From Anoxybacter fermentans (GTDB lineage Bacteria > Bacillota > Halanaerobiia > DY22613), in NCBI RefSeq assembly GCF_003991135.1, contig NZ_CP016379.1:2046001-2110000 (forward strand): a stretch of DNA of 64,000 bases, read 5' to 3'. Below are positions 1 to 64,000 of this stretch, piece after piece; position 1 is the stretch's first letter; each line of letters opens with the position of its first letter. Both the position numbers and the translations under genes were made by a program. Under the pieces are notes generated by a model, which had not been told where the DNA came from, did not search any database, and saw only the letters and a list, made by a program, of their open reading frames with translations.

Positions 1-368
1 ATAGTTTTGCGGGCAATGGCTTTATCCCCCATCTTTTCAATAGTTTTGGGCTTAGGACCGATAAAAACAAAACCGCATTCTTCACAAACCTCAGCAAAAT
101 GAGCATTCTCAGAAAGAAAACCATAGCCCGGATGAATAGCATCTACCTTGGCAATACTGGCAACACTCATAATATTGGGGATATTTAAATAACTTTTAGT
201 AGAGGGATTTGGCCCTATACAGTAGGCTTCATCAGCAGCCTGTACATGTAAAGCATTACGGTCAGCTTCAGAATAAATGGCAACTGTTTTGATTCCCATC
301 TCACGACAGGCTCTAATAATTCTTACTGCAATTTCTCCACGGTTTGCAATCAATATTTTTTTAAACAT
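1..368 (-). CDS. accC: Biotin carboxylase, acetyl-CoA carboxylase subunit (5' part only)
   Basis: Carboxylates the biotin carried by AccB using ATP and bicarbonate, the first half-reaction of acetyl-CoA carboxylase in fatty acid synthesis. The gene starts at ATG 368 on the minus strand, behind a GAGGT ribosome binding site, and runs off the left edge after about 122 codons. The visible N terminus has the hallmark [16 protein letters not shown] stretch of the biotin carboxylase N-terminal (pre-ATP-grasp) domain, followed by the conserved [10 protein letters not shown] and FIGP segments. The ATP-grasp and C-terminal domains lie outside the window. It begins 25 bases after the accB stop, so accB-accC form one operon, as in most Firmicutes. 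Identification is secure; only the length is unknown. Confidence 0.95.
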
Positions 369-393
369 CTATTTTTACCTCCAACTGATACAA

Positions 394-870
394 TTATTTT
401 TCTGGATCGATTATGAATAAAGTCTGACCGTATTCTACAGGCTGGCCATCCTCTACTAGTATATCCACTATTTTTCCGGTAAATTCTGCTTCAATCTCAT
501 TCATTAATTTCATAGCTTCAATTATACAGAGAGTTTGACCTACTTCAACCCTATCACCCACTTTGACAAACGGATCAGCTCCAGGACGAGGTGCTCGATA
601 GAAAGTACCAACCATTGGAGCCTTAACTGGTTCACCTTTTTTATCAGGTTTTTCTTCTGATTCAGGTTCTTTAGTTTTAGTAGCATTTAAAACCCCAACT
701 GCATGGGGTACTGGATTTGGGTTGACCTGGATGGTCTGATTTTGACCTAACTCAACCTGTACTCCACCTTTACGCAAAACCAGCCTGGTCTTTTCAGTTT
801 CCAATTCCAATTCAGTAATCTCTGTTTCATTAATCAATTGGATTAGTTCTTTAATTTCGCTAATATTCAT
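394..870 (-). CDS. accB: Biotin carboxyl carrier protein of acetyl-CoA carboxylase
   Basis: Carries carboxybiotin between the biotin carboxylase and the carboxyltransferase. The protein is 158 residues if started at ATG 870, which has a strong AAAGGAGG site 7 bases upstream; a longer in-frame reading to 942 has no such site and encodes the ribosome binding site itself, so I reject it. Residues 1-45 form the N-terminal helical region, then a proline/glutamate/lysine-rich linker, then the biotinyl domain (about residues 80-158) with the biotinylation motif EAMKLM. Length and architecture are normal. It precedes accC; upstream, where spoIIIA genes normally adjoin, an ISL3-type insertion sequence now intervenes. 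Confidence 0.96.
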
Positions 871-1041
871 CTGTTTTCCTCCTTTTGAACTATGAATAGT
901 ATAAAAATATTTCCTTCTTTTTACGATTCCACTCAAAATCATTTTTTATCCGTACATAGGATAAATGTTCCTTAAAATTAAGACCAGGTACTAAATTTTT
1001 TATTCGACATAAATCTTAAATTTCCTTTAATTAAGTGAAAA

Positions 1042-1070
1042 GTAGGGCATGAAAAATGTTCATACCCCAC
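1042..1070 (-). terminator. Candidate terminator hairpin before accB
   Basis: A 12-bp stem with two mismatches (arms at 1042-1053 and 1059-1070) around a 5-base loop, followed on the minus strand by TTTT. It lies between the spoIIIA operon and accB, left of the insertion sequence, and could once have ended the spoIIIA transcript. The T tract is short, so the call is tentative. Confidence 0.4.
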
Positions 1071-1081
1071 TTAAAAAATAA

Positions 1082-2476
1082 GGCTCTCCGTCAAATGTTG
1101 TGAAAGATAAGTTGGCTCCGTTGAATTGATTGGTAAATTGATTTTGAAATAAACATTTAAATTTAATAACTTAACATTGCATTAAATACTCTTCTCCTTA
1201 GATTCATAACATTTGGAACACCATATCCAATCCTTTTGATCAATTTAATCTTGTTATTGATACCCTCAGCAAAGCCATTGGTTATCTTAGTCTTAAAATA
1301 ATTTAGTATTTTTTCTTCCCATCTTTGTATTATCTTTTTTACCTGGTAAAAAGGCATCAGCTTGCTTTTTATTACTTCTTTATACCACCTTTTTAGAGCT
1401 CTGGTGGCTTCTTTCACATCATCTAGCTGCAATAAGTCTCTGAATTCCTCTTTTAATTCCCAGGCCTTTTCTAGAGCTGGACTGAGTTCAAATAATTTGA
1501 TGAGCTTTTCATGTTCTTCATCTGTCAATTCTTCAGCTCGTTTTTGGAGTAATAAACGACTTTGAAAAAACTTTCTTCTCTGATGATTATTTACTGTTTG
1601 TTGAACTTGTTTTCTAACTTCATCAAGGGCTCTGTTCATTAAAGTTACAAGATGAAATTTATCTATAACAATTTTTGCATGAGTAAATGCTGCATCTGCT
1701 ACTGCTTTGAACGGCCGCCACATATCCATAGAGATCGATTGAATCTGTCGTCTTTGTTCATCTTCCCAACAATTAAAGTAGTCAATTAAATCATCCTTTT
1801 TGCGAGTAGGTAAAATGTCAATTAACTCCCGATTAATTGGATCTGTAATGCTAACTCCATATTTATGGCGTTTTAAAACTGCAAATTCATCGATACTGAT
1901 GGCTTTTAATTGACTAAGTTTTGAAACTTGTTGTTTAATGAGAGGGTCAACTACTTTTTTAACTGCATTATTAACAGCTGTATAACTTAACCCGTTTTCT
2001 CTAGCAACTTTAGAATAATCCTTGCTGACAGTTTCTTTAGCAAGATATTTATCAAAGCGTTTGGTTTTACGGGCATATTTATCAATACTTTCATATTTTT
2101 CAGGGATACCCCTCTTATGACAATAAGGACAACGATATCTTTTCTTTAGAAGTCTAATGATTACTAGTTTACCTCTTATGGGGATGTCTCTAATATTTTG
2201 CCATTTTGTATCATGGATTTTATTAGTGATATTACCACACTGAGGACACACAATGTGATTTTTCTTTGCTTCAGCGATAAAAATATATCTGTCCTCCGTT
2301 GAAATAATTTCAGTTGCAATAATGTCTGGCAAATCAAGAAATTTTATGATATTATTATATTGCATTTGCTGGACTCCTTTCTTTGGTTTTTAGTTCGCAA
2401 CTAATTAATTCAACGGAGCCAGCAAATGCCTTTTTATTTTTTATAATTTTTTCTTCACAACATTAATTATAGACCC
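1082..2476 (-). mobile_element. Complete ISL3-family insertion sequence with 8-bp target duplication
   Basis: The element is 1395 bp. Its left end reads GGCTCTCCGTC on the plus strand and its right end reads GGGTCTATAAT on the minus strand; both continue into a shared ATGTTGTGAA, giving imperfect terminal inverted repeats of about 25 bp. A second shared motif, TGGCTCCGTTGAATT, lies inside both ends. The eight bases AAAAATAA flank it on both sides (1074-1081 and 2477-2484), a perfect target-site duplication of the length usual for ISL3. It carries one intact transposase gene. The perfect duplication and open frame suggest a fairly recent insertion between spoIIIAH and accB. Confidence 0.93.
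1163..2365 (-). CDS. ISL3-family DDE transposase
   Basis: Catalyses cut-and-paste movement of the surrounding element. The 400-residue protein has the ISL3 layout: an N-terminal zinc finger (CPQC near residue 40 and CPYC near 80), a helix-turn-helix region about 110-135, and a DDE catalytic core with Asp in ISIDEF (about residue 158), Asp in SMDMW (about 214) and Glu in NGFAEGINNKIK (about 365). The length is normal and no frameshift is seen, so it may be active. The start has an AAAGGAG site eight bases upstream. It lies inside the 1082-2476 element and has no functional link to neighbouring genes. Confidence 0.95.
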   Translation of the reverse strand: MQYNNIIKFLDLPDIIATEIISTEDRYIFIAEAKKNHIVCPQCGNITNKIHDTKWQNIRDIPIRGKLVIIRLLKKRYRCPYCHKRGIPEKYESIDKYARKTKRFDKYLAKETVSKDYSKVARENGLSYTAVNNAVKKVVDPLIKQQVSKLSQLKAISIDEFAVLKRHKYGVSITDPINRELIDILPTRKKDDLIDYFNCWEDEQRRQIQSISMDMWRPFKAVADAAFTHAKIVIDKFHLVTLMNRALDEVRKQVQQTVNNHQRRKFFQSRLLLQKRAEELTDEEHEKLIKLFELSPALEKAWELKEEFRDLLQLDDVKEATRALKRWYKEVIKSKLMPFYQVKKIIQRWEEKILNYFKTKITNGFAEGINNKIKLIKRIGYGVPNVMNLRRRVFNAMLSY

Positions 2477-2488
2477 AAAAATAATAAT

Positions 2489-2627
2489 TAATTAAACTGC
2501 AAAAAGCTAATTTTGAACACTATTGAATTTTTTTGTTAAACCATTTTAGTGAAATTTCAGTCGAACTTTAGATGATTTAAAAAATTTCTTTATAAAGTGA
2601 AAAATTAGCTTTTTGCAGTAAAATCAT
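2489..2627 (+). repeat. Palindromic repeat family, copy A (short form)
   Basis: Starts ATTAAACTGCAAAAAGCTAA and ends with the inverted equivalent GCTTTTTGCAG. This is the short form: the outer arms are kept but the central ~85 bp with two inner hairpins is missing. It lies four bases before the spoIIIAH stop codon on one side and five bases after the insertion-sequence target duplication on the other. Confidence 0.9.
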
Positions 2628-2630
2628 AAT

Positions 2631-3227
2631 TCAGTCGATATCGGTTATCCGCTTTTCAATGATAGTAATATCCTCTAACCGTAAGTCCGTAATTTTAGTG
2701 ACAATATCACCAATCTTGGTTACATCTGTTTCAGTCAGTCCATCTGTTTGTATGATTAAATCAATAGAGTTTTCGTGCATATAAGCCAGAGCATCATAAA
2801 AACCGCGTGCCCTAATTAGACTTTCTATCTCCATCTCCTGTTCAATATGTCTGGTTAAACGGAGTAGTGCCTCTTGAGCATTCTTTTTGATACTGGGGTC
2901 TACATTGGGATTATTAATCATCTCCCGATAAATATTAATCTGCTCACTTCTGGCTTTATCCCTTTCCAGACGGTATTGAACAAAAAAGTCCTGATTTTGC
3001 TTCTTTTCTTTTACTCCGGTAAATTGAATTTCTATCATATCCTGATTATTCTCCCCTGTTTCATCTGCTTTTTCTATAATTACTGGGGTAGTACTGGGTT
3101 GAGAATTATTCTGCGCTGGTATTTCACTGGGATTAGAATTTTGATAGATCAGAATAGATGAAACCATTCCAATCCAGAACATAAAGACAGCAAACCAGAT
3201 AATTCTTTTTTTAGTTTCTCTTTTCAC
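2631..3227 (-). CDS. spoIIIAH: Stage III sporulation protein AH
   Basis: Mother-cell membrane protein that, in known spore formers, pairs with SpoIIQ across the two septal membranes to build the feeding channel between mother cell and forespore. The 198-residue protein has one N-terminal membrane segment (about residues 9-27), a polar low-complexity stretch, and a C-terminal alpha/beta domain of the ring-building YscJ/FliF-like type (about 95-198) containing the typical FYDALAYMHENSIDLII segment. Length matches the family. It is the last gene of the spoIIIAA-AH operon, 10 bases after spoIIIAG, and a palindromic repeat plus an insertion sequence follow it. Confidence 0.93.
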   Translation of the reverse strand: MKRETKKRIIWFAVFMFWIGMVSSILIYQNSNPSEIPAQNNSQPSTTPVIIEKADETGENNQDMIEIQFTGVKEKKQNQDFFVQYRLERDKARSEQINIYREMINNPNVDPSIKKNAQEALLRLTRHIEQEMEIESLIRARGFYDALAYMHENSIDLIIQTDGLTETDVTKIGDIVTKITDLRLEDITIIEKRITDID

Positions 3228-3237
3228 GTACTTTCAC

Positions 3238-3855
3238 CTACCTTTTATAGGGTAAAACACAGATTTTATGTAAAGGTATTCCCAGAACCGTATTCACCGC
3301 TCTGGTCAATTCAGCATTTACTTTTGGATTACTCGCCCCTTCTGCTACTACTAATACTCCTTTGATGATAGGAGATTTTTCTGTACGAACTACAGGTTTT
3401 TCTTCACCATTTTTATCTCTGATAATGACAATATCCTGTGATTCGGAGCGATCTTTGATAATACGAATACCTCCTGAATTATCACGTTCTTCTGTTTCAC
3501 TATTGGAGATGGAAGTGTTGAACCCGTAAATATATTCCGGGCCCTGTTCAATGGTGATATCTACTTCCACTTTCCCGACTCCCTCAATCAATGATAAAAC
3601 CTTTTTCAAACGTTCTTCCAGCCTTTCCTCATAACTGTTAGAATTAATTTCATCACTAAAAACCTGAACTATCTCCTTTTTTTGATTACCACTTACGGGA
3701 AGAAAACTTTGAGAAGGCTTCATCATATTGCTTACAAGCATCAAAAGTATTCCCGCCATAGCCAGCAGACTGATATACATAAGAGCATTTTGGCGTTTAT
3801 TTTTTCCATTCTTTTCATTGGGGTTAAAGAGAAAATCCCAAAGTTTTTGTAACAT
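3238..3855 (-). CDS. spoIIIAG: Stage III sporulation protein AG
   Basis: Part of the SpoIIIA-SpoIIQ channel; in Bacillus it forms a large ring in the intermembrane space. The protein is 205 residues with one membrane segment at about residues 25-44 and a C-terminal ring-building domain (about 75-205) containing the conserved segments RLKKVLSLIEGVGKVEV and GVLVVAEGA. I place the start at ATG 3855 because the AGGAGG site lies seven bases before it; the ATG at 3861 is too close to that site. The gene follows spoIIIAF by 11 bases and precedes spoIIIAH by 10. Confidence 0.94.
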   Translation of the reverse strand: MLQKLWDFLFNPNEKNGKNKRQNALMYISLLAMAGILLMLVSNMMKPSQSFLPVSGNQKKEIVQVFSDEINSNSYEERLEERLKKVLSLIEGVGKVEVDITIEQGPEYIYGFNTSISNSETEERDNSGGIRIIKDRSESQDIVIIRDKNGEEKPVVRTEKSPIIKGVLVVAEGASNPKVNAELTRAVNTVLGIPLHKICVLPYKR

Positions 3856-3866
3856 AATCATTCCTC

Positions 3867-4481
3867 CTATTGAATACTGATCGCCTCCGGTTTTAGATTA
3901 TAAAAACTCATAACAAGCTTTGCTATTTTCTCTCTAATCCTCTCCTTTTTCTCAACATCTAAAATCTTTTTCTTTTCCTCACTACCCTTCCTGGAACCAA
4001 TGGAAATCTCAACGTTTTTCACCGGTTTTATTTCTGAATCTTTAGGATCCGATTTTCTCTCTTCAACAATGGATAAACTAATTTGAACTGATTGAATCTG
4101 TCCCTTTTCAGTTACCTGAACTTCTACATCAGCTTTTTCAACCTCAGGTTGGGTCAAAATCAAAGCCTGAATCTGCTGCTGTAATTGACGCTTGAATGCC
4201 GTAATAGCTAATTTTCGGTTATGCTGTTTAATTGCTTCACCTTTATGTTGAATAAATTGCTGTTCCTTTTTGGTTGAGACATCTTCAAAGGGATAAAATA
4301 CATCAAAATCTGAATCAATTAGACTTAAGATAGGATTTAAAACCGTTAAAAAAATGAAGAAACTTATCACTATTTTCAGGTACTTTCTAATTGAACTATT
4401 GGGCAAAAGCATCTCCACTAAACTGGCAAATATCACAATAATTACAAGATCTCTGACCCAATCTTTTAATATCTCAATCAT
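3867..4481 (-). CDS. spoIIIAF: Stage III sporulation protein AF
   Basis: Membrane component of the mother cell-to-forespore SpoIIIA complex. The 204-residue protein has two N-terminal membrane segments (about residues 10-24 and 36-54) followed by a charged soluble domain (60-204), the usual SpoIIIAF shape. It begins four bases after spoIIIAE and ends 11 bases before spoIIIAG, so the genes are probably translated together. The role in the complex follows from the family; nothing in this copy is unusual. Confidence 0.93.
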   Translation of the reverse strand: MIEILKDWVRDLVIIVIFASLVEMLLPNSSIRKYLKIVISFFIFLTVLNPILSLIDSDFDVFYPFEDVSTKKEQQFIQHKGEAIKQHNRKLAITAFKRQLQQQIQALILTQPEVEKADVEVQVTEKGQIQSVQISLSIVEERKSDPKDSEIKPVKNVEISIGSRKGSEEKKKILDVEKKERIREKIAKLVMSFYNLKPEAISIQ

Positions 4482-4485
4482 ATTA

Positions 4486-5676
4486 TCACCTCAGCATTAC
4501 TGTCATATTGGCTATACCCACCATTATTGTTATAACAATAAAAAACATAATAGCTACTGTCGTTACAGATAAAAAGACCAGCATTAATGTATTTCCTAAA
4601 TTATTAATTGAATCAACAATAATATCTTCTCCAATAGGTTGAATGATAGCGCTTATCAGTTTATAAATGACAACTAAGGCGAGGATTTTAACAATGGGAA
4701 ATACTACAGTAATGAAAATAATAAGCATTCCGATTAAGCCTATAGCATTCTGAATCAACAATGAACAGCCTACCACCAATTCCAGAGCATCAGCAAACAT
4801 TCCACCAATAAAAGGTACAAAGGCCCCGGTCAGATATTTAGCCGTCCGTAAGGAAATACCATCTGCTACCGAAACAGCTACACCTTGAATTAAAATAACT
4901 CCAAAAAAGATGACTAATGAGAGTCCTAAAATGGTAATTCCCATCTCTTTAATAAACCCACCCAATCTGGAAAGACGAAATTCTCCAGTAAAACTGCTGA
5001 CCACACTTAAAACTACTGCCAGAGAAATCAACGGGAAGACTACCATTTTGATCACAGTAGCAATCAAACTGACAACAAGAAAGATCATAGGTTGAAAGAT
5101 AGTGGCAGAACCTACTGCACCTATACTGATAAGGAGAGTAAATAATGTGGGGAGCAAAGCATGCATAAAATCAACCATATCTTTAATAGTTCTGCTACCA
5201 ATTCCAGCAGCCATTGAAAAAGAATTGAGAGCAATAACCACTAAAAGCAGGTAAACAAATCCATTAGATAACTTAGCAACTCCTGGATTATTAAAGGCCT
5301 CCTGAAATACATTCAAAAGAGCTGCAATTACAGCAAGTACCAGAAGCTGACTCAACAACTTTATATTCGCCAGAACTTCTCTAAATAGTGTATTCCAGAT
5401 CCCTCTTATAAATTTTCTCCAATCAAATTTAAGCCCTCCGTGAATAAACTTTTTCACCATCTCTGTAAAATTCAAAGTAGGAAGTACCTGATCCATCTCT
5501 TTATTTAATCTATTAACTACTTTCTGGATATTCTCCAGGGATAAATCCTTAAGCTGTTCTTCTAAAATAGTATCCACATCTGGCCCGGCTTCTTCTAAAG
5601 CAGCAACGGTTTGCGAAAAAAAACAGAGTAAAAAGAGAATAACAATTCGGATTACTCTTCCTTTTATCATCTTCAT
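4486..5676 (-). CDS. spoIIIAE: Stage III sporulation protein AE
   Basis: Polytopic membrane protein of the SpoIIIA complex, needed for forespore sigma-G activity in Bacillus. The 396-residue protein starts with a signal-peptide-like stretch (about residues 8-26), then a soluble part and roughly eight hydrophobic segments between residues 95 and 396. Conserved glycine-rich parts such as LTGAFVPFIGGMFADALE are present. Length is typical for the family. Located between spoIIIAD (16-base gap) and spoIIIAF (4-base gap). Confidence 0.94.
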   Translation of the reverse strand: MKMIKGRVIRIVILFLLCFFSQTVAALEEAGPDVDTILEEQLKDLSLENIQKVVNRLNKEMDQVLPTLNFTEMVKKFIHGGLKFDWRKFIRGIWNTLFREVLANIKLLSQLLVLAVIAALLNVFQEAFNNPGVAKLSNGFVYLLLVVIALNSFSMAAGIGSRTIKDMVDFMHALLPTLFTLLISIGAVGSATIFQPMIFLVVSLIATVIKMVVFPLISLAVVLSVVSSFTGEFRLSRLGGFIKEMGITILGLSLVIFFGVILIQGVAVSVADGISLRTAKYLTGAFVPFIGGMFADALELVVGCSLLIQNAIGLIGMLIIFITVVFPIVKILALVVIYKLISAIIQPIGEDIIVDSINNLGNTLMLVFLSVTTVAIMFFIVITIMVGIANMTVMLR

Positions 5677-5692
5677 TTCACCTTTTCTTTTT

Positions 5693-6079
5693 TTAAGGTA
5701 AAATTTTTACTATCGACTCCATAATGGCAATCATAATTGGTAAGGCAATAATCATAATTAAAATCTTAGCCGCAAATTCAATCTTGGCAGCTATCACTCC
5801 TTCACCTGCATCTCTACAGATTTGAGCTCCAAATTCAGCGATATAGGCAATACCGATAATCTTAAAAATAGTTGTAATATATGTTAAACTGATATTGGCC
5901 TTAATCGCTAACTGACGAAGGACATTAACTACTCCTGTAATTTTGTCCATCATCAATATAAAGATTAGCACTCCTACCAAAATCGTTAGCTGAATGGCTA
6001 TTTCTGGTTTGTGTTCTTTGATAACCATTATTAAAATAGTAGTGATAATACCGACTCCGACAATTTGAAAAATTTCCAC
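5693..6079 (-). CDS. spoIIIAD: Stage III sporulation protein AD
   Basis: Small integral membrane protein of the SpoIIIA complex. The 128 residues hold about four hydrophobic segments with the family segment FGAQICRDAGEG near residue 85. It sits 16 bases after spoIIIAC, to which it is related in sequence, and 16 bases before spoIIIAE. Length and hydropathy match the family. Confidence 0.93.
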   Translation of the reverse strand: MEIFQIVGVGIITTILIMVIKEHKPEIAIQLTILVGVLIFILMMDKITGVVNVLRQLAIKANISLTYITTIFKIIGIAYIAEFGAQICRDAGEGVIAAKIEFAAKILIMIIALPIMIAIMESIVKILP

Positions 6080-6095
6080 CTTTTATCACCTCTGC

Positions 6096-6290
6096 TTACA
6101 GGCCAAATACCGCCCGGATTTCACCAAAAAGTTGAGAAATCAACCTGACAACCCAGAAAAATGAGATCAATACTGCACTAAGAGTAACCATCTGAGCGAT
6201 CTCTTTTTTATCAGCCTGGTCTAAAACCAGCTTAATCACCGCCACAAAAATACCCAATCCAGCAAGCTTGAAAATTAGATCAATTTGCAT
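6096..6290 (-). CDS. spoIIIAC: Stage III sporulation protein AC
   Basis: Very small membrane protein (64 residues) of the SpoIIIA complex with two hydrophobic helices. I start it at ATG 6290 (MQIDLIFKLAGLG), because the protein then has the normal family length of about 65 residues and a GAGTGGA ribosome binding site lies just upstream; the longer frame to 6338 would run into spoIIIAB. The start lies 22 bases after the spoIIIAB stop. Confidence 0.92.
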   Translation of the reverse strand: MQIDLIFKLAGLGIFVAVIKLVLDQADKKEIAQMVTLSAVLISFFWVVRLISQLFGEIRAVFGL

Positions 6291-6312
6291 CTTATCCACT
6301 CCTCTTTTAGAA

Positions 6313-6831
6313 TTAATATAATAAAATAACCAGAGCAATACCGGTTAAAATACCTACATAATTCCATAAACGGCTCATCTTTTCTCCTTCTTCTCTGGAT
6401 TTTAGTTCCAACTGTTCTAAACGTTTCTGGGCAACTTTTAAATGCCGAATCTGATCCTGATCATTGGAATTACCCAACGCCCTACCAAATTGTTTCAGCA
6501 CTTCCCAGTCTTCAGCTTTCAAACAAAAATTTCCCTGGGATTCGTCTATCGTCTTCTGCCAGGCCTGATCTGTTGTCATTCCCCGAGAGAATTGAAGATA
6601 TTTATAAAAGAGTGCAAAAAACTGTTTATGCGGTTGAGGAGAAATTGAAGCCAATCTTTTCATCGCTTGGGGTAGAAGTGTCTGAACATAACCAATTTCT
6701 GTCTCTAACAGATGTAATGCTGTATAAAATTCCTGTAATTCTCGTGTTCTTTGGGTATATTGATAGCCCATAAGCCGCCCTCCAATTAAACCTGAAACAA
6801 TGATTATAAGACTTCCAATGATTTTAACCAT
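6313..6831 (-). CDS. spoIIIAB: Stage III sporulation protein AB
   Basis: Membrane-anchored SpoIIIA protein, related to the type II secretion/pilus inner-membrane F component. The 172-residue protein has a hydrophobic segment at each end (about residues 3-20 and 155-172) around a helical middle with the family pattern LLETEIGYVQTLLPQAM. The start overlaps the end of spoIIIAA by eight bases, which suggests translational coupling. Confidence 0.93.
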   Translation of the reverse strand: MVKIIGSLIIIVSGLIGGRLMGYQYTQRTRELQEFYTALHLLETEIGYVQTLLPQAMKRLASISPQPHKQFFALFYKYLQFSRGMTTDQAWQKTIDESQGNFCLKAEDWEVLKQFGRALGNSNDQDQIRHLKVAQKRLEQLELKSREEGEKMSRLWNYVGILTGIALVILLY

Positions 6832-7819
6832 ATCGGAATCGCTCCTTTACAGCTGGCCCGACTTTAAAAATTTTTGTTAAATCCTGATCATAGACTCCTT
6901 CAATGGTTCCGGCTCCGTTACGATTACTCAAAAGAACATAACGGGTAAATATTTTACTTGTAAGCAATTCTTTTAAAATAGGTCTATCCATTAATTCCCT
7001 AAGATTACTACCGTGGACAGTTACAATCAACCGGATTCCTGCCCTTACTGCTTCTTGAATCGCTGCTACATCCTCCGCACTACCGATTTCGTCAGTAGCA
7101 ATAACCTGAGGAGACATGGAACGAATCAAAAGATACATCCCAGTAGATTTGGGGCAATGATCTAAAACATCAGTCCGTACTCCAAGATCATGATGGGGTA
7201 TCCCCTGAAAAGAACCAGCCAGTTCAGAACGTTCATCCACTACCCCAACTTTAAGCCCACTAAATCCAGACCAACCATTGCTTAATTGTCTGATAATATC
7301 CCTAAGAAGTGTAGTTTTACCACAGCGAGGCGGTGAAACAATCATAGTATGATGGATATCTCCAGATGCTTTAATTAACTGAGGAATAACAGGATTAGCA
7401 CATCCCTTTATTTCCCGGGTAATACGGAAATTAATACCTGAAAAATCTTTAATTTGATCGATCTTGCCAGCCTTTATAATTCCAGATCCTACAAATCCTA
7501 CCCGGTGTCCCCCGGGAATAGTGATAAAACCCTGCCTCAATTCTTCTTTAAGAGCATAAATAGAGTGATTACTCAAAAAGAGAATAGCCTGACCCAAATC
7601 ATCCCTTTTGATAATTTCTCCCCTAAACGGGTCAGTATGTAATCCATCTTTTCCAAGAAAAAGATCTCTGTCACCTAAAATTAGATTCAAAGGCCGATTT
7701 ACTCTTAATCGAATCTCCTGCAATTTATCAAGTTCTTCATCTTTGAGAAGTTTAAAATAACTTCTCAATCTCTGTGGTAAAAACTTTGCAATCTCTTCAG
7801 TAAAATCTTTTCTATCCAT
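6824..7819 (-). CDS. spoIIIAA: Stage III sporulation protein AA, ATPase
   Basis: Cytosolic ATPase thought to power the SpoIIIA channel, related to secretion-type ATPases. The 331-residue protein has a Walker A motif SPPRCGKTTLLRD (about residues 160-172), a Walker B-like stretch GVVDERSELAG, and a conserved ATDEIGS segment. It is the first gene of the spoIIIAA-AH operon. The upstream 490 bases to efp contain a terminator and a palindromic repeat, so the operon probably has its own sporulation promoter nearby, though I could not pick one out with confidence. Confidence 0.95.
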   Translation of the reverse strand: MDRKDFTEEIAKFLPQRLRSYFKLLKDEELDKLQEIRLRVNRPLNLILGDRDLFLGKDGLHTDPFRGEIIKRDDLGQAILFLSNHSIYALKEELRQGFITIPGGHRVGFVGSGIIKAGKIDQIKDFSGINFRITREIKGCANPVIPQLIKASGDIHHTMIVSPPRCGKTTLLRDIIRQLSNGWSGFSGLKVGVVDERSELAGSFQGIPHHDLGVRTDVLDHCPKSTGMYLLIRSMSPQVIATDEIGSAEDVAAIQEAVRAGIRLIVTVHGSNLRELMDRPILKELLTSKIFTRYVLLSNRNGAGTIEGVYDQDLTKIFKVGPAVKERFRYG

Positions 7820-7901
7820 CTTCGATCCTCCAGAATATCTTTCTTTATATAAATATCTATTTATAAAAGGGTAATGATATGCAAAATTTCTTAAAAAGAA
7901 A

Positions 7902-7938
7902 TAAAAAAAGTCCCCCTCATCTTGATATGAAAGGGACT
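7902..7938 (-). terminator. Rho-independent terminator between efp and spoIIIAA
   Basis: Arms at 7909-7920 and 7927-7938 form a mostly paired 12-bp stem, and on the minus strand the hairpin is followed by seven T (bases 7902-7908). It would stop transcripts coming from efp before they enter the sporulation operon. Confidence 0.75.
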
Positions 7939-7978
7939 GTTAAAGAAATTCGGATTAAATACAAAACGAACTAAATGA

Positions 7979-8203
7979 TGATTAAACTGCAAAAAGCTAA
8001 TTTTGAGCGACATAGAAATTTTTCGCTAAACCATCTTAACAAAATTTCAGTCGAAATAAGGTCTCATCACAGGATGTGATGAGCTAATCAAGGGCCAGGA
8101 AGGCCCTTTGATTAAAAAGCCTTATTTCAGCTGAAATCAAGCTTTAGATGGTTCAAAAAATTTCTCAAGGAGCAAAAAATTAGCTTTTTGCAGTTTAATT
8201 ATC
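7979..8203 (+). repeat. Palindromic repeat family, copy B (full length)
   Basis: Full-length copy. Outer arms start at ATTAAACTGCAAAAAGCTAA and end GCTTTTTGCAGTTTAAT. Inside are two separate hairpins, one around CTCATCACAGG (8064-8083) and one around CTAATCAAGGGCC (8084-8115), enclosed by an AAATAAGG / CCTTATTT stem. It fills most of the efp-spoIIIAA gap. Confidence 0.92.
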
Positions 8204-8280
8204 AAAATAATTTTATATTCAGTTTACTACTATTTTTCTAGCATCTTTCTATTGAACAATAACCCAAACATCATACTACA

Positions 8281-8308
8281 TTTAAAAACCAGACTGAATA
8301 CAGTCTGG
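8281..8308 (-). terminator. Rho-independent terminator of efp
   Basis: A perfect 8-bp stem, CCAGACTG / CAGTCTGG (8289-8308), with a 4-base loop and TTTTTAAA following on the minus strand. It begins two bases after the efp stop codon. Confidence 0.85.
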
Positions 8309-8309
8309 C

Positions 8310-8867
8310 TTAAACCCGGGTGATATATTCACCTGTACGGGTATCTACTTTAATTATATCACCTTCATTAATAAAAAGAGGAACCTGAACTACTTTACCT
8401 GTTTCCAAAGTAGCAGGCTTACTTCCACCAGACACAGTATTTCCGCGAACTCCAGGTGGTGTCTCTACTACCTTTAATTCAACAGTAACAGGTAAATCTA
8501 TACCAACTGGTTTGCCTTTATAAAGCTGTACTTTGATCATATCATTTTCTTTTAAATAATCAATTGCATTACCCAATGTTTCCTTTTCCAGTGTCATCTG
8601 CTCATAAGTTTCGGTATCCATGAAAACATAAAGATCATCCTGCTTGTACAAAAACTGCATTTCCCGGGTATCCAGGTAAGCTCTTTCAACTTTTTCACCA
8701 GCTTTAAAAGTTTTTTCAATTACATAACCGGTCTCAACATTCTTCAATTTGGTTCGTACAAAAGCAGAACCTCTACTCCGTTGAACATGTAAAAACTCTA
8801 TAATGGTGTATAATTCACCATCTACTACAATTGTAAGTCCATTGGAAAAATCATTAGTAGAAATCAT
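8310..8867 (-). CDS. efp: Translation elongation factor P, unusual modification loop
   Basis: Relieves ribosome stalling at polyproline stretches by entering the E site. The 185-residue length and three-domain sequence are normal. The loop that inserts toward the peptidyl-transferase centre reads [15 protein letters not shown], whereas Bacillus-type EF-P has HVKPGKGAAF with a modified Lys32; here Arg occupies position 32 and Pro30 is replaced by Arg. In some bacteria Arg32 is rhamnosylated, but this loop context is different, so modification is unknown. The gene has a good GGAGG site and is followed by its own terminator. Family assignment is certain; the loop is a genuine sequence observation. 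Confidence 0.97.
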
Positions 8868-8910
8868 CTTAAATTACCTCCTTAGTTAAAATATTTAAAT
8901 AAAACTTAAA

Positions 8911-9007
8911 AATATACTGCCAAAAGCTAATTTTGAGTGATATAAAAATTCCCTTAAGCGAAAAATTAACTTTTATACAAAAACTAATTTTTTACAGCAA
9001 AAATCAT
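8911..9007 (+). repeat. Palindromic repeat family, copy C (degenerate short form)
   Basis: Begins ATACTGCCAAAAGCTAATTTT and contains GCGAAAAATTAACTTTT, followed by a second AAACTAATTTTTTACAGC remnant. The centre and part of both arms are missing. It occupies the gap upstream of efp. Confidence 0.7.
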
Positions 9008-9086
9008 CAATTTAATTCTATCATATGTTTAGGTTATAAACAAGGCCTGAATTCTACCAACTAAACAGAACTCTTTTTATACAATT

Positions 9087-9812
9087 CTAAACAACATTTT
9101 TTATCAATTCTTTAATATCAACAGTTTCTTCTTCTTCTATCAGTCTATCAACAACCACCTGTCCGTCCATAAGACCTACTAAACGTTTCCCATAAGACCC
9201 GACAATAGGATCATGAGTAACTACTACTATCGTTACCCCCTCTTCCTCATTAAGTCTTTTGAAAATCTCCATAATTTCCCGACCTTGATAAGTAGCTAAA
9301 TTTCCTGTCGGCTCATCTGCCAAAAGCAGTGTAGGATTATTAGCCAGGGCACGGGCTATGGCAACTCTCTGCTGTTCTCCACCTGAAAGTTGACTGGGAT
9401 AATGATTAAGCCTATGACCCATATCCAGTGATTTAAGAAGCTCAATGGCCCGCTCTTTTCGTTCTTTCAATCCTACCCGGGCATACATCAAAGGAACCAT
9501 CACATTTTCCAGAGCTGTTAACTCAGGAAAAAGATTATAACTCTGAAAAACAAATCCGAAATGCTGATTTCTTATGCGAGAAAGTTCACCATCTGTCAAT
9601 TCAGTAATATCTACATCTTCTATTAAATACTCTCCTTCTGTCGGCAGATCCACCCCCCCAAGAATATGTAATAAAGTAGATTTACCCGAACCACTTGGCC
9701 CCATTACAGAAACAAATTCTCCCCGTTCAATAGTCAGATCTATCCCTCTTAAAGCATGAACTTCAACTTCTCCCATCTCATAGATTTTCTTAACACCTTT
9801 TAGTTTAATCAT
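9087..9812 (-). CDS. ABC transporter ATP-binding protein, MacB/LolD type
   Basis: ATPase of a tripartite exporter. The 241-residue protein has all ABC motifs: Walker [10 protein letters not shown] (about residue 38), Q-loop [16 protein letters not shown], signature [15 protein letters not shown] (about 142), Walker [12 protein letters not shown] and the switch histidine in VVTHDP. Closest in pattern to LolD/MacB-like ATPases that drive FtsX-type permeases by mechanotransmission. Its start overlaps the adaptor gene stop by four bases (ATGA type), and it is the last gene of a six-gene efflux operon. Substrate is unknown. Confidence 0.93.
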
Positions 9813-11107
9813 TTCTCCAATCCCCCTTCAAGATTCACCTGAATCTCATCTAAATGAATAAAATTATCATAAGAACTAATAATAATCAAATCACCTTTTT
9901 CAAGACCACTTTTCACCTCAATATAGTTGCCATTCACAATTCCAAAATTGACCGGTACCTTTTTCGCAATATCTCCTTCAATTCGATACACAAACCTCTC
10001 CTGACCGCTGCTCAGATATCTTCCCCGGGGTAGAGCTAGACGATTTTTTAATACTCCTACCTGAATTTCTAAAGATACTGAAGTCTGAACCCTTAAATCT
10101 TCCGGTACTTGATCAAAATTCACATTAATCTCTACAACAGATTCCCTGGCAACAGGAGCAATAGAAGTTACCTGTCCGGTATAAACATATCCCCCCACAA
10201 CTATCTTGACTGGCTGTCCTACCTTGACTGCGTTAATATCAGCCAGAGAAACCTCTCCCACGACCATAAAAGATTTATCATTTATAATCCTGGCTACTAT
10301 ACTTCCTGGATTCAACCTGTCTCCAACCTTAACAGATAAATCTATTAATCTTCCATCAATAGTAGCTCTAATCCGAGTAAATCGCAAATTCTTTTTCAGT
10401 TCTTCCACCACCTGAGCCTGTTCTTCAATAGCAGCATTTATTTCTTCTACAGCCATCTGCTGTTGTTTTATTGTAAATTTTTTTAAATCTTTTGTATCAA
10501 TTAGAGATTTATAAGTATTGTCTAATTTCTCCCGTTCCTCTTCTAATTTTGCTTTTGAAATTTCGCCCAATTCAAAAAGCTTCTCCCAGATAGGTAATTG
10601 TTCTTTTGCTTTTTCATAAAGTTCTGTAAGATCCTCAATCTCCTGTTCTAATTGTTTTAACTCCCGCTCATGTTCTAACATCAACTGTTCTTTTTCTCTT
10701 ATCTTTTTAGCATATTGAAATTCGGCTTTTGTCAACTCTTCTTTTAGCTGTTCATAATCAAGCTCTATCAATACATCACCTTTTTTTACCAGACTACCAA
10801 CCTGAGCATTAACCTTAACTACAGTCCCGTCAATAGGAACTTTAATTTCTGTTTCTTCACCAGCAACTACAGTTCCTTGACCGGGAACTGTGATAATAAA
10901 ATCACAGACACCAACCCGTGCCATTTCAAACTCTTGTAATTTGAAAACTTCTTTTTTAGGAACAAATAGATAATAAGGAATAATGACAATTAAGGTCAAA
11001 ACAATTAAAATAAACAAGAGCAATTTAAGATTTCTAATTTTATTAGTCTTTCTTCTTTTGGCAGGACGGGCTTTAATAATGGGTTCATTTTTTATAAATG
11101 TCACCAC
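9809..11107 (-). CDS. HlyD/MacA-family periplasmic adaptor of efflux system
   Basis: Membrane-fusion protein that links the inner-membrane ABC pump to the outer-membrane channel. The 432-residue protein has a basic N terminus, one membrane segment (about residues 27-48), a lipoyl/barrel-sandwich half motif (GTVVKVNAQVGSLVKKGDVL, about 92-111), a long coiled-coil hairpin (about 115-225), the second lipoyl half (TRIRATIDGRLIDLSVKVGD) and beta-barrel domains to the end. This is the MacA layout. Start is GTG; the ribosome binding site is weak, so translation may depend on the gene upstream, whose stop lies 10 bases away. Confidence 0.92.
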   Translation of the reverse strand: MVTFIKNEPIIKARPAKRRKTNKIRNLKLLLFILIVLTLIVIIPYYLFVPKKEVFKLQEFEMARVGVCDFIITVPGQGTVVAGEETEIKVPIDGTVVKVNAQVGSLVKKGDVLIELDYEQLKEELTKAEFQYAKKIREKEQLMLEHERELKQLEQEIEDLTELYEKAKEQLPIWEKLFELGEISKAKLEEEREKLDNTYKSLIDTKDLKKFTIKQQQMAVEEINAAIEEQAQVVEELKKNLRFTRIRATIDGRLIDLSVKVGDRLNPGSIVARIINDKSFMVVGEVSLADINAVKVGQPVKIVVGGYVYTGQVTSIAPVARESVVEINVNFDQVPEDLRVQTSVSLEIQVGVLKNRLALPRGRYLSSGQERFVYRIEGDIAKKVPVNFGIVNGNYIEVKSGLEKGDLIIISSYDNFIHLDEIQVNLEGGLEK

Positions 11108-11117
11108 CTGTTTTAAA

Positions 11118-12365
11118 TCAATTTTCTCTAATAGCTTCTACTGGAGCTAAAGATGCAGCTTGAATAGCTGGATAAAATCCAGTAATCAAACCAACACAGA
11201 TTACACTGCCAAGAGCAATTAACACAGGATATAATGAGAGGGTAGCCTGAACATCCTCAAATACATTGAAAAAACTTTTTAAAAGTAGTTCATTTATAAT
11301 CGGTTTTATGCTAAAATAGGCCAGAATTGTTCCCAGAATTCCACCAATCAATGAAATCAGTACAGATTCTAATATAATCTGTTTAATAATACTTAAACGG
11401 CTGGCCCCCAAAGCACGTCTTAATCCAATCTTCCGGGTACGTTCAACAATACTCACCATCATCATACTCAAAATACCAATAGAACTGACCACTAGGGCTA
11501 TAAAAGCAAAAGAACCAAAAAATAGCCCATAGATTATTGCAATTTTTTTTCGAGCTTCACTTTTATAGTTATCCAATTTCTGAAAAACAAGACCCATTCC
11601 TTCTTCTCTAGCAGAAAAACTTAAACCTTCATGTTCATGGGCAAATAAGATATTCAATTCCTCTTTAGCCTCAGCCAGTTTTCCTTTTTTGCAAAGAACC
11701 CATAGACTGGAATATAATTGATTAGATGAAACTTCCCCAACAAAGGTAGTATAAGGCATTAAGAAATGAATGTCATTCCCACCCGGAAATTGTTTTTCCA
11801 TTGTAAATATGCCAATAATCTTCAATGATTGAACTGGATTACCAAATCTTTTTCTATAAATCACTTTGCCAATACCGCTCTCTTCACCAAAAAGTTGTTT
11901 GTTGACAACATCAGAGATAACTACCACTTGATTTCGCTGTTCTATATCAGATTTAGTAAAAAATGCACCTTCCAAGATCTTAATTTTCATAATACTAGCA
12001 AATTCAGCACCAACACCATAAAATTTATTATACTTGTAGGTTATTCCTCCGTACTCCACAGTTCCGCCAATATCTTCCTCAACAATCGTCACTCCTTCAA
12101 GATAATTACTCTTTTTTTGAAAATAATCTACCATATCTGGAGTAAATGCAGATGCCATCATCCTGTTTGTTCCGGTTATTTTACCATATTCAACCTTTAG
12201 TAATAAATCTTGATACGGATTTGAATTACCCAACACCGAAAAGACAAATGACAATACAACAATAATGGAAGCAGTTCCCACTGCCACCTGAAGCAAAATT
12301 AACCCCGTTCTGATAGGTCTTTTTTGAAACATTTTCAATGCAAACTGAAAACCATGTATCAACAT
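11118..12365 (-). CDS. ABC transporter permease, MacB/FtsX type (second of two)
   Basis: Inner-membrane permease of the efflux operon. The 415-residue protein has the MacB shape: one N-terminal membrane segment (about 18-40), a large extracytoplasmic MacB_PCD domain (about 45-270), and three C-terminal membrane segments (about 278-305, 328-352, 372-398) with the FtsX motif VERTRKIGLRRALGAS between the second and third helices. It is related to, but clearly different from, the neighbouring permease, suggesting a heterodimeric pump. Confidence 0.92.
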   Translation of the reverse strand: MLIHGFQFALKMFQKRPIRTGLILLQVAVGTASIIVVLSFVFSVLGNSNPYQDLLLKVEYGKITGTNRMMASAFTPDMVDYFQKKSNYLEGVTIVEEDIGGTVEYGGITYKYNKFYGVGAEFASIMKIKILEGAFFTKSDIEQRNQVVVISDVVNKQLFGEESGIGKVIYRKRFGNPVQSLKIIGIFTMEKQFPGGNDIHFLMPYTTFVGEVSSNQLYSSLWVLCKKGKLAEAKEELNILFAHEHEGLSFSAREEGMGLVFQKLDNYKSEARKKIAIIYGLFFGSFAFIALVVSSIGILSMMMVSIVERTRKIGLRRALGASRLSIIKQIILESVLISLIGGILGTILAYFSIKPIINELLLKSFFNVFEDVQATLSLYPVLIALGSVICVGLITGFYPAIQAASLAPVEAIREN

Positions 12366-12378
12366 CTTCTTTCCCCCT

Positions 12379-13674
12379 TTAATCTACCCGGAGTGCATCT
12401 ACAGGACATACCTGGGAAGCCTGAATCGCTGGATAAAGTCCAAAAATAAGACTTATTAAAAGAGTAATTCCACTCCCCACAACCCAGGTAAATAATGTCA
12501 AACTTAAAGGATAATTAACCAATTGACTCAACAATTTCAATCCGCCAAAGGCTATAGCCATACCTAAAAGATTTCCAAAAACCCCTAAAATGATTGCTTC
12601 AACCAGAAATAAGATAAAAATATCCTTTCGACTGGCCCCCAGAGCAGCTGAAATTCCGATATGCTTATATCTTCTTAAAACCCGGGCCATCATTAGATTT
12701 AAAATATTTATTGACGCAATTAATAAAACTGCACATGAAAAAATTACAATAAGCTTACCAATATTTATAAAAGAATTTTTTATTTTATTCTGGTAAAGAT
12801 AACGACCATGTATACCTATCCCATTGGGATATCTATATCTTACAATATTTTTTAAATTATTATAAAATTTATTTAAATCCACACCTTCGTCAGCCATAAT
12901 ATAAATACATTCTACTAACAAGTTTTCATCAGCATCAAATTTATAACTAAAATAAGGAATATATGCTATTTTATTTAATTTATCACTTGCTCCTATCCCA
13001 GTTATGTAGTCCCTTTTTTTTACATCAACATCTTTATGAACAACACCAATTACTTTAAATTTTCCAAAACGAAGCCATAATTCCTGTCCAACAGGATTTT
13101 GTTCGCCAAAATACAATTTTGCCAATTCATCACCAAGGACAACCACCTTATTCTTATTAATTACATCAAAATCTCTGAAAATATCTCCTTTCAGCAGATT
13201 TAAATCTGCAACAGCAAATATTTCTGGTGTCGCTAAACAAAATTCAATATCATATTCGCCCCGATCACCGCTTTGGGTTTTAAAAGCCTTCAAATCAGAC
13301 CTATCCTGCATTCCTCCTGAAATTTCCCTAACCATTCTGGAAATCCAAACATATTTTATTCCCTCCAGATTAGCCTTTTTAAACTCCAAATAATCATCAA
13401 AAGTTAAGTTAACTACTTCTTTCTCTGAATAAAACCTTTTAAGAGGCGTAGACTCATCACTTTTAAATTCAATCTGGGAAGGTACAATTTGAAAAGTTCT
13501 GCCATTAATTGAATTAATAATATCCGAAGCCTGTTTATTAAACCCTTCAATCAATCCCAACACATTACAGATAGCACCTACACCCAGAGCAATTCCCAGA
13601 ATAATTAAAATTGATTCCAACAATCGCTGCCGGATTTGCCTTAATACCCAAAAGATAACATCCAGAATAGACAA
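12379..13674 (-). CDS. ABC transporter permease, MacB/FtsX type (first of two)
   Basis: Partner permease of the same exporter, 431 residues. N-terminal membrane helix at about 17-38, a periplasmic-type core domain about 40-290, and three C-terminal helices with the FtsX segment RRYKHIGISAALGASRKDIF. It starts 33 bases after the TolC-like gene and ends 13 bases before the second permease. Two non-identical permeases with one ATPase imply a heterodimer. Substrate cannot be inferred. Confidence 0.92.
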   Translation of the reverse strand: MSILDVIFWVLRQIRQRLLESILIILGIALGVGAICNVLGLIEGFNKQASDIINSINGRTFQIVPSQIEFKSDESTPLKRFYSEKEVVNLTFDDYLEFKKANLEGIKYVWISRMVREISGGMQDRSDLKAFKTQSGDRGEYDIEFCLATPEIFAVADLNLLKGDIFRDFDVINKNKVVVLGDELAKLYFGEQNPVGQELWLRFGKFKVIGVVHKDVDVKKRDYITGIGASDKLNKIAYIPYFSYKFDADENLLVECIYIMADEGVDLNKFYNNLKNIVRYRYPNGIGIHGRYLYQNKIKNSFINIGKLIVIFSCAVLLIASINILNLMMARVLRRYKHIGISAALGASRKDIFILFLVEAIILGVFGNLLGMAIAFGGLKLLSQLVNYPLSLTLFTWVVGSGITLLISLIFGLYPAIQASQVCPVDALRVD

Positions 13675-13707
13675 AAGCTATCCCTCCTCTTTACACTTAA
13701 AGACTCA

Positions 13708-15090
13708 TTACTTATAAAACTCATCAAAACAGAGAGTTTTACCTAAAGTCAGCCTGGCTAAAACCAATTGCTGTCTCAACTGCAAGATAGATACTATTTT
13801 CTCAGCAGCCTCAATTTTCATATCTAACAATTCCAATTCTGAAAGATAACCTTGATTATAACTAATTATACACCTCTTGTTCCGCTCCAGGATTTCTTTA
13901 AACTCTTCTGCTGCTTCAGCAAGGTCAGATTGAAGATTGTATATTTGCTCTACCTGACCTTTCAAAGCAAAGATTAAATCATTTTTCATTTCTTCAAAAG
14001 CCAATTTTTCTCTCTCCAGTTGAATCTCTGCCCTTTTTATATTCCTCTCCAAAGAAGGATTAAAAAGTTCTTTAGTTACACCTATAGTTCCTGAAAAACT
14101 ATTGGCATTTTTGTCAGTACTGTAATTTAAATTTACTCCAATATTAACCTGCCAATCTTTTGATTTTTTTAAATCTTCCAATGCTGCCTCTGCTTTTTTT
14201 ACCGCCAGAAAACCTATTCTGTAAGAATAAATTCCATTCAAATATTTTTCAATATTATTTTTATTCCAATTTTCCAAAAAAACATCTACTTTTTCTGTCT
14301 CCAATTCTAAACAATCTGGATTAAAACTCAAATTTATCTGTTCTGCAAAAGTCTCATCAAATTCTAACTGACCATAAAGTCTTGTAAAATCTCTTTCTGC
14401 CTTTTTAAATTCTAGCTGGAGCTTTTTATAATATTTTTTAGCATTATTTAACATACCTTTATTTTGATCTAAAACCATCTCAGAGATCATTCCAGCATCA
14501 TATTTAATCTGCGCCTCTTCTGCTAAAAGCCGACTCTTTTCCAGCTGTTTTTGGGCTACATCAAGCTGATATTTCTTTATCAGAAGTTGGTAATATTTAT
14601 CAACTACTTCACAGACCAGATTGGCTTTCAACTGGTAAAATTCATTTTGCTGGCCCAGATAATCCATTGTCCAGGTTATAACCTCACTGGAATTTCTAAA
14701 ATCCCATAAATTAAAATTCCACATAAGATTTCCATTAAACTGAATCTTATCTGCAGAATCTTTTTGAATTGTATTTCTACCAACCAACTCTATCTGATAA
14801 GGCAATTGAATAGTATATTGTATTTCTATAGTAGAATTGTTCTCCAATCCATCCTGAGATATAGAAAAGGCAGGTAGTGAAAGATTTAGTCGATTTATAC
14901 CCCAATGCTTATCTGATTCTAATTCTTCCAAACTTAAATTATAATCTTTTAAACCTAATTGATAATTCGGGTTCTTCTCAAATACTCTCTCAATCCACTC
15001 ATCTAAAGTTAAAGGTTCCACAGCCTGAAGAACAGAAGACCATCCTATTACAAACAAAATTATTAAAATCCATTGATACTTACTTCTCAT
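13708..15090 (-). CDS. TolC-like outer membrane efflux protein
   Basis: Outer-membrane channel candidate, 460 residues. A signal peptide ends near residue 23 (after VLQA). The mature part has the repeated long helical pattern of the OEP family, with two copies of the YxxGMISE/LSELELLDMK type segment (about residues 190-210 and 405-425). TolC-type proteins need an outer membrane, so this supports a diderm envelope. It overlaps the other TolC-like gene by 11 bases, indicating co-expression of two outer-membrane components with the MacAB-like pump. Confidence 0.85.
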   Translation of the reverse strand: MRSKYQWILIILFVIGWSSVLQAVEPLTLDEWIERVFEKNPNYQLGLKDYNLSLEELESDKHWGINRLNLSLPAFSISQDGLENNSTIEIQYTIQLPYQIELVGRNTIQKDSADKIQFNGNLMWNFNLWDFRNSSEVITWTMDYLGQQNEFYQLKANLVCEVVDKYYQLLIKKYQLDVAQKQLEKSRLLAEEAQIKYDAGMISEMVLDQNKGMLNNAKKYYKKLQLEFKKAERDFTRLYGQLEFDETFAEQINLSFNPDCLELETEKVDVFLENWNKNNIEKYLNGIYSYRIGFLAVKKAEAALEDLKKSKDWQVNIGVNLNYSTDKNANSFSGTIGVTKELFNPSLERNIKRAEIQLEREKLAFEEMKNDLIFALKGQVEQIYNLQSDLAEAAEEFKEILERNKRCIISYNQGYLSELELLDMKIEAAEKIVSILQLRQQLVLARLTLGKTLCFDEFYK

Positions 15091-16192
15091 TTTGACTAAC
15101 TCCTTTATTTATAATTTCTTGACAAAGAGAGTATTTTTTACCAATGATCTGGTTAAATAATGCTTTAGACATATTGTAATCATAAATAGCTTCAATCCAG
15201 ATTCTTTCAGCATCCTTTAAATCATTATAACCAATAATCACTTCCCGTAATGGGATCATCCCTGCTTCATATTTTACTTTAAGTACTTCCAGTTCTTTTT
15301 TTGCATGCTCATATGCCAATCTAGCATTAATAACTCTATCATTACTGGAAATCAGATTTAGATAAGCATTTCGTACTCTGATCACCAGCTCCTTTTTAAC
15401 CTGATCAAGTTGAATTTGCGCTTTTTCTAAATCATGTTCAGCTCTAATAATTTCTATCGTCGAATTTAACATTTTCTTTTTTAATTCCAGAATCTCTCTG
15501 GCCTGTTTTAAAGCTTCATGTGCTTCTTTTATACTTTCTGCATTCTCTAAAGCATACTGAATAGATTCTTCTAAATCTACCTCTATCGGCTTATATGAAA
15601 ACTGCTGAACATCCAGTTCAAAAAATCTGTCTAACTCCCATCCCATAGCCAGATTTAATTCCATACGTGCTGTGGTCAAATTGAAACAGGCATAAGATAA
15701 TTCCTGTTTTACCCGTTTTAAATTCTCTTCTGCAAATAATAGATCTTTTTCCGGAACCAACCCACTTTCATATTTCACCTTGACAATTTGTAATTGTTTC
15801 TCAGCCCATTCTAAAGCTCGTCTTTGATATTCAACAGTTTGAATATTTTTTAAAACCTGATAATATTTTGTCTCTATCTCTAAGATCAACCTCATTCCGA
15901 TTTCATATAAAGCTTTCCGCGCCTTTTCTATTTCATTTTTTTTATTTATCATTTCATTAGAAGCTACATTACGGGGATCCTCCATTTTCAACTTCTCTAA
16001 ATCCAGCTCTGCTTCTTTAAGTTCATTTAAAGCTAATTTGATCTGAGGATGATCTTTAAGAGCCAATTGAATACATTTCAACAAACTCAAACTCTGAACT
16101 AAGCTTTCTTCGTGTGCAGTTAAAACAAAGTCATTAAACAACAATATAAAGATTAATACCATCAATATAATTAAACCTTTCTTTTTAACCAT
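15080..16192 (-). CDS. TolC-like outer membrane efflux protein, shorter paralogue
   Basis: First gene of the efflux operon, 370 residues, with a hydrophobic leader (about residues 6-24). It shows paired helical repeats typical of OEP proteins: KVKYESGLVPEKDLLFAEEN (about 140-160) and KVKYEAGMIPLREVIIGYND (about 312-331). It is shorter than standard TolC (about 450), lacking part of the beta-barrel region, so it may be a helical barrel partner of the 460-residue protein rather than a complete channel. Upstream are 200 AT-rich bases where a promoter would lie. Confidence 0.8.
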   Translation of the reverse strand: MVKKKGLIILMVLIFILLFNDFVLTAHEESLVQSLSLLKCIQLALKDHPQIKLALNELKEAELDLEKLKMEDPRNVASNEMINKKNEIEKARKALYEIGMRLILEIETKYYQVLKNIQTVEYQRRALEWAEKQLQIVKVKYESGLVPEKDLLFAEENLKRVKQELSYACFNLTTARMELNLAMGWELDRFFELDVQQFSYKPIEVDLEESIQYALENAESIKEAHEALKQAREILELKKKMLNSTIEIIRAEHDLEKAQIQLDQVKKELVIRVRNAYLNLISSNDRVINARLAYEHAKKELEVLKVKYEAGMIPLREVIIGYNDLKDAERIWIEAIYDYNMSKALFNQIIGKKYSLCQEIINKGVSQNEK

Positions 16193-16351
16193 AATAATCC
16201 TCCTTAAATGCCTGAAAAAACTTTAGTTAAACCTATCAATTCTTTTAAACAGATTTTTTTACTATAACACAAATTTTTTATATGTTTTTAATTATAATGT
16301 TATAACAATATAACCAAAAATTTCTTGCAAAATTTAAAAAATTAAATGAAA

Positions 16352-16376
16352 CAAAGGAATTTTTTTCATTCCTTTG
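16352..16376 (-). terminator. Candidate hairpin terminator downstream of pepP
   Basis: A perfect 9-bp stem CAAAGGAAT / ATTCCTTTG with a 7-base loop, followed on the minus strand by TTTCATTTAATTTTTT. It lies beyond repeat D, in the gap between pepP and the efflux operon, and would separate the two transcripts. Confidence 0.5.
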
Positions 16377-16402
16377 CCTCATTAATCTAATTAAAACAAT
16401 TT

Positions 16403-16628
16403 ATGATTATACTGCAAAAAGATAATTTTGAGCGGCATAGAAATTTTTCGCTAAACTATCTTAGCCCTATTTCAGACGAAATAAGGCCCCATCACAGGTG
16501 GTGATCAGCTAATCAAAGGTCAGGGAGGAACCTTTTAGTTAGGGAGCCTTATTTCGACTAAAATCGAGCTTTAGATGATTCGAAAAATTTCTCAAAAAGC
16601 AAAAAATTAACTTTTTACAGTTTAATTA
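16403..16628 (+). repeat. Palindromic repeat family, copy D (full length)
   Basis: Full-length copy with both inner hairpins. The second inner stem reads AAAGGT / ACCTTT where copies B and E have AAGGGC / GCCCTT, a change on both sides that keeps pairing. It lies between the pepP stop and the efflux operon. Confidence 0.92.
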
Positions 16629-16720
16629 TTTATTAAATATTTTGTCTATTTTCCATTATATCTAATTTAAAATCCAATATCTAACCTTAATCATAACAAA
16701 AATTAATTATCAAAACAAAA

Positions 16721-17791
16721 TTACAACTTTATCAACTCTTTAGTGGCAGAAGTTAAAACACGACAGCCATCTTTAGTAATCACTACATCATCCTCTATTC
16801 TAACACCACCCCATTGGGGAATATAAATTCCCGGCTCTACAGTAATGACCATATTTTCTTTTAAGATAACTTCCTCTTTAAAAGAGACCCGTGGACCCTC
16901 ATGAATCTCTAAACCAATCCCGTGACCTAAACCATGTCCAAAGTTAGATCCATACCCTGCTTCAGCAATGATGTTTCTGGCAATAGCATCGGCTTCTTTA
17001 GTGGTCATACCTGCTTTAATCTGATCTAATACACTTTGTTGAGCTTCTTTTACAATATTATAAATCTCGATCATCTTTTCATTAGGTTCACCAACCACTA
17101 CCGTTCTAGTGATATCAGAGTGATAGCCATTATAAACAGCGCCAAAATCCATCTTTAAAAATTCTCCTGATTGAATTACTCGATCACTTGCCACTCCATG
17201 AGGTAAAGATGAACGCGGGCCAGATGCAATGATAAAATCAAATGCATTCTTTTGCGACCCCATCTTTTTCATAAAATATTCCAATTCCAGGGCCACTTCC
17301 ACTTCAGTTACCCCTGGTTTAATAAAGGATTGGATGTGTTCAAACGCAGCATCAGCTATTTCAGCGGCTTTCTTAATCATCTCTATCTCTTCTTCATCTT
17401 TAATCAAACGAAGTTCTTCTACTAACCCATCCAATGGAACCAGCTCAGCAATATCCCCAATTTGATTAATATATTGTTGATAATCAAAGAACGTCATACC
17501 CTGAGACTCAAACCCCAGTTTTTTGATTTTTAACTCATTAACAACTTCCTGTACTTTGACCACTATATCCATAGTGCCGTCTACAATCTCAAAGTCTGGA
17601 GCCTGTTCAGCAGCCTGTTCCAAATAGCGAAAATCTGTAACCAGAATATTACGATCTTCAGTAATTATCCCAACTCCTGCAGAACCTGTAAAACCGGTTA
17701 TATAGCGCCTATTTTCAGCTTTGGTAATCAGTACTCCATCAAGCCCTTTTGCTGTAAATAATTTCTTAAGTCTTTCAACCCTCTGTTTCAT
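16721..17791 (-). CDS. pepP: Xaa-Pro aminopeptidase, M24 family
   Basis: Metallopeptidase removing N-terminal residues ahead of proline. The 356-residue protein has an N-terminal creatinase-like domain (about 1-125) and the M24 pita-bread catalytic domain (about 130-356). Metal ligands are visible: Asp in MDFGAVYNGYHSDITRT, His in GHGLGHGIGLEIHE and Glu in VEPGIY and GGVRIEDD. Normal length. In many Firmicutes this gene sits between aroQ and efp; here the efflux operon and repeats lie between it and efp. Confidence 0.93.
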   Translation of the reverse strand: MKQRVERLKKLFTAKGLDGVLITKAENRRYITGFTGSAGVGIITEDRNILVTDFRYLEQAAEQAPDFEIVDGTMDIVVKVQEVVNELKIKKLGFESQGMTFFDYQQYINQIGDIAELVPLDGLVEELRLIKDEEEIEMIKKAAEIADAAFEHIQSFIKPGVTEVEVALELEYFMKKMGSQKNAFDFIIASGPRSSLPHGVASDRVIQSGEFLKMDFGAVYNGYHSDITRTVVVGEPNEKMIEIYNIVKEAQQSVLDQIKAGMTTKEADAIARNIIAEAGYGSNFGHGLGHGIGLEIHEGPRVSFKEEVILKENMVITVEPGIYIPQWGGVRIEDDVVITKDGCRVLTSATKELIKL

Positions 17792-17828
17792 CTACTTCTT
17801 CCCCCTAACTATGTTTTTTATTTAGATA

Positions 17829-18048
17829 TGATTATACTGCAAAAGCTAATTTTGAGCGACATAGAAATTTTTCGCTAAACCATCTTAGCGAGATTGAAGT
17901 CGAAATAAGGCCTCATCACAGGAGGTGATGAGCTAATCAAGGGCCAGGAGAGCCCTTTGATTAGGGAGCCTTATTTCGACTGAAATCGAGCTTTAGATGG
18001 TTCGAAAAATTTCTCTTAAGCGAAAAATTAGCTTTTGCAGTTTAATCA
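17829..18048 (+). repeat. Palindromic repeat family, copy E (full length, supplies aroQ stop)
   Basis: Full-length copy of about 220 bp. The left arm starts TGATTATACTGCAAAAGCTA, the right arm ends GCTTTTGCAGTTTAATCA. The final TTA of the repeat (18042-18044) is the aroQ stop codon read on the minus strand. The first inner hairpin loop reads CAGGAGG, which happens to match a Shine-Dalgarno core. Confidence 0.94.
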
Positions 18049-18485
18049 GATACTAATTTTTCTTTCAAGCCTTTTAGAGCAAGTATATAACCCTGTGAAC
18101 CAAAACCAGATATTTGCCCTAATACAACAGGGGCAATCACTGAATGATGACGAAATTCTTCCCGACTATAGATATTGGAAATATGCACCTCAACAGCAGG
18201 CAAATTAACTCCTGCCAGAGCGTCCCGGATGGCAATACTGTAATGAGTATAGGCTCCCGGATTAATGATAATTCCGTCATATTTTTCAAAATAGGCCTGG
18301 TGTATAAGATTAATAATTTTACCTTCTTCATTTTCCTGATAAATAGTTACTTTAAGATTCTCTTTTTCAGCAAAATCCTGTATTTCTGAATTGATCTCTT
18401 CCAGGGTCTTTGTTCCATAATATTTTGGTTCACGGATTCCTAATAAATTAAGGTTAGGGCCGTGAATCACCATAAATTTAAACAT
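18042..18485 (-). CDS. aroQ: 3-dehydroquinate dehydratase, type II
   Basis: Converts 3-dehydroquinate to 3-dehydroshikimate in the shikimate pathway. The 147-residue protein has the type II signature GPNLNLLGIREPKYYG at the N terminus, active-site Tyr in that segment, NPGAYTHYS (about 76-84), the catalytic His in EVHISNIYSREEFRHHS (about 101-117). Length is normal. The stop codon is contributed by palindromic repeat copy E, so the last residues may have been altered by the repeat. It follows pilQ by only 24 bases. Confidence 0.96.
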   Translation of the reverse strand: MFKFMVIHGPNLNLLGIREPKYYGTKTLEEINSEIQDFAEKENLKVTIYQENEEGKIINLIHQAYFEKYDGIIINPGAYTHYSIAIRDALAGVNLPAVEVHISNIYSREEFRHHSVIAPVVLGQISGFGSQGYILALKGLKEKLVSD

Positions 18486-18509
18486 CTATCTTCCCTCCAA
18501 CCGTAAGAA

Positions 18510-19781
18510 TCATGGAGTAATTTTAAGGGAGTGGTGATTTTGCTGCTCATCCTCCCTCATTTCTTTTTCTATAAAATTCCTGGCCTTTTTTCTATCAATT
18601 TGCTCTTTAATACTATTTCCTATTTCAGTTTGAGGATAGATAATCCGGGGAGTAATAAAGATAACTATTTCAGTTGACTGTCTGGAATTTTCATTATGTC
18701 TAAAAAGCATACCTAGAATAGGAATGTCTCCCAAAAACGGTACTTTTTCTAAGCTCTTTCGATCCTCCTCCCGGATCAATCCACCGATAACAAAAGTTTC
18801 TCCATCACGAATCCGAACTACAGTCTCAAATTCTCTACTCCGAATTAACGGATAACCTCTAGTTAAATATTCACCTAATGAACTAACCTGGGGTTTAACC
18901 TGAAGGGTAATATAACCATCATCAGAAATTCGAGGGGTAAACTCCAATTTAATCCCAGCCTCGATGTATTTGACGACAGTTTTAAGCTGACCATCAACCT
19001 CTTCCTCTGCTTCTACCGGAACTTTATCACCAATGAGAAGTCTGGATGCCTCTCCATCCAAAGTAACAAGACCAGGATTAGCCAGAGTTCTGGCTAATCC
19101 TTCTTTTCTTAGTGATTCAACTATATTGGGAAAATCAAAACCAATATCGGTGACAAAACCATTGGAATTTAAAATTAATTTAAGTTTTGCATAGTCTCCC
19201 TGTGGAACTCCTACCTTATCCAATCCAGTTGTAGATATCTCTTCCACTCTTACATCCAGAAATACCTGCGGGATAGGAACATCCAATTTAGATATAATTT
19301 TTTGAGCCTCAGTAAGCTGAGATTTTTTACCTGCAAACACCAGCGTTCTGGTTCTATCATCAATAACAATGGTACTTCCAATCAATAATCTTTCCAGAAC
19401 TTCTTTAATCTTATCCATTTCGGCGTATTGAATATTAAAAGCTCGAATTCCCATTTCAGTAAAATTTTCTTCAATTTCTGTCGGTTCTGCTATTAAAAGA
19501 GTATTACCCACCCAGTGATATTCCAGGTCATTGATAATAGTTATAAGCTTAATAGCTTCTTCAAAAGATACTTCATTTAATGTCAAAGTTATCTTACCCT
19601 GGACAGATTGATGAACAATCAGGTTTACTTCCGCAATCTGGGCCAATGTCCGAAATACATCTCTAAGATCGGCATCCTTAAAATCCATACTAATAAGAGT
19701 ATTTTCATCTGCCTGAACCGGAGTTAAAAATAAGTAAAATAATATAAAAATTAAAATAAGAACACATTTACTCTTCATCAA
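18510..19781 (-). CDS. pilQ: Type IV pilus secretin, PilQ-like
   Basis: Outer-membrane gate through which the pilus passes. The 423-residue protein has a signal peptide (about 1-24), an STN/N0-like domain (MDFKDADLRDVFRTLAQIAE, about 31-50), an N1-type domain (about 95-160), and the secretin domain (about 170-400) with the family signatures VPFLGDIPILGMLFR and EIVIFITPRII. It is short compared with proteobacterial PilQ, lacking AMIN domains. Presence of a secretin is strong evidence for an outer membrane. It overlaps the pilP-like gene by 14 bases. Confidence 0.93.
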   Translation of the reverse strand: MMKSKCVLILIFILFYLFLTPVQADENTLISMDFKDADLRDVFRTLAQIAEVNLIVHQSVQGKITLTLNEVSFEEAIKLITIINDLEYHWVGNTLLIAEPTEIEENFTEMGIRAFNIQYAEMDKIKEVLERLLIGSTIVIDDRTRTLVFAGKKSQLTEAQKIISKLDVPIPQVFLDVRVEEISTTGLDKVGVPQGDYAKLKLILNSNGFVTDIGFDFPNIVESLRKEGLARTLANPGLVTLDGEASRLLIGDKVPVEAEEEVDGQLKTVVKYIEAGIKLEFTPRISDDGYITLQVKPQVSSLGEYLTRGYPLIRSREFETVVRIRDGETFVIGGLIREEDRKSLEKVPFLGDIPILGMLFRHNENSRQSTEIVIFITPRIIYPQTEIGNSIKEQIDRKKARNFIEKEMREDEQQNHHSLKITP

Positions 19782-20457
19782 AAACCACCCCTTCCAGTGT
19801 TAAGATAAAACACTGGCCTTCTTTGTTTTTAAGTAAAACCTGATCTTTTTTTATCTCCTCAATCACCCAATCTCCTATTTGATCACCTGTACTAATAATA
19901 TAAGTTTTGTCTTCAAAAGTTAAAATCGCTTTTTGCAATTCTCCACGTATTACAATTCCTTTCAGCATATAGGGAGGATATTCTACCTTTGGCTCAATAA
20001 TTTCTGAATCTACATTTCCAGTTGCAATCTGGTCATTTACCATCTCATATAAATCCTGATATGTAACCTCTTTATCAATTTCCTTCTCATCTTCTATATC
20101 CGATTTTGAATCAGTTAATTGCTCTTTAGAATTGGAAACTAATTTCTCCTCCGAATCTTTCTTTTTTAATATATTCTGGAATGGATCACGCAAATTTTCT
20201 AAATTGGTAACTATATCGTAAAGAAAAGATTCATTTTTTGAATTTTCCACTTTCTCTTCATTATTTTCCTTTTTAGAGAAACTGAACTGGGTATTTTTCT
20301 GACCTTGATTTGTTTCTTTACTTACATTAATTTTTTGAACACTCATAACCGGTTTAGACAAATTATTCTGATAAAAAGACCAGGCCCCACCAATAAGTAC
20401 CAGGAAGAAAATGCTTATTAAAATAAAACTTTTTTTTCTTCTTTTTTTATCGAACAT
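19768..20457 (-). CDS. PilP/GspC-like pilus assembly protein
   Basis: 229-residue protein with a basic N terminus and one membrane segment (about residues 11-29), a long charged linker rich in Lys/Glu/Ser (35-145), and a small C-terminal beta domain (about 160-229) containing YMLKGIVIRGELQKAIL and GDQIGDWVIEEIKKDQVLL, the pattern of PilP/GspC homology-region domains. By position it should connect the PilN-PilO inner-membrane pair to the secretin. Sequence divergence makes the exact name uncertain, but position between pilO and pilQ is decisive. Confidence 0.78.
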   Translation of the reverse strand: MFDKKRRKKSFILISIFFLVLIGGAWSFYQNNLSKPVMSVQKINVSKETNQGQKNTQFSFSKKENNEEKVENSKNESFLYDIVTNLENLRDPFQNILKKKDSEEKLVSNSKEQLTDSKSDIEDEKEIDKEVTYQDLYEMVNDQIATGNVDSEIIEPKVEYPPYMLKGIVIRGELQKAILTFEDKTYIISTGDQIGDWVIEEIKKDQVLLKNKEGQCFILTLEGVVFDEE

Positions 20458-21000
20458 CTAATCACTCCACTTCCCCGGCTTAAGATATACCTCCAGATTA
20501 AGTGAACACTGCAACAAACTATCCTGATAAGGCCCAATCTCGAAATCCAAATTCTTTATAAGATGTTTTTTAACTATTAATGAAAGAAAACTTAAAATCT
20601 CTTCATAACTACCCTGGATCTTAATTTGCATATTCTGATAAAAATATATTTTATCTTCAATAATAGAACCCAGATTAAAAGAGATGGGTTCTATTCCAGT
20701 AGATTGAAAAATAGATTGAATAGATTCCACCAATAGATATATCTCATCTACAAAGTAAAGTTTACTTTCCAGACCCTTTACATATTTCGATTTTGTTTCT
20801 TTTTCTTCCTTCAAGCTTCGATAGTTTTTCCAAAGCTTTATTCTTGAACTGATAAGTTGAAACTCATTCAAGTCAGCTTTTTTCTGTTTATATAATCTTA
20901 TTTCTGGAATTAAAAAGAAAAAAATTGAGATAAAAATTAAAATAAGTACAATTCCCAAGGCCAGCTTATACCTAAATTCATAAAAGAAGAAATAGGTCAT
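20458..21000 (-). CDS. pilO: PilO-like pilus alignment protein
   Basis: Inner-membrane protein of the pilus alignment complex, 180 residues: one membrane segment (about residues 12-32), a coiled-coil (35-80) and a C-terminal ferredoxin-like domain (about 85-180). It is directly adjacent to the pilP-like gene (no gap) and overlaps pilN by four bases, the standard pilMNOPQ order. Assigned mostly by architecture and position. Confidence 0.82.
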   Translation of the reverse strand: MTYFFFYEFRYKLALGIVLILIFISIFFFLIPEIRLYKQKKADLNEFQLISSRIKLWKNYRSLKEEKETKSKYVKGLESKLYFVDEIYLLVESIQSIFQSTGIEPISFNLGSIIEDKIYFYQNMQIKIQGSYEEILSFLSLIVKKHLIKNLDFEIGPYQDSLLQCSLNLEVYLKPGKWSD

Positions 21001-21536
21001 GGTGTCCCACCACCTATCTCAAGCTCTAAAGTAAACCGAATTACTTGATGACCTTGAAACTTAAGAAAATGGATCTCACTGATCTCAGGAAATTGTTTCA
21101 ATCTTTCTATCCAATTTAAAATTTGAACATAATTTATACTTTCGCCTTCAATATAAATTTTCCCTCTTCCCTCATTATGAATTTTTGTTAACCATATCTC
21201 TCCGGGCAAAAAATAAGCAACTTTTTTTAGAATCGGAACAGGATTTTTTTGTACATTGTTTAAAATTTCTATCTTTTTATCCAATTCAGCCAACTCGTTT
21301 TTGATTTTTTCATATTTTTTTTGTAAAACCTCTAAGTTACTTATATCTTTCAAACGATTAACCTCTTCCTGTTTAAGTACATTAGTCAGTTCAAACAAAC
21401 GGATATCAAATTTACGATTCATCTCTGTCAAATAAAGTTGAAAGAACAAAATCAAGAAAAATATAAGAAGGCAGAACCAGAAAAGGTATCTGGTCACCAT
21501 ATATCTTTTAGTTGGAAAAAAATTTATCCAGATCAT
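20997..21536 (-). CDS. pilN: PilN-like pilus alignment protein
   Basis: 179 residues. The N terminus MIWINFFPTKR matches the short cytoplasmic motif by which PilN binds PilM; a membrane segment follows (about 18-36), then a coiled coil (45-95) and a ferredoxin-like domain. The ATG at 21536 has GGTGG a few bases upstream. The right end of a decayed IS200/IS605-type element ends only about 10 bases upstream of that start, so the element landed precisely in the pilM-pilN junction without removing the pilN start. Confidence 0.85.
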   Translation of the reverse strand: MIWINFFPTKRYMVTRYLFWFCLLIFFLILFFQLYLTEMNRKFDIRLFELTNVLKQEEVNRLKDISNLEVLQKKYEKIKNELAELDKKIEILNNVQKNPVPILKKVAYFLPGEIWLTKIHNEGRGKIYIEGESINYVQILNWIERLKQFPEISEIHFLKFQGHQVIRFTLELEIGGGTP

Positions 21537-21545
21537 TAAACCACC

Positions 21546-21575
21546 GTTGACTTATATCTGATAAAACCTATCAGA
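21546..21575 (-). repeat. Probable right-end hairpin of an IS200/IS605-type element
   Basis: ATCTGATA / TATCAGA inverted repeat (21556-21575) followed on the minus strand by ATAAGTCAAC. Subterminal hairpins and a TCAAC-type terminus are typical for IS200/IS605 right ends. It lies downstream of the tnpB remnant, and an additional TTATAAA-type hairpin lies between them. Confidence 0.55.
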
Positions 21576-21632
21576 AAGCAACGCATACTTATAAACCCTT
21601 TATAGATTTATAAGTCTTATCTGATACTCCTA

Positions 21633-22200
21633 TTATGCAGATTTAAGCAATCTACATAACTTGAAGTCGCTTTCTACTTTGATAGGATTGCACAGCTCAA
21701 TATTAAGCCAACGGTTTGCACCTCCTTTAACATATTTTTGCTGTGCTTTTTTATTTCCTAACATACAAATATTTCCCGCCCCATTTAAGTCAGCATTAAT
21801 AACTTTATTAATATTTGTATCTTTGAATAAGCCACGTTTAACACACTTTCCTCCGGAAGCATTAGTTAAATCTATGGCACACCCGGATAATTCTTGAATA
21901 ATTCTTATATTTTCAGTAAGGCTACTTGCTTTTGATGTATAACTTTCGTCTACTACTGCCACTTCTATTCCATAGTCTTTTGCTTTGTATTTGATATAAT
22001 CTAACAACTTGATAAATGGTATTTTGTTTTGTTTCTTTTCTAAAATTACTTTTTCCATTGTTTTTAAGTTTTGATAAGCTATTGGATATAACAACTTCGT
22101 TTACATCGTGTTTGTAAAGATATTCCAATATCCTTTTGCTTATCTTGTGAAATTGGTCCTGAAAGTACCTGTTTCTCTTTTCATAAAGAAATGTTCTGTA
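21633..22200 (-). pseudogene. tnpB: TnpB (IS200/IS605 accessory nuclease) remnant
   Basis: The C-terminal half of a TnpB-like RNA-guided nuclease, in two frames. From 22200 to about 22085 the frame reads KRNRYFQDQFHKISKRILEY..., then a frameshift, then from about 22094 to 21633 it continues with IPFIKLLDYIKYKAKDYGIE, DESYTSKAS (RuvC II region) and INADLNGAGNI (RuvC III). The N-terminal part with RuvC I is gone; palindromic repeat copy F starts exactly where coding similarity stops (22201). No tnpA is present. It splits pilM from pilN. Confidence 0.88.
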
Positions 22201-22391
22201 TGATTATACTGCAAAAAGCTAATTTTGAACGACATAGAAATTTTTCGCCAAATCATCCTGGCGAGATTTCCGACGAAATAAGGCCTCATCACAGGAAGTG
22301 ATGAGCTAATCAAGGGCCAGTAGGGCCCTTTTTATTGATGATTCGAAAAATTTCTCAAAAAGCGAAAAATTAGCTTTTTGCAGTTTAATCA
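22200..22391 (+). repeat. Palindromic repeat family, copy F (right arm shortened)
   Basis: Left arm and both inner hairpins as in the full form, but the right arm has lost about 30 bp after GGGCCCTTT. It abuts the truncated tnpB on its left and lies 25 bases before the pilM stop codon on its right. Confidence 0.9.
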
Positions 22392-22416
22392 TTAATATAT
22401 TTTTAATACTAACTGC

Positions 22417-23310
22417 CTATATCACTCCCATAAAACCTAATCCAACAGCACAGGGCAACTCCTGAGCTAGCTCATAAGGAAGAGGTTTTTTTGTAGAAAT
22501 ATTGACCTGCAGATGTCTCCAATGAAATGAAGGCATCTTCAACCGGATTTGATTTAACATCTCTCTCTCCCCAAAGAATAGACCGGTATTGAGCCACAGA
22601 TTATATAGAGATTTAAAATGTCTCAGAGTAGAGATTAATTCAGATATAAAAATATCCAGAATTGGTTTTTTTGGTTCCCCGGAACGAAAAAGAGAAACAC
22701 TCCGAACCAACTCCACTATTCCTTCATAAAGAAGAATAAAATCAAAACTCCTACTCCTTACCCGGGCCAACACCCCGCTATATCGAGAGAACTCACCTAT
22801 AAACTCCACATAATTGACCAATCCAAAAGGTTGAAGGGTTAAAAACTGTACCGGCACCTTTAACTCCTTAAAGAGTTGTAAATATTTATTCAAACGATCT
22901 CTATGCAAAGCAGCAAAAAGAATTTGACAATCATCATCAGATTGATCAATTATTTGATAATTATAAAAAAACTCTGTAATAGGATAGGGGAGAATATTCT
23001 CCCCTTCCCAACGAACAATTTTATCCATCTCCTTTAAGGGAACTTTTGGAATTTTAAACTTTCGAACAAATGTCTGAATCCCAGATATACCTACTATTAT
23101 TGGAATTGGATTTAAAGAAATCCTCTTGGGTAACAGAGATGAAATTTTTTTTCGAAGAACGGATAAATCCTTAATTTCACCATTTTCAATAATATCCAAC
23201 GGTAAATCTACAATCTGCCAATGGTTAATTATAATCTCTCTTTCTTTTATTAGTTCCACCAGATAAATGGCCCGGTCAGCAATTTCAAGACCGACCGCTC
23301 TTTTTTTCAA
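22417..23310 (-). CDS. pilM: PilM-like pilus assembly ATPase
   Basis: Actin-like cytoplasmic protein that binds the PilN N terminus. The 297-residue protein has AVGLEIADRAIYLVEL at the N terminus (phosphate-1-type motif), the PilM segment VRWEGENILPYPITEFFYNY (about 95-115) and the C-terminal LPCAVGLGFMGVI. Start is TTG at 23310; a TAG stop lies directly before it in frame, so no earlier start is possible. Upstream is an unusual run of hairpins. Together with pilN, pilO, pilP-like and pilQ it forms the alignment subcomplex. Confidence 0.87.
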   Translation of the reverse strand: MKKRAVGLEIADRAIYLVELIKEREIIINHWQIVDLPLDIIENGEIKDLSVLRKKISSLLPKRISLNPIPIIVGISGIQTFVRKFKIPKVPLKEMDKIVRWEGENILPYPITEFFYNYQIIDQSDDDCQILFAALHRDRLNKYLQLFKELKVPVQFLTLQPFGLVNYVEFIGEFSRYSGVLARVRSRSFDFILLYEGIVELVRSVSLFRSGEPKKPILDIFISELISTLRHFKSLYNLWLNTGLFFGEREMLNQIRLKMPSFHWRHLQVNISTKKPLPYELAQELPCAVGLGFMGVI

Positions 23311-23312
23311 CT

Positions 23313-23505
23313 AACCCCGACTCTGGAAAATCTATAAAAATTATTATAGATTTTCCTCATACACTCAAACTTAGTGTACATAATGCAAGCCCCCTACACT
23401 TGCATAGCGCGAGCCAACGCTATCTGTTCACTCCTTTCTTTAAATCAAGCAACTAATTTTCCATAATGAAAATGTAGGGTAGTTACTTGATTTATTTTTT
23501 ATAAT
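23313..23505 (-). promoter_or_regulatory. Cluster of five hairpins in the leader of pilM, possible regulatory RNA
   Basis: On the minus strand, moving toward pilM, there are in order: a long imperfect stem with TCAAG.AACTA arms (about 23444-23490), TAGCG/CGCTA (23405-23422), TGCAAG/CTTGCA (23383-23405), ACAC/GTGT (23361-23377) and GGAAAATCTATAA / TTATAGATTTTCC (23325-23356). The last one lies 15 bases from the TTG start. No riboswitch consensus I know (c-di-GMP I or II, T-box) is recognisable. It may be a structured leader or debris of another element. Confidence 0.4.
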
Positions 23506-23511
23506 AAATTT

Positions 23512-23652
23512 TACTACAAAAAGCTAATTTTTCGCTTCATAAAGAAATTTTTTCAAATCATTTAAAGTTCAATTTCAGCATAATACAGGGTCTTCGGCCT
23601 ATGGATTGGTTTATAATATACTGTGATGAGACCTTATTTTGGTTAATGGTAC
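23512..23652 (-). repeat. Palindromic repeat family, copy G (degenerate half)
   Basis: Contains CTACAAAAAGCTAATTTTTC, GAAATTTTTTCAAATCATTTAA and TTCAATTTCAGCATAAT, matching one arm in inverted orientation, and a later CTGTGATGAGACCTTATTTTGG fragment. The other arm is absent. It ends at the comFB-like gene stop. Confidence 0.7.
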
Positions 23653-23654
23653 TC

Positions 23655-23924
23655 TTACATAGAATGTCTGGGATTAGTAGAAACCACTTCAATAGCCTTA
23701 ACCAAAACCTTTGAAACATCAGCAATATTTTGAGTATTCATATCATCAAGTTTAGTAAAAACTTCACCCCTATGGCTGGAAACATAGCGCGGTGGTAAAT
23801 GATTTAATGCATATGTTACCATCTCAGTTCTACACTGCTCACATGCACAAATATCTGTCCTTCCCTGTAATAATTCATCTAATTTTTCCACTACTATCCG
23901 TTCCATATAATTTTTGATTTTCAC
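23655..23924 (-). CDS. comFB: ComFB-like late competence development protein
   Basis: 89-residue protein with the ComFB pattern: DICACEQCRTEMVTYALNHLPPRYV (cited in part: CACEQCRTEMVTYALNHL), with two cysteines four residues apart, followed by GEVFTKLDD. ComFB domains occur near competence and pilus genes and in several bacteria act with c-di-GMP signalling; its job here is inferred only from its position between minor pilin genes and pilM. Start is GTG 23924, with GGGGGA about eight bases upstream. Confidence 0.82.
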   Translation of the reverse strand: MKIKNYMERIVVEKLDELLQGRTDICACEQCRTEMVTYALNHLPPRYVSSHRGEVFTKLDDMNTQNIADVSKVLVKAIEVVSTNPRHSM

Positions 23925-23959
23925 TGTAGATCCCCCTTCAAACTAAATTTATTTCCGCA

Positions 23960-23990
23960 TCTATTATACTATCTTTTTATCAATAAACGC
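23960..23990 (-). promoter_or_regulatory. Candidate sigma-A promoter of comFB-like gene
   Basis: On the minus strand TATAAT is preceded, 18 bases upstream, by TTGCGT. It lies about 40-70 bases before the GTG start. The -10 is perfect, the -35 moderate. Confidence 0.45.
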
Positions 23991-24155
23991 AAATCTCGTT
24001 GTTAATTCGATTTGAGGAATCTACCTAATTAAACAAAACATTTTACATGTCTTTGCTTAGAGAAAACTACACTAATAGCTTTATATCTGCAATATATTGG
24101 ATGCTCAAGAAACATAGTCCTATCCCTTCACTTTACCTATGGTAATCTCTTGTTA

Positions 24156-24521
24156 TTATTTAATTCGAGTTATTGGAGGCGACTTAGTAAAATACGCATC
24201 TTTCCATACCTCATACTGCTTATAAATTCCACCTGACCAAACTATTATAAAATCAGAATCTTCTAAAATCTTTAACCGAATCTGCCCTGCCTCTCCCAAA
24301 TCATCCATCCAGTTTTCAGTACGCCAGGTAGGTTCCTCTTTCAGTCGATAAAAAGCATATTCAATACCTGCTTGAGCAAGGTAATGAGTTTTTAATTCCA
24401 GATACAGATTATAGTTAATCTTACTCTCAATCAAAAAATGATCCATAGTAAATAAACCCAACAATAGCAAGCCCGATAAAACTACCAACGTCAATATCAA
24501 AACAAATCCTTTATCTCCCAT
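24156..24521 (-). CDS. PilX-like pilus-associated minor protein
   Basis: 121 residues. N terminus MGDKGFVLILTLVVLSGLLLLG has a short basic leader, Gly before Phe and a hydrophobic helix, like PilX/GspK-type minor pilin proteins, though it lacks the Glu at position +5 of the mature form. A segment HYLAQAGIEYAFYRLK (about 48-63) is characteristic of PilX N-terminal families. It ends the minor pilin cluster and starts four bases after the pilW-like gene. Confidence 0.75.
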   Translation of the reverse strand: MGDKGFVLILTLVVLSGLLLLGLFTMDHFLIESKINYNLYLELKTHYLAQAGIEYAFYRLKEEPTWRTENWMDDLGEAGQIRLKILEDSDFIIVWSGGIYKQYEVWKDAYFTKSPPITRIK

Positions 24522-24525
24522 TAAC

Positions 24526-25053
24526 TCACTCCCAGCTAAAACCGGGCGAAACCGATGTTTTAAGATTTACGGTTGTCCCGGCAACCTCACTCCCCATTTC
24601 AATCTGAATCAATTTCGGATCAGTACTGATTAGATAGAGATATTCAATTCCCGAAGCAATGGTTGTTCTCCCCCAATTTTTACCCGGCCTTTTTCTGGCT
24701 CTTATCAGATTTTTTGATGAATTAATGTAAAACCAATATAAATCTGAAGATCCATATTTAGAAAACATTATCTGGGTATAAGTAAAAGGAACATCGGTCT
24801 CTTCTATCAGAGTAATAGTTTGAGGATCTGCATCCTCTAAATCTGAAATCAAAAATTCTATCCCCATCCTAATTTGATGACTGATTTCAGAACGATAGCC
24901 AATACTATGAAACAACTGAACACTTGCTATAAAAAAACTTAAAAATCCAGAAAAAAGAAGTCCAGAAAGACTTACAACTAACAACACCTCTAAAATTGTA
25001 AAACCCGGATAAAATCTATCTTTATTTTTAAAGCCTACACCGGTATGTAACAA
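24526..25053 (-). CDS. PilW-like minor pilin with prepilin leader
   Basis: Prepilin-type protein: the cleavage/methylation motif is PG/FTILEVLLVVSLSGLL, with Glu at +5. The open frame extends to 25149, but that would overlap the pilV-like gene by over 120 bases and has no ribosome binding site; a TTG at 25053 lies eight bases after AGAGGAG and gives a 175-residue protein with a 15-residue leader, so I prefer it. C-terminal part is a pseudopilin-like beta domain. Overlaps the pilV-like gene by 26 bases. Confidence 0.78.
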   Translation of the reverse strand: MLHTGVGFKNKDRFYPGFTILEVLLVVSLSGLLFSGFLSFFIASVQLFHSIGYRSEISHQIRMGIEFLISDLEDADPQTITLIEETDVPFTYTQIMFSKYGSSDLYWFYINSSKNLIRARKRPGKNWGRTTIASGIEYLYLISTDPKLIQIEMGSEVAGTTVNLKTSVSPGFSWE

Positions 25054-25411
25054 TTTGATAACTCCTCTCATAACCGCCATACTCCTGCCATAAGACCTTT
25101 CCAGACAACACCTTATATTCAGGGGAACCATCACTATTTTGATCAACATTTTCTACCTCCAGAGAAAACCAGATCCCTTTTTCCAGTTCCCTTAAAGTTT
25201 GAGATTTAAGAGAGGAAAAATCTACCGTTTTTAATTTCTCCATTTCACCTCTTAAAAGTTCTAAAGCCTGCAATGAAATTTCTGTATTGAAACCGGCTTC
25301 AATACTTCTTAAAAATAACTCCGCAATTGCTAAAATTCCAATCTCCAGTATTAATAAAGCTAATAATAATTCCAACAGAACAAACCCTTCTTTTCCACTC
25401 TTAAAAGCCAA
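25028..25411 (-). CDS. PilV-like minor pilin
   Basis: 127 residues with prepilin leader MAFKSGKEG/FVLLELLLALLILE, Glu at +5 after cleavage. A hydrophobic alpha-1 helix follows, then a short globular domain. Similar N terminus to PilV/GspI. It begins four bases after the fimT-like gene and overlaps the pilW-like gene. Confidence 0.82.
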   Translation of the reverse strand: MAFKSGKEGFVLLELLLALLILEIGILAIAELFLRSIEAGFNTEISLQALELLRGEMEKLKTVDFSSLKSQTLRELEKGIWFSLEVENVDQNSDGSPEYKVLSGKVLWQEYGGYERSYQIVTYRCRL

Positions 25412-25415
25412 TCTC

Positions 25416-25889
25416 TCACTCCCTATCTATCCTTATTTTACCTGATCCCACAGCAATCACTACATTCCAACGGGTCCACTTATCTTCAAGGGTAATGGTA
25501 CACCCAAAGACAGGAGTTCCCTGAGGAGTATAATAAAAAGTCTGCTCCATTCCCTTCACCGTACGGTTTAGTCCTATCATGTCTAACCCTTCTAGATTGA
25601 TTTTCTTTAAAACCTTCTCCTCATCTCCTTCCAATTCATAAATTCGATAGGACTCATTAACAGGATCTAAAGTTAAATAGTGACGTTTACCGTGTAAAAT
25701 TGCCCGGCGTTGTGCCCACCTTAAAAGATCAACCAACCTCTGTACTTCATCTTCATTGGCAATCTTAGTTAAACTATTTCCATCCAGTCCCGGAATAATC
25801 AGAAAAAGAACTGCCATTAGAGAGATTACCACTAGAAGTTCAAATAAAGTAAAACCAGTATCACTCAATCCTCTCACCTCAATACCCAT
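25416..25889 (-). CDS. FimT/GspH-like minor pilin
   Basis: 157 residues with leader ending SDTG/FTLFELLVVISLMAVLF (class III signal, Glu +5). The segment LVDLLRWAQRRAILHGKRHYL (in part WAQRRAILHGKRHYL) is diagnostic for the GspH/FimT family of pseudopilins. Its start overlaps the prepilin peptidase gene by 16 bases. FimT-type minor pilins bind DNA in natural competence in some species; here that is only a possibility. Confidence 0.85.
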   Translation of the reverse strand: MGIEVRGLSDTGFTLFELLVVISLMAVLFLIIPGLDGNSLTKIANEDEVQRLVDLLRWAQRRAILHGKRHYLTLDPVNESYRIYELEGDEEKVLKKINLEGLDMIGLNRTVKGMEQTFYYTPQGTPVFGCTITLEDKWTRWNVVIAVGSGKIRIDRE

Positions 25890-26626
25890 TGAAAATAAAA
25901 GCGAATAAGTGCATCTCCATAGAGAGTAAATAACAAAGCACCTGCTGACAGAAATGGTCCATAAGGGATTGCTGTCTTTCGATCGACTTTTTTAAAAATC
26001 ATAAGATATAAGCCGTACACAGAACCAATTAAAGAGCCAAAAAAGATAGTTAAAAGAGCTCCCTTCCAACCGAGAAATGCTCCAATAAATCCCATCAGTT
26101 TAATATCTCCACCACCCATTCCTCCCCGGGAAAAAATAGCAATAAGGAGAAATAATCCTCCTCCTACTAAAATCCCCAAAACCGCATCCAACAGAGAAAT
26201 CTGAATGGAAAAGATAGATGCCAGAATTCCAATAACCATTCCGGGTAAACTAATTATATCAGGAATAATCCGATGTTTAAAATCAATCCCCGATACAACA
26301 ATCAGGGCTGAAGCGAAAAAAAAGCTCAAATAAGCCTGGGCATTTAAGCCAAACTTTAAATAAATCAATAGATAAATCAAACCAGTTAGTCCTTCGATTA
26401 GCGGATATTGTAGTGAAATTGGAGAACTGCAATAACGGCATTGGCCCCGATAAATAAGATAACTCAGGATAGGAATTAAATCCCAGGCTTTAAGCCTCTT
26501 TTGACAATTTGGACAGTGAGAAGGAGGAGTTATAATGGATTCATTTTTCGGCAAGCGACAAATACAGACATTTAAAAAACTACCTATTAAAGTACCCATA
26601 ACGAAAACAAAGCTTTCAATCATCAT
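25874..26626 (-). CDS. pilD: Prepilin peptidase / N-methyltransferase
   Basis: Inner-membrane aspartic protease that removes prepilin leaders and methylates the new N terminus. 250 residues from ATG 26626 (MMIESFVFVMGTLIGSFLN); the longer frame to 26776 overlaps the pilin gene and is rejected. N-terminal A24-associated domain has the zinc tetrad CPNC (about 35) and CRYC (about 60); the two catalytic aspartates are in GIDFKHRIIPD and GMGGGDIKLMG. About seven membrane helices. It follows the pilin gene by 22 bases. Confidence 0.95.
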   Translation of the reverse strand: MMIESFVFVMGTLIGSFLNVCICRLPKNESIITPPSHCPNCQKRLKAWDLIPILSYLIYRGQCRYCSSPISLQYPLIEGLTGLIYLLIYLKFGLNAQAYLSFFFASALIVVSGIDFKHRIIPDIISLPGMVIGILASIFSIQISLLDAVLGILVGGGLFLLIAIFSRGGMGGGDIKLMGFIGAFLGWKGALLTIFFGSLIGSVYGLYLMIFKKVDRKTAIPYGPFLSAGALLFTLYGDALIRFYFQWVLR

Positions 26627-26648
26627 TCCACATCCCCTATTCTTTTGA

Positions 26649-27065
26649 TTAGATTGTCTGGGCAGTAGGGGTAATCCCACCTGCATAGGTTGAAAAATCC
26701 TCTTCAATACCTTCACTGGTTGCATATAGATTATATCGGGTATCATAGATGAGAAAATCTGTATTATCTGCTCCATATTGATATGGGTCGGTGGTTCCAG
26801 GAATTATACAGATTTTCCTTTTGATATACCCTTCTGATATCAATGTGGCTAATTGGTCAGGATAGACAGAATTATCCAGTTTATATCTCTCAATAGCTGT
26901 CTGAAGAGATTTCAAATTACTTTTAGAAACAGCAATATTTGCATCTTCTCTGACACCACTAAATTTGGGCAAAGCAATAGCTGCCAGAATACCAATAATA
27001 ACTATGACCACCAGAAGTTCCAGAATAGTAAATCCCCTATGCCTATCTGTATAATTACACATCAT
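26649..27065 (-). CDS. Major type IV pilin-like protein
   Basis: 138 residues. Leader MMCNYTDRHRG/FTILELLVVIVIIGILA: a perfect class III prepilin signal with Glu at +5, followed by alpha-1 and a globular domain with two central cysteines absent except CIIPG (residue about 88). Segment QTAIERYKLDNSVYPD is typical of GspG/PilA proteins. As the longest-helix pilin next to pilD and pilC, it is the best candidate for the major subunit. Confidence 0.88.
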   Translation of the reverse strand: MMCNYTDRHRGFTILELLVVIVIIGILAAIALPKFSGVREDANIAVSKSNLKSLQTAIERYKLDNSVYPDQLATLISEGYIKRKICIIPGTTDPYQYGADNTDFLIYDTRYNLYATSEGIEEDFSTYAGGITPTAQTI

Positions 27066-27087
27066 TAATCCATTCTCCTTTCTATAT

Positions 27088-28286
27088 TTATATTAGTTTA
27101 ATCATTTCAAACATCGGTAACATCACTGCAAAAATTATAATACCTACTATCAAAGCAATCCCCATTAATAGTGCTGGCTCAAGAAAGGTTAAAAATCTCT
27201 CTATTTGATTTTTACAGTTTTTTTCATAAATCTCTGCTGCCCGATTCAGCATCTCTGCTAATGAGCCCGATTCTTCTCCAATACTGACCATCTCAAGAAA
27301 AATATCAGGGAAAAAACGGGTTATTTTTAATGAACGGGTCAAACTAATCCCCCGTCTTAGATTAAAAGCAATCTGTTTTAAATAATCGTCTATAGGAAAA
27401 CCTAAAGTTTCAGAGGTTAATTCAATGGCCGAAAGAACTTCCAGACCATTTTCAAGAAGAAGACCTAAAGTTCGTGCCAATCTAGCAGTTAAAAGCTGTT
27501 TTTTTAATCTACCCCAAATGGGTAAGCGGTATTGGAAAAGAATTATCCACTTTTTTACCACCGAAACCCTGAAAACAGCGGAGAGAAAAACTACAGATAA
27601 TAGAAGACCGATCATGTATTTTTTATAATTAGTATTGAGATGCCGACTCATTGACATTAGGCAATATGTAAGCATTGGTAAATTAGCCTCTAAACTCACA
27701 TAGATTTCCTGAAATCCAGGAATAACTTTAAAAAGGAGAAAGCAGATTACTCCTAAAGAGGAGATTAGCAAAATTAAAGGATAAGCCAGGAGTTGATTAA
27801 TCTTTTTACGAAAGTGATCTTCCTGATTATAATATGTAGCTAATCGGTCCAAAACCAGATCCAGACTATTGGTCATTTCTCCTGCCCTTATCTGGGAACA
27901 AAAGAATTGAGGTAACTTAGTTTCATGTTTGCTAAACCCCTGATACAGTGACTCCCCTTTTTCTAAAGACAGCAAAAGGTCAGAAATAATCTCCTGTAAT
28001 CTACTTGATTTTTTCTGTTGGACTAGAAGTTTAAGTGCCTGTGGAATACTAAGCCCTGACCTTAATAAAGTAGAAAATTGTCTGCAAAAATTACCCATTT
28101 CATTATAATTGATGGTTTTTGAAAACGGCAATAACCCCTCCTTCCACCTAAAAATAGGTCTTATTTTGATAGGATAGAGTTTATTAGCCCTTAGCTGATA
28201 TAAACATTCATTTTCATCCTTTCCATAAATCACCCCTTAATCAATTCTCCATCCCTATCTCTGGCAATATATCTAAACTTTTTCAT
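27088..28286 (-). pseudogene. pilC: Pilus inner-membrane platform protein PilC, frameshift near the 5' end
   Basis: Platform protein on which PilB acts. The main frame, from GTG 28233 to 27088 (381 residues), has two GspF domains (about 60-180 and 260-380), e.g. LRSGLSIPQALKLL and EEESGSLAEML-like SIGEESGSLAEML. It lacks the usual first ~18 residues, but those are encoded in another frame from ATG 28286: MKKFRYIARDRDGELIKG then TGA. One extra base in the GGGG run at 28233-28236 would join the frames into a normal N terminus. Either a real -1 lesion, a sequencing error, or translation restarts at the GTG that overlaps the TGA. Confidence 0.85.
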
Positions 28287-28309
28287 TCTGCCGAATAACA
28301 AAGCCCTCC

Positions 28310-29983
28310 TTAAAGAATTACCCTTAAAATTTCATTAACTGTTGTTAATCCTTCTCTTACTTTGATCAACCCATCTTGCAGCAATGTCTTTCCATTAGCA
28401 AGATAGTAATTATATAGCCAATCATAAGAAATCTGATTTGTAATTTTTTCGCGAATCTTTTCATCAATAATCAAAATTTCAAAGACTCCAACTCTTCCAT
28501 AATAACCAGTATAATTACACTTTGAGCAACCTTTACCAATAAAAGCTCTATCAGGCACTGCTTTAACTTTGGCCTGAAAAAATCTTTTTTCCTCTTCAGA
28601 AATCTTTACTTCCTCCCGACAGTCAGGACAAATTCGTCGGACCAACCGCTGGGCCACTGCACCAATTAATGTTGATGCAATCAAATAGGCTGGAATACCC
28701 ATATTGCTCAAACGTGTAATGGTACTCACTGCATCATTAGTATGGAGCGAACTTAAAACCAAATGACCGGTTAAAGCTGCCCGGATGGCAATATTAGCTG
28801 TCTCTTCATCGCGAATTTCTCCAATCATTAATACATCCGGATCCTGCCTTAACAAAGAACGTAAAGCTTTTGCAAAGGTTAAACCCGTTTTTTCATTGAC
28901 CTGAATCTGATTTACCAGATCAATTTTGTACTCGACAGGATCTTCTACAGTAGAAATGTTGATAGCTGGTGAAGCTAAAAATTTAACGCTGGATGATAAA
29001 GTAGTTGATTTACCGCTCCCGGTTGGCCCTGTAACTAAGATAATGCCATATTTCTTTTTTAGTAATTCCTTATATATTTGCAAATCTTCCTTAAGAAAAC
29101 CCAATTCTTCTAAAGAAAGAATTTGAGAGTCCCGATTTAATATACGTAAAACCGCTTTTTCACCATAAATAGTAGGTATGATGGAAATGCGTAGATTAAT
29201 CTTCCTTTGACCATAAATATAGGAAATAGAACCATCTTGAGGATTAAAATGTTGTGAAATATCTAAACTAGCCATAATTTTAAGTCTGGAGATAAGGGGA
29301 GGATGGACTTTGCGTGGAAAAGTATGCAGAGTGGATAAAACACCATCTATTCGATACCGGACCCGGGTCTCATCACGGGTCGGCTCTATATGAATATCAC
29401 TGGCACGATTTTGGAGAGCTTGATAAATAATATGATTGACAAGACGGATAATTGGAGCCTGGTCAACTTCTTCCCACTCTAAGATCTCCTCCTCTCCAGA
29501 GACCATTACTTCTTCCTCCAATTGCTGGATCATTTGGTGGGCGGAATGACGATCCAGGCGGTAGAAATGCTCAATTGATTCGATAATTTGCGAGGGGATA
29601 GCCAGGTGGGGAATTACTGTTTTACCTGTAATAATATGTACTTCATCTAAAGCTAAAATATTATGGGGATTAGCTATGGCAATGTGAAATCCATCCTCCC
29701 GACTCTCCAGGGGAAGAAGTAAATGGCGTCGCGCCAGTTTTTCGGGTATCATTAAAACAAGTTCAGGATCAATCTCTACCTTACTTAGATCAATCCACGG
29801 TACTTGATAAAGAATTTCTTTAGCTTTGATTAAATCCAATTCCGTTATTGCAGTAGATTCTATCAAAAGAGTTTCAAATGACTTCTCAGGCATGTTTTGA
29901 TGTAATTTCTCAATCTCCCGCAATTTCTCGAGAGATATCAGTTTAAGATCAACCAGAATTTCAATAAGGGATCTTTCATCCAA
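28310..29983 (-). CDS. pilB: Type IV pilus extension ATPase
   Basis: Hexameric motor that assembles pilin. 557 residues: T2SSE N-terminal domain (about 1-150), then the ATPase domain with Walker A GPTGSGKSTTL (about 320), Asp box, Walker B LMIGEIRDEETA and His box LSSLHTNDA, and the zinc tetracysteine CPDC...CSKC (about 455-492) typical of PilB/GspE rather than PilT. Start is TTG 29983, with AAGGAG ten bases upstream formed by the end of the antitoxin gene. No pilT retraction ATPase occurs in this window. Confidence 0.95.
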   Translation of the reverse strand: MDERSLIEILVDLKLISLEKLREIEKLHQNMPEKSFETLLIESTAITELDLIKAKEILYQVPWIDLSKVEIDPELVLMIPEKLARRHLLLPLESREDGFHIAIANPHNILALDEVHIITGKTVIPHLAIPSQIIESIEHFYRLDRHSAHQMIQQLEEEVMVSGEEEILEWEEVDQAPIIRLVNHIIYQALQNRASDIHIEPTRDETRVRYRIDGVLSTLHTFPRKVHPPLISRLKIMASLDISQHFNPQDGSISYIYGQRKINLRISIIPTIYGEKAVLRILNRDSQILSLEELGFLKEDLQIYKELLKKKYGIILVTGPTGSGKSTTLSSSVKFLASPAINISTVEDPVEYKIDLVNQIQVNEKTGLTFAKALRSLLRQDPDVLMIGEIRDEETANIAIRAALTGHLVLSSLHTNDAVSTITRLSNMGIPAYLIASTLIGAVAQRLVRRICPDCREEVKISEEEKRFFQAKVKAVPDRAFIGKGCSKCNYTGYYGRVGVFEILIIDEKIREKITNQISYDWLYNYYLANGKTLLQDGLIKVREGLTTVNEILRVIL

Positions 29984-29997
29984 AGAGTGTCAACTCC

Positions 29998-30441
29998 TTA
30001 TTTCCCTTTCTTCTTTAATAAATCAAGATAAGCCTGATAAATTTCTTTTTCCGGTTGTGAAAGATTATGAGCACTCATACTTTGAATATAATCCATAAGT
30101 ACTCCATACGGAATTCTCCACTCACGACCTATTTTGGTACCAGGCAGTTTACCATCACTTAACATGGTTATTACTACCTGGTAACTGACTGCTAAAAGAG
30201 CTGCCACCTCCTCACAAGTAAGAAGATCATTATACTCATACTTTTTAAATTTCCTATACTGATCTATACTTTCCTCAATAATCTTTCCATATCGGCTATC
30301 AACAAACTCTTCTCCACACTCTGTACAAACCTGATACGGTATTTCAGATAATTCAATGGGAATTCCGCGATAGTGATGATTAAAATCTGCCAATCTCTGC
30401 TGAACTGTACCTCCACAAATAGGGCATTTTTCCACAGGCAC
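29998..30441 (-). CDS. YgiT-type zinc finger / excisionase-like HTH protein, probable antitoxin
   Basis: 147 residues. N terminus has the YgiT/MqsA zinc finger CPICGG (5-10) and CTECGEEF (about 38-45); the C-terminal half has an excisionase-type helix-turn-helix (LTCEEVAALLAVSYQVVITML...GREWRIP). MqsA-like proteins pair with a toxin encoded just upstream and repress the operon. Start GTG 30441 has AGGAGG seven bases before it; 26 bases separate it from the DUF4258 gene. It ends next to pilB, which may be co-transcribed. Confidence 0.82.
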   Translation of the reverse strand: MPVEKCPICGGTVQQRLADFNHHYRGIPIELSEIPYQVCTECGEEFVDSRYGKIIEESIDQYRKFKKYEYNDLLTCEEVAALLAVSYQVVITMLSDGKLPGTKIGREWRIPYGVLMDYIQSMSAHNLSQPEKEIYQAYLDLLKKKGK

Positions 30442-30467
30442 AATATTACCTCCTTTCCACTACCCAC

Positions 30468-30833
30468 TCATTTCTTCACATATAAACCATCAGGCTGACG
30501 TTCCCAGCCAATCTCTTCTTTAAAATACATCACTGTAATTAAAATAACAGTCTTCTCTTTACCTAATGCACAGATAATGCCTATATCTTCCTGAAATCTA
30601 TCTTTACTCTGTAATGTATATTTAATCCTCAAATTACCATAATGGTCATAGGAGCCCTCATGTCGAATGACTACTGGATTCTGAAGAGAAACTTTTAAAT
30701 CCTGATAAGTAATCCCTCTTTCAACCATCCTGGTACTAAAATGCCGTGTTATAATCAGTTCCTGGTGTTCACGAATTTGCTTTTCTACCTTTGAATAATC
30801 ATTATCCAAATAATTATTATAATTATTATTCAT
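30468..30833 (-). CDS. DUF4258 protein, probable toxin of a type II pair
   Basis: 121 residues. It shows the DUF4258 pattern: TRHFSTRMVERGITYQDLKV (about 30-50), a central NPVVIRHE turn and a C-terminal KTVILITVMYF strand. DUF4258 proteins have an RNase-toxin-like compact fold and are commonly next to YgiT-finger antitoxins. Toxicity is inferred from pairing and gene order (toxin first, as in mqsRA). An almost ideal promoter lies 63 bases upstream. Confidence 0.78.
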   Translation of the reverse strand: MNNNYNNYLDNDYSKVEKQIREHQELIITRHFSTRMVERGITYQDLKVSLQNPVVIRHEGSYDHYGNLRIKYTLQSKDRFQEDIGIICALGKEKTVILITVMYFKEEIGWERQPDGLYVKK

Positions 30834-30895
30834 AATATCAAGACCTCCTTTATCAGGATCGGTCTTCTATATACTGAGTTTTTCTCTCCAAAAAC

Positions 30896-30925
30896 ATTAT
30901 AACTCATGTTAAATTAGGTTGTCAA
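30896..30925 (-). promoter_or_regulatory. Strong sigma-A promoter of the toxin-antitoxin pair
   Basis: Perfect TTGACA (30925-30920) and perfect TATAAT (30901-30896) separated by 18 bases on the minus strand, about 63 bases upstream of the DUF4258 start. Confidence 0.85.
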
Positions 30926-31008
30926 TATATATCTTGAGATAAATTAATTTATTTTATTTTATTTTCCATCAATGTCAAGTTTAATTGAATATTTTTTACC
31001 AATAGCAA

Positions 31009-31275
31009 AACCCTGCCTTAAGGCAGGGTTGAGCTTGTTGACAAACCTTTCTTTTTTAGAGACTTACCCGCGCGCTGCTAGAAAAACTAAATATAATTTC
31101 TGAAGTGTATAAGTCAAGGCTTAAAGCCAGGAGGGCGAAAGCTTTGATTTTTAAGGACGTGCAGTCAGGATGGCGAAGCATCCGGTAGTAGAAGAAATTA
31201 TATTTAATTTTTCTGTTCCTCTATGGGAGCAAATTATGTGCATCTCCTCTTTTTCAACAGCCCGAAGGCAGGGTT
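31009..31275. repeat. 267-bp palindromic element with inner inverted repeats, possible mini-transposon or structured RNA
   Basis: The left end is a perfect 22-bp palindrome starting AACCCTGCCTT (31009-31030); the right end, read on the minus strand, starts AACCCTGCCTTCGGGC (31275 inward). Inside, AGAAAAACTAAATATAATTT at 31080 is matched in inverted form at 31193-31214. The 90 bases between are GC-richer and contain small hairpins GGC/GCC (31118-31128) and GGATG/CATCC (31168-31183). No open frame. The right edge overlaps the tmk stop codon. The left palindrome, read on the minus strand and followed by TTTTGC, could also terminate tmk. Confidence 0.65.
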
Positions 31276-31939
31276 AATTTTGACACCATATTTCATACTT
31301 TTGTAACATCTCCTCTACAATCTTTCTAATCTCCTCATGCTGTTTTAATTTATCTGCTTTACCATTAACATAATGCAAAGGTGCTTCATACTTAGACAGT
31401 AGCCTATCATAACTTTCCCGAACCCGCTTCAATTTATCATAATTCTCATAAATATCCTGAACAGGCCGTCCTTTATTCAACCTTTCTAAACAAATTTCAA
31501 GGGGGCAATCTATAAAAAGAGTTAAATCCGGTAGTGGAAATTCACTATTTAGATGTCGGACAAACTCCAACTCTTTTTCATCATTGCAGTTATAAACCAA
31601 TGATGAAAGAATATAGCGGGTGCATATAACAATCCATCCTTCCTCAATTTTCCGCATAATACCATCCACTTCATTATAAAGATGGTCATGGCGGTCTGCA
31701 GCAAAAAGAAAAGCCAGTTGACGGTCATCTAGCCTTTTGTCTCCAGTCATCTTAAACCGACCTTTGAGAGCCAATCTGATCAGGTTTCCAATCGGCCCTG
31801 ATGTAGGCTCTTCAGTTAAAAAAACCCGATATCCCTGGTTAAACAAATATTCATACAATAACCGGGCCTGTGTAGAAGTCCCGGAACCATCTATCGCTTC
31901 AAAAACAATAAACATCCCCCTTTTTAATACTTTACCCAC
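31274..31939 (-). CDS. tmk: Thymidylate kinase family protein with variant P-loop
   Basis: Phosphorylates dTMP to dTDP. 221 residues. Key segments: FIVFEAIDGSGTSTQA (P-loop, about 10-25), TEEPTSGPIG (dTMP/DRX-type region), FAADRHDHL, and LFIDCPLEICLERL. The P-loop reads GSGTST where the usual form is GSGKST, so the Walker lysine is replaced by Thr; this variant exists in some other bacteria to my knowledge, but it deserves checking. Start GTG with an upstream GGAAGGGGAAG. The stop codon lies in the end of a palindromic element. Confidence 0.87.
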   Translation of the reverse strand: MGKVLKRGMFIVFEAIDGSGTSTQARLLYEYLFNQGYRVFLTEEPTSGPIGNLIRLALKGRFKMTGDKRLDDRQLAFLFAADRHDHLYNEVDGIMRKIEEGWIVICTRYILSSLVYNCNDEKELEFVRHLNSEFPLPDLTLFIDCPLEICLERLNKGRPVQDIYENYDKLKRVRESYDRLLSKYEAPLHYVNGKADKLKQHEEIRKIVEEMLQKYEIWCQN

Positions 31940-32102
31940 TCTTTAACTTCCCCTTCCTTTTTTAGCATTTAATTCATTTTGAGTTTCTACCACTAAAATT
32001 ATTTTATTTCTATCCTTAACCTTAATATTCCTCCCTCTTATCAATTTTCTGAGAATCAGAAAATAAGCAAAATATACTAATTCAATGGAAACTAGCAAAA
32101 AA

Positions 32103-32114
32103 GTATGATATAAT
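32103..32114 (+). promoter_or_regulatory. Extended -10 promoter of DUF2225 gene
   Basis: TATGATATAAT gives a TG-N-TATAAT extended -10 (TATAAT at 32109-32114), 42 bases before the ATG. No good -35 is visible, as is common for extended -10 promoters. Confidence 0.55.
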
Positions 32115-32156
32115 AAGACTATAGTCCTGATACTCTTTTTCAGGGAGGTTTTTGAC

Positions 32157-32870
32157 ATGTCTAATAATCCCTTTTATAAAAAAAAAGTAACCTGTCCTAT
32201 ATGTCTTATCGAATTTGAAACCACTCTAGTCAAATCCCATAAATGTATTCCTTCTGATAGAGATACTGATTTTTGCAATTATTACTCCGATGTCATTCCA
32301 TATCTGTACGATATCTGGGTTTGTCCTCAATGTTACTATGCAGCACCGAAATCCATCTTTAATAAAATAAAAAAAGATGAGATAAATGCTATCGCTGAAA
32401 TTCTGGCCAAAAGCAACCTCAAACTCAACCCTTTAGGAGAACGAAAACCAAAACAGGCACTTATTTACTTTAAACTAGCCCTTCTTTGTATGTCATACCG
32501 GGAAGTACCTGCTAGCACAATCGCAGGAGTCTGCTTAAAAACTGCCTGGATTTATCGCCTCTTAAAAGATTCTGAAAAAGAAGAAGAATATCTTAAAAAA
32601 GCAATTAAATTCTATAAAAAAGCTTTTTCTACTGAGAGTTTCCCTATCGGCAATCTTACTGAAATCCATCTCATATATCTTTTAGGCGAACTCCATCGTC
32701 GGATTAAAGAATTTCCTGAAGCTATTCAATGGTTCGATAAAGTGGTAAAAAATCCCCTGGCCAGTACTGAACCTGCCATTGTTAAAATGGCCCGTGATCA
32801 ATGGGCACTGGCAAAAAAAGAGTATGATCAATTCAAAAAAGAAGTAGCTGCCACCACGACCAAGAGTTAA
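32157..32870 (+). CDS. DUF2225 family protein
   Basis: 237 residues, one of the few plus-strand genes. N-terminal zinc-binding part with CPIC (about 13-16), a conserved DTDFCNYY and WVCPQCYYAA (about 54-63), then helical TPR-like repeats (about 95-225; e.g. AGVCLKTAWIYRLLKD and IYLLGELHRRIKEFPEAI). This matches DUF2225, found widely in Firmicutes, function unknown. It has a GGGAGG site, an extended -10 promoter and a terminator, so it is a single-gene transcript. Confidence 0.88.
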   Translation: MSNNPFYKKKVTCPICLIEFETTLVKSHKCIPSDRDTDFCNYYSDVIPYLYDIWVCPQCYYAAPKSIFNKIKKDEINAIAEILAKSNLKLNPLGERKPKQALIYFKLALLCMSYREVPASTIAGVCLKTAWIYRLLKDSEKEEEYLKKAIKFYKKAFSTESFPIGNLTEIHLIYLLGELHRRIKEFPEAIQWFDKVVKNPLASTEPAIVKMARDQWALAKKEYDQFKKEVAATTTKS

Positions 32871-32876
32871 AAAGCT

Positions 32877-32913
32877 AAGGCTGCATCCTTAAATCAGGAT
32901 ACAGCCTTTTTAT
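32877..32913 (+). terminator. Rho-independent terminator of DUF2225 gene
   Basis: Stem AGGCTGCATCCT / AGGATACAGCCT (32878-32907) with a 6-base loop, followed by TTTTTAT. It lies just before the convergent threonine aldolase stop and may also act on that transcript. Confidence 0.85.
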
Positions 32914-32915
32914 CT

Positions 32916-33959
32916 TTAGGCCAATTCTTTGCCAACTTCCTGCATAATCTTAAGTGCTAAATCTATTCCAGCATCATCTACATCTTTATGGGTAACCATC
33001 CGCAAATGATATGGCCCGAAAGGAGTAACAAGCAACCCCCGCTCAGCAAGAATCTTTATCAATTCTTCCACACTTTTACCCCAACCACTGCAATCTACTA
33101 CCACTATATTACTCTGTACTTTGCTTAAATCTACTACAAGACCAGGAATTTCAACCAGACCATAAGCTAACCGTTTCGCCCGGTCATGATCTTCCTGTAA
33201 CCGATCTACCATTTTTGTCAAAGCAATAATTCCTGCAGCTGCAAGAATACCTGCCTGGCGCATTCCTCCTCCTAATAATTTCCTATACTTGCGGGCTTTG
33301 TTAATGAATTCTTTTGAACCAGCCAAAATAGAACCCACTGGGGCAGCTAATCCTTTGGAAAGGCAGAACATAACCGAATCCATTTTCTCACAAAGATTCC
33401 TTACATCCACATCAAGAGCCGCAGCAGCATTAAAGATCCTGGCACCATCCAGATGAACCGGTACCCCATATTCATGAGCCGCATCAGCCACACTATTTAA
33501 CCTATGTGGAGGAATCACCACACCTCCAGCCCGGTTTAAAGTATTTTCCAAACAAACCAGGCCTGTATTTGGAAAATGAATATTATTTCCTCTAATGGCA
33601 CTGCGAATCTGATCTGGAGTATAACATCCATCTGCTGTCTCAATGGTTCTGGTTTGAACTCCTGAGAGCCTGCCAAGACCGCCTACTTCATAGAGAAAAA
33701 TATGCATCCTGGGATCAACAATTACTTCCTGCCCTGGAAGGGTATGGGTCAAAGCTGCAATCTGATTCCCCATGGTTCCGCTAGGAACAAAAAGAGCCGC
33801 CTCCTTACCCACTATCTCAGCTGCCAATTCTTCCAAACGGTTAACTGTTGGATCTTCTCTATAAACATCATCACCTACTTCAGCTTCTGCCATAGCTTTT
33901 CGCATCTCAGCAGTTGGCTTGGTTACAGTATCACTCCTGAGATCTACCAATTTAGCCAT
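32916..33959 (-). CDS. ltaE: Low-specificity L-threonine aldolase
   Basis: PLP enzyme splitting L-threonine/allo-threonine to glycine and acetaldehyde. 347 residues from ATG 33959, eight bases after AGGAG; the in-frame GTG at 33968 lies inside that site. Fold-type I markers: [11 protein letters not shown] at the N terminus, [15 protein letters not shown], the PLP Asp in [11 protein letters not shown], and the Schiff-base Lys in [14 protein letters not shown] (about 198). Normal length. Downstream of the EamA exporter by six bases, so the Crp/Fnr-like regulator, exporter and aldolase probably form an operon, perhaps for amino acid handling. Confidence 0.94.
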
Positions 33960-33964
33960 TATTA

Positions 33965-34849
33965 TCACTCCTTTGTTTTTATTCCGATTTTAAAATAATC
34001 ACCAGCCTCAGCTAAAATCATACCCAACATAATTAACCCCCCACCCCAAAGACTCTGCTGGGTAATGGGTTCATCCAACAAAATATATGCAAAAATTAAT
34101 GCAAAAACCGGCTCCAACGAAAATATAATGGCAGTACGTATTGCAGAGGTAAATTTCTGGGCCCAATTCTGAATCAAAAATGCAAGACCAGTAGCCATTA
34201 CTGCCATATAGACTATTCTCCACCAGATATCGATATTATAAGTCAGCTTAAGTTCTCCCTTAAGACCTGCAGCCATTCCTGCAAAAATTCCAACCACACC
34301 AATCTGAATTATAGTCAGAAGTACTGGATCTTTATTTTGAACAAATTGACCAACCAGAAAAATATGTAGCCCAAAAGATATTGCACAGAAAAAAACTAAA
34401 AGATCACCCAGATTAAAAGTCCATTCTCCATCATAAAAAAGAAGTAAAAGTCCAATTACTGCCAGGAAAACACCTGTTAACACTAAAAGAGGCGGTAGCT
34501 TTTTAAAATAAATAGTAGAGATAAGAGGTACAATAACAACTGATAAGCCAGTAATAAATCCGGCTCTAGAGGCTGTAGTAAAGGCAAGACCGCTTATCTG
34601 AAAAATATATCCTCCACTCAAAGCAAGTCCTAGATAAAAACCTAGCCTTATTAGATCAAGCTTTAAACCAGAAAGTCTCCACCAATTAACAATTATTAAT
34701 ACCAATGCTGCCAGAGTAAATCGCAAGAAAATAAAATTTAAAGGTCGAATATCTTTTAAAGCATCTTTCATCAGTGCAAAGGTTGTCCCCCAGATCAGCA
34801 CTATAAAAAAAAGTGCCAGATCGGCTATAATAGATTTGTATTTATTCAT
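33965..34849 (-). CDS. EamA/DMT-family transporter
   Basis: 294 residues with ten hydrophobic segments in two EamA repeats (about 8-140 and 150-285). N-terminal [19 protein letters not shown] and the second-repeat [16 protein letters not shown] are typical of the drug/metabolite superfamily. Many such proteins export amino acids or metabolites; location between a Crp/Fnr-like regulator and threonine aldolase is compatible with that but does not prove it. Confidence 0.88.
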
Positions 34850-34862
34850 TGTTCACCATCTC

Positions 34863-35522
34863 CTATCCAATATATCTCATTAATTGCTGCAGATCTGTAA
34901 TTAAAATTCGTCTATTTACAATCTCAATAATTCCTTCCTCCTGAAATTGATTTAGTGTTTTGGTTACAGTAACCCTAGAAGCTCCCAGAAGATTAGCTAA
35001 CTCCTGATGTGTCAGGGAAAGCTGAATCAAAATCCCCCGCTCTGTTTTTTTACCAAACTGCTTACTAAAAATGAGAATTTGATTGGCCAGACGGCCGGAA
35101 ATATCATAAAAGACCATATCTTTGATCTGTTGTGTAAGTGTACGCACCTTTTCTGCCATCACTTTCAAAAGATCAAAAGAAAGATCAGGTTCTTTAAATA
35201 ACGCATTTTTCAAATCCTTAAAATTCATACTGTAGATAACCGTATCCCCAAGGGCTTCAGCATTGACATCATATCCTAATCCGTCAAATAAAGAAACTTC
35301 CCCAAAAAATTGACCAGAAGAAAGGATGAATAAAGTTTTCTCCTTTCCCTCATCTGAAATCATGAAGATTTTGACAAGTCCTTCGGCAATATAAAAGAGA
35401 CAATCCTCCCTCTCATTTTCCATAAAAATCAACTCATTGGCTTTAAATTTACGCTGAAATCCCTTTGTACGAAAGAAATTTTCCAACTTTAAGTCTGGTC
35501 TGATCTTTTCCAAATTGTTCAT
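34863..35522 (-). CDS. Crp/Fnr-family transcription regulator
   Basis: 219 residues: cyclic-nucleotide-binding-like beta barrel (about 15-130; FYIAEGLVKIFMISDEGKEK and SGQFFGEVSLFDG), long dimer helix (about 125-150), and Crp winged helix with LTHQELANLLGASRVTVTKTLNQF (about 170-193 as the recognition region). No cysteine set for an Fnr Fe-S cluster is visible, so it is not a classical oxygen sensor. It begins the putative operon with the EamA exporter and ltaE. Confidence 0.9.
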   Translation of the reverse strand: MNNLEKIRPDLKLENFFRTKGFQRKFKANELIFMENEREDCLFYIAEGLVKIFMISDEGKEKTLFILSSGQFFGEVSLFDGLGYDVNAEALGDTVIYSMNFKDLKNALFKEPDLSFDLLKVMAEKVRTLTQQIKDMVFYDISGRLANQILIFSKQFGKKTERGILIQLSLTHQELANLLGASRVTVTKTLNQFQEEGIIEIVNRRILITDLQQLMRYIG

Positions 35523-35606
35523 TATTTTTTCTCCCTTCCCTCCATTAATCAGTATTATATTTCGGTATACGAGCAGTAAATCCTTTTAGTTTATAAATAT
35601 TAACTA

Positions 35607-35742
35607 TGATTAAACTGCAAAAAGCTAATTTTGAGCGACATAAAAATTTTTGTCAAACCATCTTAGTGAGATTTCAGTCGAACTTTAGATGGTTCGAAAA
35701 ATTTCTTTTGAAGCGAAAAATTAGCTTTTTGCAGTAAAACCA
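35607..35742 (+). repeat. Palindromic repeat family, copy H (short form)
   Basis: Same structure as copy A: both outer arms (ATTAAACTGCAAAAAGCTAA ... GCGAAAAATTAGCTTTTTGC) joined directly through TCAGTCGAACTTTAGATGG, with the two inner hairpins missing. Ends directly at the feoA stop codon. Confidence 0.92.
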
Positions 35743-35970
35743 TTAATTATTAATAACAACCTGGATCAATTGACATGTAGCCCGATCTAAGGCCATCTGG
35801 GTAAAACCAACCTGAATTAAATAAATAGGTGATCTCTGAAGAACTTTTACTTCACTTCCGGGAATAAGACCAAGATTCATTAACTTCTGATAAATCCTGG
35901 GCTCTTGAGTATTGATAGTAAAAATTCTTCCCCTCTCCCCTACCTTAAGCTGGTCTAAACTAACCCTCAT
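35743..35970 (-). CDS. feoA: FeoA ferrous iron transport protein
   Basis: 75-residue SH3-like protein with the FeoA pattern: MNLGLIPGSEVKVLQRSP (about 31-48) and a C-terminal VGFTQMALDRATCQLI. FeoA supports FeoB-mediated Fe(II) import at the cytoplasmic face. It follows feoB by 17 bases; the order feoB-feoA is the reverse of the most common arrangement. Confidence 0.92.
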   Translation of the reverse strand: MRVSLDQLKVGERGRIFTINTQEPRIYQKLMNLGLIPGSEVKVLQRSPIYLIQVGFTQMALDRATCQLIQVVINN

Positions 35971-35987
35971 CTTCTGTTCCTCCTTTT

Positions 35988-37931
35988 TTAAAAGAAGGTC
36001 AAAATCAAATGAATTATATGTCCAACTAAAAATGCAAAAGAAAAGATAAATCCGGAAATCAAAAGTCCCACTTTCAATCCATATTCTTTTACCATAACTG
36101 CAAATTGAGCAATACAGGGTACAAAAAGGGTTAAGATAATGGAAGCAACAATAAGTCCATCTCCTTTTAAAATACCTTGCTGATAAAGATCAAAAAGCCC
36201 ACAGGCACCATAATCCCGTCTGAAAAATCCAAATAAAAAAACTACCGCTGCTTCCCGCGGAAGTCCAAGCTGCAGCATTACAGGTTCTAGTAAATCTAAT
36301 AAACGTTGAAATACCCCGGTTATCTGACAAATCCAGATTAAAACACTGGAATAAACAAATAGGGGTAAAATTTCGATAAAATACCAGCATATCCTGGCCC
36401 GGGTCTTTACAATAATATTACTAAGTTTTGGCCAACGCAATACTGGAACTTCTATATAAAACCCCGATTTTATCCCTGGCATCAATTTATCGGCAAGAAA
36501 ACCAACTAAAAATAAAATCCCAACAACCACCAAAAACCAGATTACTAATCCTCCAGGTTCTTTTGAAAGAAGTCCTGTAATTACTCCCAATTGTGCTGAA
36601 CAGGGAATAGCCAATGCCAGCAAAAGTGTAGCTATAATCCTCTCACGCCTGCTCTCCAAAATTCGGGTAGTCAAAGTGGCCATAGTATCACAACCAAGCC
36701 CCAAAACCATTGGTATTACAGCTCGACCATTTAAACCTATAAGTTTAAAAATCCGATCAACTAATAACGCTAATCGTGGAAAATACCCTGAATCCTCCAG
36801 AATGGAAAAAACAAAGAAAAACGTTCCCACTATCGGTAAAATAATGGCTACTGCATACCGAACACCCAGTGTAAATATCCCATATTCTCCAACAAAAAGA
36901 GACTGCAAACTCTCCCAGGGAACCAGTTTTTTAAACCATAAAGTAAATAAGGGATTTAACCATTTTTGAAAAATCGACTCCTCCAGAAAATCCACTAATA
37001 CTCCAGCCCCTATTCCCCCCACAAAACGATAGATTCCAAAATAAAGAACCAAAAACAAAATAGGAATGCCGGTTAAGGGCCTGGTACATAATTGGCTTAT
37101 AAAGGTTTGAAAATACGGAACTTTAGCCTGACTGGTATCAAAAATATTACGCAAAATTAGTTCATTTTTTTTCTGTCTGGCTATGGTAATTTTATATGAA
37201 TAAAACTTTCTTTCATCTACAGGCCTTTTTTTTAAAATCTTCAAAATTTGTTTTACTGTCATAGAGTCCTCGACTTCTTTTACCCATTCTAATATTTCTT
37301 CATCATTTTGTAGTAAAAACAATGCTATACTCCTTTTTGTGATGGGATACTTACCTTTAAGCAAAAATTGAATCCGCTTTAGAAGAATTTCAATTTCTCC
37401 GGGATAATAACAATGAAGAGGTTTTCTACATTTTGCTTGATTAATATCTACTACCAGCTCTGTTATAAGTTTTTTTAACTTATCAATTCCCTCTCCGGTA
37501 ATAGAAACTGTAGGAATAACAGGGATACCCAACTTCTTTTTCAGAGCAGAAAAATTAATTTTAAGTCCCCTTCGTCTGGCTTCATCCATCATATTGACTA
37601 CCAATATAACCTTAAAACCAGCTTCTATAAGTTGGAGTGTAATGGGAAGCATTCGCTGAATATTTTTGGCATCTATAATATGTAAAATCAAATCCGGTTT
37701 TTCAAAGAGTAATAATCTCCGGGTCACCCTTTCTTCCTCACTAATGGGAAATAACGAATAAATTCCAGGAGTATCTATAATATCTACTACTATTTCACCC
37801 CTTTTAAACTGTCCCCAACTTACCTCCACCGTTGTACCTGGATAGTTAGAGACTGTTACATATTGGCCAGTCAGACGATAAAAAATCATACTTTTACCTA
37901 CATTAGGCGAACCAACCAGAGCAATCTTCAT
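35988..37931 (-). CDS. feoB: Ferrous iron transporter FeoB
   Basis: GTP-dependent Fe(II) importer, 647 residues from ATG 37931 (a GAGGTGG site precedes it; the upstream in-frame GTG is part of that site). G domain motifs: G1 GSPNVGKS (about 7-14), G3 DTPG, G4 NMMDEA; then a membrane domain with two Gate/FeoB_C regions including GLGCDTMATLTTR and GFFRRDYGACGLFDLYQQG. It is the second gene after fur, with a possible attenuator between them. Normal length for the shorter FeoB forms. Confidence 0.95.
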   Translation of the reverse strand: MKIALVGSPNVGKSMIFYRLTGQYVTVSNYPGTTVEVSWGQFKRGEIVVDIIDTPGIYSLFPISEEERVTRRLLLFEKPDLILHIIDAKNIQRMLPITLQLIEAGFKVILVVNMMDEARRRGLKINFSALKKKLGIPVIPTVSITGEGIDKLKKLITELVVDINQAKCRKPLHCYYPGEIEILLKRIQFLLKGKYPITKRSIALFLLQNDEEILEWVKEVEDSMTVKQILKILKKRPVDERKFYSYKITIARQKKNELILRNIFDTSQAKVPYFQTFISQLCTRPLTGIPILFLVLYFGIYRFVGGIGAGVLVDFLEESIFQKWLNPLFTLWFKKLVPWESLQSLFVGEYGIFTLGVRYAVAIILPIVGTFFFVFSILEDSGYFPRLALLVDRIFKLIGLNGRAVIPMVLGLGCDTMATLTTRILESRRERIIATLLLALAIPCSAQLGVITGLLSKEPGGLVIWFLVVVGILFLVGFLADKLMPGIKSGFYIEVPVLRWPKLSNIIVKTRARICWYFIEILPLFVYSSVLIWICQITGVFQRLLDLLEPVMLQLGLPREAAVVFLFGFFRRDYGACGLFDLYQQGILKGDGLIVASIILTLFVPCIAQFAVMVKEYGLKVGLLISGFIFSFAFLVGHIIHLILTFF

Positions 37932-37942
37932 CCATACCACCT

Positions 37943-37994
37943 CAAAAAAAAAATCCTCATCCCCTACTATCTATATTAGTAGAGAATAAGGATT
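37943..37994 (-). terminator. Terminator or attenuator between fur and feoB
   Basis: Arms at 37952-37969 and 37977-37994 form a long stem with few mismatches; on the minus strand it is followed by a run of about ten T. It would stop most transcripts after fur; readthrough or a separate promoter would be needed for feoB, whose ribosome binding site starts right after the T run. Confidence 0.7.
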
Positions 37995-37999
37995 TATGC

Positions 38000-38443
38000 T
38001 CAATCTTTAGATTCTATGCGACAATCTGAACAATAACCATAAAACTTAATCCGATGATCAACCACATCAAAGTTATATTCTCTATCAATATAACCTTCTA
38101 AATCCTTTAATATATAATCACTGAACTCTATAATCTTCCCGCATTTAAGACAAATCAAATGGTGGTGATGGTAATCTCCCTGCTCTAATTCATAGCGACG
38201 GCAATTATTATCAAAATTTAGTTCATGTAAAATACCCAACTCACAAAATAACTCAAGAGTACGATAAACAGTAGCCAATCCAACTCGCGGATTTCGTTCC
38301 CGTACTAATTGATAAACTTCTTCTGCACTGAGGTGTTCATTTATATTTTCTAATAAAACTCTAAGAATCAGCCGTCGTTGTGAGGTTAATTTAAAATTAG
38401 CTTCCGTCATTCGCTGTTCATATTCTTTTAGTTTATCTTTCAA
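38000..38443 (-). CDS. fur: Ferric uptake regulator family repressor
   Basis: Iron-responsive repressor. I start it at TTG 38443, directly behind GGTGGTGGA, giving 147 residues, the family norm; the open frame to 38512 would contain the promoter and Fur box. DNA-binding helix region LTSQRRLILRVLLENINEHLS and VGLATVYRTLELF; metal sites in GDYHHHHLICLKCGKIIEF (about 86-104) and CSDC near the C terminus. Presence of HHHH and the two Cys pairs fits Fur rather than Zur, as does its position before feoB-feoA and its own Fur box. Confidence 0.92.
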   Translation of the reverse strand: MKDKLKEYEQRMTEANFKLTSQRRLILRVLLENINEHLSAEEVYQLVRERNPRVGLATVYRTLELFCELGILHELNFDNNCRRYELEQGDYHHHHLICLKCGKIIEFSDYILKDLEGYIDREYNFDVVDHRIKFYGYCSDCRIESKD

Positions 38444-38463
38444 TCCACCACCTACTTTCCAAG

Positions 38464-38512
38464 TGATTATCATTATCAATAAAATTATATCAAAACTGGG
38501 CAATAGGGTCAA
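38464..38512 (-). promoter_or_regulatory. fur promoter with overlapping Fur box
   Basis: On the minus strand TTGACC (38512-38507), 17 bases, TATAAT (38489-38484, with an upstream TG extension). Immediately downstream, covering the expected start site, is TGATAATGATAATCA (38478-38464), a 7-1-7 Fur box with one mismatch to the consensus. The promoter lies in the end of the preceding gene. Confidence 0.85.
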
Positions 38513-38867
38513 GAGTTATCTCTTTTAAGATCAGACGCTTAATTTGAAAAATGATTTGCTCCCATTCAATCTTCAAATCCCGGGGCATAGTTCTTTCTAC
38601 AAAAAAGATGGGATTGATTCCAATAATCAAAATACGATCATTAATAGTAATATAACTGATTTTTGAGTCTTCATCTTCATCTCCTTCAAACTGATCAATA
38701 ATAATAATTTTATCGGCTTTAAGCTTAAGAATCCAGGTATATAAATCCCAGCCGGAAGAACAATTTGAAAAGATCAAATCAGGATCTTTCATTGACCTCC
38801 GCAATTTATTCATCAAAATATTGATTCCTTTATGGTTAATACCAATCACAGCAACTTTTCTCTTCAT
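38490..38867 (-). CDS. Small protein, faint hydrogenase-maturation-protease resemblance
   Basis: 125 residues. I do not recognise it with certainty. The order of an N-terminal VAVIGINHKG strand, a middle SSGWDLYTWILKLKADKIIIIDQ and a beta strand near residue 80 loosely resembles M52 hydrogenase maturation proteases (which read GNPLRGDDG and GLDLL..DKVIIVDA), but the acidic metal ligands at the first motif are absent here. A hairpin in its leader hides its ribosome binding site. It ends inside the fur promoter. Confidence 0.55.
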   Translation of the reverse strand: MKRKVAVIGINHKGINILMNKLRRSMKDPDLIFSNCSSGWDLYTWILKLKADKIIIIDQFEGDEDEDSKISYITINDRILIIGINPIFFVERTMPRDLKIEWEQIIFQIKRLILKEITLDPIAQF

Positions 38868-38873
38868 AAAAAA

Positions 38874-38914
38874 TCACCTTTCCGGGTTTATACTTATAAT
38901 TTACCCAGAAAGGT
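38874..38914 (-). promoter_or_regulatory. Hairpin covering the ribosome binding site of the 38490-38867 gene
   Basis: Stem ACCTTTCCGGGT / ACCCAGAAAGGT (38876-38887 and 38903-38914) with one mismatch, then TTTTTT on the minus strand just before the ATG. The right minus-strand arm contains GGAAAGGTGA, the Shine-Dalgarno site for the next gene. It may be a terminator of the upstream dehydrogenase, a translational control element, or both. Confidence 0.55.
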
Positions 38915-38943
38915 AAAGATATAAACAATTTTCCTACATTAGA

Positions 38944-39900
38944 TTAGTATCCCTTCGTAAAATCAACTACATTTTCCAGAGATTCACCTTTAATATAGTG
39001 CTGAAGATTTCGGGCCAGAATCTCAAATGCACGTTCCATATAATGATTTGAGAGAGCAGACATATGTGGAGAAATATAAACATTCTCCATCTCCCAGAGA
39101 GGGGAATCAGGATCTAAAGGCTCCTCTTCAAAAACATCCAGAATAGCAGCACGAATCTGTCCGGCCTTGAGTGCTTCAATCAATGCCTTTTCATCAACAA
39201 CATTACCTCGACCAAAATTCATAAAAATAGCCTCATTTTTCATCCTGGCAAAGGCGTCCTCACCAATCATATGATAGGTTTCAGGGGTATAAGGTAAAAT
39301 AGTGATTATTACATCCCCCTCTTCAATAGCAGTAAGCCACTGATCACTACTATAAACCTGATCAGCAAATTCTACTTTCTCTAAAGTCTTTTTTACACCA
39401 ATAACCCGCATTCCAAAAGCTTTGGCCCGCTTAGCCAATTCTATTCCAATATTCCCTAATCCCAGAATCACAAGGGTTTTACCGTATAGTTCCTCTACTC
39501 TAGGTCTATCCCACTTTTTCTGTCGCTGGTTTTCTCTCAACTTAAAAAGCCCCCGGATAACACCCAATAACATTCCCATTATATGTTCTGACATTGGAAT
39601 TCCGTGAATTCCTTTCATCGATGTAAGAATTATTCCTCTTTCCTTAACCTCAGGAAGAAGAAAACTATCAACTCCAGCAGTCAGGGTTTGAATCCACTTT
39701 AGTTTTTTACCCACTCGAACATATTCAGGATCAAAAGTACTCCACCAGATAACCAGGACCTCTGCATCTTCAACTTCTTTTTTAAGAACTGCTTTATCTT
39801 CTGAACAAACAATATTTAACTCCACTCCCAATTCTTCACCAATAGTCTTGAGTCGTTTGATATGCCGTGAATTAACTTTACTTCCAATCAAAATCTTCAT
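38944..39900 (-). CDS. D-isomer specific 2-hydroxyacid dehydrogenase
   Basis: NAD-dependent reduction of a 2-keto acid, 318 residues from ATG 39900. Substrate-binding domain at both ends; Rossmann motif VILGLGNIGIELAKRAKAFG (about 141-160); catalytic Arg in FGRGNVVDEKAL (about 228), Glu in VFEEEPLDPDSPLWE and His in ISPHMSALS. The His-in-SPHMSA form resembles the GhrA/phosphoglycerate-dehydrogenase-like group rather than D-lactate dehydrogenase. Exact substrate unknown. An in-frame TTG 24 bases upstream is an alternative start. Confidence 0.88.
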   Translation of the reverse strand: MKILIGSKVNSRHIKRLKTIGEELGVELNIVCSEDKAVLKKEVEDAEVLVIWWSTFDPEYVRVGKKLKWIQTLTAGVDSFLLPEVKERGIILTSMKGIHGIPMSEHIMGMLLGVIRGLFKLRENQRQKKWDRPRVEELYGKTLVILGLGNIGIELAKRAKAFGMRVIGVKKTLEKVEFADQVYSSDQWLTAIEEGDVIITILPYTPETYHMIGEDAFARMKNEAIFMNFGRGNVVDEKALIEALKAGQIRAAILDVFEEEPLDPDSPLWEMENVYISPHMSALSNHYMERAFEILARNLQHYIKGESLENVVDFTKGY

Positions 39901-40089
39901 TAAGAACCAATACCCCCTTACCAATTATCTTAATTTTTATTATATCTTAAGCTAATGAGCAATACAAGAAATCTTAAACAGAGAGATTGGTTTTCTATTT
40001 AAAAAAATTAGAAAATACCTAAAATTTAAGCGGTATTTCTTCGTAATTTAATAATTTTTTAATTTTTTTAAAAATTTTATATAATAATA

Positions 40090-40118
40090 TTGTATTTGAC
40101 TGGAAAATTATATATAAT
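40090..40118 (+). promoter_or_regulatory. Candidate promoter of the AbrB-like gene
   Basis: TTGTAT (40090-40095), 17 bases, TATAAT (40113-40118), in a very AT-rich stretch 58 bases before the ATG. Other AT-rich hexamers nearby make the choice uncertain. Confidence 0.5.
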
Positions 40119-40175
40119 GATTTTAACAGATTATATCAGAATTTTGAGAAAATTTATTAAGGGGGGGATTAAACA

Positions 40176-40415
40176 ATGCAAGCTACTGGTATTGTGCGGA
40201 AAATCGATGAATTGGGGAGGATTGTAATTCCTATTGATTTGAGGAGGAATCTTAACATTGATTCCAATGATCCAATAGAAATTCTGGTGGGGGAGGATGA
40301 AATAGTTTTAAGAAAGTTTGTTCCAACATGCGTCTTTTGCGGGAATACAGAAGATACCTTTGTTTTCAAAAAACAATCAGTTTGCCGCCAATGTCAAAAG
40401 GAATTAATTTCATAA
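40176..40415 (+). CDS. AbrB/SpoVT-like transition regulator with zinc ribbon tail
   Basis: 79-residue DNA-binding protein. Residues 1-50 form the swapped-hairpin AbrB domain (ATGIVRKIDELGRIVIPIDL, as in Bacillus AbrB, SpoVT and Abh). The C-terminal third is CVFCGNTEDTFVFKKQSVCRQC-like with two CxxC pairs (about 52-74), a zinc ribbon that many clostridial AbrB paralogues carry. It probably forms dimers/tetramers and regulates growth-phase or sporulation genes. Plus strand, single gene, with a strong AAGGGGGGG site. Confidence 0.9.
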   Translation: MQATGIVRKIDELGRIVIPIDLRRNLNIDSNDPIEILVGEDEIVLRKFVPTCVFCGNTEDTFVFKKQSVCRQCQKELIS

Positions 40416-40431
40416 AAATTATATGATTTTC

Positions 40432-40717
40432 ATCCTGTGATAAAGCCTTATTTCGACTGAAATCTTACTAAAATGGTTAAACGAAAAATTTCTATGGTGT
40501 TTTTGGCAATATATGATTCAAATTACAGCTTGACATGGAGCCTCTAGGGTATGGTTTAAGACAAATGCGAGCAGAAGTTAATTTGCCAGGCTATTTAGCC
40601 TATCATACCCTTTTCTCCATATAAAGCTGTAATTTGAATATTTTTTGTATAATTACTTGGCCAAATGCTCCTTTTTTACTTTGCCAGAGAAACTATGACG
40701 CTCAAAATTAGCTTTTT
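40432..40717 (-). repeat. Palindromic repeat family, copy I (half, interrupted)
   Basis: 40432-40496 reads CATCCTGTGATAAAGCCTTA ... ACGAAAAATTTCTATG; the arm resumes at 40698 as ACGCTCAAAATTAGCTTTTT. Between them lies a 196-bp insert (40497-40692) flanked by CTATG on both sides. Only one arm of the palindrome is present. Confidence 0.85.
40497..40692. mobile_element. Nested palindromic insertion with 5-bp direct repeats
   Basis: Flanked by CTATG at 40492-40496 and 40693-40697. Its ends share TGGCAA in inverted form (about 40504 and 40681-40687). Its core is a hairpin beginning ATTCAAATTACAGCTT (40516) and ending with its exact complement AAGCTGTAATTTGAAT (40624-40639), with ATGGAG and GGGTATG also repeated in inverted order further in. 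No open frame; a MITE-like element. Confidence 0.7.
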
Positions 40718-40792
40718 CACCCCTACTTCATAATGACATCTATCTCCTGTCTAATGTTTTACAATAACCTGGCACACAAATACAAAAAACTT

Positions 40793-40822
40793 AAAAAACC
40801 ATCCGAATATATCAACGGATGG
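40793..40822 (-). terminator. Rho-independent terminator of the Nudix gene
   Basis: Stem CCATCCG / CGGATGG (40799-40822) with a 10-base loop, followed by six T on the minus strand (40793-40798). About 130 bases downstream of the Nudix stop codon. Confidence 0.75.
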
Positions 40823-40949
40823 CTTTGAAGTTCAAAAAAATTAAAACTTCCAATAATTAACTTAGAACTCTTGGCCTAGGTCATAACTGCAACTACAGCA
40901 ACGTATTTATACCGTTTTCCAAAATTCATATAGGAGTCTCTTGATTTCT

Positions 40950-41438
40950 TTAATATCTTCGTAAATATTCAAATAAGATACTTTTATCCAATAAAGCAAA
41001 AGTTTCTGGCTTTTCATGGATTTGTTTCTCTAATTCACTTTTAGAAATCCAGAAAGGATTACTTGTTTCATCACCACCCTGGATTAACTCACCCTCTGCC
41101 TCACATATAAAAACCAATCCCAACGAAGGATAAGGGCCTTTCGTCATTTGATATACTGTAAAAGGTTGAATTGTTTCAACACAATCTTCACCTTCATAAA
41201 CTCTCTCTAATTTTCCATCTCGAATCCGCTTTAAATCTAAACCACATTCTTCTTTAATTTCACGTTTTAGTGCACTATATATACTTTCATAAGCTCGAAT
41301 TTTTCCACCTGGAATTTCATATCGTTGAGTATATGGGTCTGTATCAGGTTTATTTCTCGTTTGTAAAACAATCCACTTTTCACCATCCATTTCTTTTTCA
41401 ATCAAAGCTTTTACATTAGGAATACATAATTTTTCCAT
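40950..41438 (-). CDS. Nudix hydrolase
   Basis: Hydrolyses a nucleoside-diphosphate-linked compound. 162 residues with an intact Nudix box starting at GGKIRAYESIYSALKREIKE and ending ECGL (about 46-68), fitting GX5EX7REUXEEXGU. The preceding YEIPGG is the usual lead-in. No substrate-specific motif is recognised. It sits alone among repeats and gene fragments, with its own terminator. Start ATG behind CAGGGGAG. Confidence 0.9.
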   Translation of the reverse strand: MEKLCIPNVKALIEKEMDGEKWIVLQTRNKPDTDPYTQRYEIPGGKIRAYESIYSALKREIKEECGLDLKRIRDGKLERVYEGEDCVETIQPFTVYQMTKGPYPSLGLVFICEAEGELIQGGDETSNPFWISKSELEKQIHEKPETFALLDKSILFEYLRRY

Positions 41439-41459
41439 AATTCAGCTCCCCTGTGAAAT

Positions 41460-41575
41460 TTAATCAAAAAATGAAATTTCAAAATCTATTGATACAAGAA
41501 CAGTTTGATTTTCACGATCCAATTTTGGAAAGAAATATTTTTCAGGTAGTCTATCTAATTTGTTAATTAAATTGA
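41460..41575 (-). pseudogene. C-terminal fragment of an unknown gene cut by a palindromic element
   Basis: Just upstream of the Nudix gene the minus strand has an open stretch ending LINKLDRLPEKYFFPKLDRE, NQTVLVSIDFEISFFD then TAA, with normal codon use but no start. It breaks off exactly where the hairpin element 41571-41695 begins. I cannot name the parent gene. Confidence 0.5.
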
Positions 41576-41695
41576 GGGAATTTCATAAGTAGCAAAACAA
41601 TCAACCATTTTCAATATATTGTGTTGCTATCCTCTTAATATACACAATATGTTGACTTGTATTGTTTAAAAATTTAATTATGAAATTCCCTCAAT
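41571..41695. repeat. 125-bp palindromic element, unrelated to the main family
   Basis: Perfect 18-bp ends ATTGAGGGAATTTCATAA (41571-41588) and their inverted copy (41678-41695). Further in, TCAATATATTGTGT is matched by ACACAATATGTTGA with two mismatches, so the whole element folds as one long hairpin. No coding capacity. It truncates the gene fragment on its left. Confidence 0.8.
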
Positions 41696-41706
41696 TATGT
41701 AATATA

Positions 41707-41919
41707 TGATCTTACTGAAAAAAGCTAATTTTTTGCTTTTTCGAACCATCTAAAGTTTGATTTCAGTTGAAGTAAAACACACTAATCAATGGGCTCTCCT
41801 AGACCTTGATTAGCTCATCACATCCTGTGATGAGACCTTATTTCTCCTTCGATCTCACTAAGATGGTTTACCGAAAAATTTCAATAACGCTCAAAATTAG
41901 CTTTTTGCAGTTTAATCGA
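41707..41919 (-). repeat. Palindromic repeat family, copy J (full length, inverted)
   Basis: Full-length copy in reverse orientation: starts TGATCTTACTG and ends AGCTTTTTGCAGTTTAATC on the plus strand, with both inner hairpins (CATCACATCCTGTGATG and the ACTAATCAA arm). It lies directly before the istB remnant. Confidence 0.9.
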
Positions 41920-41925
41920 AAAATG

Positions 41926-42349
41926 TATTAATGTCAGGTGCAGTAGGAACAGGGAAAACCCACTTGACCACCACTCTAGGAATAAAGGCCTGTGCCCAAG
42001 GTAAAAAATAAAATTTTATCGAGCTGTAAATTTAACAAACAAGTTATTGGAAAAACATTCATCAGGTCAAACAGGAAAACTGATAAAAAAGATAGCCAAA
42101 GCAGATATACTTATCCTTGATGAGTTGGGTAATATTCCCTTTAGTAAAAAGGTTGCTGAATTACTGTTTTCAGTGATCTCAAACAGTTATGAACAGCAAA
42201 GCATAATCGTTATTTCAAATCTTGAATTTAGACGATAAAATGAGGTGTTTGGAGATGATCGTTTAACAGCAGCAGTAATTGATAAGATTATTCAACATGC
42301 CCATATTCTTGCTTTCACAGGTAAAAGTTATCAATTTATCAGGCAATAG
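41926..42349 (+). pseudogene. istB: IstB-like (IS21 helper ATPase) remnant
   Basis: Three frames together read as the AAA+ core of IstB: LMSGAVGTGKTHLTTTLGI (Walker A) then a stop; KFYRAVNLTNKLLEKHS and ADILILDELGNIPFSKKVAELLF (Walker B) to SNLEFRR then a stop; then FGDDRLTAAVIDKIIQHAHI to the end at 42349. The N-terminal domain is missing and two frame breaks are present, so it is dead. The partner istA is not in the window. Repeat copy J adjoins its 5' side. Confidence 0.85.
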
Positions 42350-42533
42350 TTAATAACCAAAGGGAAAAGGAAACGCAGGAATAATAGTTAAAATTCACCA
42401 CTCTCTCCTTTTATATAAGAAGGAAAAGAGCTAAAAAAGCATAATTATTTGGATGCTATGTAATTTTAAATTACCATTCTATATAAAAAAGACTTACCAA
42501 AGACAAATGTACTTTTATATTCTAATATTGCCC

Positions 42534-42692
42534 CTACAGAACAGAAATAATAGTCTTTCTCTTTAACATATTAAAAATTTTTGTCTTAAATACTTCACTT
42601 TTACTTTCATTGAGGTTTGCCGGTTTAGGAATATAAGGATCAATTGATTTTCTATTTTTTCCTTCAGAATGCCCAAATCTGCCGAAATTCAT
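42534..42692 (-). CDS. Possible small protein, 52 residues
   Basis: ATG 42692 to TAG 42534; the protein begins MNFGRFGHSEGKNRKSIDPY and is basic. A weak GAGAAG site precedes it, and it lies 20 bases after the stop of the DUF45 metallopeptidase gene. I do not recognise it; it may be a real downstream gene or a fragment. The bases 42350-42533 between it and the istB remnant show nothing I can identify. Confidence 0.3.
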   Translation of the reverse strand: MNFGRFGHSEGKNRKSIDPYIPKPANLNESKSEVFKTKIFNMLKRKTIISVL

Positions 42693-42712
42693 ATCTTCTC
42701 ATCCCTAAATTA

Positions 42713-43393
42713 CTATATCTTTAAAAGATAAGAGTTCTTTTTTAACCAATTCTCATATTTCTTATAATCAGGCATTAACATTTTTACTTTATTCCAGAAT
42801 TCTTTTGAATGATTTTTCTCCTCCAGGTGAACTAACTCATGAACAACAACATAATCTATAACTGGTAAAGGAGCCATTATCAAACGCCATGAGAAATTTA
42901 AATTTCCATTAGAACTACACGATCCCCATCTTTTTTGAGCATTTGTAATATTAACTTTATTATATTTAAAACCCCTCTTTTGAGCATACCATCTTACCCT
43001 TTCAGATATTTTTCTATGTGCTTCCTTCTTATACCACTCAATAAATAATTTTTTTGCATATGGTAAATAGTTTCTATCAAGATAAAAACCATTTTCAAAT
43101 CTAAGTGGAATATCTGCTTCATTTACTATGGTCAGCCTATAATAATCTCCCAGATAAAGAAACCCTTCTCCATTTACAAATTCCTTGGGAGAAAATTTTG
43201 GATCTCTGGATTGAATTTCTTTTTTCTTTTTTTCAATCCAATCTTTATGATTATAAACAACCTTTTCTATAGTTTTTTCATCCACATGAAAAGGAGCTCT
43301 TACTATCAATGTAGCATCATCAGTTATTTGAAGAGCAATAGTCTTTCTTTTTGTTTTGATTATTTTATCTATTTTGATTTCCACCTTCTTCAC
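42713..43393 (-). CDS. YgjP-like (DUF45) zinc metallopeptidase
   Basis: 226 residues. Zinc-peptidase motif HELVHLEEKNHSKEFW (about 185-200; HExxH then a third His), preceded by the DUF45 segment AQKRWGSCSSNGNLNFSWRL. This family, also called YgjP-like or M48-like, is often the gene after hsdR in type I restriction clusters; its role there is not established to my knowledge. The start overlaps the hsdR stop by four bases (ATGA), so it is part of the restriction operon. Confidence 0.9.
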   Translation of the reverse strand: MKKVEIKIDKIIKTKRKTIALQITDDATLIVRAPFHVDEKTIEKVVYNHKDWIEKKKKEIQSRDPKFSPKEFVNGEGFLYLGDYYRLTIVNEADIPLRFENGFYLDRNYLPYAKKLFIEWYKKEAHRKISERVRWYAQKRGFKYNKVNITNAQKRWGSCSSNGNLNFSWRLIMAPLPVIDYVVVHELVHLEEKNHSKEFWNKVKMLMPDYKKYENWLKKNSYLLKI

Positions 43394-46300
43394 CTCTTAT
43401 AAATATTATACGCAAGCTCCATTAATTTTTGGGCAATCTCATTTCTCTTATTAAATAAACACTTATTTTTCCGCGATCTTTGAAGAAGAATATGAGAAAT
43501 CAAATAGGATTTTAACCTCTTTTGTAAAGTATAATTTTCCCAGAAATCTACTGTTTGGACTTCTTTGCTTATGATCGCAATAGTATCTTTAGTTAATTCA
43601 ATTAGAAAATCAATTTCTTCTTTATCTAATTTTTCAATTGGCTTTTTACCATAAATTTCTCTTTTGAGTAGTCCAAAGAAAGGCATCTCTTTTTTTGGGT
43701 CAAAGCCAAAAGTCTCTTCAACAGTTCTACCCTTCTTGATTTCTTCTCTAATTTTCTCCAGTTCAGAGGCAAGAATATTCCAGTTTTCCCTGTACTCCTC
43801 AAGTATTCTTTTCAGTCTATCAGAAAACCTTTCATAAAATTCTGGATCCTCTTCATAGTGCTTTTCAATATGCTCAATAGTTGCATATTTCAGCTCCTCA
43901 GCTCTGGCTTTACTTGACTTTTTCTTTTTAACATTTTCTATGAAGTCATCAGAAAGCAGAGGGAGGGGAGCAATCTTTGGGTTAACACCTTTTGAAAGAA
44001 GATACTCTTCAACAATTTCTCTAATTTTCTTGCTTGCATCTTTTATGCTAAGTTTGTCATCTCTATATCTATTTCTTGCTGATTGCCTTATAAAGTTAAG
44101 AATTTTCAACTCCCGCATATATTTTAAAGCTTCGGGATCGGGAAGCAATTTATCTATTGCTCTATTAAACTGTCTAACATATGTTAGAAATTCATTTCTA
44201 ACCTCTTCATCTACAAGAAGATCTATACATTCTTCAATATTGTCCATCCAGTCTTCAATCTCATACTTCTTGAAGAAATCATTGATGAGGTTATAGATAT
44301 ATTTTAATTCATCAATACTCTTACCTCTATCCTTAACTACCTGTGTAATCTCTTCAACATCTTTTTCGTCAAATATTGCAAGCGCTTCTTTTAGATGTTT
44401 CAAAACACCTACATAATCCACAACAAAACCACAACTTTTATTCTTGTAAACCCTGTTCACCCTTGCAATTGCCTGAAGAAGATTATGCTCTTTGATAACA
44501 TTATCTAAATACATCACCTGCTCAATCGGCGCATCAAATCCTGTAATGAGCATACTCTGGACAACCAGAATACCAACATCTCCATTTATCCCACTTTCAT
44601 CTTCTTTAGCAAAAGGAAGTTTAAAGCTTTTTATATGTATTTCCTGCTTATCAGGGTCTGTAAAGGGATGATATTCTGGAGGATCGTTTTGATTTCCTGA
44701 TATTACAACAGCAACTTTTAGTTTTTCAAGTTGATCTAAGTCTATTTTATTGTTGCGATCTCTTTTTAATTCCTCTATTTTCTCTTTAAGGGCACCTTCA
44801 AGGGCTTTTTTATATCTTATAGCTGCTAGTCTTGAAACTGTAACAACCTGTGCCTTAAAACCATTGGGGAATACATGAGTTACATAGTGGTCAACCATGT
44901 CTTTCGCTTTATCTTTAATAACATTTTCATCTTCAAGATAGGCTTTCCAGGTATATCTTCCCATAATTTTTGCTTTTTGCTCGCTGTCTAGCATGTTAAA
45001 GACATCTTCAAACCGCTTATTTGCCTCTTCCTCGTCAGAAATTTCTGCCCTGTGTGTTCTCCCCTCATAGACAATCTCAACAGTAACCCCATCCTCAACA
45101 GACTGGCGAATGCTGTATTTGTCTATATAATCTCCAAAGGTCCACTCTGTTTTTTCAATAGGTGTTCCAGTGAAGGCAATTCTAACTGCATTTGGTAGCG
45201 CTTTTTTTAAGTTAGCACCAAGTAATTTATACTGGCTACGATGTGCCTCATCAATCATAATAAGGATATTTGGTGATGTGTTCAATACAGGAAACTCTCT
45301 TTTTAGCTCTCTTTCCTGAAATTTATGAATCATGCCCATAACCAGATCTGGAGTATTTGTTTTTAATAAATCCTGTAATTCTCTAATACTTCCAGCAAGA
45401 TTTACGGTATAACCCACACTTTTTGATGTATCTTTTAATTGCTTTTCTAAATCCTTTCTATCTGTAATAAAAACTATCTTAAAGTTTCTTAATTCTTGAT
45501 CATGATACATTGCCCTGACCACATACATCATCGTAAGAGATTTGCCCGACCCTTGAGTGTGCCAGACAATACCGCCTTTTTCCTGTTGTGTTTTACCCTC
45601 TTTCAATCTTTTTATTATCTTTTTTACCGCCCTGAATTGCTGATATCTTGGGACAACTTTTATTACTCCGACTTTTGGATCTTCTTTATACAATGTAAAA
45701 CTGTGAAGAATATCCAGGAGATTGTTTTTTGAAAGCATTCCTTGAATAAGAAATTCCTGACTTGTTACTACATTTTTATCTGTTTCAATATCTGATAACT
45801 TAAAAGGATAAGGATCTTTCCATTCAACAAAATACTCATATTCTGATGTTATTGTTCCATATTTTGCTACCTGATTAGATGTAGCTATCATAAAAAGGTT
45901 ATACCAGAAGAGTTTTTCGTTTCCTTCCTTTTCTCCTCTTCTATTGGAATATCTCATTAATTGGGTGATTGCTTCACCTATTGGGTCATTTATTGTTGGA
46001 GATTTACATTCCACAACAACAAGAGGTAGCCCATTAACAAACAGAACAATATCCGGGATTATGTGTTTTTCAGTTCCCGGAATGTTTACTTTAAACTGTG
46101 AGATGGCAATGAAGGAGTTATTTTCTGGATTTTGAAAATCAATAAATCTAACCGTTGGGCTTTTTTCTCCTGTTTTCCTGTTTTCTGAAACTGAGATGTT
46201 TTCAAGGAGTAAGTTATGAATTTCTTTGTTTGCCTCTAAAAGAGAATTAGCTTGTGGTGTGGTTACTCTTCTTACTACCTCATTTATCTGGTCCTCCTCA

Positions 46301-46485
46301 ATCCACGGGTTTATTCTTTTTATTGATTCTTTAAGCTCTTTTTCAAGAATTACCTCTCTAAAACTCTCCCTCAGGGATTTTGAAGGATCAAATTTATCAC
46401 CATGAATAATTTTCCAGTCAAGCGATTTAAGCTGCCTTAAAAACGACTCTTCAACATAATGCTCTTCATCAAGGAGTTTATACAT
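43390..46485 (-). CDS. hsdR: Type I restriction enzyme, R subunit
   Basis: DNA translocase and endonuclease. About 1031 residues from ATG 46485, seven bases after GAGGGTG. N-terminal nuclease domain with PDIVLFVNGLPLVVVECKSP (PD-(D/E)xK, about 145-165); helicase domain with Walker A TQGSGKSLTM (about 305), DEAH box in MIDEAHRSQY, and motif VI QAIARVNRVY; C-terminal helical HsdM-contact region. Intact, so restriction capacity would be retained if HsdM and HsdS can be made. Its start overlaps the hsdS 3' end by eight bases. Confidence 0.95.
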   Translation of the reverse strand: MYKLLDEEHYVEESFLRQLKSLDWKIIHGDKFDPSKSLRESFREVILEKELKESIKRINPWIEEDQINEVVRRVTTPQANSLLEANKEIHNLLLENISVSENRKTGEKSPTVRFIDFQNPENNSFIAISQFKVNIPGTEKHIIPDIVLFVNGLPLVVVECKSPTINDPIGEAITQLMRYSNRRGEKEGNEKLFWYNLFMIATSNQVAKYGTITSEYEYFVEWKDPYPFKLSDIETDKNVVTSQEFLIQGMLSKNNLLDILHSFTLYKEDPKVGVIKVVPRYQQFRAVKKIIKRLKEGKTQQEKGGIVWHTQGSGKSLTMMYVVRAMYHDQELRNFKIVFITDRKDLEKQLKDTSKSVGYTVNLAGSIRELQDLLKTNTPDLVMGMIHKFQERELKREFPVLNTSPNILIMIDEAHRSQYKLLGANLKKALPNAVRIAFTGTPIEKTEWTFGDYIDKYSIRQSVEDGVTVEIVYEGRTHRAEISDEEEANKRFEDVFNMLDSEQKAKIMGRYTWKAYLEDENVIKDKAKDMVDHYVTHVFPNGFKAQVVTVSRLAAIRYKKALEGALKEKIEELKRDRNNKIDLDQLEKLKVAVVISGNQNDPPEYHPFTDPDKQEIHIKSFKLPFAKEDESGINGDVGILVVQSMLITGFDAPIEQVMYLDNVIKEHNLLQAIARVNRVYKNKSCGFVVDYVGVLKHLKEALAIFDEKDVEEITQVVKDRGKSIDELKYIYNLINDFFKKYEIEDWMDNIEECIDLLVDEEVRNEFLTYVRQFNRAIDKLLPDPEALKYMRELKILNFIRQSARNRYRDDKLSIKDASKKIREIVEEYLLSKGVNPKIAPLPLLSDDFIENVKKKKSSKARAEELKYATIEHIEKHYEEDPEFYERFSDRLKRILEEYRENWNILASELEKIREEIKKGRTVEETFGFDPKKEMPFFGLLKREIYGKKPIEKLDKEEIDFLIELTKDTIAIISKEVQTVDFWENYTLQKRLKSYLISHILLQRSRKNKCLFNKRNEIAQKLMELAYNIYKR

Positions 46486-47021
46486 CTTCCACACCCTCTT
46501 TGATTAAATGATTAACTCTTATTTTACCAGTCAAAAGGTCTTCCATTAAACTCTGCTTTAACCTTTTAAGTTTTTCTTTATATTTTTGTTCTTTTTCTAT
46601 GGTCTTGTCTATTTGTGTTAGAATTTGGGCTATGCATTGTTGTTCTGGGAGTGGGGGAAGTAGAAATTTATAATTTTTTAAAATTTCCCAGCTTGTTCTT
46701 GGCATTTTAGTTCCAAAAACTTTGGATTCCGCTAATTTTAAAAAATTTTTTGATTGAATAATTAAATATAGGAATTTTTGATAAATTTTATTATCTTTTG
46801 CTTTAATCACAAACAATTCTGTTGAGCAAACACCCTCAAAAGTTGCAAACCAAAACTTTCTTAAGTTTGGTCTAAGTTTGGCAAATAAGATATCTTCCTT
46901 TTTAAATATATTTGAAATCCCTTTTATTTCCTCAGAGTTTAAAAATCCATTAATTTTTCCAATTTCCTTTTCAATATTCTCTAAACCAATGTAAATATCA
47001 CTAATAGAAGGAAATTTTTTT
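46478..47021 (-). pseudogene. hsdS: Type I restriction S subunit, second half (out of frame)
   Basis: Continues the upstream hsdS frame after a shift at the A7 run (T7 at 47015-47021 on the plus strand). The frame reads FPSISDIYIGLENIEKEIGK onward as the second target-recognition domain, then the conserved LPPLPEQQCIAQILTQIDKT helix and LMEDLLTGKIRVN. The first ATG inside it (46816) would give only 112 residues. One added A in the run would restore a full two-domain HsdS of about 435 residues. A -1 ribosomal slip on A-AAA-AAT would do the same. Confidence 0.9.
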
Positions 47022-47787
47022 CATTTCTCAATTCTGCTACACTTCCCAACTCCACAACTTCCCACTCTTTTGGTATTTTGCCAAGTGGCGAGTCTTTGAA
47101 TTTGTGCGTTTTTTCGCTTCTGATTTGCCCTTTTTCGTCAATCCCTTTTGTGAGTAAATCCTGCATCAAGCCCTGTTTTATGCGTTTGTATTTCTCTATG
47201 ATTTTGTCGGTTTTTTCTATTGCATTATCAACGGTTTCTAAAATTTCGGCAATTTTACGTTGCTCGGGGAGTGGTGGGATTGATAAACATATATTCGAAA
47301 AAGGCGTAATATTTATCGTTGTTCTGGTGGTACCTATTGCACTATCCATAATTGCTTTTTGTCCCCAATGTGAAACAATAAAATTTAATATGTATTTTTC
47401 TGATGCTTTTGATTTGTCTACGCTTACTTTAAGACAACTAGAGGCAATAATTCCTTCGGTGTATTCATTAGAAAATATACCTGATTTACCAATTGTTGCC
47501 CCAGTTTTTGCAATTATTATGTCCCCCGGTAAAACCTTGCTTCTCCTTAATGCACTTGCTTTTTTCTTCGTAATAAAAACTAAATTTTCATGAATAAATT
47601 TTCCTTCAAAGCTCAAATTTACTACTCTAATTAAGGGTATTTCCCCATCTTCTACATATTCATCGGAGTGCAATTGTGTCCCAAAAGGCCCATCAACTAT
47701 AGCAAACTTTTTATTTTCAGCTATTTCTCCTAACTTTACCCTTTTCCATCCATCTGGTAACTTCTCCATTTTAATATCTGCCATCAT
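46981..47787 (-). CDS. hsdS: Type I restriction S subunit, first half (ends at frameshift)
   Basis: 268 residues. First target-recognition domain (about 12-175; DGWKRVKLGEIAENK, GPFGTQLHSDEY, IPLIRVVNLSF) and the first conserved coiled-coil (LPPLPEQRKIAEILETVDNA, about 175-215), then the start of the second domain (KIPKEWEVVELGSVAEL) before the frame leaves at the A7 tract and stops 14 residues later. A half HsdS with one recognition domain can sometimes dimerise to make a palindromic specificity, so this may be a working alternative product. Overlaps the hsdM 3' frame by 17 bases. Confidence 0.9.
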   Translation of the reverse strand: MMADIKMEKLPDGWKRVKLGEIAENKKFAIVDGPFGTQLHSDEYVEDGEIPLIRVVNLSFEGKFIHENLVFITKKKASALRRSKVLPGDIIIAKTGATIGKSGIFSNEYTEGIIASSCLKVSVDKSKASEKYILNFIVSHWGQKAIMDSAIGTTRTTINITPFSNICLSIPPLPEQRKIAEILETVDNAIEKTDKIIEKYKRIKQGLMQDLLTKGIDEKGQIRSEKTHKFKDSPLGKIPKEWEVVELGSVAELRNEKNFLLLVIFTLV

Positions 47788-48994
47788 AATATCCCAACCT
47801 TGTTAAAAATTTATTTAGTTTTTTTACTTCTTCCTCTCTTTCTTGTTCTATTTGGTTTAAAGGTATCTTGTATTTATCCCAAAGCTTTTCAATTACTTTA
47901 ATCACTTTTTTCTTCTCGGCATTAACATATTTTTCAACTTCTTTTGCAATTAAATCATAAAACTTCTCAAGAATTAACTCTTTTGCCTCTTCCTCTGTAA
48001 AGCTTTCTCTTTTAATGTGTATCTTCCCCTTCTTTATTAACTCCTTAGGCTTGCCTTTTTCCGGACTTTTCCAAACCCCTTCTAATTCCTCAGCCTTTGT
48101 TTTTAATTCTTTTTTTAGTTTTTTTAGTTTCTTATCTTTCTCGTCAATCTTTTTAATCAGGTTCTCCCAAATACTTGCTTCTTTTTGTACCGCTTCGCTC
48201 TGGTTGGATCTTAAATCTTTAACTAATTCTTTTAAATAGTCTTTTACCTTTTTTATAGTTTTATTTCCTTGTTCTTCTTCGTCCCATTCCTCGATTTCCT
48301 CAAAAATTTCATTTATTTCTCCTTCAATTTCTGCAATTTTTCCTTCTAATTCCTCAATCTCTTTTACTTCTTTACTAAAAAATTTGTTTTTTATTCTTTC
48401 ATCTTCTATCAAATTAGCACTCCAGCCAACAGATACAATTGTTTTAAAATCATATCTCAAATCCTCCCACCAGTTTACAAAGATGCCGGCAATTTTAAAC
48501 TCATCCAGCACACCAACAGGTAAAAGTTTCTCCTTTATCCTTTTAAGTGCTTTATTTCTGAACTCCCAGAGATGATTGTTTCTATAAAAATCTTCAATCT
48601 CCAGCTTTATCTCTTCCCACCATTCTTTTAAACTTTCGTCAAGTTTTTTACAAGTAGTTTTTACTTCCTGAGAATTTTCAATTATTTCTTTTATTTTTTC
48701 CTTCTTTCTTATCTCTTCCTTAAACTCTAAATAACTCTCGTCTTTTTTCTTAAAAAAGATTTCATGACTTATGCCAAATTTCTTAAACTGATCTCTGTAA
48801 AGTTCCACTTCTCTTTTGGGAACGCTTTCAACTAAATGGGCATGAACATCTTCAATTTCTGGTTCAGGTGTGTTATCAACATACCTTCTTATATTCAAAT
48901 TAAAATCATTTTCTTCAATCTCCTTTATATCAACAAGCCTTGAGTATTTTGGAATTTCCTTTTTTTCATCAAAAACATTTACAATTTTTTTCAA
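47771..48994 (-). pseudogene. hsdM: Type I restriction M subunit, C-terminal part (second frame)
   Basis: 407-residue frame that begins [20 protein letters not shown] and NLNIRRYVDNTPEPE, which is the normal continuation of HsdM after LRPEDIEK. It therefore belongs to the 48969-50270 frame, separated by a shift at an A7 run. Residues 60-407 form the long charged, coiled-coil-rich extension seen in larger (about 800-residue) HsdM proteins. Its own start would be ATG 48994 (MKKIVNV) with no clear ribosome binding site. Read as a separate gene it would be misnamed. Confidence 0.87.
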
Positions 48995-50270
48995 TATCTT
49001 CAGGCCTTAAATAATTTTGATTTCTCCCTTCCCCATACTCTCTATCTGCATTTATAAATAAAATTTTGTTTTTTAGATGCTCTGGTTTGTTTTTGTTTAT
49101 AACTACCACACATGCGGGAATACCTGTATTGTAAAATAACTTGGGAGGAAGCCCAATAATTGCTTCAATAATTCCATCTTTAACTATCCCTTCTCTTATA
49201 ATCTTTTCCTGCCCACCTCTAAACAAAACACCATGTGGCATAATTGTTGCCATAACCCCATCATCTTTTAAACTGGCAATCATATGTTGGAGAAACATTA
49301 AATCAGCTTTTTTGCCTGTTTCCGGAGTAAATCCATATTTAAATCTTTCAGGAAATTGCATATTTGCTTTAGTATAATTTTGTGAAAAGGGAGGATTGGC
49401 TATTACTCTATCAAACCTTTTTATATACCCATTCTCAACAAACATAGGATTTGTCAGAGTATCCTCGTTTTCTATATGAGCATCAGGAATATTATGAAGA
49501 ATCATATTCATCTTACATATGGCCCATGTGGTTCCATTGTTGTCTTGACCATAAAGTGCAAGCTTCTCTGGATTCTGTCCTTGTTCTTCTACATATTGTC
49601 TTGATTGGATGAGCATACCCCCAGAACCAACAGTAGGGTCATATACTGTTATACCTTCTTGTGGTTTTATCAATCTGACCAATAACCTTACAACCTGAGA
49701 AGGTGTATAGAATTCACCACCTTTTTTACCTGACGAATCTGCAAACTGCTTTATCAAATATTCATATGCCGCTCCTAATAAATCAGGAAACTCAAAATCC
49801 TCATTGGTCAATCTGTATTTGTTAAAATGATGTATTAAATCAATCAATTGTTGATCTTTGAGCCTGGTTTTTCCTTTGGTGGCATTAAAATCTATATGTC
49901 TCAATACCCCTTCTAACTCAGGATTTGTCTCTTCTAATGCCGCAAGAGCTTTATTCAGCTGATTACCCACATCTTCTTTTAAGTTAAGGATATTTTCCCA
50001 TCTTGCCCTTTTAGGAACAAAAAAACTATCTCCATACAAATTTGGATCCTCTATAAGTTCATTTAGTTCTTTTTCAGAAAAACCTTGGGCTTTGAATTGT
50101 TCTAACAACTCTTGTCTTTTAACTTCAAATGTGTCAGAGACACGCTTTAGAAACAACATACCAAATATGAATTCCTTATATTCAGAGGCATCCATTTTGC
50201 CTCTTAAAATATCAGCTGCCTTAAATAAGTGTGTTTCTAGTTGCCTCAGTGTTATTTTTTCATTGCTCAT
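48969..50270 (-). CDS. hsdM: Type I restriction M subunit, N-terminal and catalytic part (first frame)
   Basis: 433 residues: N-terminal helical HsdM domain (about 1-150) and the adenine methyltransferase core with AdoMet motif [11 protein letters not shown] (about 211-221) and catalytic NPPF (about 292-295). The frame ends [13 protein letters not shown] and stop, whereas the family continues [10 protein letters not shown]; at G-AAAAAAA-TTG (48985-48991) loss of one A restores the continuation in the downstream frame. Catalytic residues are all present, but the part that contacts HsdS/HsdR is in the other frame. Confidence 0.93.
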
Positions 50271-50334
50271 TTATCACACCCCTACCTACTTATCATATTT
50301 TTTAACTATTTTCCTGGACAGACTTGAAGACTTC

Positions 50335-50404
50335 ACTCAACGGAATGCCGGGATTCACGAAGTGTCTCAAAGAGGCAGCCGAAGCCGTATGTCCGCTGTT
50401 ATGT
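50335..50404. other. attC-like imperfect palindrome after the Mrr-like gene
   Basis: A GC-rich 70-bp island (around half GC in a roughly one-third-GC region) immediately after the Mrr-like stop codon. On the plus strand it opens with ACTCAAC (fits RYYYAAC) and closes with GTTATGT (close to GTTRRRY, one mismatch). The adjacent segments GGAATGCCG and CGTATGTCCG pair with one or two unpaired bases, as in integron attC sites. No integrase gene is in the window. Could instead be a terminator-like hairpin. Confidence 0.35.
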
Positions 50405-50414
50405 GCCGTTCGTA

Positions 50415-51425
50415 TCAATTATGGATTCCATACTTTACTATCAAGCTTGCAAGATCTTTTCCTAATAATATACCTACATTCTTTCCAGTATCATTTCTTA
50501 ATTTTTCGAGTTCCTCTTCAAATTCTTCTGTCATTTTTAGCGCCGTTGATATTATCAATCCACAAGTATAATCAGGATTTGAGTCAAAAGCTCTTCTTAT
50601 ATCTTCTATGGCTTTTGTATATCCCATTTTACCTCCATAAGATTTCACCTGAACTGCGCATAATCCTTCCTTTTGCAGCCCTTCAATTTCAAATCCACTC
50701 TCATATACAAATTCAAGATCTGCTCCATTTACATCAGGTCCCTTTCTGACTTCTTTAACATTTGGCAATTTCCCTAAAACTCCAATAAGTAAATCTTCTA
50801 AATTTTTGCCAGGAAATATATGATGCAGTTTCTTAGATATTTCGTCCAAGTAACTATTCATTTCTTCTTCAAATCTTTCCTTAACATCTTTTCCGTGTCC
50901 ACCTTCTTTAATCTCCTGTAATAATTCCTCAAATTCTTGTTTTGCGTAAACTCTCCACCAGGCACCTCGAAGACCTAACCTGCGTCTTAAATATGGATGA
51001 ACAATATTAGAGTTTCTATCAAAATATGCTACAAATTCACACGGCAAGAAGTGTCTGAAATCCCCTTCTTCTCCATCGTCCCAGATCTCGCTAAAGATAT
51101 ATTCTCCTGTAATTTTTACTATGGTGCACTTGCCATATTCTGGCATGTTTATATAAACGAAATAGTCTCCTGGTTTAACATAGGACAACATGAAATGAGC
51201 ATGTTTCCAGGAGTCTTTTTCTTTGTCACTAAGAGAATTCCATCCATTTTTATCAATCTTCGCCTTAATTTTCCTTAAATCCGCTTCAACAAAGTATGAC
51301 CAACCAAATCTAGCTTTTCCTTTTTTAAGTTCCTCATAAATACGTGGTATCCAATACTCAGAGCCTTCTTCCCAAGGCTGAATCGTTTTTACAGCAAAAA
51401 TAGTATATTCTTCTACCTTATTCAT
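50415..51425 (-). CDS. Mrr-like restriction endonuclease with N-terminal sensor-like domain
   Basis: 336 residues from ATG 51425, behind GGAGGGAG; the longer frame to 51479 encodes that site. C-terminal domain (about 195-336) has a PD-(D/E)xK-type core: GPDVNGADLEFVY, then AVQVKSYGGKMGYTKAIEDI (Q-x-K form as in Mrr), and a final GLIIST strand. The N-terminal 190 residues (YTIFAVKTIQPWEEGSEYW..., YFVYINMPEYGKCTIVKITG) look like a PUA/EVE-type or small beta-barrel sensor region but I cannot name it. Upstream of hsdM in the same direction; may be a type IV partner or independent nuclease. Confidence 0.75.
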   Translation of the reverse strand: MNKVEEYTIFAVKTIQPWEEGSEYWIPRIYEELKKGKARFGWSYFVEADLRKIKAKIDKNGWNSLSDKEKDSWKHAHFMLSYVKPGDYFVYINMPEYGKCTIVKITGEYIFSEIWDDGEEGDFRHFLPCEFVAYFDRNSNIVHPYLRRRLGLRGAWWRVYAKQEFEELLQEIKEGGHGKDVKERFEEEMNSYLDEISKKLHHIFPGKNLEDLLIGVLGKLPNVKEVRKGPDVNGADLEFVYESGFEIEGLQKEGLCAVQVKSYGGKMGYTKAIEDIRRAFDSNPDYTCGLIISTALKMTEEFEEELEKLRNDTGKNVGILLGKDLASLIVKYGIHN

Positions 51426-51791
51426 TTTGTTTCTCCCTCCTTCTAAGTTATCTTTACGAATGACACATAACTCTTTCATATCTGTAATATTATATTATTC
51501 CATAATAAATAACCTCCCTCTATAAATATAAATCACTTTTTTCTAACAAAATTCAATTTATATATTTTTATGTTACCATTAACAATATATCTTCCATTAT
51601 CATTCATTCTAGATAATTAACTAATATCCTTTCAAATTACAATTAATTTTTATAAGGCCATAATTCTAATTTAAACACAGTTTCCCAATAATCAAATTTC
51701 AAAAATGTGTAATAATATATCTAGCCACTATAAATATTTCTCCGGATAATTTGTAGATTTTTTTGTTTCATTTGAATGACCTCCTGATACT
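51426..51791. other. Intergenic region upstream of the restriction island
   Basis: Very AT-rich. It should contain the promoter of the Mrr-like/hsd genes; a TATAAT is visible on the minus strand near 51490 but no convincing -35. A 16-codon frame (51721-51771) lies at its right side and is listed separately. No repeat copy is found here. Confidence 0.4.
51721..51771 (-). CDS. Possible 16-residue peptide or gene start remnant
   Basis: ATG 51771 to TAG, encoding MKQKNLQIIRRNIYSG, with an excellent GGAGG site eight bases upstream, directly after the ABC-2 permease gene. It may be a true short peptide exported by, or related to, the neighbouring transporter, or the remaining start of a lost gene. 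Only the ribosome binding site supports it. Confidence 0.25.
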   Translation of the reverse strand: MKQKNLQIIRRNIYSG

Positions 51792-52613
51792 CTAATAATT
51801 TGTTAGTGTCCCTTTTACTTTTAATCCACGAATGATTTTCATATAGATAAAGACCGCCACAACAAATAAACAGACACTATATACAAAAATAATTGACATT
51901 TCTAAAGGGACTTTCATATATGTAATTGTTCCCAAGATACTATATCGCATTAAATCAACACAGTAGGTGATTGGATTTACTAGCGCCACATATTTTAACC
52001 AGGTAGGAAATACAGTAATCGGATAACTGACTCCGGCTAAAAAGATTAATATTGAATTGATCATAAAAGTTATTTTGGTTAATTTTGTCTTAATCGTAAT
52101 CCCCGCCAGTAAAATTCCTAAGCCAAAAGCTACTAATGAAGCAATAATGATAATAAAAAACATGGAAGACAAATCATAAAAGCCAATCCCTTCTCCAAAA
52201 ATTATGGAGATCAGGAAATAGAATAGGAAAAAATCAATAATTTGAACAACCATAGCTGAAATCATATCGCCAATCAAAAGATAAATTGCATTAACTGGTG
52301 ATAACATCAAAGTTTCAAAAGTCCCTTGTTGTAGTTCGGAAGTTATCAAAATACTTGAACTCACCATCAAATGAGTAATATATGTTATAAAGAAATAGGT
52401 GATAGCAATATATGAAATATATTTATCTGTCCCAGTATAATGAAAAAATGTATTTTCCTTTACATGAATATAACTGGAAAACAAAAGAAGGGGTAAAATT
52501 CCTGCAATAGGCCTCAATAAGATCGACAGAGAATCAATTTTATATCTCATCTTAATAGTCAGATCTTTTTTGATCATATAAAACATCGCTTTAAAATTTA
52601 AGAAAGTTCCCAT
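51792..52613 (-). CDS. ABC-2 type permease (second)
   Basis: 273 residues, six membrane segments (about 28-50, 60-82, 110-135, 145-168, 175-195, 240-262) with an ABC-2 pattern: ELQQGTFETLMLSPVNAIYLL near residue 92 and YPITVFPTWLKYVALVNPIT near 198. It overlaps the other permease gene by 23 bases, implying translational coupling and a heterodimer. Substrate unknown. Confidence 0.88.
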   Translation of the reverse strand: MGTFLNFKAMFYMIKKDLTIKMRYKIDSLSILLRPIAGILPLLLFSSYIHVKENTFFHYTGTDKYISYIAITYFFITYITHLMVSSSILITSELQQGTFETLMLSPVNAIYLLIGDMISAMVVQIIDFFLFYFLISIIFGEGIGFYDLSSMFFIIIIASLVAFGLGILLAGITIKTKLTKITFMINSILIFLAGVSYPITVFPTWLKYVALVNPITYCVDLMRYSILGTITYMKVPLEMSIIFVYSVCLFVVAVFIYMKIIRGLKVKGTLTNY

Positions 52614-53391
52614 TGTTCTTTAATCTCCTTTCCAGTCGAGTGAAAAAGGTAACAGAAAAAGCCATATATATTACTGTTAAAACTGATAAAGCTACGATAT
52701 CCAAAAGAATATGGGAAGAATACCCCGACATAAAAGATTCTCTTATGAGAGAAATACCATAGGTAACAGGAATACAATAACTAATCCATCTAATGTAAAT
52801 GGGCAAATAAGTCACTGGATATAAAATCCCTACAAAGATGGCAATTACCTCTAAAGAAAAATTCAATACATTAAAAATTTTCTTTAACCAGATCGTCAAG
52901 ATAAACACCATTAAGCTCATAGACCAACTGGATATAACAGTCATCAAAAGTGCAATAGAAAATGTCCAGAGATTTATTGTAACCGAAAGGCGAAAAAGAA
53001 AGTAGAATAAAGTAGTTACAGCACCTAAGGAAAAAAGAAACATTAAACTGGGGGCAAAACTACTCCCTAAAAGCCAGGCAATTCTGGAAGCAGGAGATAA
53101 ATAAATCAATTCAATCGTTCCAGTGTTTAGCTCTCGATTAATAATGTTATATGACTCGATAACTGAAAAATAGATAAAGTTCCAGAGAATTGCCCCTAAT
53201 AACAGAGTAAAAGTCATATTCAAACTTTCCAGATCATCCTGCCCTAAAAAAACACGAATTGTAAACCAATAAGGTAATATTATAGCAAACGGAGTATAAA
53301 AGAAACTCTTTAAAAAGAAGTTGGGATATCTTTTAAACTCCCGTACCTGTTTTTTAAAACTAAAGACAAATACTTTAAAAAACTCCCCCAT
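52591..53391 (-). CDS. ABC-2 type permease (first)
   Basis: 266 residues with six membrane segments. Segment RELNTGTIELIYLSPASRIAWL (about 88-108) and YPVTYLPIYIRWISYCIPVTY (cited in part: YPVTYLPIYIRW) match the ABC-2 permease consensus and mirror the partner protein. Located 17 bases after the ATPase gene. Together with it and the second permease it makes a drug- or peptide-export ABC system. Confidence 0.88.
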   Translation of the reverse strand: MGEFFKVFVFSFKKQVREFKRYPNFFLKSFFYTPFAIILPYWFTIRVFLGQDDLESLNMTFTLLLGAILWNFIYFSVIESYNIINRELNTGTIELIYLSPASRIAWLLGSSFAPSLMFLFSLGAVTTLFYFLFRLSVTINLWTFSIALLMTVISSWSMSLMVFILTIWLKKIFNVLNFSLEVIAIFVGILYPVTYLPIYIRWISYCIPVTYGISLIRESFMSGYSSHILLDIVALSVLTVIYMAFSVTFFTRLERRLKNNGNFLKF

Positions 53392-53408
53392 TTTTTTACC
53401 ATCTCCTT

Positions 53409-54380
53409 TTAAAGTGCTTTTCCTGTCAGGTTGATAAATACATCTTCAAGGGTTGGGTTATGTAAAGATAAACCGTAAACTTCTAATCCTTTGTTATTAA
53501 AGATCCTGTTCATCTCTTCTAAATTATAAGCTTTGTCACTCAACATTCTGATACTTAATTGATCTAAATGGTCTCCACTTATAATATTTACTTTTTCAAT
53601 ACCAATCTCTTTTAAGATCTCAGTTGCTTTTTCAATCTCTGTTCTTTTTACTTTAACTTCATAAATATTTTTATTAATACTTTTCTTTAACTGTTCTGGA
53701 CTCCCTTCACTAATGATTTTACCTTGATGAATAATAGCCACTCTATTAGAGAGCATATCTGCCTCCATCATGTTATGGGTTGTCAATAAAATGGTCAAAC
53801 CTTGATTGTTAAGCCGGATAATCGTATTACGTAATTCATTAGCAGCAACCGGGTCTAAACCATTTGTTGGTTCATCCAAAATCAAAAACTTAGGTTTGTG
53901 AATCATAGCTCTTGCAATATTTAATCGTTGTAACATTCCATGAGAAAAGGTTTCCACATAATCATTTTTGCGATCCAATAGACCAACCATTGTTAAAACT
54001 TCATCAATTCTCGCCTCCTGTTCAGAGCGAGGCACATTATATAAGTTACAGAAAAACTCCAGATTTTCTTTTGCTGTTAACTTTAGATAAAGGGAACGAT
54101 TATTCGCCAGTAACACACCAATGGTACATTTAATCTCTTTTTCATCTTTATAAATATCATATCCATTAACATAAATATTCCCCTCAGTTGGAAATAACAA
54201 AGTAGAGATCATCTTAATTAAAGTAGTTTTACCAGCTCCATTTGGTCCTAAAAGGCCAAAGATCTCCCCTTCCTGTATAGCAAGATTTACTTGATTTACT
54301 GCAACAATCTCCCGTTTGCTCTTTTTTTTACCTACAATATATTTACGGGTTACATTTTCACAGACTAATGGTCTCTTCAT
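53409..54380 (-). CDS. ABC-2 exporter ATP-binding protein
   Basis: 323 residues. Walker A GLLGPNGAGKTTLIKMIS (about 42-59), signature FSHGMLQRLNIARAM (about 144-158), Walker B FLILDEPTNGLDPVAANEL and H-loop LTTHNMMEADML. The C-terminal 85 residues form the accessory domain usual in DrrA/NatA-type ATPases, ending NPTLEDVFINLTGKAL. First gene of a three-gene export operon. Substrate (antibiotic, peptide or ion) cannot be deduced. Confidence 0.93.
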   Translation of the reverse strand: MKRPLVCENVTRKYIVGKKKSKREIVAVNQVNLAIQEGEIFGLLGPNGAGKTTLIKMISTLLFPTEGNIYVNGYDIYKDEKEIKCTIGVLLANNRSLYLKLTAKENLEFFCNLYNVPRSEQEARIDEVLTMVGLLDRKNDYVETFSHGMLQRLNIARAMIHKPKFLILDEPTNGLDPVAANELRNTIIRLNNQGLTILLTTHNMMEADMLSNRVAIIHQGKIISEGSPEQLKKSINKNIYEVKVKRTEIEKATEILKEIGIEKVNIISGDHLDQLSIRMLSDKAYNLEEMNRIFNNKGLEVYGLSLHNPTLEDVFINLTGKAL

Positions 54381-54671
54381 TACAAAAATCCTCCTATCTT
54401 TATATTCCTTTTCGCTGTCCCAAAATGTTTCACAATAAGTTACTTTCCAAAATAAGAAGTTAACTGATATATTAATTTCTTAACCTTTCCCATATTTCCT
54501 TCCTATTTTCAAAAAATTTAGTAATTACCCAAATGTAAAATCTTTTTATTACTTAATATTCTCTGTCGAATCTATCCAGAATAATGATAATATGTATTTC
54601 CTTCAAAGTATGTCTTTTTGACTCGTCAACTCAGCAAATATGCCGGGCAAAGAACAAAATGCCCTTAGGGC
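54381..54671. other. Intergenic region upstream of the ABC-2 exporter
   Basis: About 290 AT-rich bases. Must hold the exporter promoter, but no clear -35/-10 pair stands out. A short palindrome TGCCCTTAGGGCA lies at 54660-54672 beside repeat copy K. Confidence 0.35.
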
Positions 54672-54889
54672 ACTGCACAAAGCTAATTTTTCGTTTCACA
54701 GTGAAATTTTTTGAACCATCTAAAGTTCGATCTCAGTCGAAATAAGGCACACTAATCAACGGGCCCTTCTGGCCCCTGATTAACTCATCAATCCTCAGAT
54801 GAGGCCTTATTTCTTCTTCGATCTCACTAAGATGGTTTAACGAAAAATTTCAATATCGCTCAAAATTAGCTTTATGCAGTTTGATCATA
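54672..54889 (-). repeat. Palindromic repeat family, copy K (full length, inverted)
   Basis: Reverse-orientation full copy; plus strand ends CTCAAAATTAGCTTTATGCAG. The first inner hairpin is shortened (CTCATC AATCCT CAGATGAG) yet still pairs, and the second reads GGGCCC/GGCCCC. It is located between the purine permease and ABC-2 exporter operons. Confidence 0.9.
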
Positions 54890-54931
54890 ATGTTATCCAC
54901 AAACTGCAAAAATGTATAATTTCCTAAACAT

Positions 54932-54966
54932 AAAAAAAATGCTGGTTCGCCAAAGCGAACCAGCAT
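54932..54966 (-). terminator. Rho-independent terminator of the purine permease gene
   Basis: Perfect 12-bp stem ATGCTGGTTCGC / GCGAACCAGCAT (54939-54966) with a 4-base loop, followed on the minus strand by a run of at least seven T. Confidence 0.92.
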
Positions 54967-54979
54967 TTTCGCTAAAGCT

Positions 54980-56329
54980 TTATACCCATATATACTTGAC
55001 AAGGAAAATAACTCCTAAAACATATACCAACCAGTGTACCTCTTTACCCTTACCAGTAAGAAGTTTCAGCAATGGATAAGAGATAAAACCGAGTGCAATA
55101 CCTTCTGCAATGGAGTAAGTTAAAGGCATTGCAATCATAGTAATAAAGGCTGGGAGCATTTCAGTAACGTCATCCCACTTAATCTTGGTAGCATTTTTCA
55201 TCATCATGGTACCGACAAAAATCAGAGCCGGAGCAGTAGCGGCTGCTGGAATAATACCGATCAATGGTTTGAAGAAGAGAGCCAGGAAGAAGAAGATTGA
55301 TACAAAAACACCTGTTAAACCGGTCCGACCACCTTCAGAAACACCGGAAGCTGACTCAATATAGGTTGTAACGGTAGAAGTACCAAATAAAGCACCGCCA
55401 GTAGTACCAATAGCATCAGCCAAAAGGGCTTTACTAGCTTTTGGTAAATTACCTTCTTCATCCAGATAACCAGCCTGGGTACTTACGCCTACCAGAGTAC
55501 CAGCTGTATCAAACATATCGACAAAAAGGAAAGCGATAAGCACTGTCAAAAGACCGCCACTAAAGATACCATTCCAGGCACCAGCAATATCTAATTTAAA
55601 GAATACAGGAGCCCAATTTGTGAAAGATGGCCATTCAATAATACCTTTAAGAGCGGGAGTAACACCATTTACCCAGCCCAGGACAGTTGCAATCAAAATA
55701 CCCCAGAGAAGTGCACCTTTAACTCTATAGGCGTGTAATATACCGATGACAATCAAACCGATCAGTGCAATTAGAGCTGGACCACTCATAATGTCACCTA
55801 ATTGGACTAAAACTGCATCATTTTTAACCACAATATTGGCACTCTGAAGTCCGATGAATGCTATAAAAAGACCAATACCTGCAGCAATGGCTGCCTTTAA
55901 ACTCATGGGGATACAGTTAACAATCATTTCACGAATTGGTACAACGCTTAAAATAATGAAGATAATCCCCTCAATGAACACCAGACCTAAGGCTATTTTC
56001 CAGGAAACTCCCATACCTAATACAACTGTAAAGGCAAAGAAAGCATTTAAGCCCATCCCCGGCGCCAGTGCAAATGGATAGTTTGCAAAAAACGCCATGC
56101 ATAAAGTACCTAAAATCGCGCCAAAGATTGTAGCATAATAAACTGCTCCTGCATCCATTCCTGTAGCACTCAAAATGCTTGGGTTAACAAAAATTATATA
56201 AGCCATTGTCAAGAATGTAGTTAAACCAGCAATAAATTCAGTCTTAACATTTGTTCCATTCTGAGTTAACTTAAATTGCCTTTCCAAAAAAGAATCTTTC
56301 ATTTCTACGTTGGTCTTAACTTCTGCCAT
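54980..56329 (-). CDS. NCS2-family purine permease (guanine/hypoxanthine/adenine)
   Basis: 449 residues with about 13 hydrophobic segments. Typical AzgA/PbuG signatures: LTTFLTMAYIIFVNP (about 34-48), ALAPGMGLNAFFAFTVV, VDMFDTAGTLVGVS (about 270) and GTSTVTTYIESASGVSEGGR (about 315-334). This subfamily imports adenine, guanine and hypoxanthine with protons. It lies downstream of adenine deaminase and xanthine dehydrogenase genes, so purine uptake and breakdown are encoded together. No purine riboswitch was recognised in the leader. Confidence 0.95.
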   Translation of the reverse strand: MAEVKTNVEMKDSFLERQFKLTQNGTNVKTEFIAGLTTFLTMAYIIFVNPSILSATGMDAGAVYYATIFGAILGTLCMAFFANYPFALAPGMGLNAFFAFTVVLGMGVSWKIALGLVFIEGIIFIILSVVPIREMIVNCIPMSLKAAIAAGIGLFIAFIGLQSANIVVKNDAVLVQLGDIMSGPALIALIGLIVIGILHAYRVKGALLWGILIATVLGWVNGVTPALKGIIEWPSFTNWAPVFFKLDIAGAWNGIFSGGLLTVLIAFLFVDMFDTAGTLVGVSTQAGYLDEEGNLPKASKALLADAIGTTGGALFGTSTVTTYIESASGVSEGGRTGLTGVFVSIFFFLALFFKPLIGIIPAAATAPALIFVGTMMMKNATKIKWDDVTEMLPAFITMIAMPLTYSIAEGIALGFISYPLLKLLTGKGKEVHWLVYVLGVIFLVKYIWV

Positions 56330-56431
56330 ACTTCTACCTCCTTAAAAATTTTTCGACCAACCATCACCAACCCAATACTTCTTAATTCTCCCTACTCTAT
56401 AACTACCACCCCCAAAACAAATTCTTTTATT

Positions 56432-56545
56432 AATCAAGGATGAGAAAGGCCCTTTGATTAGGGAGCCTTATTTCGACTGAAATCAAGCTTTAGATGGTTC
56501 AAAAAATTTCTCCTCAAGCGAAAAATTAGCTTTTTACAGTTTAAC
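56432..56545 (+). repeat. Palindromic repeat family, copy L (right half only)
   Basis: Begins in the second inner hairpin (TAATCAAGGATGAGAAAGGC) and continues through the complete right arm to AGCTTTTTACAGTTTAA. The left arm is missing. Lies between ade and the permease, ten bases from the ade stop. Confidence 0.88.
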
Positions 56546-56554
56546 AAACCCTAT

Positions 56555-58258
56555 TTATTCTACAACTAAAGGTACCAGCTTATTTTGCCGTACGTCAAAT
56601 AACCCGCGGGAAGTCATTTTCAATTCAGGTATAACAGGCAAAGCCAAAAATGAAAGGGTCATAAAAGGATCAGTCAAACTTACCCCCTGCAAATGAGCCA
56701 AATGATGCATCTTATCTAATTTCTCCTCAACCCAGGTAAGTTTCTTATCAGAGATAAGCCCACCAATAGGCAAAGGTAGTATTTCAATCAACTGACCTTC
56801 CTTTGCTATGGCCAGTCCTCCCTGGTTTTCAATAATTCCATTTAAAACTGCCATAATACTTTCATCATTACGACCAACAGCTATCAAATTATGAGAGTCA
56901 TGGGCCACACTGGAACCGATAGCTCCTTCTTTAAGACCAAAACCCTTAACAAGACCCACACCCACCTGGCCGGTTCTGTGATGGCGTTCAACCACCACAA
57001 TTTTAGCTACATCGGGCTCTAAAATCTTCTTACCCTCTATCTGCACAAATTGAATGACCTCTTTGGTTAGGAGTTGCCCAGGTAGAACCTGGATAACCCG
57101 GTATTGACGACCGGAAGAGAGACGAAAGCTCTCAAAACTTAATTCTTTCGTCTTGACCGTATTTCTCAAATCAATTTCGGGTTGATATGAAATATCTTGA
57201 ATCAACTCACCTTCTTCAGCAACCAACTGACCATCCTTATAAACCTGATAAACTTTGAAATCCTCTAAATCATCAACCACCACCAGATCAGCCCTTTTCC
57301 CAGGAGCAATAGCTCCTAAATCAGAAAGCCCTAAACATTCGGCGGCATTTAAAGTAGCCATTCGAATCGCCTGAATGGGATCCATCCCTGACTTTATAGC
57401 CTTACGGATAAGAAAATCTAAATGTCCTTCTCTTGTCAAATCAAAAGGATGTCGATCATCGGTACAAAAGACAAATCGGCGTCCATTATCTTCATTGATT
57501 AAAGGCAAAAGATTTAGTAGATCTTTGGCCGCAGATCCTTCCCGAACCATTATATACATACCACGTCGAATCTTTTCTCTGGCTTCCTCAATATCTGTAC
57601 ATTCATGATCGGCCTTAATTCCGGCCAATACATATGCATTTAGATCATTTCCCTTAAGTAAAGGTGCATGGCCGTCCACAAAGCGACCTTCAATCATCTC
57701 AATTTTAGCTAAAACTTCTGGATCTCCCTGAATAACACCATAAAAATTCATCATCTCTCCTAATCCGTGAATTCCCGGTAAATCCAACAATAGTTTAAGA
57801 TCTTCAGCATTTAAAACAGCACCTGCCTGATCAGCAAAGGTTGCCGGAACACAGGAAGGAAGCTGAACTAAAAGATTAATGGGTAAGTGCCCAAAATACT
57901 GACGGATAAATTCAATGCCTTTTATTCCTGCTACATTAGCTAATTCATGAGGGTCTACAGCAATTGTTGTTATCCCCCGCGGTACTACCTGACGACAAAA
58001 CTCATCCGGGAGTACCATAGCACTTTCCAGATGGAGATGGGCATCGATCAAACCCGGTACAAGGTAGCGTCCTTTAAGGTTCAGCTCTTTCTGACCGCTA
58101 TAAGTACCCCAACCAATAATTCTTCCATGGTGAATTGCCAGGTCTGTATTAAAAATCTCCCCTGTATAAACATTAACCACCCGGACTTCTTTTAAAACCA
58201 GCTCTGCTACCCTTTCTCCACGTGCTACTGCCAGGTACTCCTTAAGCCGTTCAGCCAA
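56555..58258 (-). CDS. ade: Adenine deaminase
   Basis: Deaminates adenine to hypoxanthine. 567 residues from TTG 58258, seven bases after AGGAGG; the open frame to 58315 would translate that site and is rejected. Amidohydrolase features: VPGLIDAHLHLESAMVLP (metal His pair, about 73-90), DPHELANVAG, CTDDRHPFDL (metal Asp) and the C-terminal adenine-deaminase domain with GLAIAKEGQLIE and VSLTDPFMTLSFLALPVIP. Length and order match AdeC. Product hypoxanthine is a substrate of the xanthine dehydrogenase encoded upstream. Confidence 0.95.
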   Translation of the reverse strand: MAERLKEYLAVARGERVAELVLKEVRVVNVYTGEIFNTDLAIHHGRIIGWGTYSGQKELNLKGRYLVPGLIDAHLHLESAMVLPDEFCRQVVPRGITTIAVDPHELANVAGIKGIEFIRQYFGHLPINLLVQLPSCVPATFADQAGAVLNAEDLKLLLDLPGIHGLGEMMNFYGVIQGDPEVLAKIEMIEGRFVDGHAPLLKGNDLNAYVLAGIKADHECTDIEEAREKIRRGMYIMVREGSAAKDLLNLLPLINEDNGRRFVFCTDDRHPFDLTREGHLDFLIRKAIKSGMDPIQAIRMATLNAAECLGLSDLGAIAPGKRADLVVVDDLEDFKVYQVYKDGQLVAEEGELIQDISYQPEIDLRNTVKTKELSFESFRLSSGRQYRVIQVLPGQLLTKEVIQFVQIEGKKILEPDVAKIVVVERHHRTGQVGVGLVKGFGLKEGAIGSSVAHDSHNLIAVGRNDESIMAVLNGIIENQGGLAIAKEGQLIEILPLPIGGLISDKKLTWVEEKLDKMHHLAHLQGVSLTDPFMTLSFLALPVIPELKMTSRGLFDVRQNKLVPLVVE

Positions 58259-58314
58259 AATAAATCCTCCTTTCTTAAAATCCAGAGAGGAGTAATCGAA
58301 AGAAAGACCAGGCA

Positions 58315-58340
58315 AGGCATACTTCTGCCAGACCTGGTCT
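58315..58340 (-). terminator. Rho-independent terminator after the PreA-like gene
   Basis: Outer stem AGACCAGG / CCTGGTCT (58315-58322, 58333-58340) with an inner GGCA/TGCC pairing; on the minus strand followed by TTCTTTC. It would separate the xdh transcript from ade, which probably has its own start. Confidence 0.65.
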
Positions 58341-58347
58341 TCATCTC

Positions 58348-59433
58348 TTACCAGTTATGGGCTATAGCCTTAACAGGACATCTACTAACACATAACCCAC
58401 AACCAAAGCACTTTTCTGGGTCAATTTTTGCATATTCATCTATAACAATTGCTTGATAAACACAACTTCTGGCACACAGGCCACAAGCTGTACAGGTTTC
58501 TTCATCAACTTCAGGGGTAACTGGAATCATTGTAGCACGTTCAGGCTTTTTCTTAAGAGCCAGGCCCTGAAAATCTGTTAAAGATTCATACCCTGCTTTT
58601 TCCATAAAACGTTTCATTTCTTTTACAATCCGGCCATATACTGTAGGACCTTCTAAAATGGCAGCGGTACAGACCTGCACAGCAACTGCACCGGCCATAA
58701 TCATTTTAATGGCATCAATTCCCGAACTAATTCCCCCTACTCCAATAATTGGAATATCCACAACCTGAGCTGCCTGATAAACGCATCGGAGTGCCAATGG
58801 GAAAATAGCTTTTCCTGATAGCCAACCATAACCGGTTTCACTCCCCATTAAAGGTCGACCGGTTCGCACATCTATATCTAAACATGGTCCAAAGGAATTG
58901 ATAAGAACAATCCCATCTGCTCCAGCTTTTTCAGCTGCTTTCGCAAAAGTTGGAATATCCACCTGAGGACTTAACTTTACAAATACAGGTTTATCACAGG
59001 ATTCTTTAGCCGCCTGAACAGCCTCCTCAACAGGTGAAGTATCTCCCCCGAGATAATGTGTAGAAAGTTCCAGGGCATCAGCAAAAGGAGCAACCTTTGG
59101 AGCTAACTGCCGTATTTCATCTGCAGTATAGCCCAATCCTATAATCATTGGCAAACCAGCTTCTTTTGCCAACGGATATTCTTTTTCTAACCAGACTTCC
59201 GGTTCTAATTCAGACCATAGTTCGGTATTCAAAAAGCCTCCTTTAAAAGGCTCAGCCATACAGGGCCGGGGAACTTCTGCACCTTTGACAGAGATGGTCT
59301 TTGTAACAATCCCCCCTGCTCCTCCCCTGGCTGCTTCTATAGCTGCCTGCCCATTTCGAATAGGAGGACCAGCAGCAGGCATAACTGGATTTTTCAATTG
59401 AATACCACAAAATTGTGTAGATAGATTTACCAT
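58348..59433 (-). CDS. Dihydroorotate/dihydropyrimidine dehydrogenase-like protein with 2x[4Fe-4S] ferredoxin domain
   Basis: 361 residues. A TIM-barrel flavoprotein domain of the DHODH/PreA type (about 1-300; KNPVMPAAGPP, GGAGGIVTKTISV, KPVFVKLSPQV, VPIIGVGGISSG) is fused to a C-terminal bacterial ferredoxin pair (CTACGLCARSC about 308-318 and CFGCGLCVSRCPVKAI about 340-355). This is the PreA-like layout (dihydrothymine/dihydropyrimidine dehydrogenase catalytic subunit). In purine operons its partner is not fixed; it may pass electrons from or to the xanthine dehydrogenase or act on a pyrimidine/oxopurine intermediate. 33 bases after the xdh gene. Confidence 0.88.
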   Translation of the reverse strand: MVNLSTQFCGIQLKNPVMPAAGPPIRNGQAAIEAARGGAGGIVTKTISVKGAEVPRPCMAEPFKGGFLNTELWSELEPEVWLEKEYPLAKEAGLPMIIGLGYTADEIRQLAPKVAPFADALELSTHYLGGDTSPVEEAVQAAKESCDKPVFVKLSPQVDIPTFAKAAEKAGADGIVLINSFGPCLDIDVRTGRPLMGSETGYGWLSGKAIFPLALRCVYQAAQVVDIPIIGVGGISSGIDAIKMIMAGAVAVQVCTAAILEGPTVYGRIVKEMKRFMEKAGYESLTDFQGLALKKKPERATMIPVTPEVDEETCTACGLCARSCVYQAIVIDEYAKIDPEKCFGCGLCVSRCPVKAIAHNW

Positions 59434-59466
59434 TTTATCACCTCTTTTAATATTCTATAAAATTTT

Positions 59467-60468
59467 TTAATTACCTGCCGATTTTTTATTTAATTCACGA
59501 AGAATTTTTTCTGGAGTGGCCGGAAGCTCTTTAATTCGCACTCCACAGGCATTATATATTGCATTGATGATAGCAGGAGCAGTAGCAATAGTTGCTGGTT
59601 CACCAATTCCTTTGGCACCAAATGGTCCAAGGGGTTCCTCATCCTCCACAATTACTGTCTCAATCCGTGGAACATCTAAAGCTGTAGGAATTAGATAGGT
59701 AGAAAAATCAGGATTTAAAAGAAATCCTTCTTCATCAAAGATAACTTCTTCCATTAAAGCCATTCCCATCCCCATTGCCGTACCGCCTTCAATCTGACCT
59801 TCCACATTTTGGGGATGAATAGCCTGCCCTACATCAGGAACAGTCACAAATCGTAACACTTCAACCTGACCCGTTTCTGTGTCTACTTCTACTTCTGCAA
59901 TCTGAGTTACAAATGTATAGGACATATAAACCCGTTCACCCTGGCCTGTCTCTGGGTCAGGCGGTGTAGTGATGGGGAAATAACAAGCTTCTGCTTCCAG
60001 CTTTTCTCCTTTACTTTCTGCAATTCTGGCTAGCTCAGCAAAACTGATTTTATCCTCTTCTGCACCATGAGGAACTACATACCCTCCATCCAGATATAGT
60101 TCAGGATAGGTTTTCTTAAAGACCTTAACTGCCAGATCATTAATCTGCCCTTTAAGCATTTGGGCAGCATTTTTTACTGCATTTCCGGTAAAGAAAGTCT
60201 GACGGGTAGCAGAAGTAGAACCTGAATTTTTGGTAATGGCAGTATCTCCACCCACAAGGTCAATCATATCCACCGGGACTGAGAGAACTTCAGCAGCAAT
60301 CTGGGTAACAATCGTATGCACTCCCTGGCCCACATCGGCTGCTGCAGTCTTCAGTTCCACCCTACCGTCGGGTTTCACCCTTAACGAAGCAATAGAATGA
60401 TCGGGAAATCCTTCTCCATACCCAAAACCAAACATTATTGTTGCTATCCCAACACCTCTTTTTTTCAC
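59467..60468 (-). CDS. Xanthine dehydrogenase molybdenum subunit, C-terminal half
   Basis: 333 residues corresponding to the second molybdopterin-binding domain of xanthine oxidase-family large subunits: TAAADVGQGVHTIVTQIAAE (about 43-62), VPDVGQAIHPQNVEGQIEGG, and GAKGIGEP with the catalytic Glu near residue 292. It starts GTG, overlapping the stop of the N-terminal half as GTGA, with AAGGGGG nine bases upstream. Normally both halves are one ~760-residue protein; here either a genuine gene split, coupled by the overlap, or a frameshift (one added base would fuse them). Confidence 0.9.
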   Translation of the reverse strand: MKKRGVGIATIMFGFGYGEGFPDHSIASLRVKPDGRVELKTAAADVGQGVHTIVTQIAAEVLSVPVDMIDLVGGDTAITKNSGSTSATRQTFFTGNAVKNAAQMLKGQINDLAVKVFKKTYPELYLDGGYVVPHGAEEDKISFAELARIAESKGEKLEAEACYFPITTPPDPETGQGERVYMSYTFVTQIAEVEVDTETGQVEVLRFVTVPDVGQAIHPQNVEGQIEGGTAMGMGMALMEEVIFDEEGFLLNPDFSTYLIPTALDVPRIETVIVEDEEPLGPFGAKGIGEPATIATAPAIINAIYNACGVRIKELPATPEKILRELNKKSAGN

Positions 60469-61736
60469 TTTATAACACCCCCTTGTCTTTCAAAAGCTTC
60501 TACTGCTTTAATTATGGTCTCCTTTACTCCAACACTCGCATAAAGAACCTGACCATTGGGGGTAGTAGAACCAACCTGATAAGCATTTTTTAACCGCAAT
60601 TCAATCGGATTCATTCCTAATTTTTCAGCAATAATATCCATCTGAGATTCATAAGCAAAAGCTGTCTGGGTTGCTCCAAAACCTCGCATTGCTCCAGAAT
60701 AAGTATTGTTAGTATAAACTGTATAGGCTACACCGCGAACATTGGGAACATTATAAGGACCGGTGCAGTGATAAAGTCCTTTATGGACAACTGCTGGCCC
60801 GGAAGAAGCATATGCTCCGGTATCACCGATAATAGTAGCTTCCCATGCTGTTAATGTTCCATCCTTCTTTACTCCAGTTTTGAATCTAAAGATAATAGGA
60901 TGGCGTTTGGAGGTAGAGATAATGGACTCTTCCCGGCTATATATAGTCTTAACTGGACGTTTAACCATCTTAGCAGCAATTGCCAGATGCAACTGAGCAA
61001 TTACATCTTCCCTCTTACCAAAAGCGCCACCTATAGTTGGCTGAATAATTCGGATTTTTTCGACAGGCATCCCCAAAGCTTGAGCAACATCAACTCTAGT
61101 ATCATGCAACCATTGGGTTGCAGCCCAGATCCTGATAGTTCCATCCTCATCCATAACCGCCATTCCCGCATCAGGTTGAAGTGGTACATGGTCTAAATGT
61201 TGGGTTTTGAATTCATTGTAAACAATCAAATCTGCCTCCATAAATCCCTTGACAATATCACCCTTATCCAATTTATGAACACAAACAATATTGCCATTTT
61301 CATGGATTTTGGGCGCATCTTCTTCCATGGCCCGCAACGGGTCAGTAATTACTTCTAATTTATCATATTCCACGTCAATTAACCTTATAGCTTTACGTAC
61401 CTGACTTTCTTTCTCTCCAATCACAAGGGCTAGTGCATCTCCCAGATAGCGGGTCTTCTCTCCAATACCTACTAAAGCAGGCTGGTCTTTGATAATCAAT
61501 CCAAAATTTTTAAGCTCAGGAAGATCAGCTTTGGTGATAATCCTGATGATTCCCGGAACTTTTAACGCTTTACTTATATCAATCTTCCGGATAATTGCAT
61601 GGGGGTAAGGGGCACGCAGAACTTTCATATGCACCATATTTTCCATATATAAATCTGTAGCATATTTGGCCTGACCGGTAACTTTTTCTCTGGCATCAAC
61701 TTTGGGTATGGAATGACCAACAACCTTACCTTTCAT
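60465..61736 (-). CDS. Xanthine dehydrogenase molybdenum subunit, N-terminal half
   Basis: 423 residues from ATG 61736 (AGAGGTG six bases before it). Contains the a/b-hammerhead domain (about 1-130; KVTGQAKYATDLYMENMVHM in part) and the first molybdopterin-binding domain with PTIGGAFGKRED (about 228) and SGAMRGFGATQTAFAYES (about 355). Ends at VEAFERQGGVIK and stop right where the family continues into the C-terminal half. Substrate may be hypoxanthine/xanthine or another purine; adenine deaminase and ssnA nearby support purine use. Confidence 0.9.
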   Translation of the reverse strand: MKGKVVGHSIPKVDAREKVTGQAKYATDLYMENMVHMKVLRAPYPHAIIRKIDISKALKVPGIIRIITKADLPELKNFGLIIKDQPALVGIGEKTRYLGDALALVIGEKESQVRKAIRLIDVEYDKLEVITDPLRAMEEDAPKIHENGNIVCVHKLDKGDIVKGFMEADLIVYNEFKTQHLDHVPLQPDAGMAVMDEDGTIRIWAATQWLHDTRVDVAQALGMPVEKIRIIQPTIGGAFGKREDVIAQLHLAIAAKMVKRPVKTIYSREESIISTSKRHPIIFRFKTGVKKDGTLTAWEATIIGDTGAYASSGPAVVHKGLYHCTGPYNVPNVRGVAYTVYTNNTYSGAMRGFGATQTAFAYESQMDIIAEKLGMNPIELRLKNAYQVGSTTPNGQVLYASVGVKETIIKAVEAFERQGGVIK

Positions 61737-62226
61737 TCCTATCACCTCTCATTTCTGCTGCGGCATCTTTAATGGCATCTACAATCTTCTGATAACCAGT
61801 ACACCGACATAAGTTACCCGAAATCCCACGCCTAATCTCTTCCTCTGTTGGGGCTGGATTTTTATCTAACAAAGATTTTGCCGAAAGAACCATACCGGGA
61901 ATGCAATAACCACATTGAACCGCACCATTGCGAATAAATGCCTCTTGAATTGGATGAAGATTATCTAAAGTCCCCATTCCTTCGATAGTCAAAATCTCCT
62001 TACCATCAGCCTGAAAGGCCAGAACCAGACAGGAATTTACTGTTTTACCATCCATAATAACAGTACATGCTCCACATTCTCCTTTTCCACAACCTTCTTT
62101 CGTTCCAGTAAACCCCAATTTATCCCGCAAAAGGTCTATCAATCTCATCTCGGGATCAACCTGTACTTCATAACTCTCACCATTTATAGAAATATTAATT
62201 CTAATCTGATTATTCTGATTATTCAT
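61726..62226 (-). CDS. Xanthine dehydrogenase-type [2Fe-2S] subunit
   Basis: 166-residue electron-transfer subunit with both clusters: plant-type CGKGECGAC...C (about 46-66) and the C-terminal CGYC (about 106) / CRC (about 142) set (GYCIPGMVLSAKSLL and GNLCRCTGYQKIV). It overlaps the N-terminal Mo subunit gene and is itself overlapped by the FAD subunit gene (ATGA), so the complex is produced from one tightly coupled mRNA. Confidence 0.95.
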   Translation of the reverse strand: MNNQNNQIRINISINGESYEVQVDPEMRLIDLLRDKLGFTGTKEGCGKGECGACTVIMDGKTVNSCLVLAFQADGKEILTIEGMGTLDNLHPIQEAFIRNGAVQCGYCIPGMVLSAKSLLDKNPAPTEEEIRRGISGNLCRCTGYQKIVDAIKDAAAEMRGDRNER

Positions 62227-63092
62227 TGTGTCCGACCTCCCTTTTTAAATATGTTATGGATGGCACGGACAACCAACACCTTTGCCATATTCAGACGATA
62301 CTTAGAAGAACCTCGCAAATCAGAGATAGGTGAAATTTCCTGTACTAACTGGTTCATAGCAGATTCAAGAATTTGATCGGTAATCGGGTTACCTTTTAAA
62401 ATTTCTTCTGTTAACTTAACCCGTACCGGGGTTGGAGCTACTGCTCCCAGTACAATCCGACAATCCTCTACCACATCACCATCTAATGCCAGCATAACCG
62501 CTGCATTCACCGTTGAAATAGCTAATGCTTTTCGATAACCAAGTTTGACAAATGAACCTCTGTAATTTTCTTTGGGAATAGGAAAGACAAAACCAGTGAT
62601 TAATTCATCTTCTTTAGCCACATTCCGACCTGGTCCGGTAAAAAACTCAGATACCGGGATTATCCTCTCTCCCCTATCCAGGCTCAAAAGCTTTACTTTT
62701 GCATCCAGGGCAATCAGGGGCGGTAAAGTATCCCCTGCTGGAGAAGAATTGGCAACATTACCTCCGATAGTTCCCCGATTCCTGATCTGGGGAGAACCCA
62801 CCTCTGCAGCTGCTTCAGCCAAAAGTGGTGCATGATTTAAGATAATGGTGGATTCTTCTAATTGAGTATGGGTAACAAGACTCCCCACTTCAATCTCATC
62901 ATCAACGATTCTGATACTCTTTAATTCATCTAATTCATAAATATTCATGATCCGGCCTAACTCATCCAACCGCCCATAATACCGGACTAAAACATCTGTC
63001 CCACCAGCAAGAATGGTTGTTTCATCACCGTATTGATGAAGATATTGAATCGCTTCATTTATATTTTGTGGCGTAAAGCATATTAAACCCAT
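62223..63092 (-). CDS. Xanthine dehydrogenase-type FAD-binding subunit
   Basis: 289 residues from ATG 63092, behind GGGAGGTGG; the open frame to 63167 overlaps ssnA and lacks a site. FAD-binding motifs TILAGGTDVLVRYYG (about 26-40) and the NRGTIGGNVANSSPAGDT loop (about 105-122), followed by the CO_deh_flav_C domain. Typical length for the FAD subunit of three-component molybdenum hydroxylases. It lies 19 bases after the ssnA stop. Confidence 0.94.
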   Translation of the reverse strand: MGLICFTPQNINEAIQYLHQYGDETTILAGGTDVLVRYYGRLDELGRIMNIYELDELKSIRIVDDEIEVGSLVTHTQLEESTIILNHAPLLAEAAAEVGSPQIRNRGTIGGNVANSSPAGDTLPPLIALDAKVKLLSLDRGERIIPVSEFFTGPGRNVAKEDELITGFVFPIPKENYRGSFVKLGYRKALAISTVNAAVMLALDGDVVEDCRIVLGAVAPTPVRVKLTEEILKGNPITDQILESAMNQLVQEISPISDLRGSSKYRLNMAKVLVVRAIHNIFKKGGRTQ

Positions 63093-63111
63093 AGTGCCAC
63101 CTCCCATGAAT

Positions 63112-64000
63112 CTAAAATCTGATCCAGAGTTTTTGAGCCAGCTCCCGGGAACGCGCGTGAATCTCATCTAAGTCAAATCCTTTTATCTCCCGATCCTTCA
63201 TCAGTACTTTACCATTGATTATAGTCGTCACTACCCGGCCTCCCGAAACTCCAAATAGAATATGTCCATAATAATTTGTCTCATCTAATGGAGTTGGAGG
63301 ATCATAATCCAGGATTATCACATCGGCATATGCACCTTCGATAAGCTGTCCGATTGGATTTTTAAAATATTTGGCCAAAATTCGCTGGTTATTAGTAAAG
63401 ATCATCTCAGGTACTTCTGCCCAGGATGCAGATGGATCTTTTAATTCATGTTTATGCAGGATATTGGCAACTTTAACACTCTCAAACATATCTGAGGTAA
63501 AACCATCAGTACCCAGGCCGACAACAATACCTTTATTTAGCATAGTAGTTATATCAGCACAACCAACAGCATTCCCCATATTTGATTCGGGATTGTGCAC
63601 CACATTAGTACCCCGCTCCTTAAGAATCTCCATCTCCTTTTCATTTATATGCACACAATGAACAGCAATACTCTTTTCATTCCAGATCCCAAACTTATCT
63701 AGCCGCTCAACAACTCTAAGACCTGACCGATGTAAGCTATCTTCCACATCCTGAATACCTTCCGCTGTGTGGACATGAAAACCTGTATCTAAACCCTCAA
63801 TGGCCTCCCGACATTTTTCTAAGGTCCTGTCAGATAAAGTCATAGATGCATGCAGACCAAAAAGTCCATGCAGCATATCATCAGTTCGTTTCTTACAGAT
63901 TTTGATAAAACTTACATTCTCTTTGATCCCCAGAAGGGCAATCTCCTCCCCATCCCGGTCAGAAACTTCATAGGCAAGGCTGGCCCTTAAACCCACTTTT
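63112..64000 (-). CDS. ssnA: Putative aminohydrolase SsnA (5' end outside window)
   Basis: Metal-dependent amidohydrolase of the chlorohydrolase/SsnA group. About 296 residues are visible and the frame stays open to the right edge, so the start and the first metal-binding His pair are missing. Visible: HVHTAEG (about 73-79), AVHCVHINEKE (metal His), HNPESNMGNAVG and LGTDGFTSDMFES (metal Asp). SsnA occurs in purine/selenium-dependent molybdenum hydroxylase clusters in clostridia and enterics; this is consistent with the xdh genes that follow it. Confidence 0.9.
   Translation of the reverse strand, partial: KVGLRASLAYEVSDRDGEEIALLGIKENVSFIKICKKRTDDMLHGLFGLHASMTLSDRTLEKCREAIEGLDTGFHVHTAEGIQDVEDSLHRSGLRVVERLDKFGIWNEKSIAVHCVHINEKEMEILKERGTNVVHNPESNMGNAVGCADITTMLNKGIVVGLGTDGFTSDMFESVKVANILHKHELKDPSASWAEVPEMIFTNNQRILAKYFKNPIGQLIEGAYADVIILDYDPPTPLDETNYYGHILFGVSGGRVVTTIINGKVLMKDREIKGFDLDEIHARSRELAQKLWIRF

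Follow-up and report, generated by a model that had tools for sequence, protein, structure and literature searches.

The question raised by this locus is whether a type I restriction-modification operon of Anoxybacter fermentans, in which both the methyltransferase and the specificity gene lose their frame at a run of seven adenines (A7), is switched, bypassed, misread or simply dead. The window analysed here is the whole stretch of 64,000 nucleotides that contains the operon, and it belongs to a genome available as one contig of 3.56 Mb at 100% completeness.

An ordinary operon with two frame breaks

On the minus strand lies a type I restriction-modification operon of ordinary make-up, present in one copy, with the gene order hsdM-hsdS-hsdR-ygjP. 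This organism has no other type I locus, as no second Methylase_S gene was found in the genome; two further N6_Mtase matches are much weaker and lie elsewhere. The hsdR gene (43390..46494, minus) is uninterrupted and encodes 1034 aa with an HSDR_N nuclease, an SWI2/SNF2 motor and a T1RH-like C-terminus (Pfam, PADLOC), so that the nuclease and SF2 motor domains by which HsdR is recognised are both in place. The genes are tightly packed, with hsdS and hsdR overlapping by a few bases and the hsdR stop overlapped by 4 nt by the gene of a YgjP-like metallopeptidase (42713..43393, minus), likewise uninterrupted. YgjP-like homologues are present in many related hsd loci, and a functional link between this gene and this type I family is suggested. 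Directly upstream of hsdM, a gene at 50415-51479 on the minus strand resembles Mrr_cat_2 only weakly, in its C-terminal part (E 0.014), and is perhaps an extra restriction endonuclease beside the type I operon. The ~110 bp between hsdM and this Mrr-like gene (50320-50430) have a different look and occur once in the genome; 26 bases of them have a 96% match in L006, the carrier of a related hsd locus.

Two subunits do not have one uninterrupted frame each, namely HsdM and HsdS, whose genes are both broken at A7 tracts. The open reading frame of hsdS starts at 47787 and stops at 46981, its sense strand being the minus strand, and its frame is lost at the A7 tract 47015..47021 (T7 on the plus strand), which lies at residues about 256-258 and is one A short of the frame that encodes the second target recognition domain (TRD2). 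The 5′ part (46981..47787, minus; 268 aa) matches Pfam Methylase_S over 1-163 of 168 positions (E 8.8e-22) and PADLOC Specificity_I; it runs from TRD1 through the central conserved region ~20 residues into the TRD2 region and ends in an out-of-frame tail of ~10 residues. At the break it reads ...AGA AAT GAA AAA AAT TTC CTT..., i.e., R N E K N F L L L V I F T L V stop, the last in-frame residues being ...VAELRNEKNF. The 3′ part (46478..47020, minus) encodes TRD2 and the C-terminal conserved region (Methylase_S 54-168 of 168, E 3.2e-16). Its frame, read from 47020 to 46478, translates KKFPSISDIYIGLENIEKEIGK...LIKEGVEDV, and near the break no start codon preceded by a ribosome-binding site was found. 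HsdS therefore has its two Methylase_S domains, spread over two frames. The homologues of TRD2 are 35-45% identical, and the fused HsdS is collinear across the junction with the intact HsdS of relatives, both those that share the conserved regions and those that share TRD2. The first-pass annotation had placed a frameshift at this tract, and the two open reading frames, the Pfam halves and the alignment to relatives bear out its description and its coordinates; also correct was its statement that one extra A, or a −1 slip, brings an intact TRD2 into one frame with TRD1 and the central conserved region.

About 2 kb upstream of the hsdS break, the frame of hsdM is interrupted at the A7 tract 48985..48991 (minus), which in a codon-level comparison has one A more than in ~30 relatives, where the run is A6 or interrupted; all of these align in frame and read the codons as I-E-K-I in a single frame, with A6 at most. 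The 5′ part (48969..50270, minus; 433 aa) carries HsdM_N and the N6_Mtase catalytic domain with the motifs DPTVGSGG and NPPF both there, and matches PADLOC PDLC03031 over 1-451 of 834 positions, while the 3′ part (47771..49006, minus) contributes the end of N6_Mtase and the C-terminal extension (PDLC03031 447-834 of 834). The HsdM_N and N6_Mtase domains expected of HsdM are thus encoded, over two frames. The two A7 breaks had been described as opposite in sign, and so they are: against every aligned relative, hsdS has one A too few and hsdM one A too many.

Commonplace tracts and the idea of a switch

Opposite breaks in one operon had led to the proposal that the cell toggles between no enzyme, half specificity and full specificity, i.e., that slipped-strand mispairing reversibly changes the length of both tracts. 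Tract-length phase variation is indeed known in type I genes. Simple sequence repeats (SSRs) are present in 2% of hsdM genes and in 7.9% of hsdS genes (PMC7394358). The demonstrated cases are one hsdM, in non-typeable Haemophilus influenzae, and one hsdS, that of the NgoAV system of Neisseria gonorrhoeae (PMC7394358, PMC6789123). The half-HsdS encoded here has a suitable architecture, and the operon has no other decay. Against a switch stands the ordinariness of the tracts themselves: counted over both strands, the window has 87 A7 runs, where dinucleotide shuffles predict 124, and the hsdM-hsdS-hsdR genes have nine A7/T7 runs on the sense strand and none longer, seven of which (e.g., 48110-48116 and 45202-45208) are in frame and no shorter than the two broken ones. 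Moreover, A7 is not kept at the hsdM codons of relatives, so the unusually long or conserved repeat tract by which phase variation is recognised is missing at this locus. No inverted repeats, notable tandem repeats or other SSRs were found in hsdM-hsdS, and the arrangement of inverting systems, a second hsdS with inverted repeats, is likewise absent, hsdS being a single locus in the genome. Loss of mismatch repair was considered as a cause of slippage and rejected, as mutS and mutL are both uninterrupted and of full length (910 and 678 aa), which also speaks against a switch. Finally, a half-HsdS state would be silent as long as hsdM is broken. A reversible switch is therefore improbable, and the toggle found no support; either a plain recent loss or a miscalled consensus would account for what is seen more economically. 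The stricter version of the toggle, in which the short, opposite-phase A7 tracts of hsdM and hsdS switch independently between none, symmetric half-HsdS and full enzyme while the mismatch repair genes are intact, must be regarded as very unlikely.

In NgoAV, a one-base homopolymer change likewise cuts HsdS off behind TRD1 and the central region, and the truncated protein is active with another specificity (PMC6789123, PMC7394358); there, a variable poly-G tract, strain variation and methylomes were shown, whereas here there is a common A7 tract, known from one assembly, together with a broken hsdM. The H. influenzae case resembles the present one in being an on/off frame break in a type I hsdM (PMC7394358), but it is driven by changes in a simple sequence repeat, in place of which there is here a single, non-conserved A7 run.

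Possible half-HsdS enzymes and possible bypass by recoding

It had further been suggested that half an HsdS could dimerise and recognise a different, symmetric site. The precedent is EcoR124I NT, an N-terminal piece of HsdS (residues 1-215 in EcoR124I) that includes TRD1 and the central conserved region and forms dimers on a symmetric site, which it recognises (PMC2877798). The truncated HsdS of the present operon has this half-HsdS architecture, and to that extent the suggestion stands. Such an enzyme needs HsdM, and hsdM is broken as well, so the clone that was sequenced is not in the half-specificity state. The EcoR124I fragment was engineered and worked with full HsdM, whereas here HsdM is truncated and any activity of the half-HsdS is hypothetical. 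Since hsdM lies upstream and is itself broken, a half-HsdS enzyme is impossible until hsdM is back in frame, i.e., hsdM sets on or off first. One might still imagine a lasting half-specificity or split enzyme, in which a dimer of the truncated HsdS on a symmetric site is combined with an HsdM assembled from two open frames: half-S subunits of type I enzymes do dimerise and methylate symmetric sites (PMC2877798), and the 3′ frame of hsdM, open from 49006, has a first possible start at TTG 48994. This start is preceded by a weak AGG only, HsdM would have to function in two pieces, with the cut falling late in the catalytic domain (272/311 of N6_Mtase), and the TRD2 half of HsdS is free of disablement, which is unexpected were half-S the lasting state. 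Such an enzyme is scarcely credible.

Some full-length protein could also be made if the breaks were bypassed, either by ribosomal frameshifting (−1 on A_AAA_AAT in hsdS, +1 in hsdM) or by slippage of RNA polymerase. The heptamer A_AAA_AAT lies in frame in hsdS and fits the slippery pattern X_XXZ_ZZN, and codons of the form AAN are prone to shifting (PMC4066793); AAT is, however, a heterogeneous ZZN codon and belongs to the class that shifts more weakly in E. coli, where strong shifting uses stimulators (PMC4066793). No stable structure was found in the RNA downstream of the hsdS and hsdM tracts (z 0.14 and 0.41 vs shuffles) and no strong Shine-Dalgarno sequence before the hsdS heptamer, and the hsdM site is not conserved in relatives, so that neither a downstream stimulatory structure nor a conserved site marks these tracts as places of programmed frameshifting. 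The slippage of E. coli RNA polymerase is undetectable on fewer than 7 T or fewer than 8 A (PMC6260861), a length that A7 does not reach, and recoding would require two changes of opposite sign in one operon. Selection against homopolymer runs is evident mostly from nine upwards (PMC1088944). Low-level leakage through the breaks may occur in a species other than E. coli.

This organism may be capable of recoding at poly-A runs, judging from a LarC-type nickel-insertion gene elsewhere in the genome that is split at an A9 run (L081:12395-13617, minus; the run at 12886) and whose two frames cover 2-237 and 239-375 of the 375 positions of the Pfam profile. In Lactobacillus plantarum, larC is expressed by frameshifting, and the gene of A. 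fermentans is possibly expressed in this way or by polymerase slippage. Even with this point in its favour, a bypass of both hsd breaks is quite unlikely.

Probable recent silencing or a miscalled run

There remain the readings in which the operon is either truly broken or was miscalled. How often homopolymers break genes in this assembly was estimated by a codon-based frame-switch scan of forty 20-kb stretches and the window, together 864 kb of the genome; a stricter scan, based on a 5th-order model, picked up neither of the hsd breaks. The codon-based scan gave 312 A/T tracts of at least seven with coding evidence in one frame on both sides, and about 99% of the tested coding tracts were in frame, including 67 of length 8-9, all these counts being estimates, since the filters leave some false pairs from ordinary overlapping genes. 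By this measure the hsdS tract stands out for breaking a frame and not for its length. After removal of ordinary gene junctions, a handful of homopolymer breaks was left outside the operon. Those seen, besides the LarC-type gene, were at a T7 in a DUF975-like gene (L099:14361-15057), an A8 in a repeat-protein gene (L098:18319), an A6 in a radical-SAM gene (L080:17529-18696) and an A7 in a transposase gene (L082). The background of breakage, with transposon genes and larC set aside, is about 2 in 312 tracts of at least seven. On this background, the chance of finding two broken among about ten A7 tracts of one operon is about 0.002, a figure that is post hoc, as the operon was picked because it was broken. 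Two breaks in one operon are thus a mild post hoc excess, not an astonishing one across a genome with several hundred operons, and their improbability tilts the balance slightly towards a real, locus-specific cause over random miscalls.

The age of the lesions was approached through the positions that are near-invariant (at least 95%) among relatives in HsdM, HsdS, HsdR and YgjP. The operon departs from these at 8 of 414, mostly conservatively, and when unbroken relatives of similar distance were each left out in turn, they departed at 5/410 (L005), 5/412 (L011), 7/412 (L006), 7/412 (L009) and 10/382 (L008). Beyond the two indels, no decay was found in hsdM, hsdS, hsdR or ygjP. The lesions are therefore either very recent or residual base-calling errors, and that nothing else at all has decayed would also agree with a locus in working order, be it through miscalling or through switching.

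A residual sequencing or consensus error, with one or both A7 lengths miscalled and the operon intact and active, is accordingly the alternative to be taken most seriously. It would account for the fully constrained look of the rest of the operon, and the other single-base homopolymer breaks at the T7, A8 and A6 runs named above show the kind of event involved, about a dozen of which are expected genome-wide. On the other hand, the ~99% of coding A/T tracts in frame, the long ones included, indicates that homopolymers were mostly called well, and two errors would have to be opposite in sign and clustered within 2 kb. This explanation is possible, and second in rank.

The likeliest reading, to which a probability of roughly one half may be given, is that an otherwise ordinary operon was very recently silenced by strand slippage at two commonplace A7 runs; a consensus error comes next, and a reversible switch is possible but unsupported. 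Both lesions are single-A homopolymer changes, of opposite sign, which is the product expected of replication slippage. Such slippage would have put hsdM and hsdS out of frame, leaving the operon as sequenced with no full HsdM and only half an HsdS, so that in the clone that was sequenced the system most probably has no activity. The lesions would then be real in the cell and cause a loss of function, presumably not maintained as a switch, and the second may have followed once selection was relaxed or reversed by the first, e.g., in a culture free of phage pressure.

Should the lesions prove real and fixed, the operon would join the type I operons known to have been silenced recently and would serve mainly as a caution for annotation, since its hsdS 5′ part, taken alone, resembles a natural half-HsdS. 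If the tract lengths were to vary between clones, the locus would be a phasevarion-like switch working on unusually short A tracts and on two subunits at once, and scans restricted to long repeats would overlook switches of that kind. Frameshifted and degraded type I operons generally have, like this one, single-base or larger breaks in hsd genes; they differ from it in that here two lesions of opposite sign are found in one otherwise well-conserved operon. Among the related type I operons elsewhere, changes of frame were also observed in the hsdM of L021 (1963-3281) and the hsdR of L025 (5877-9012).
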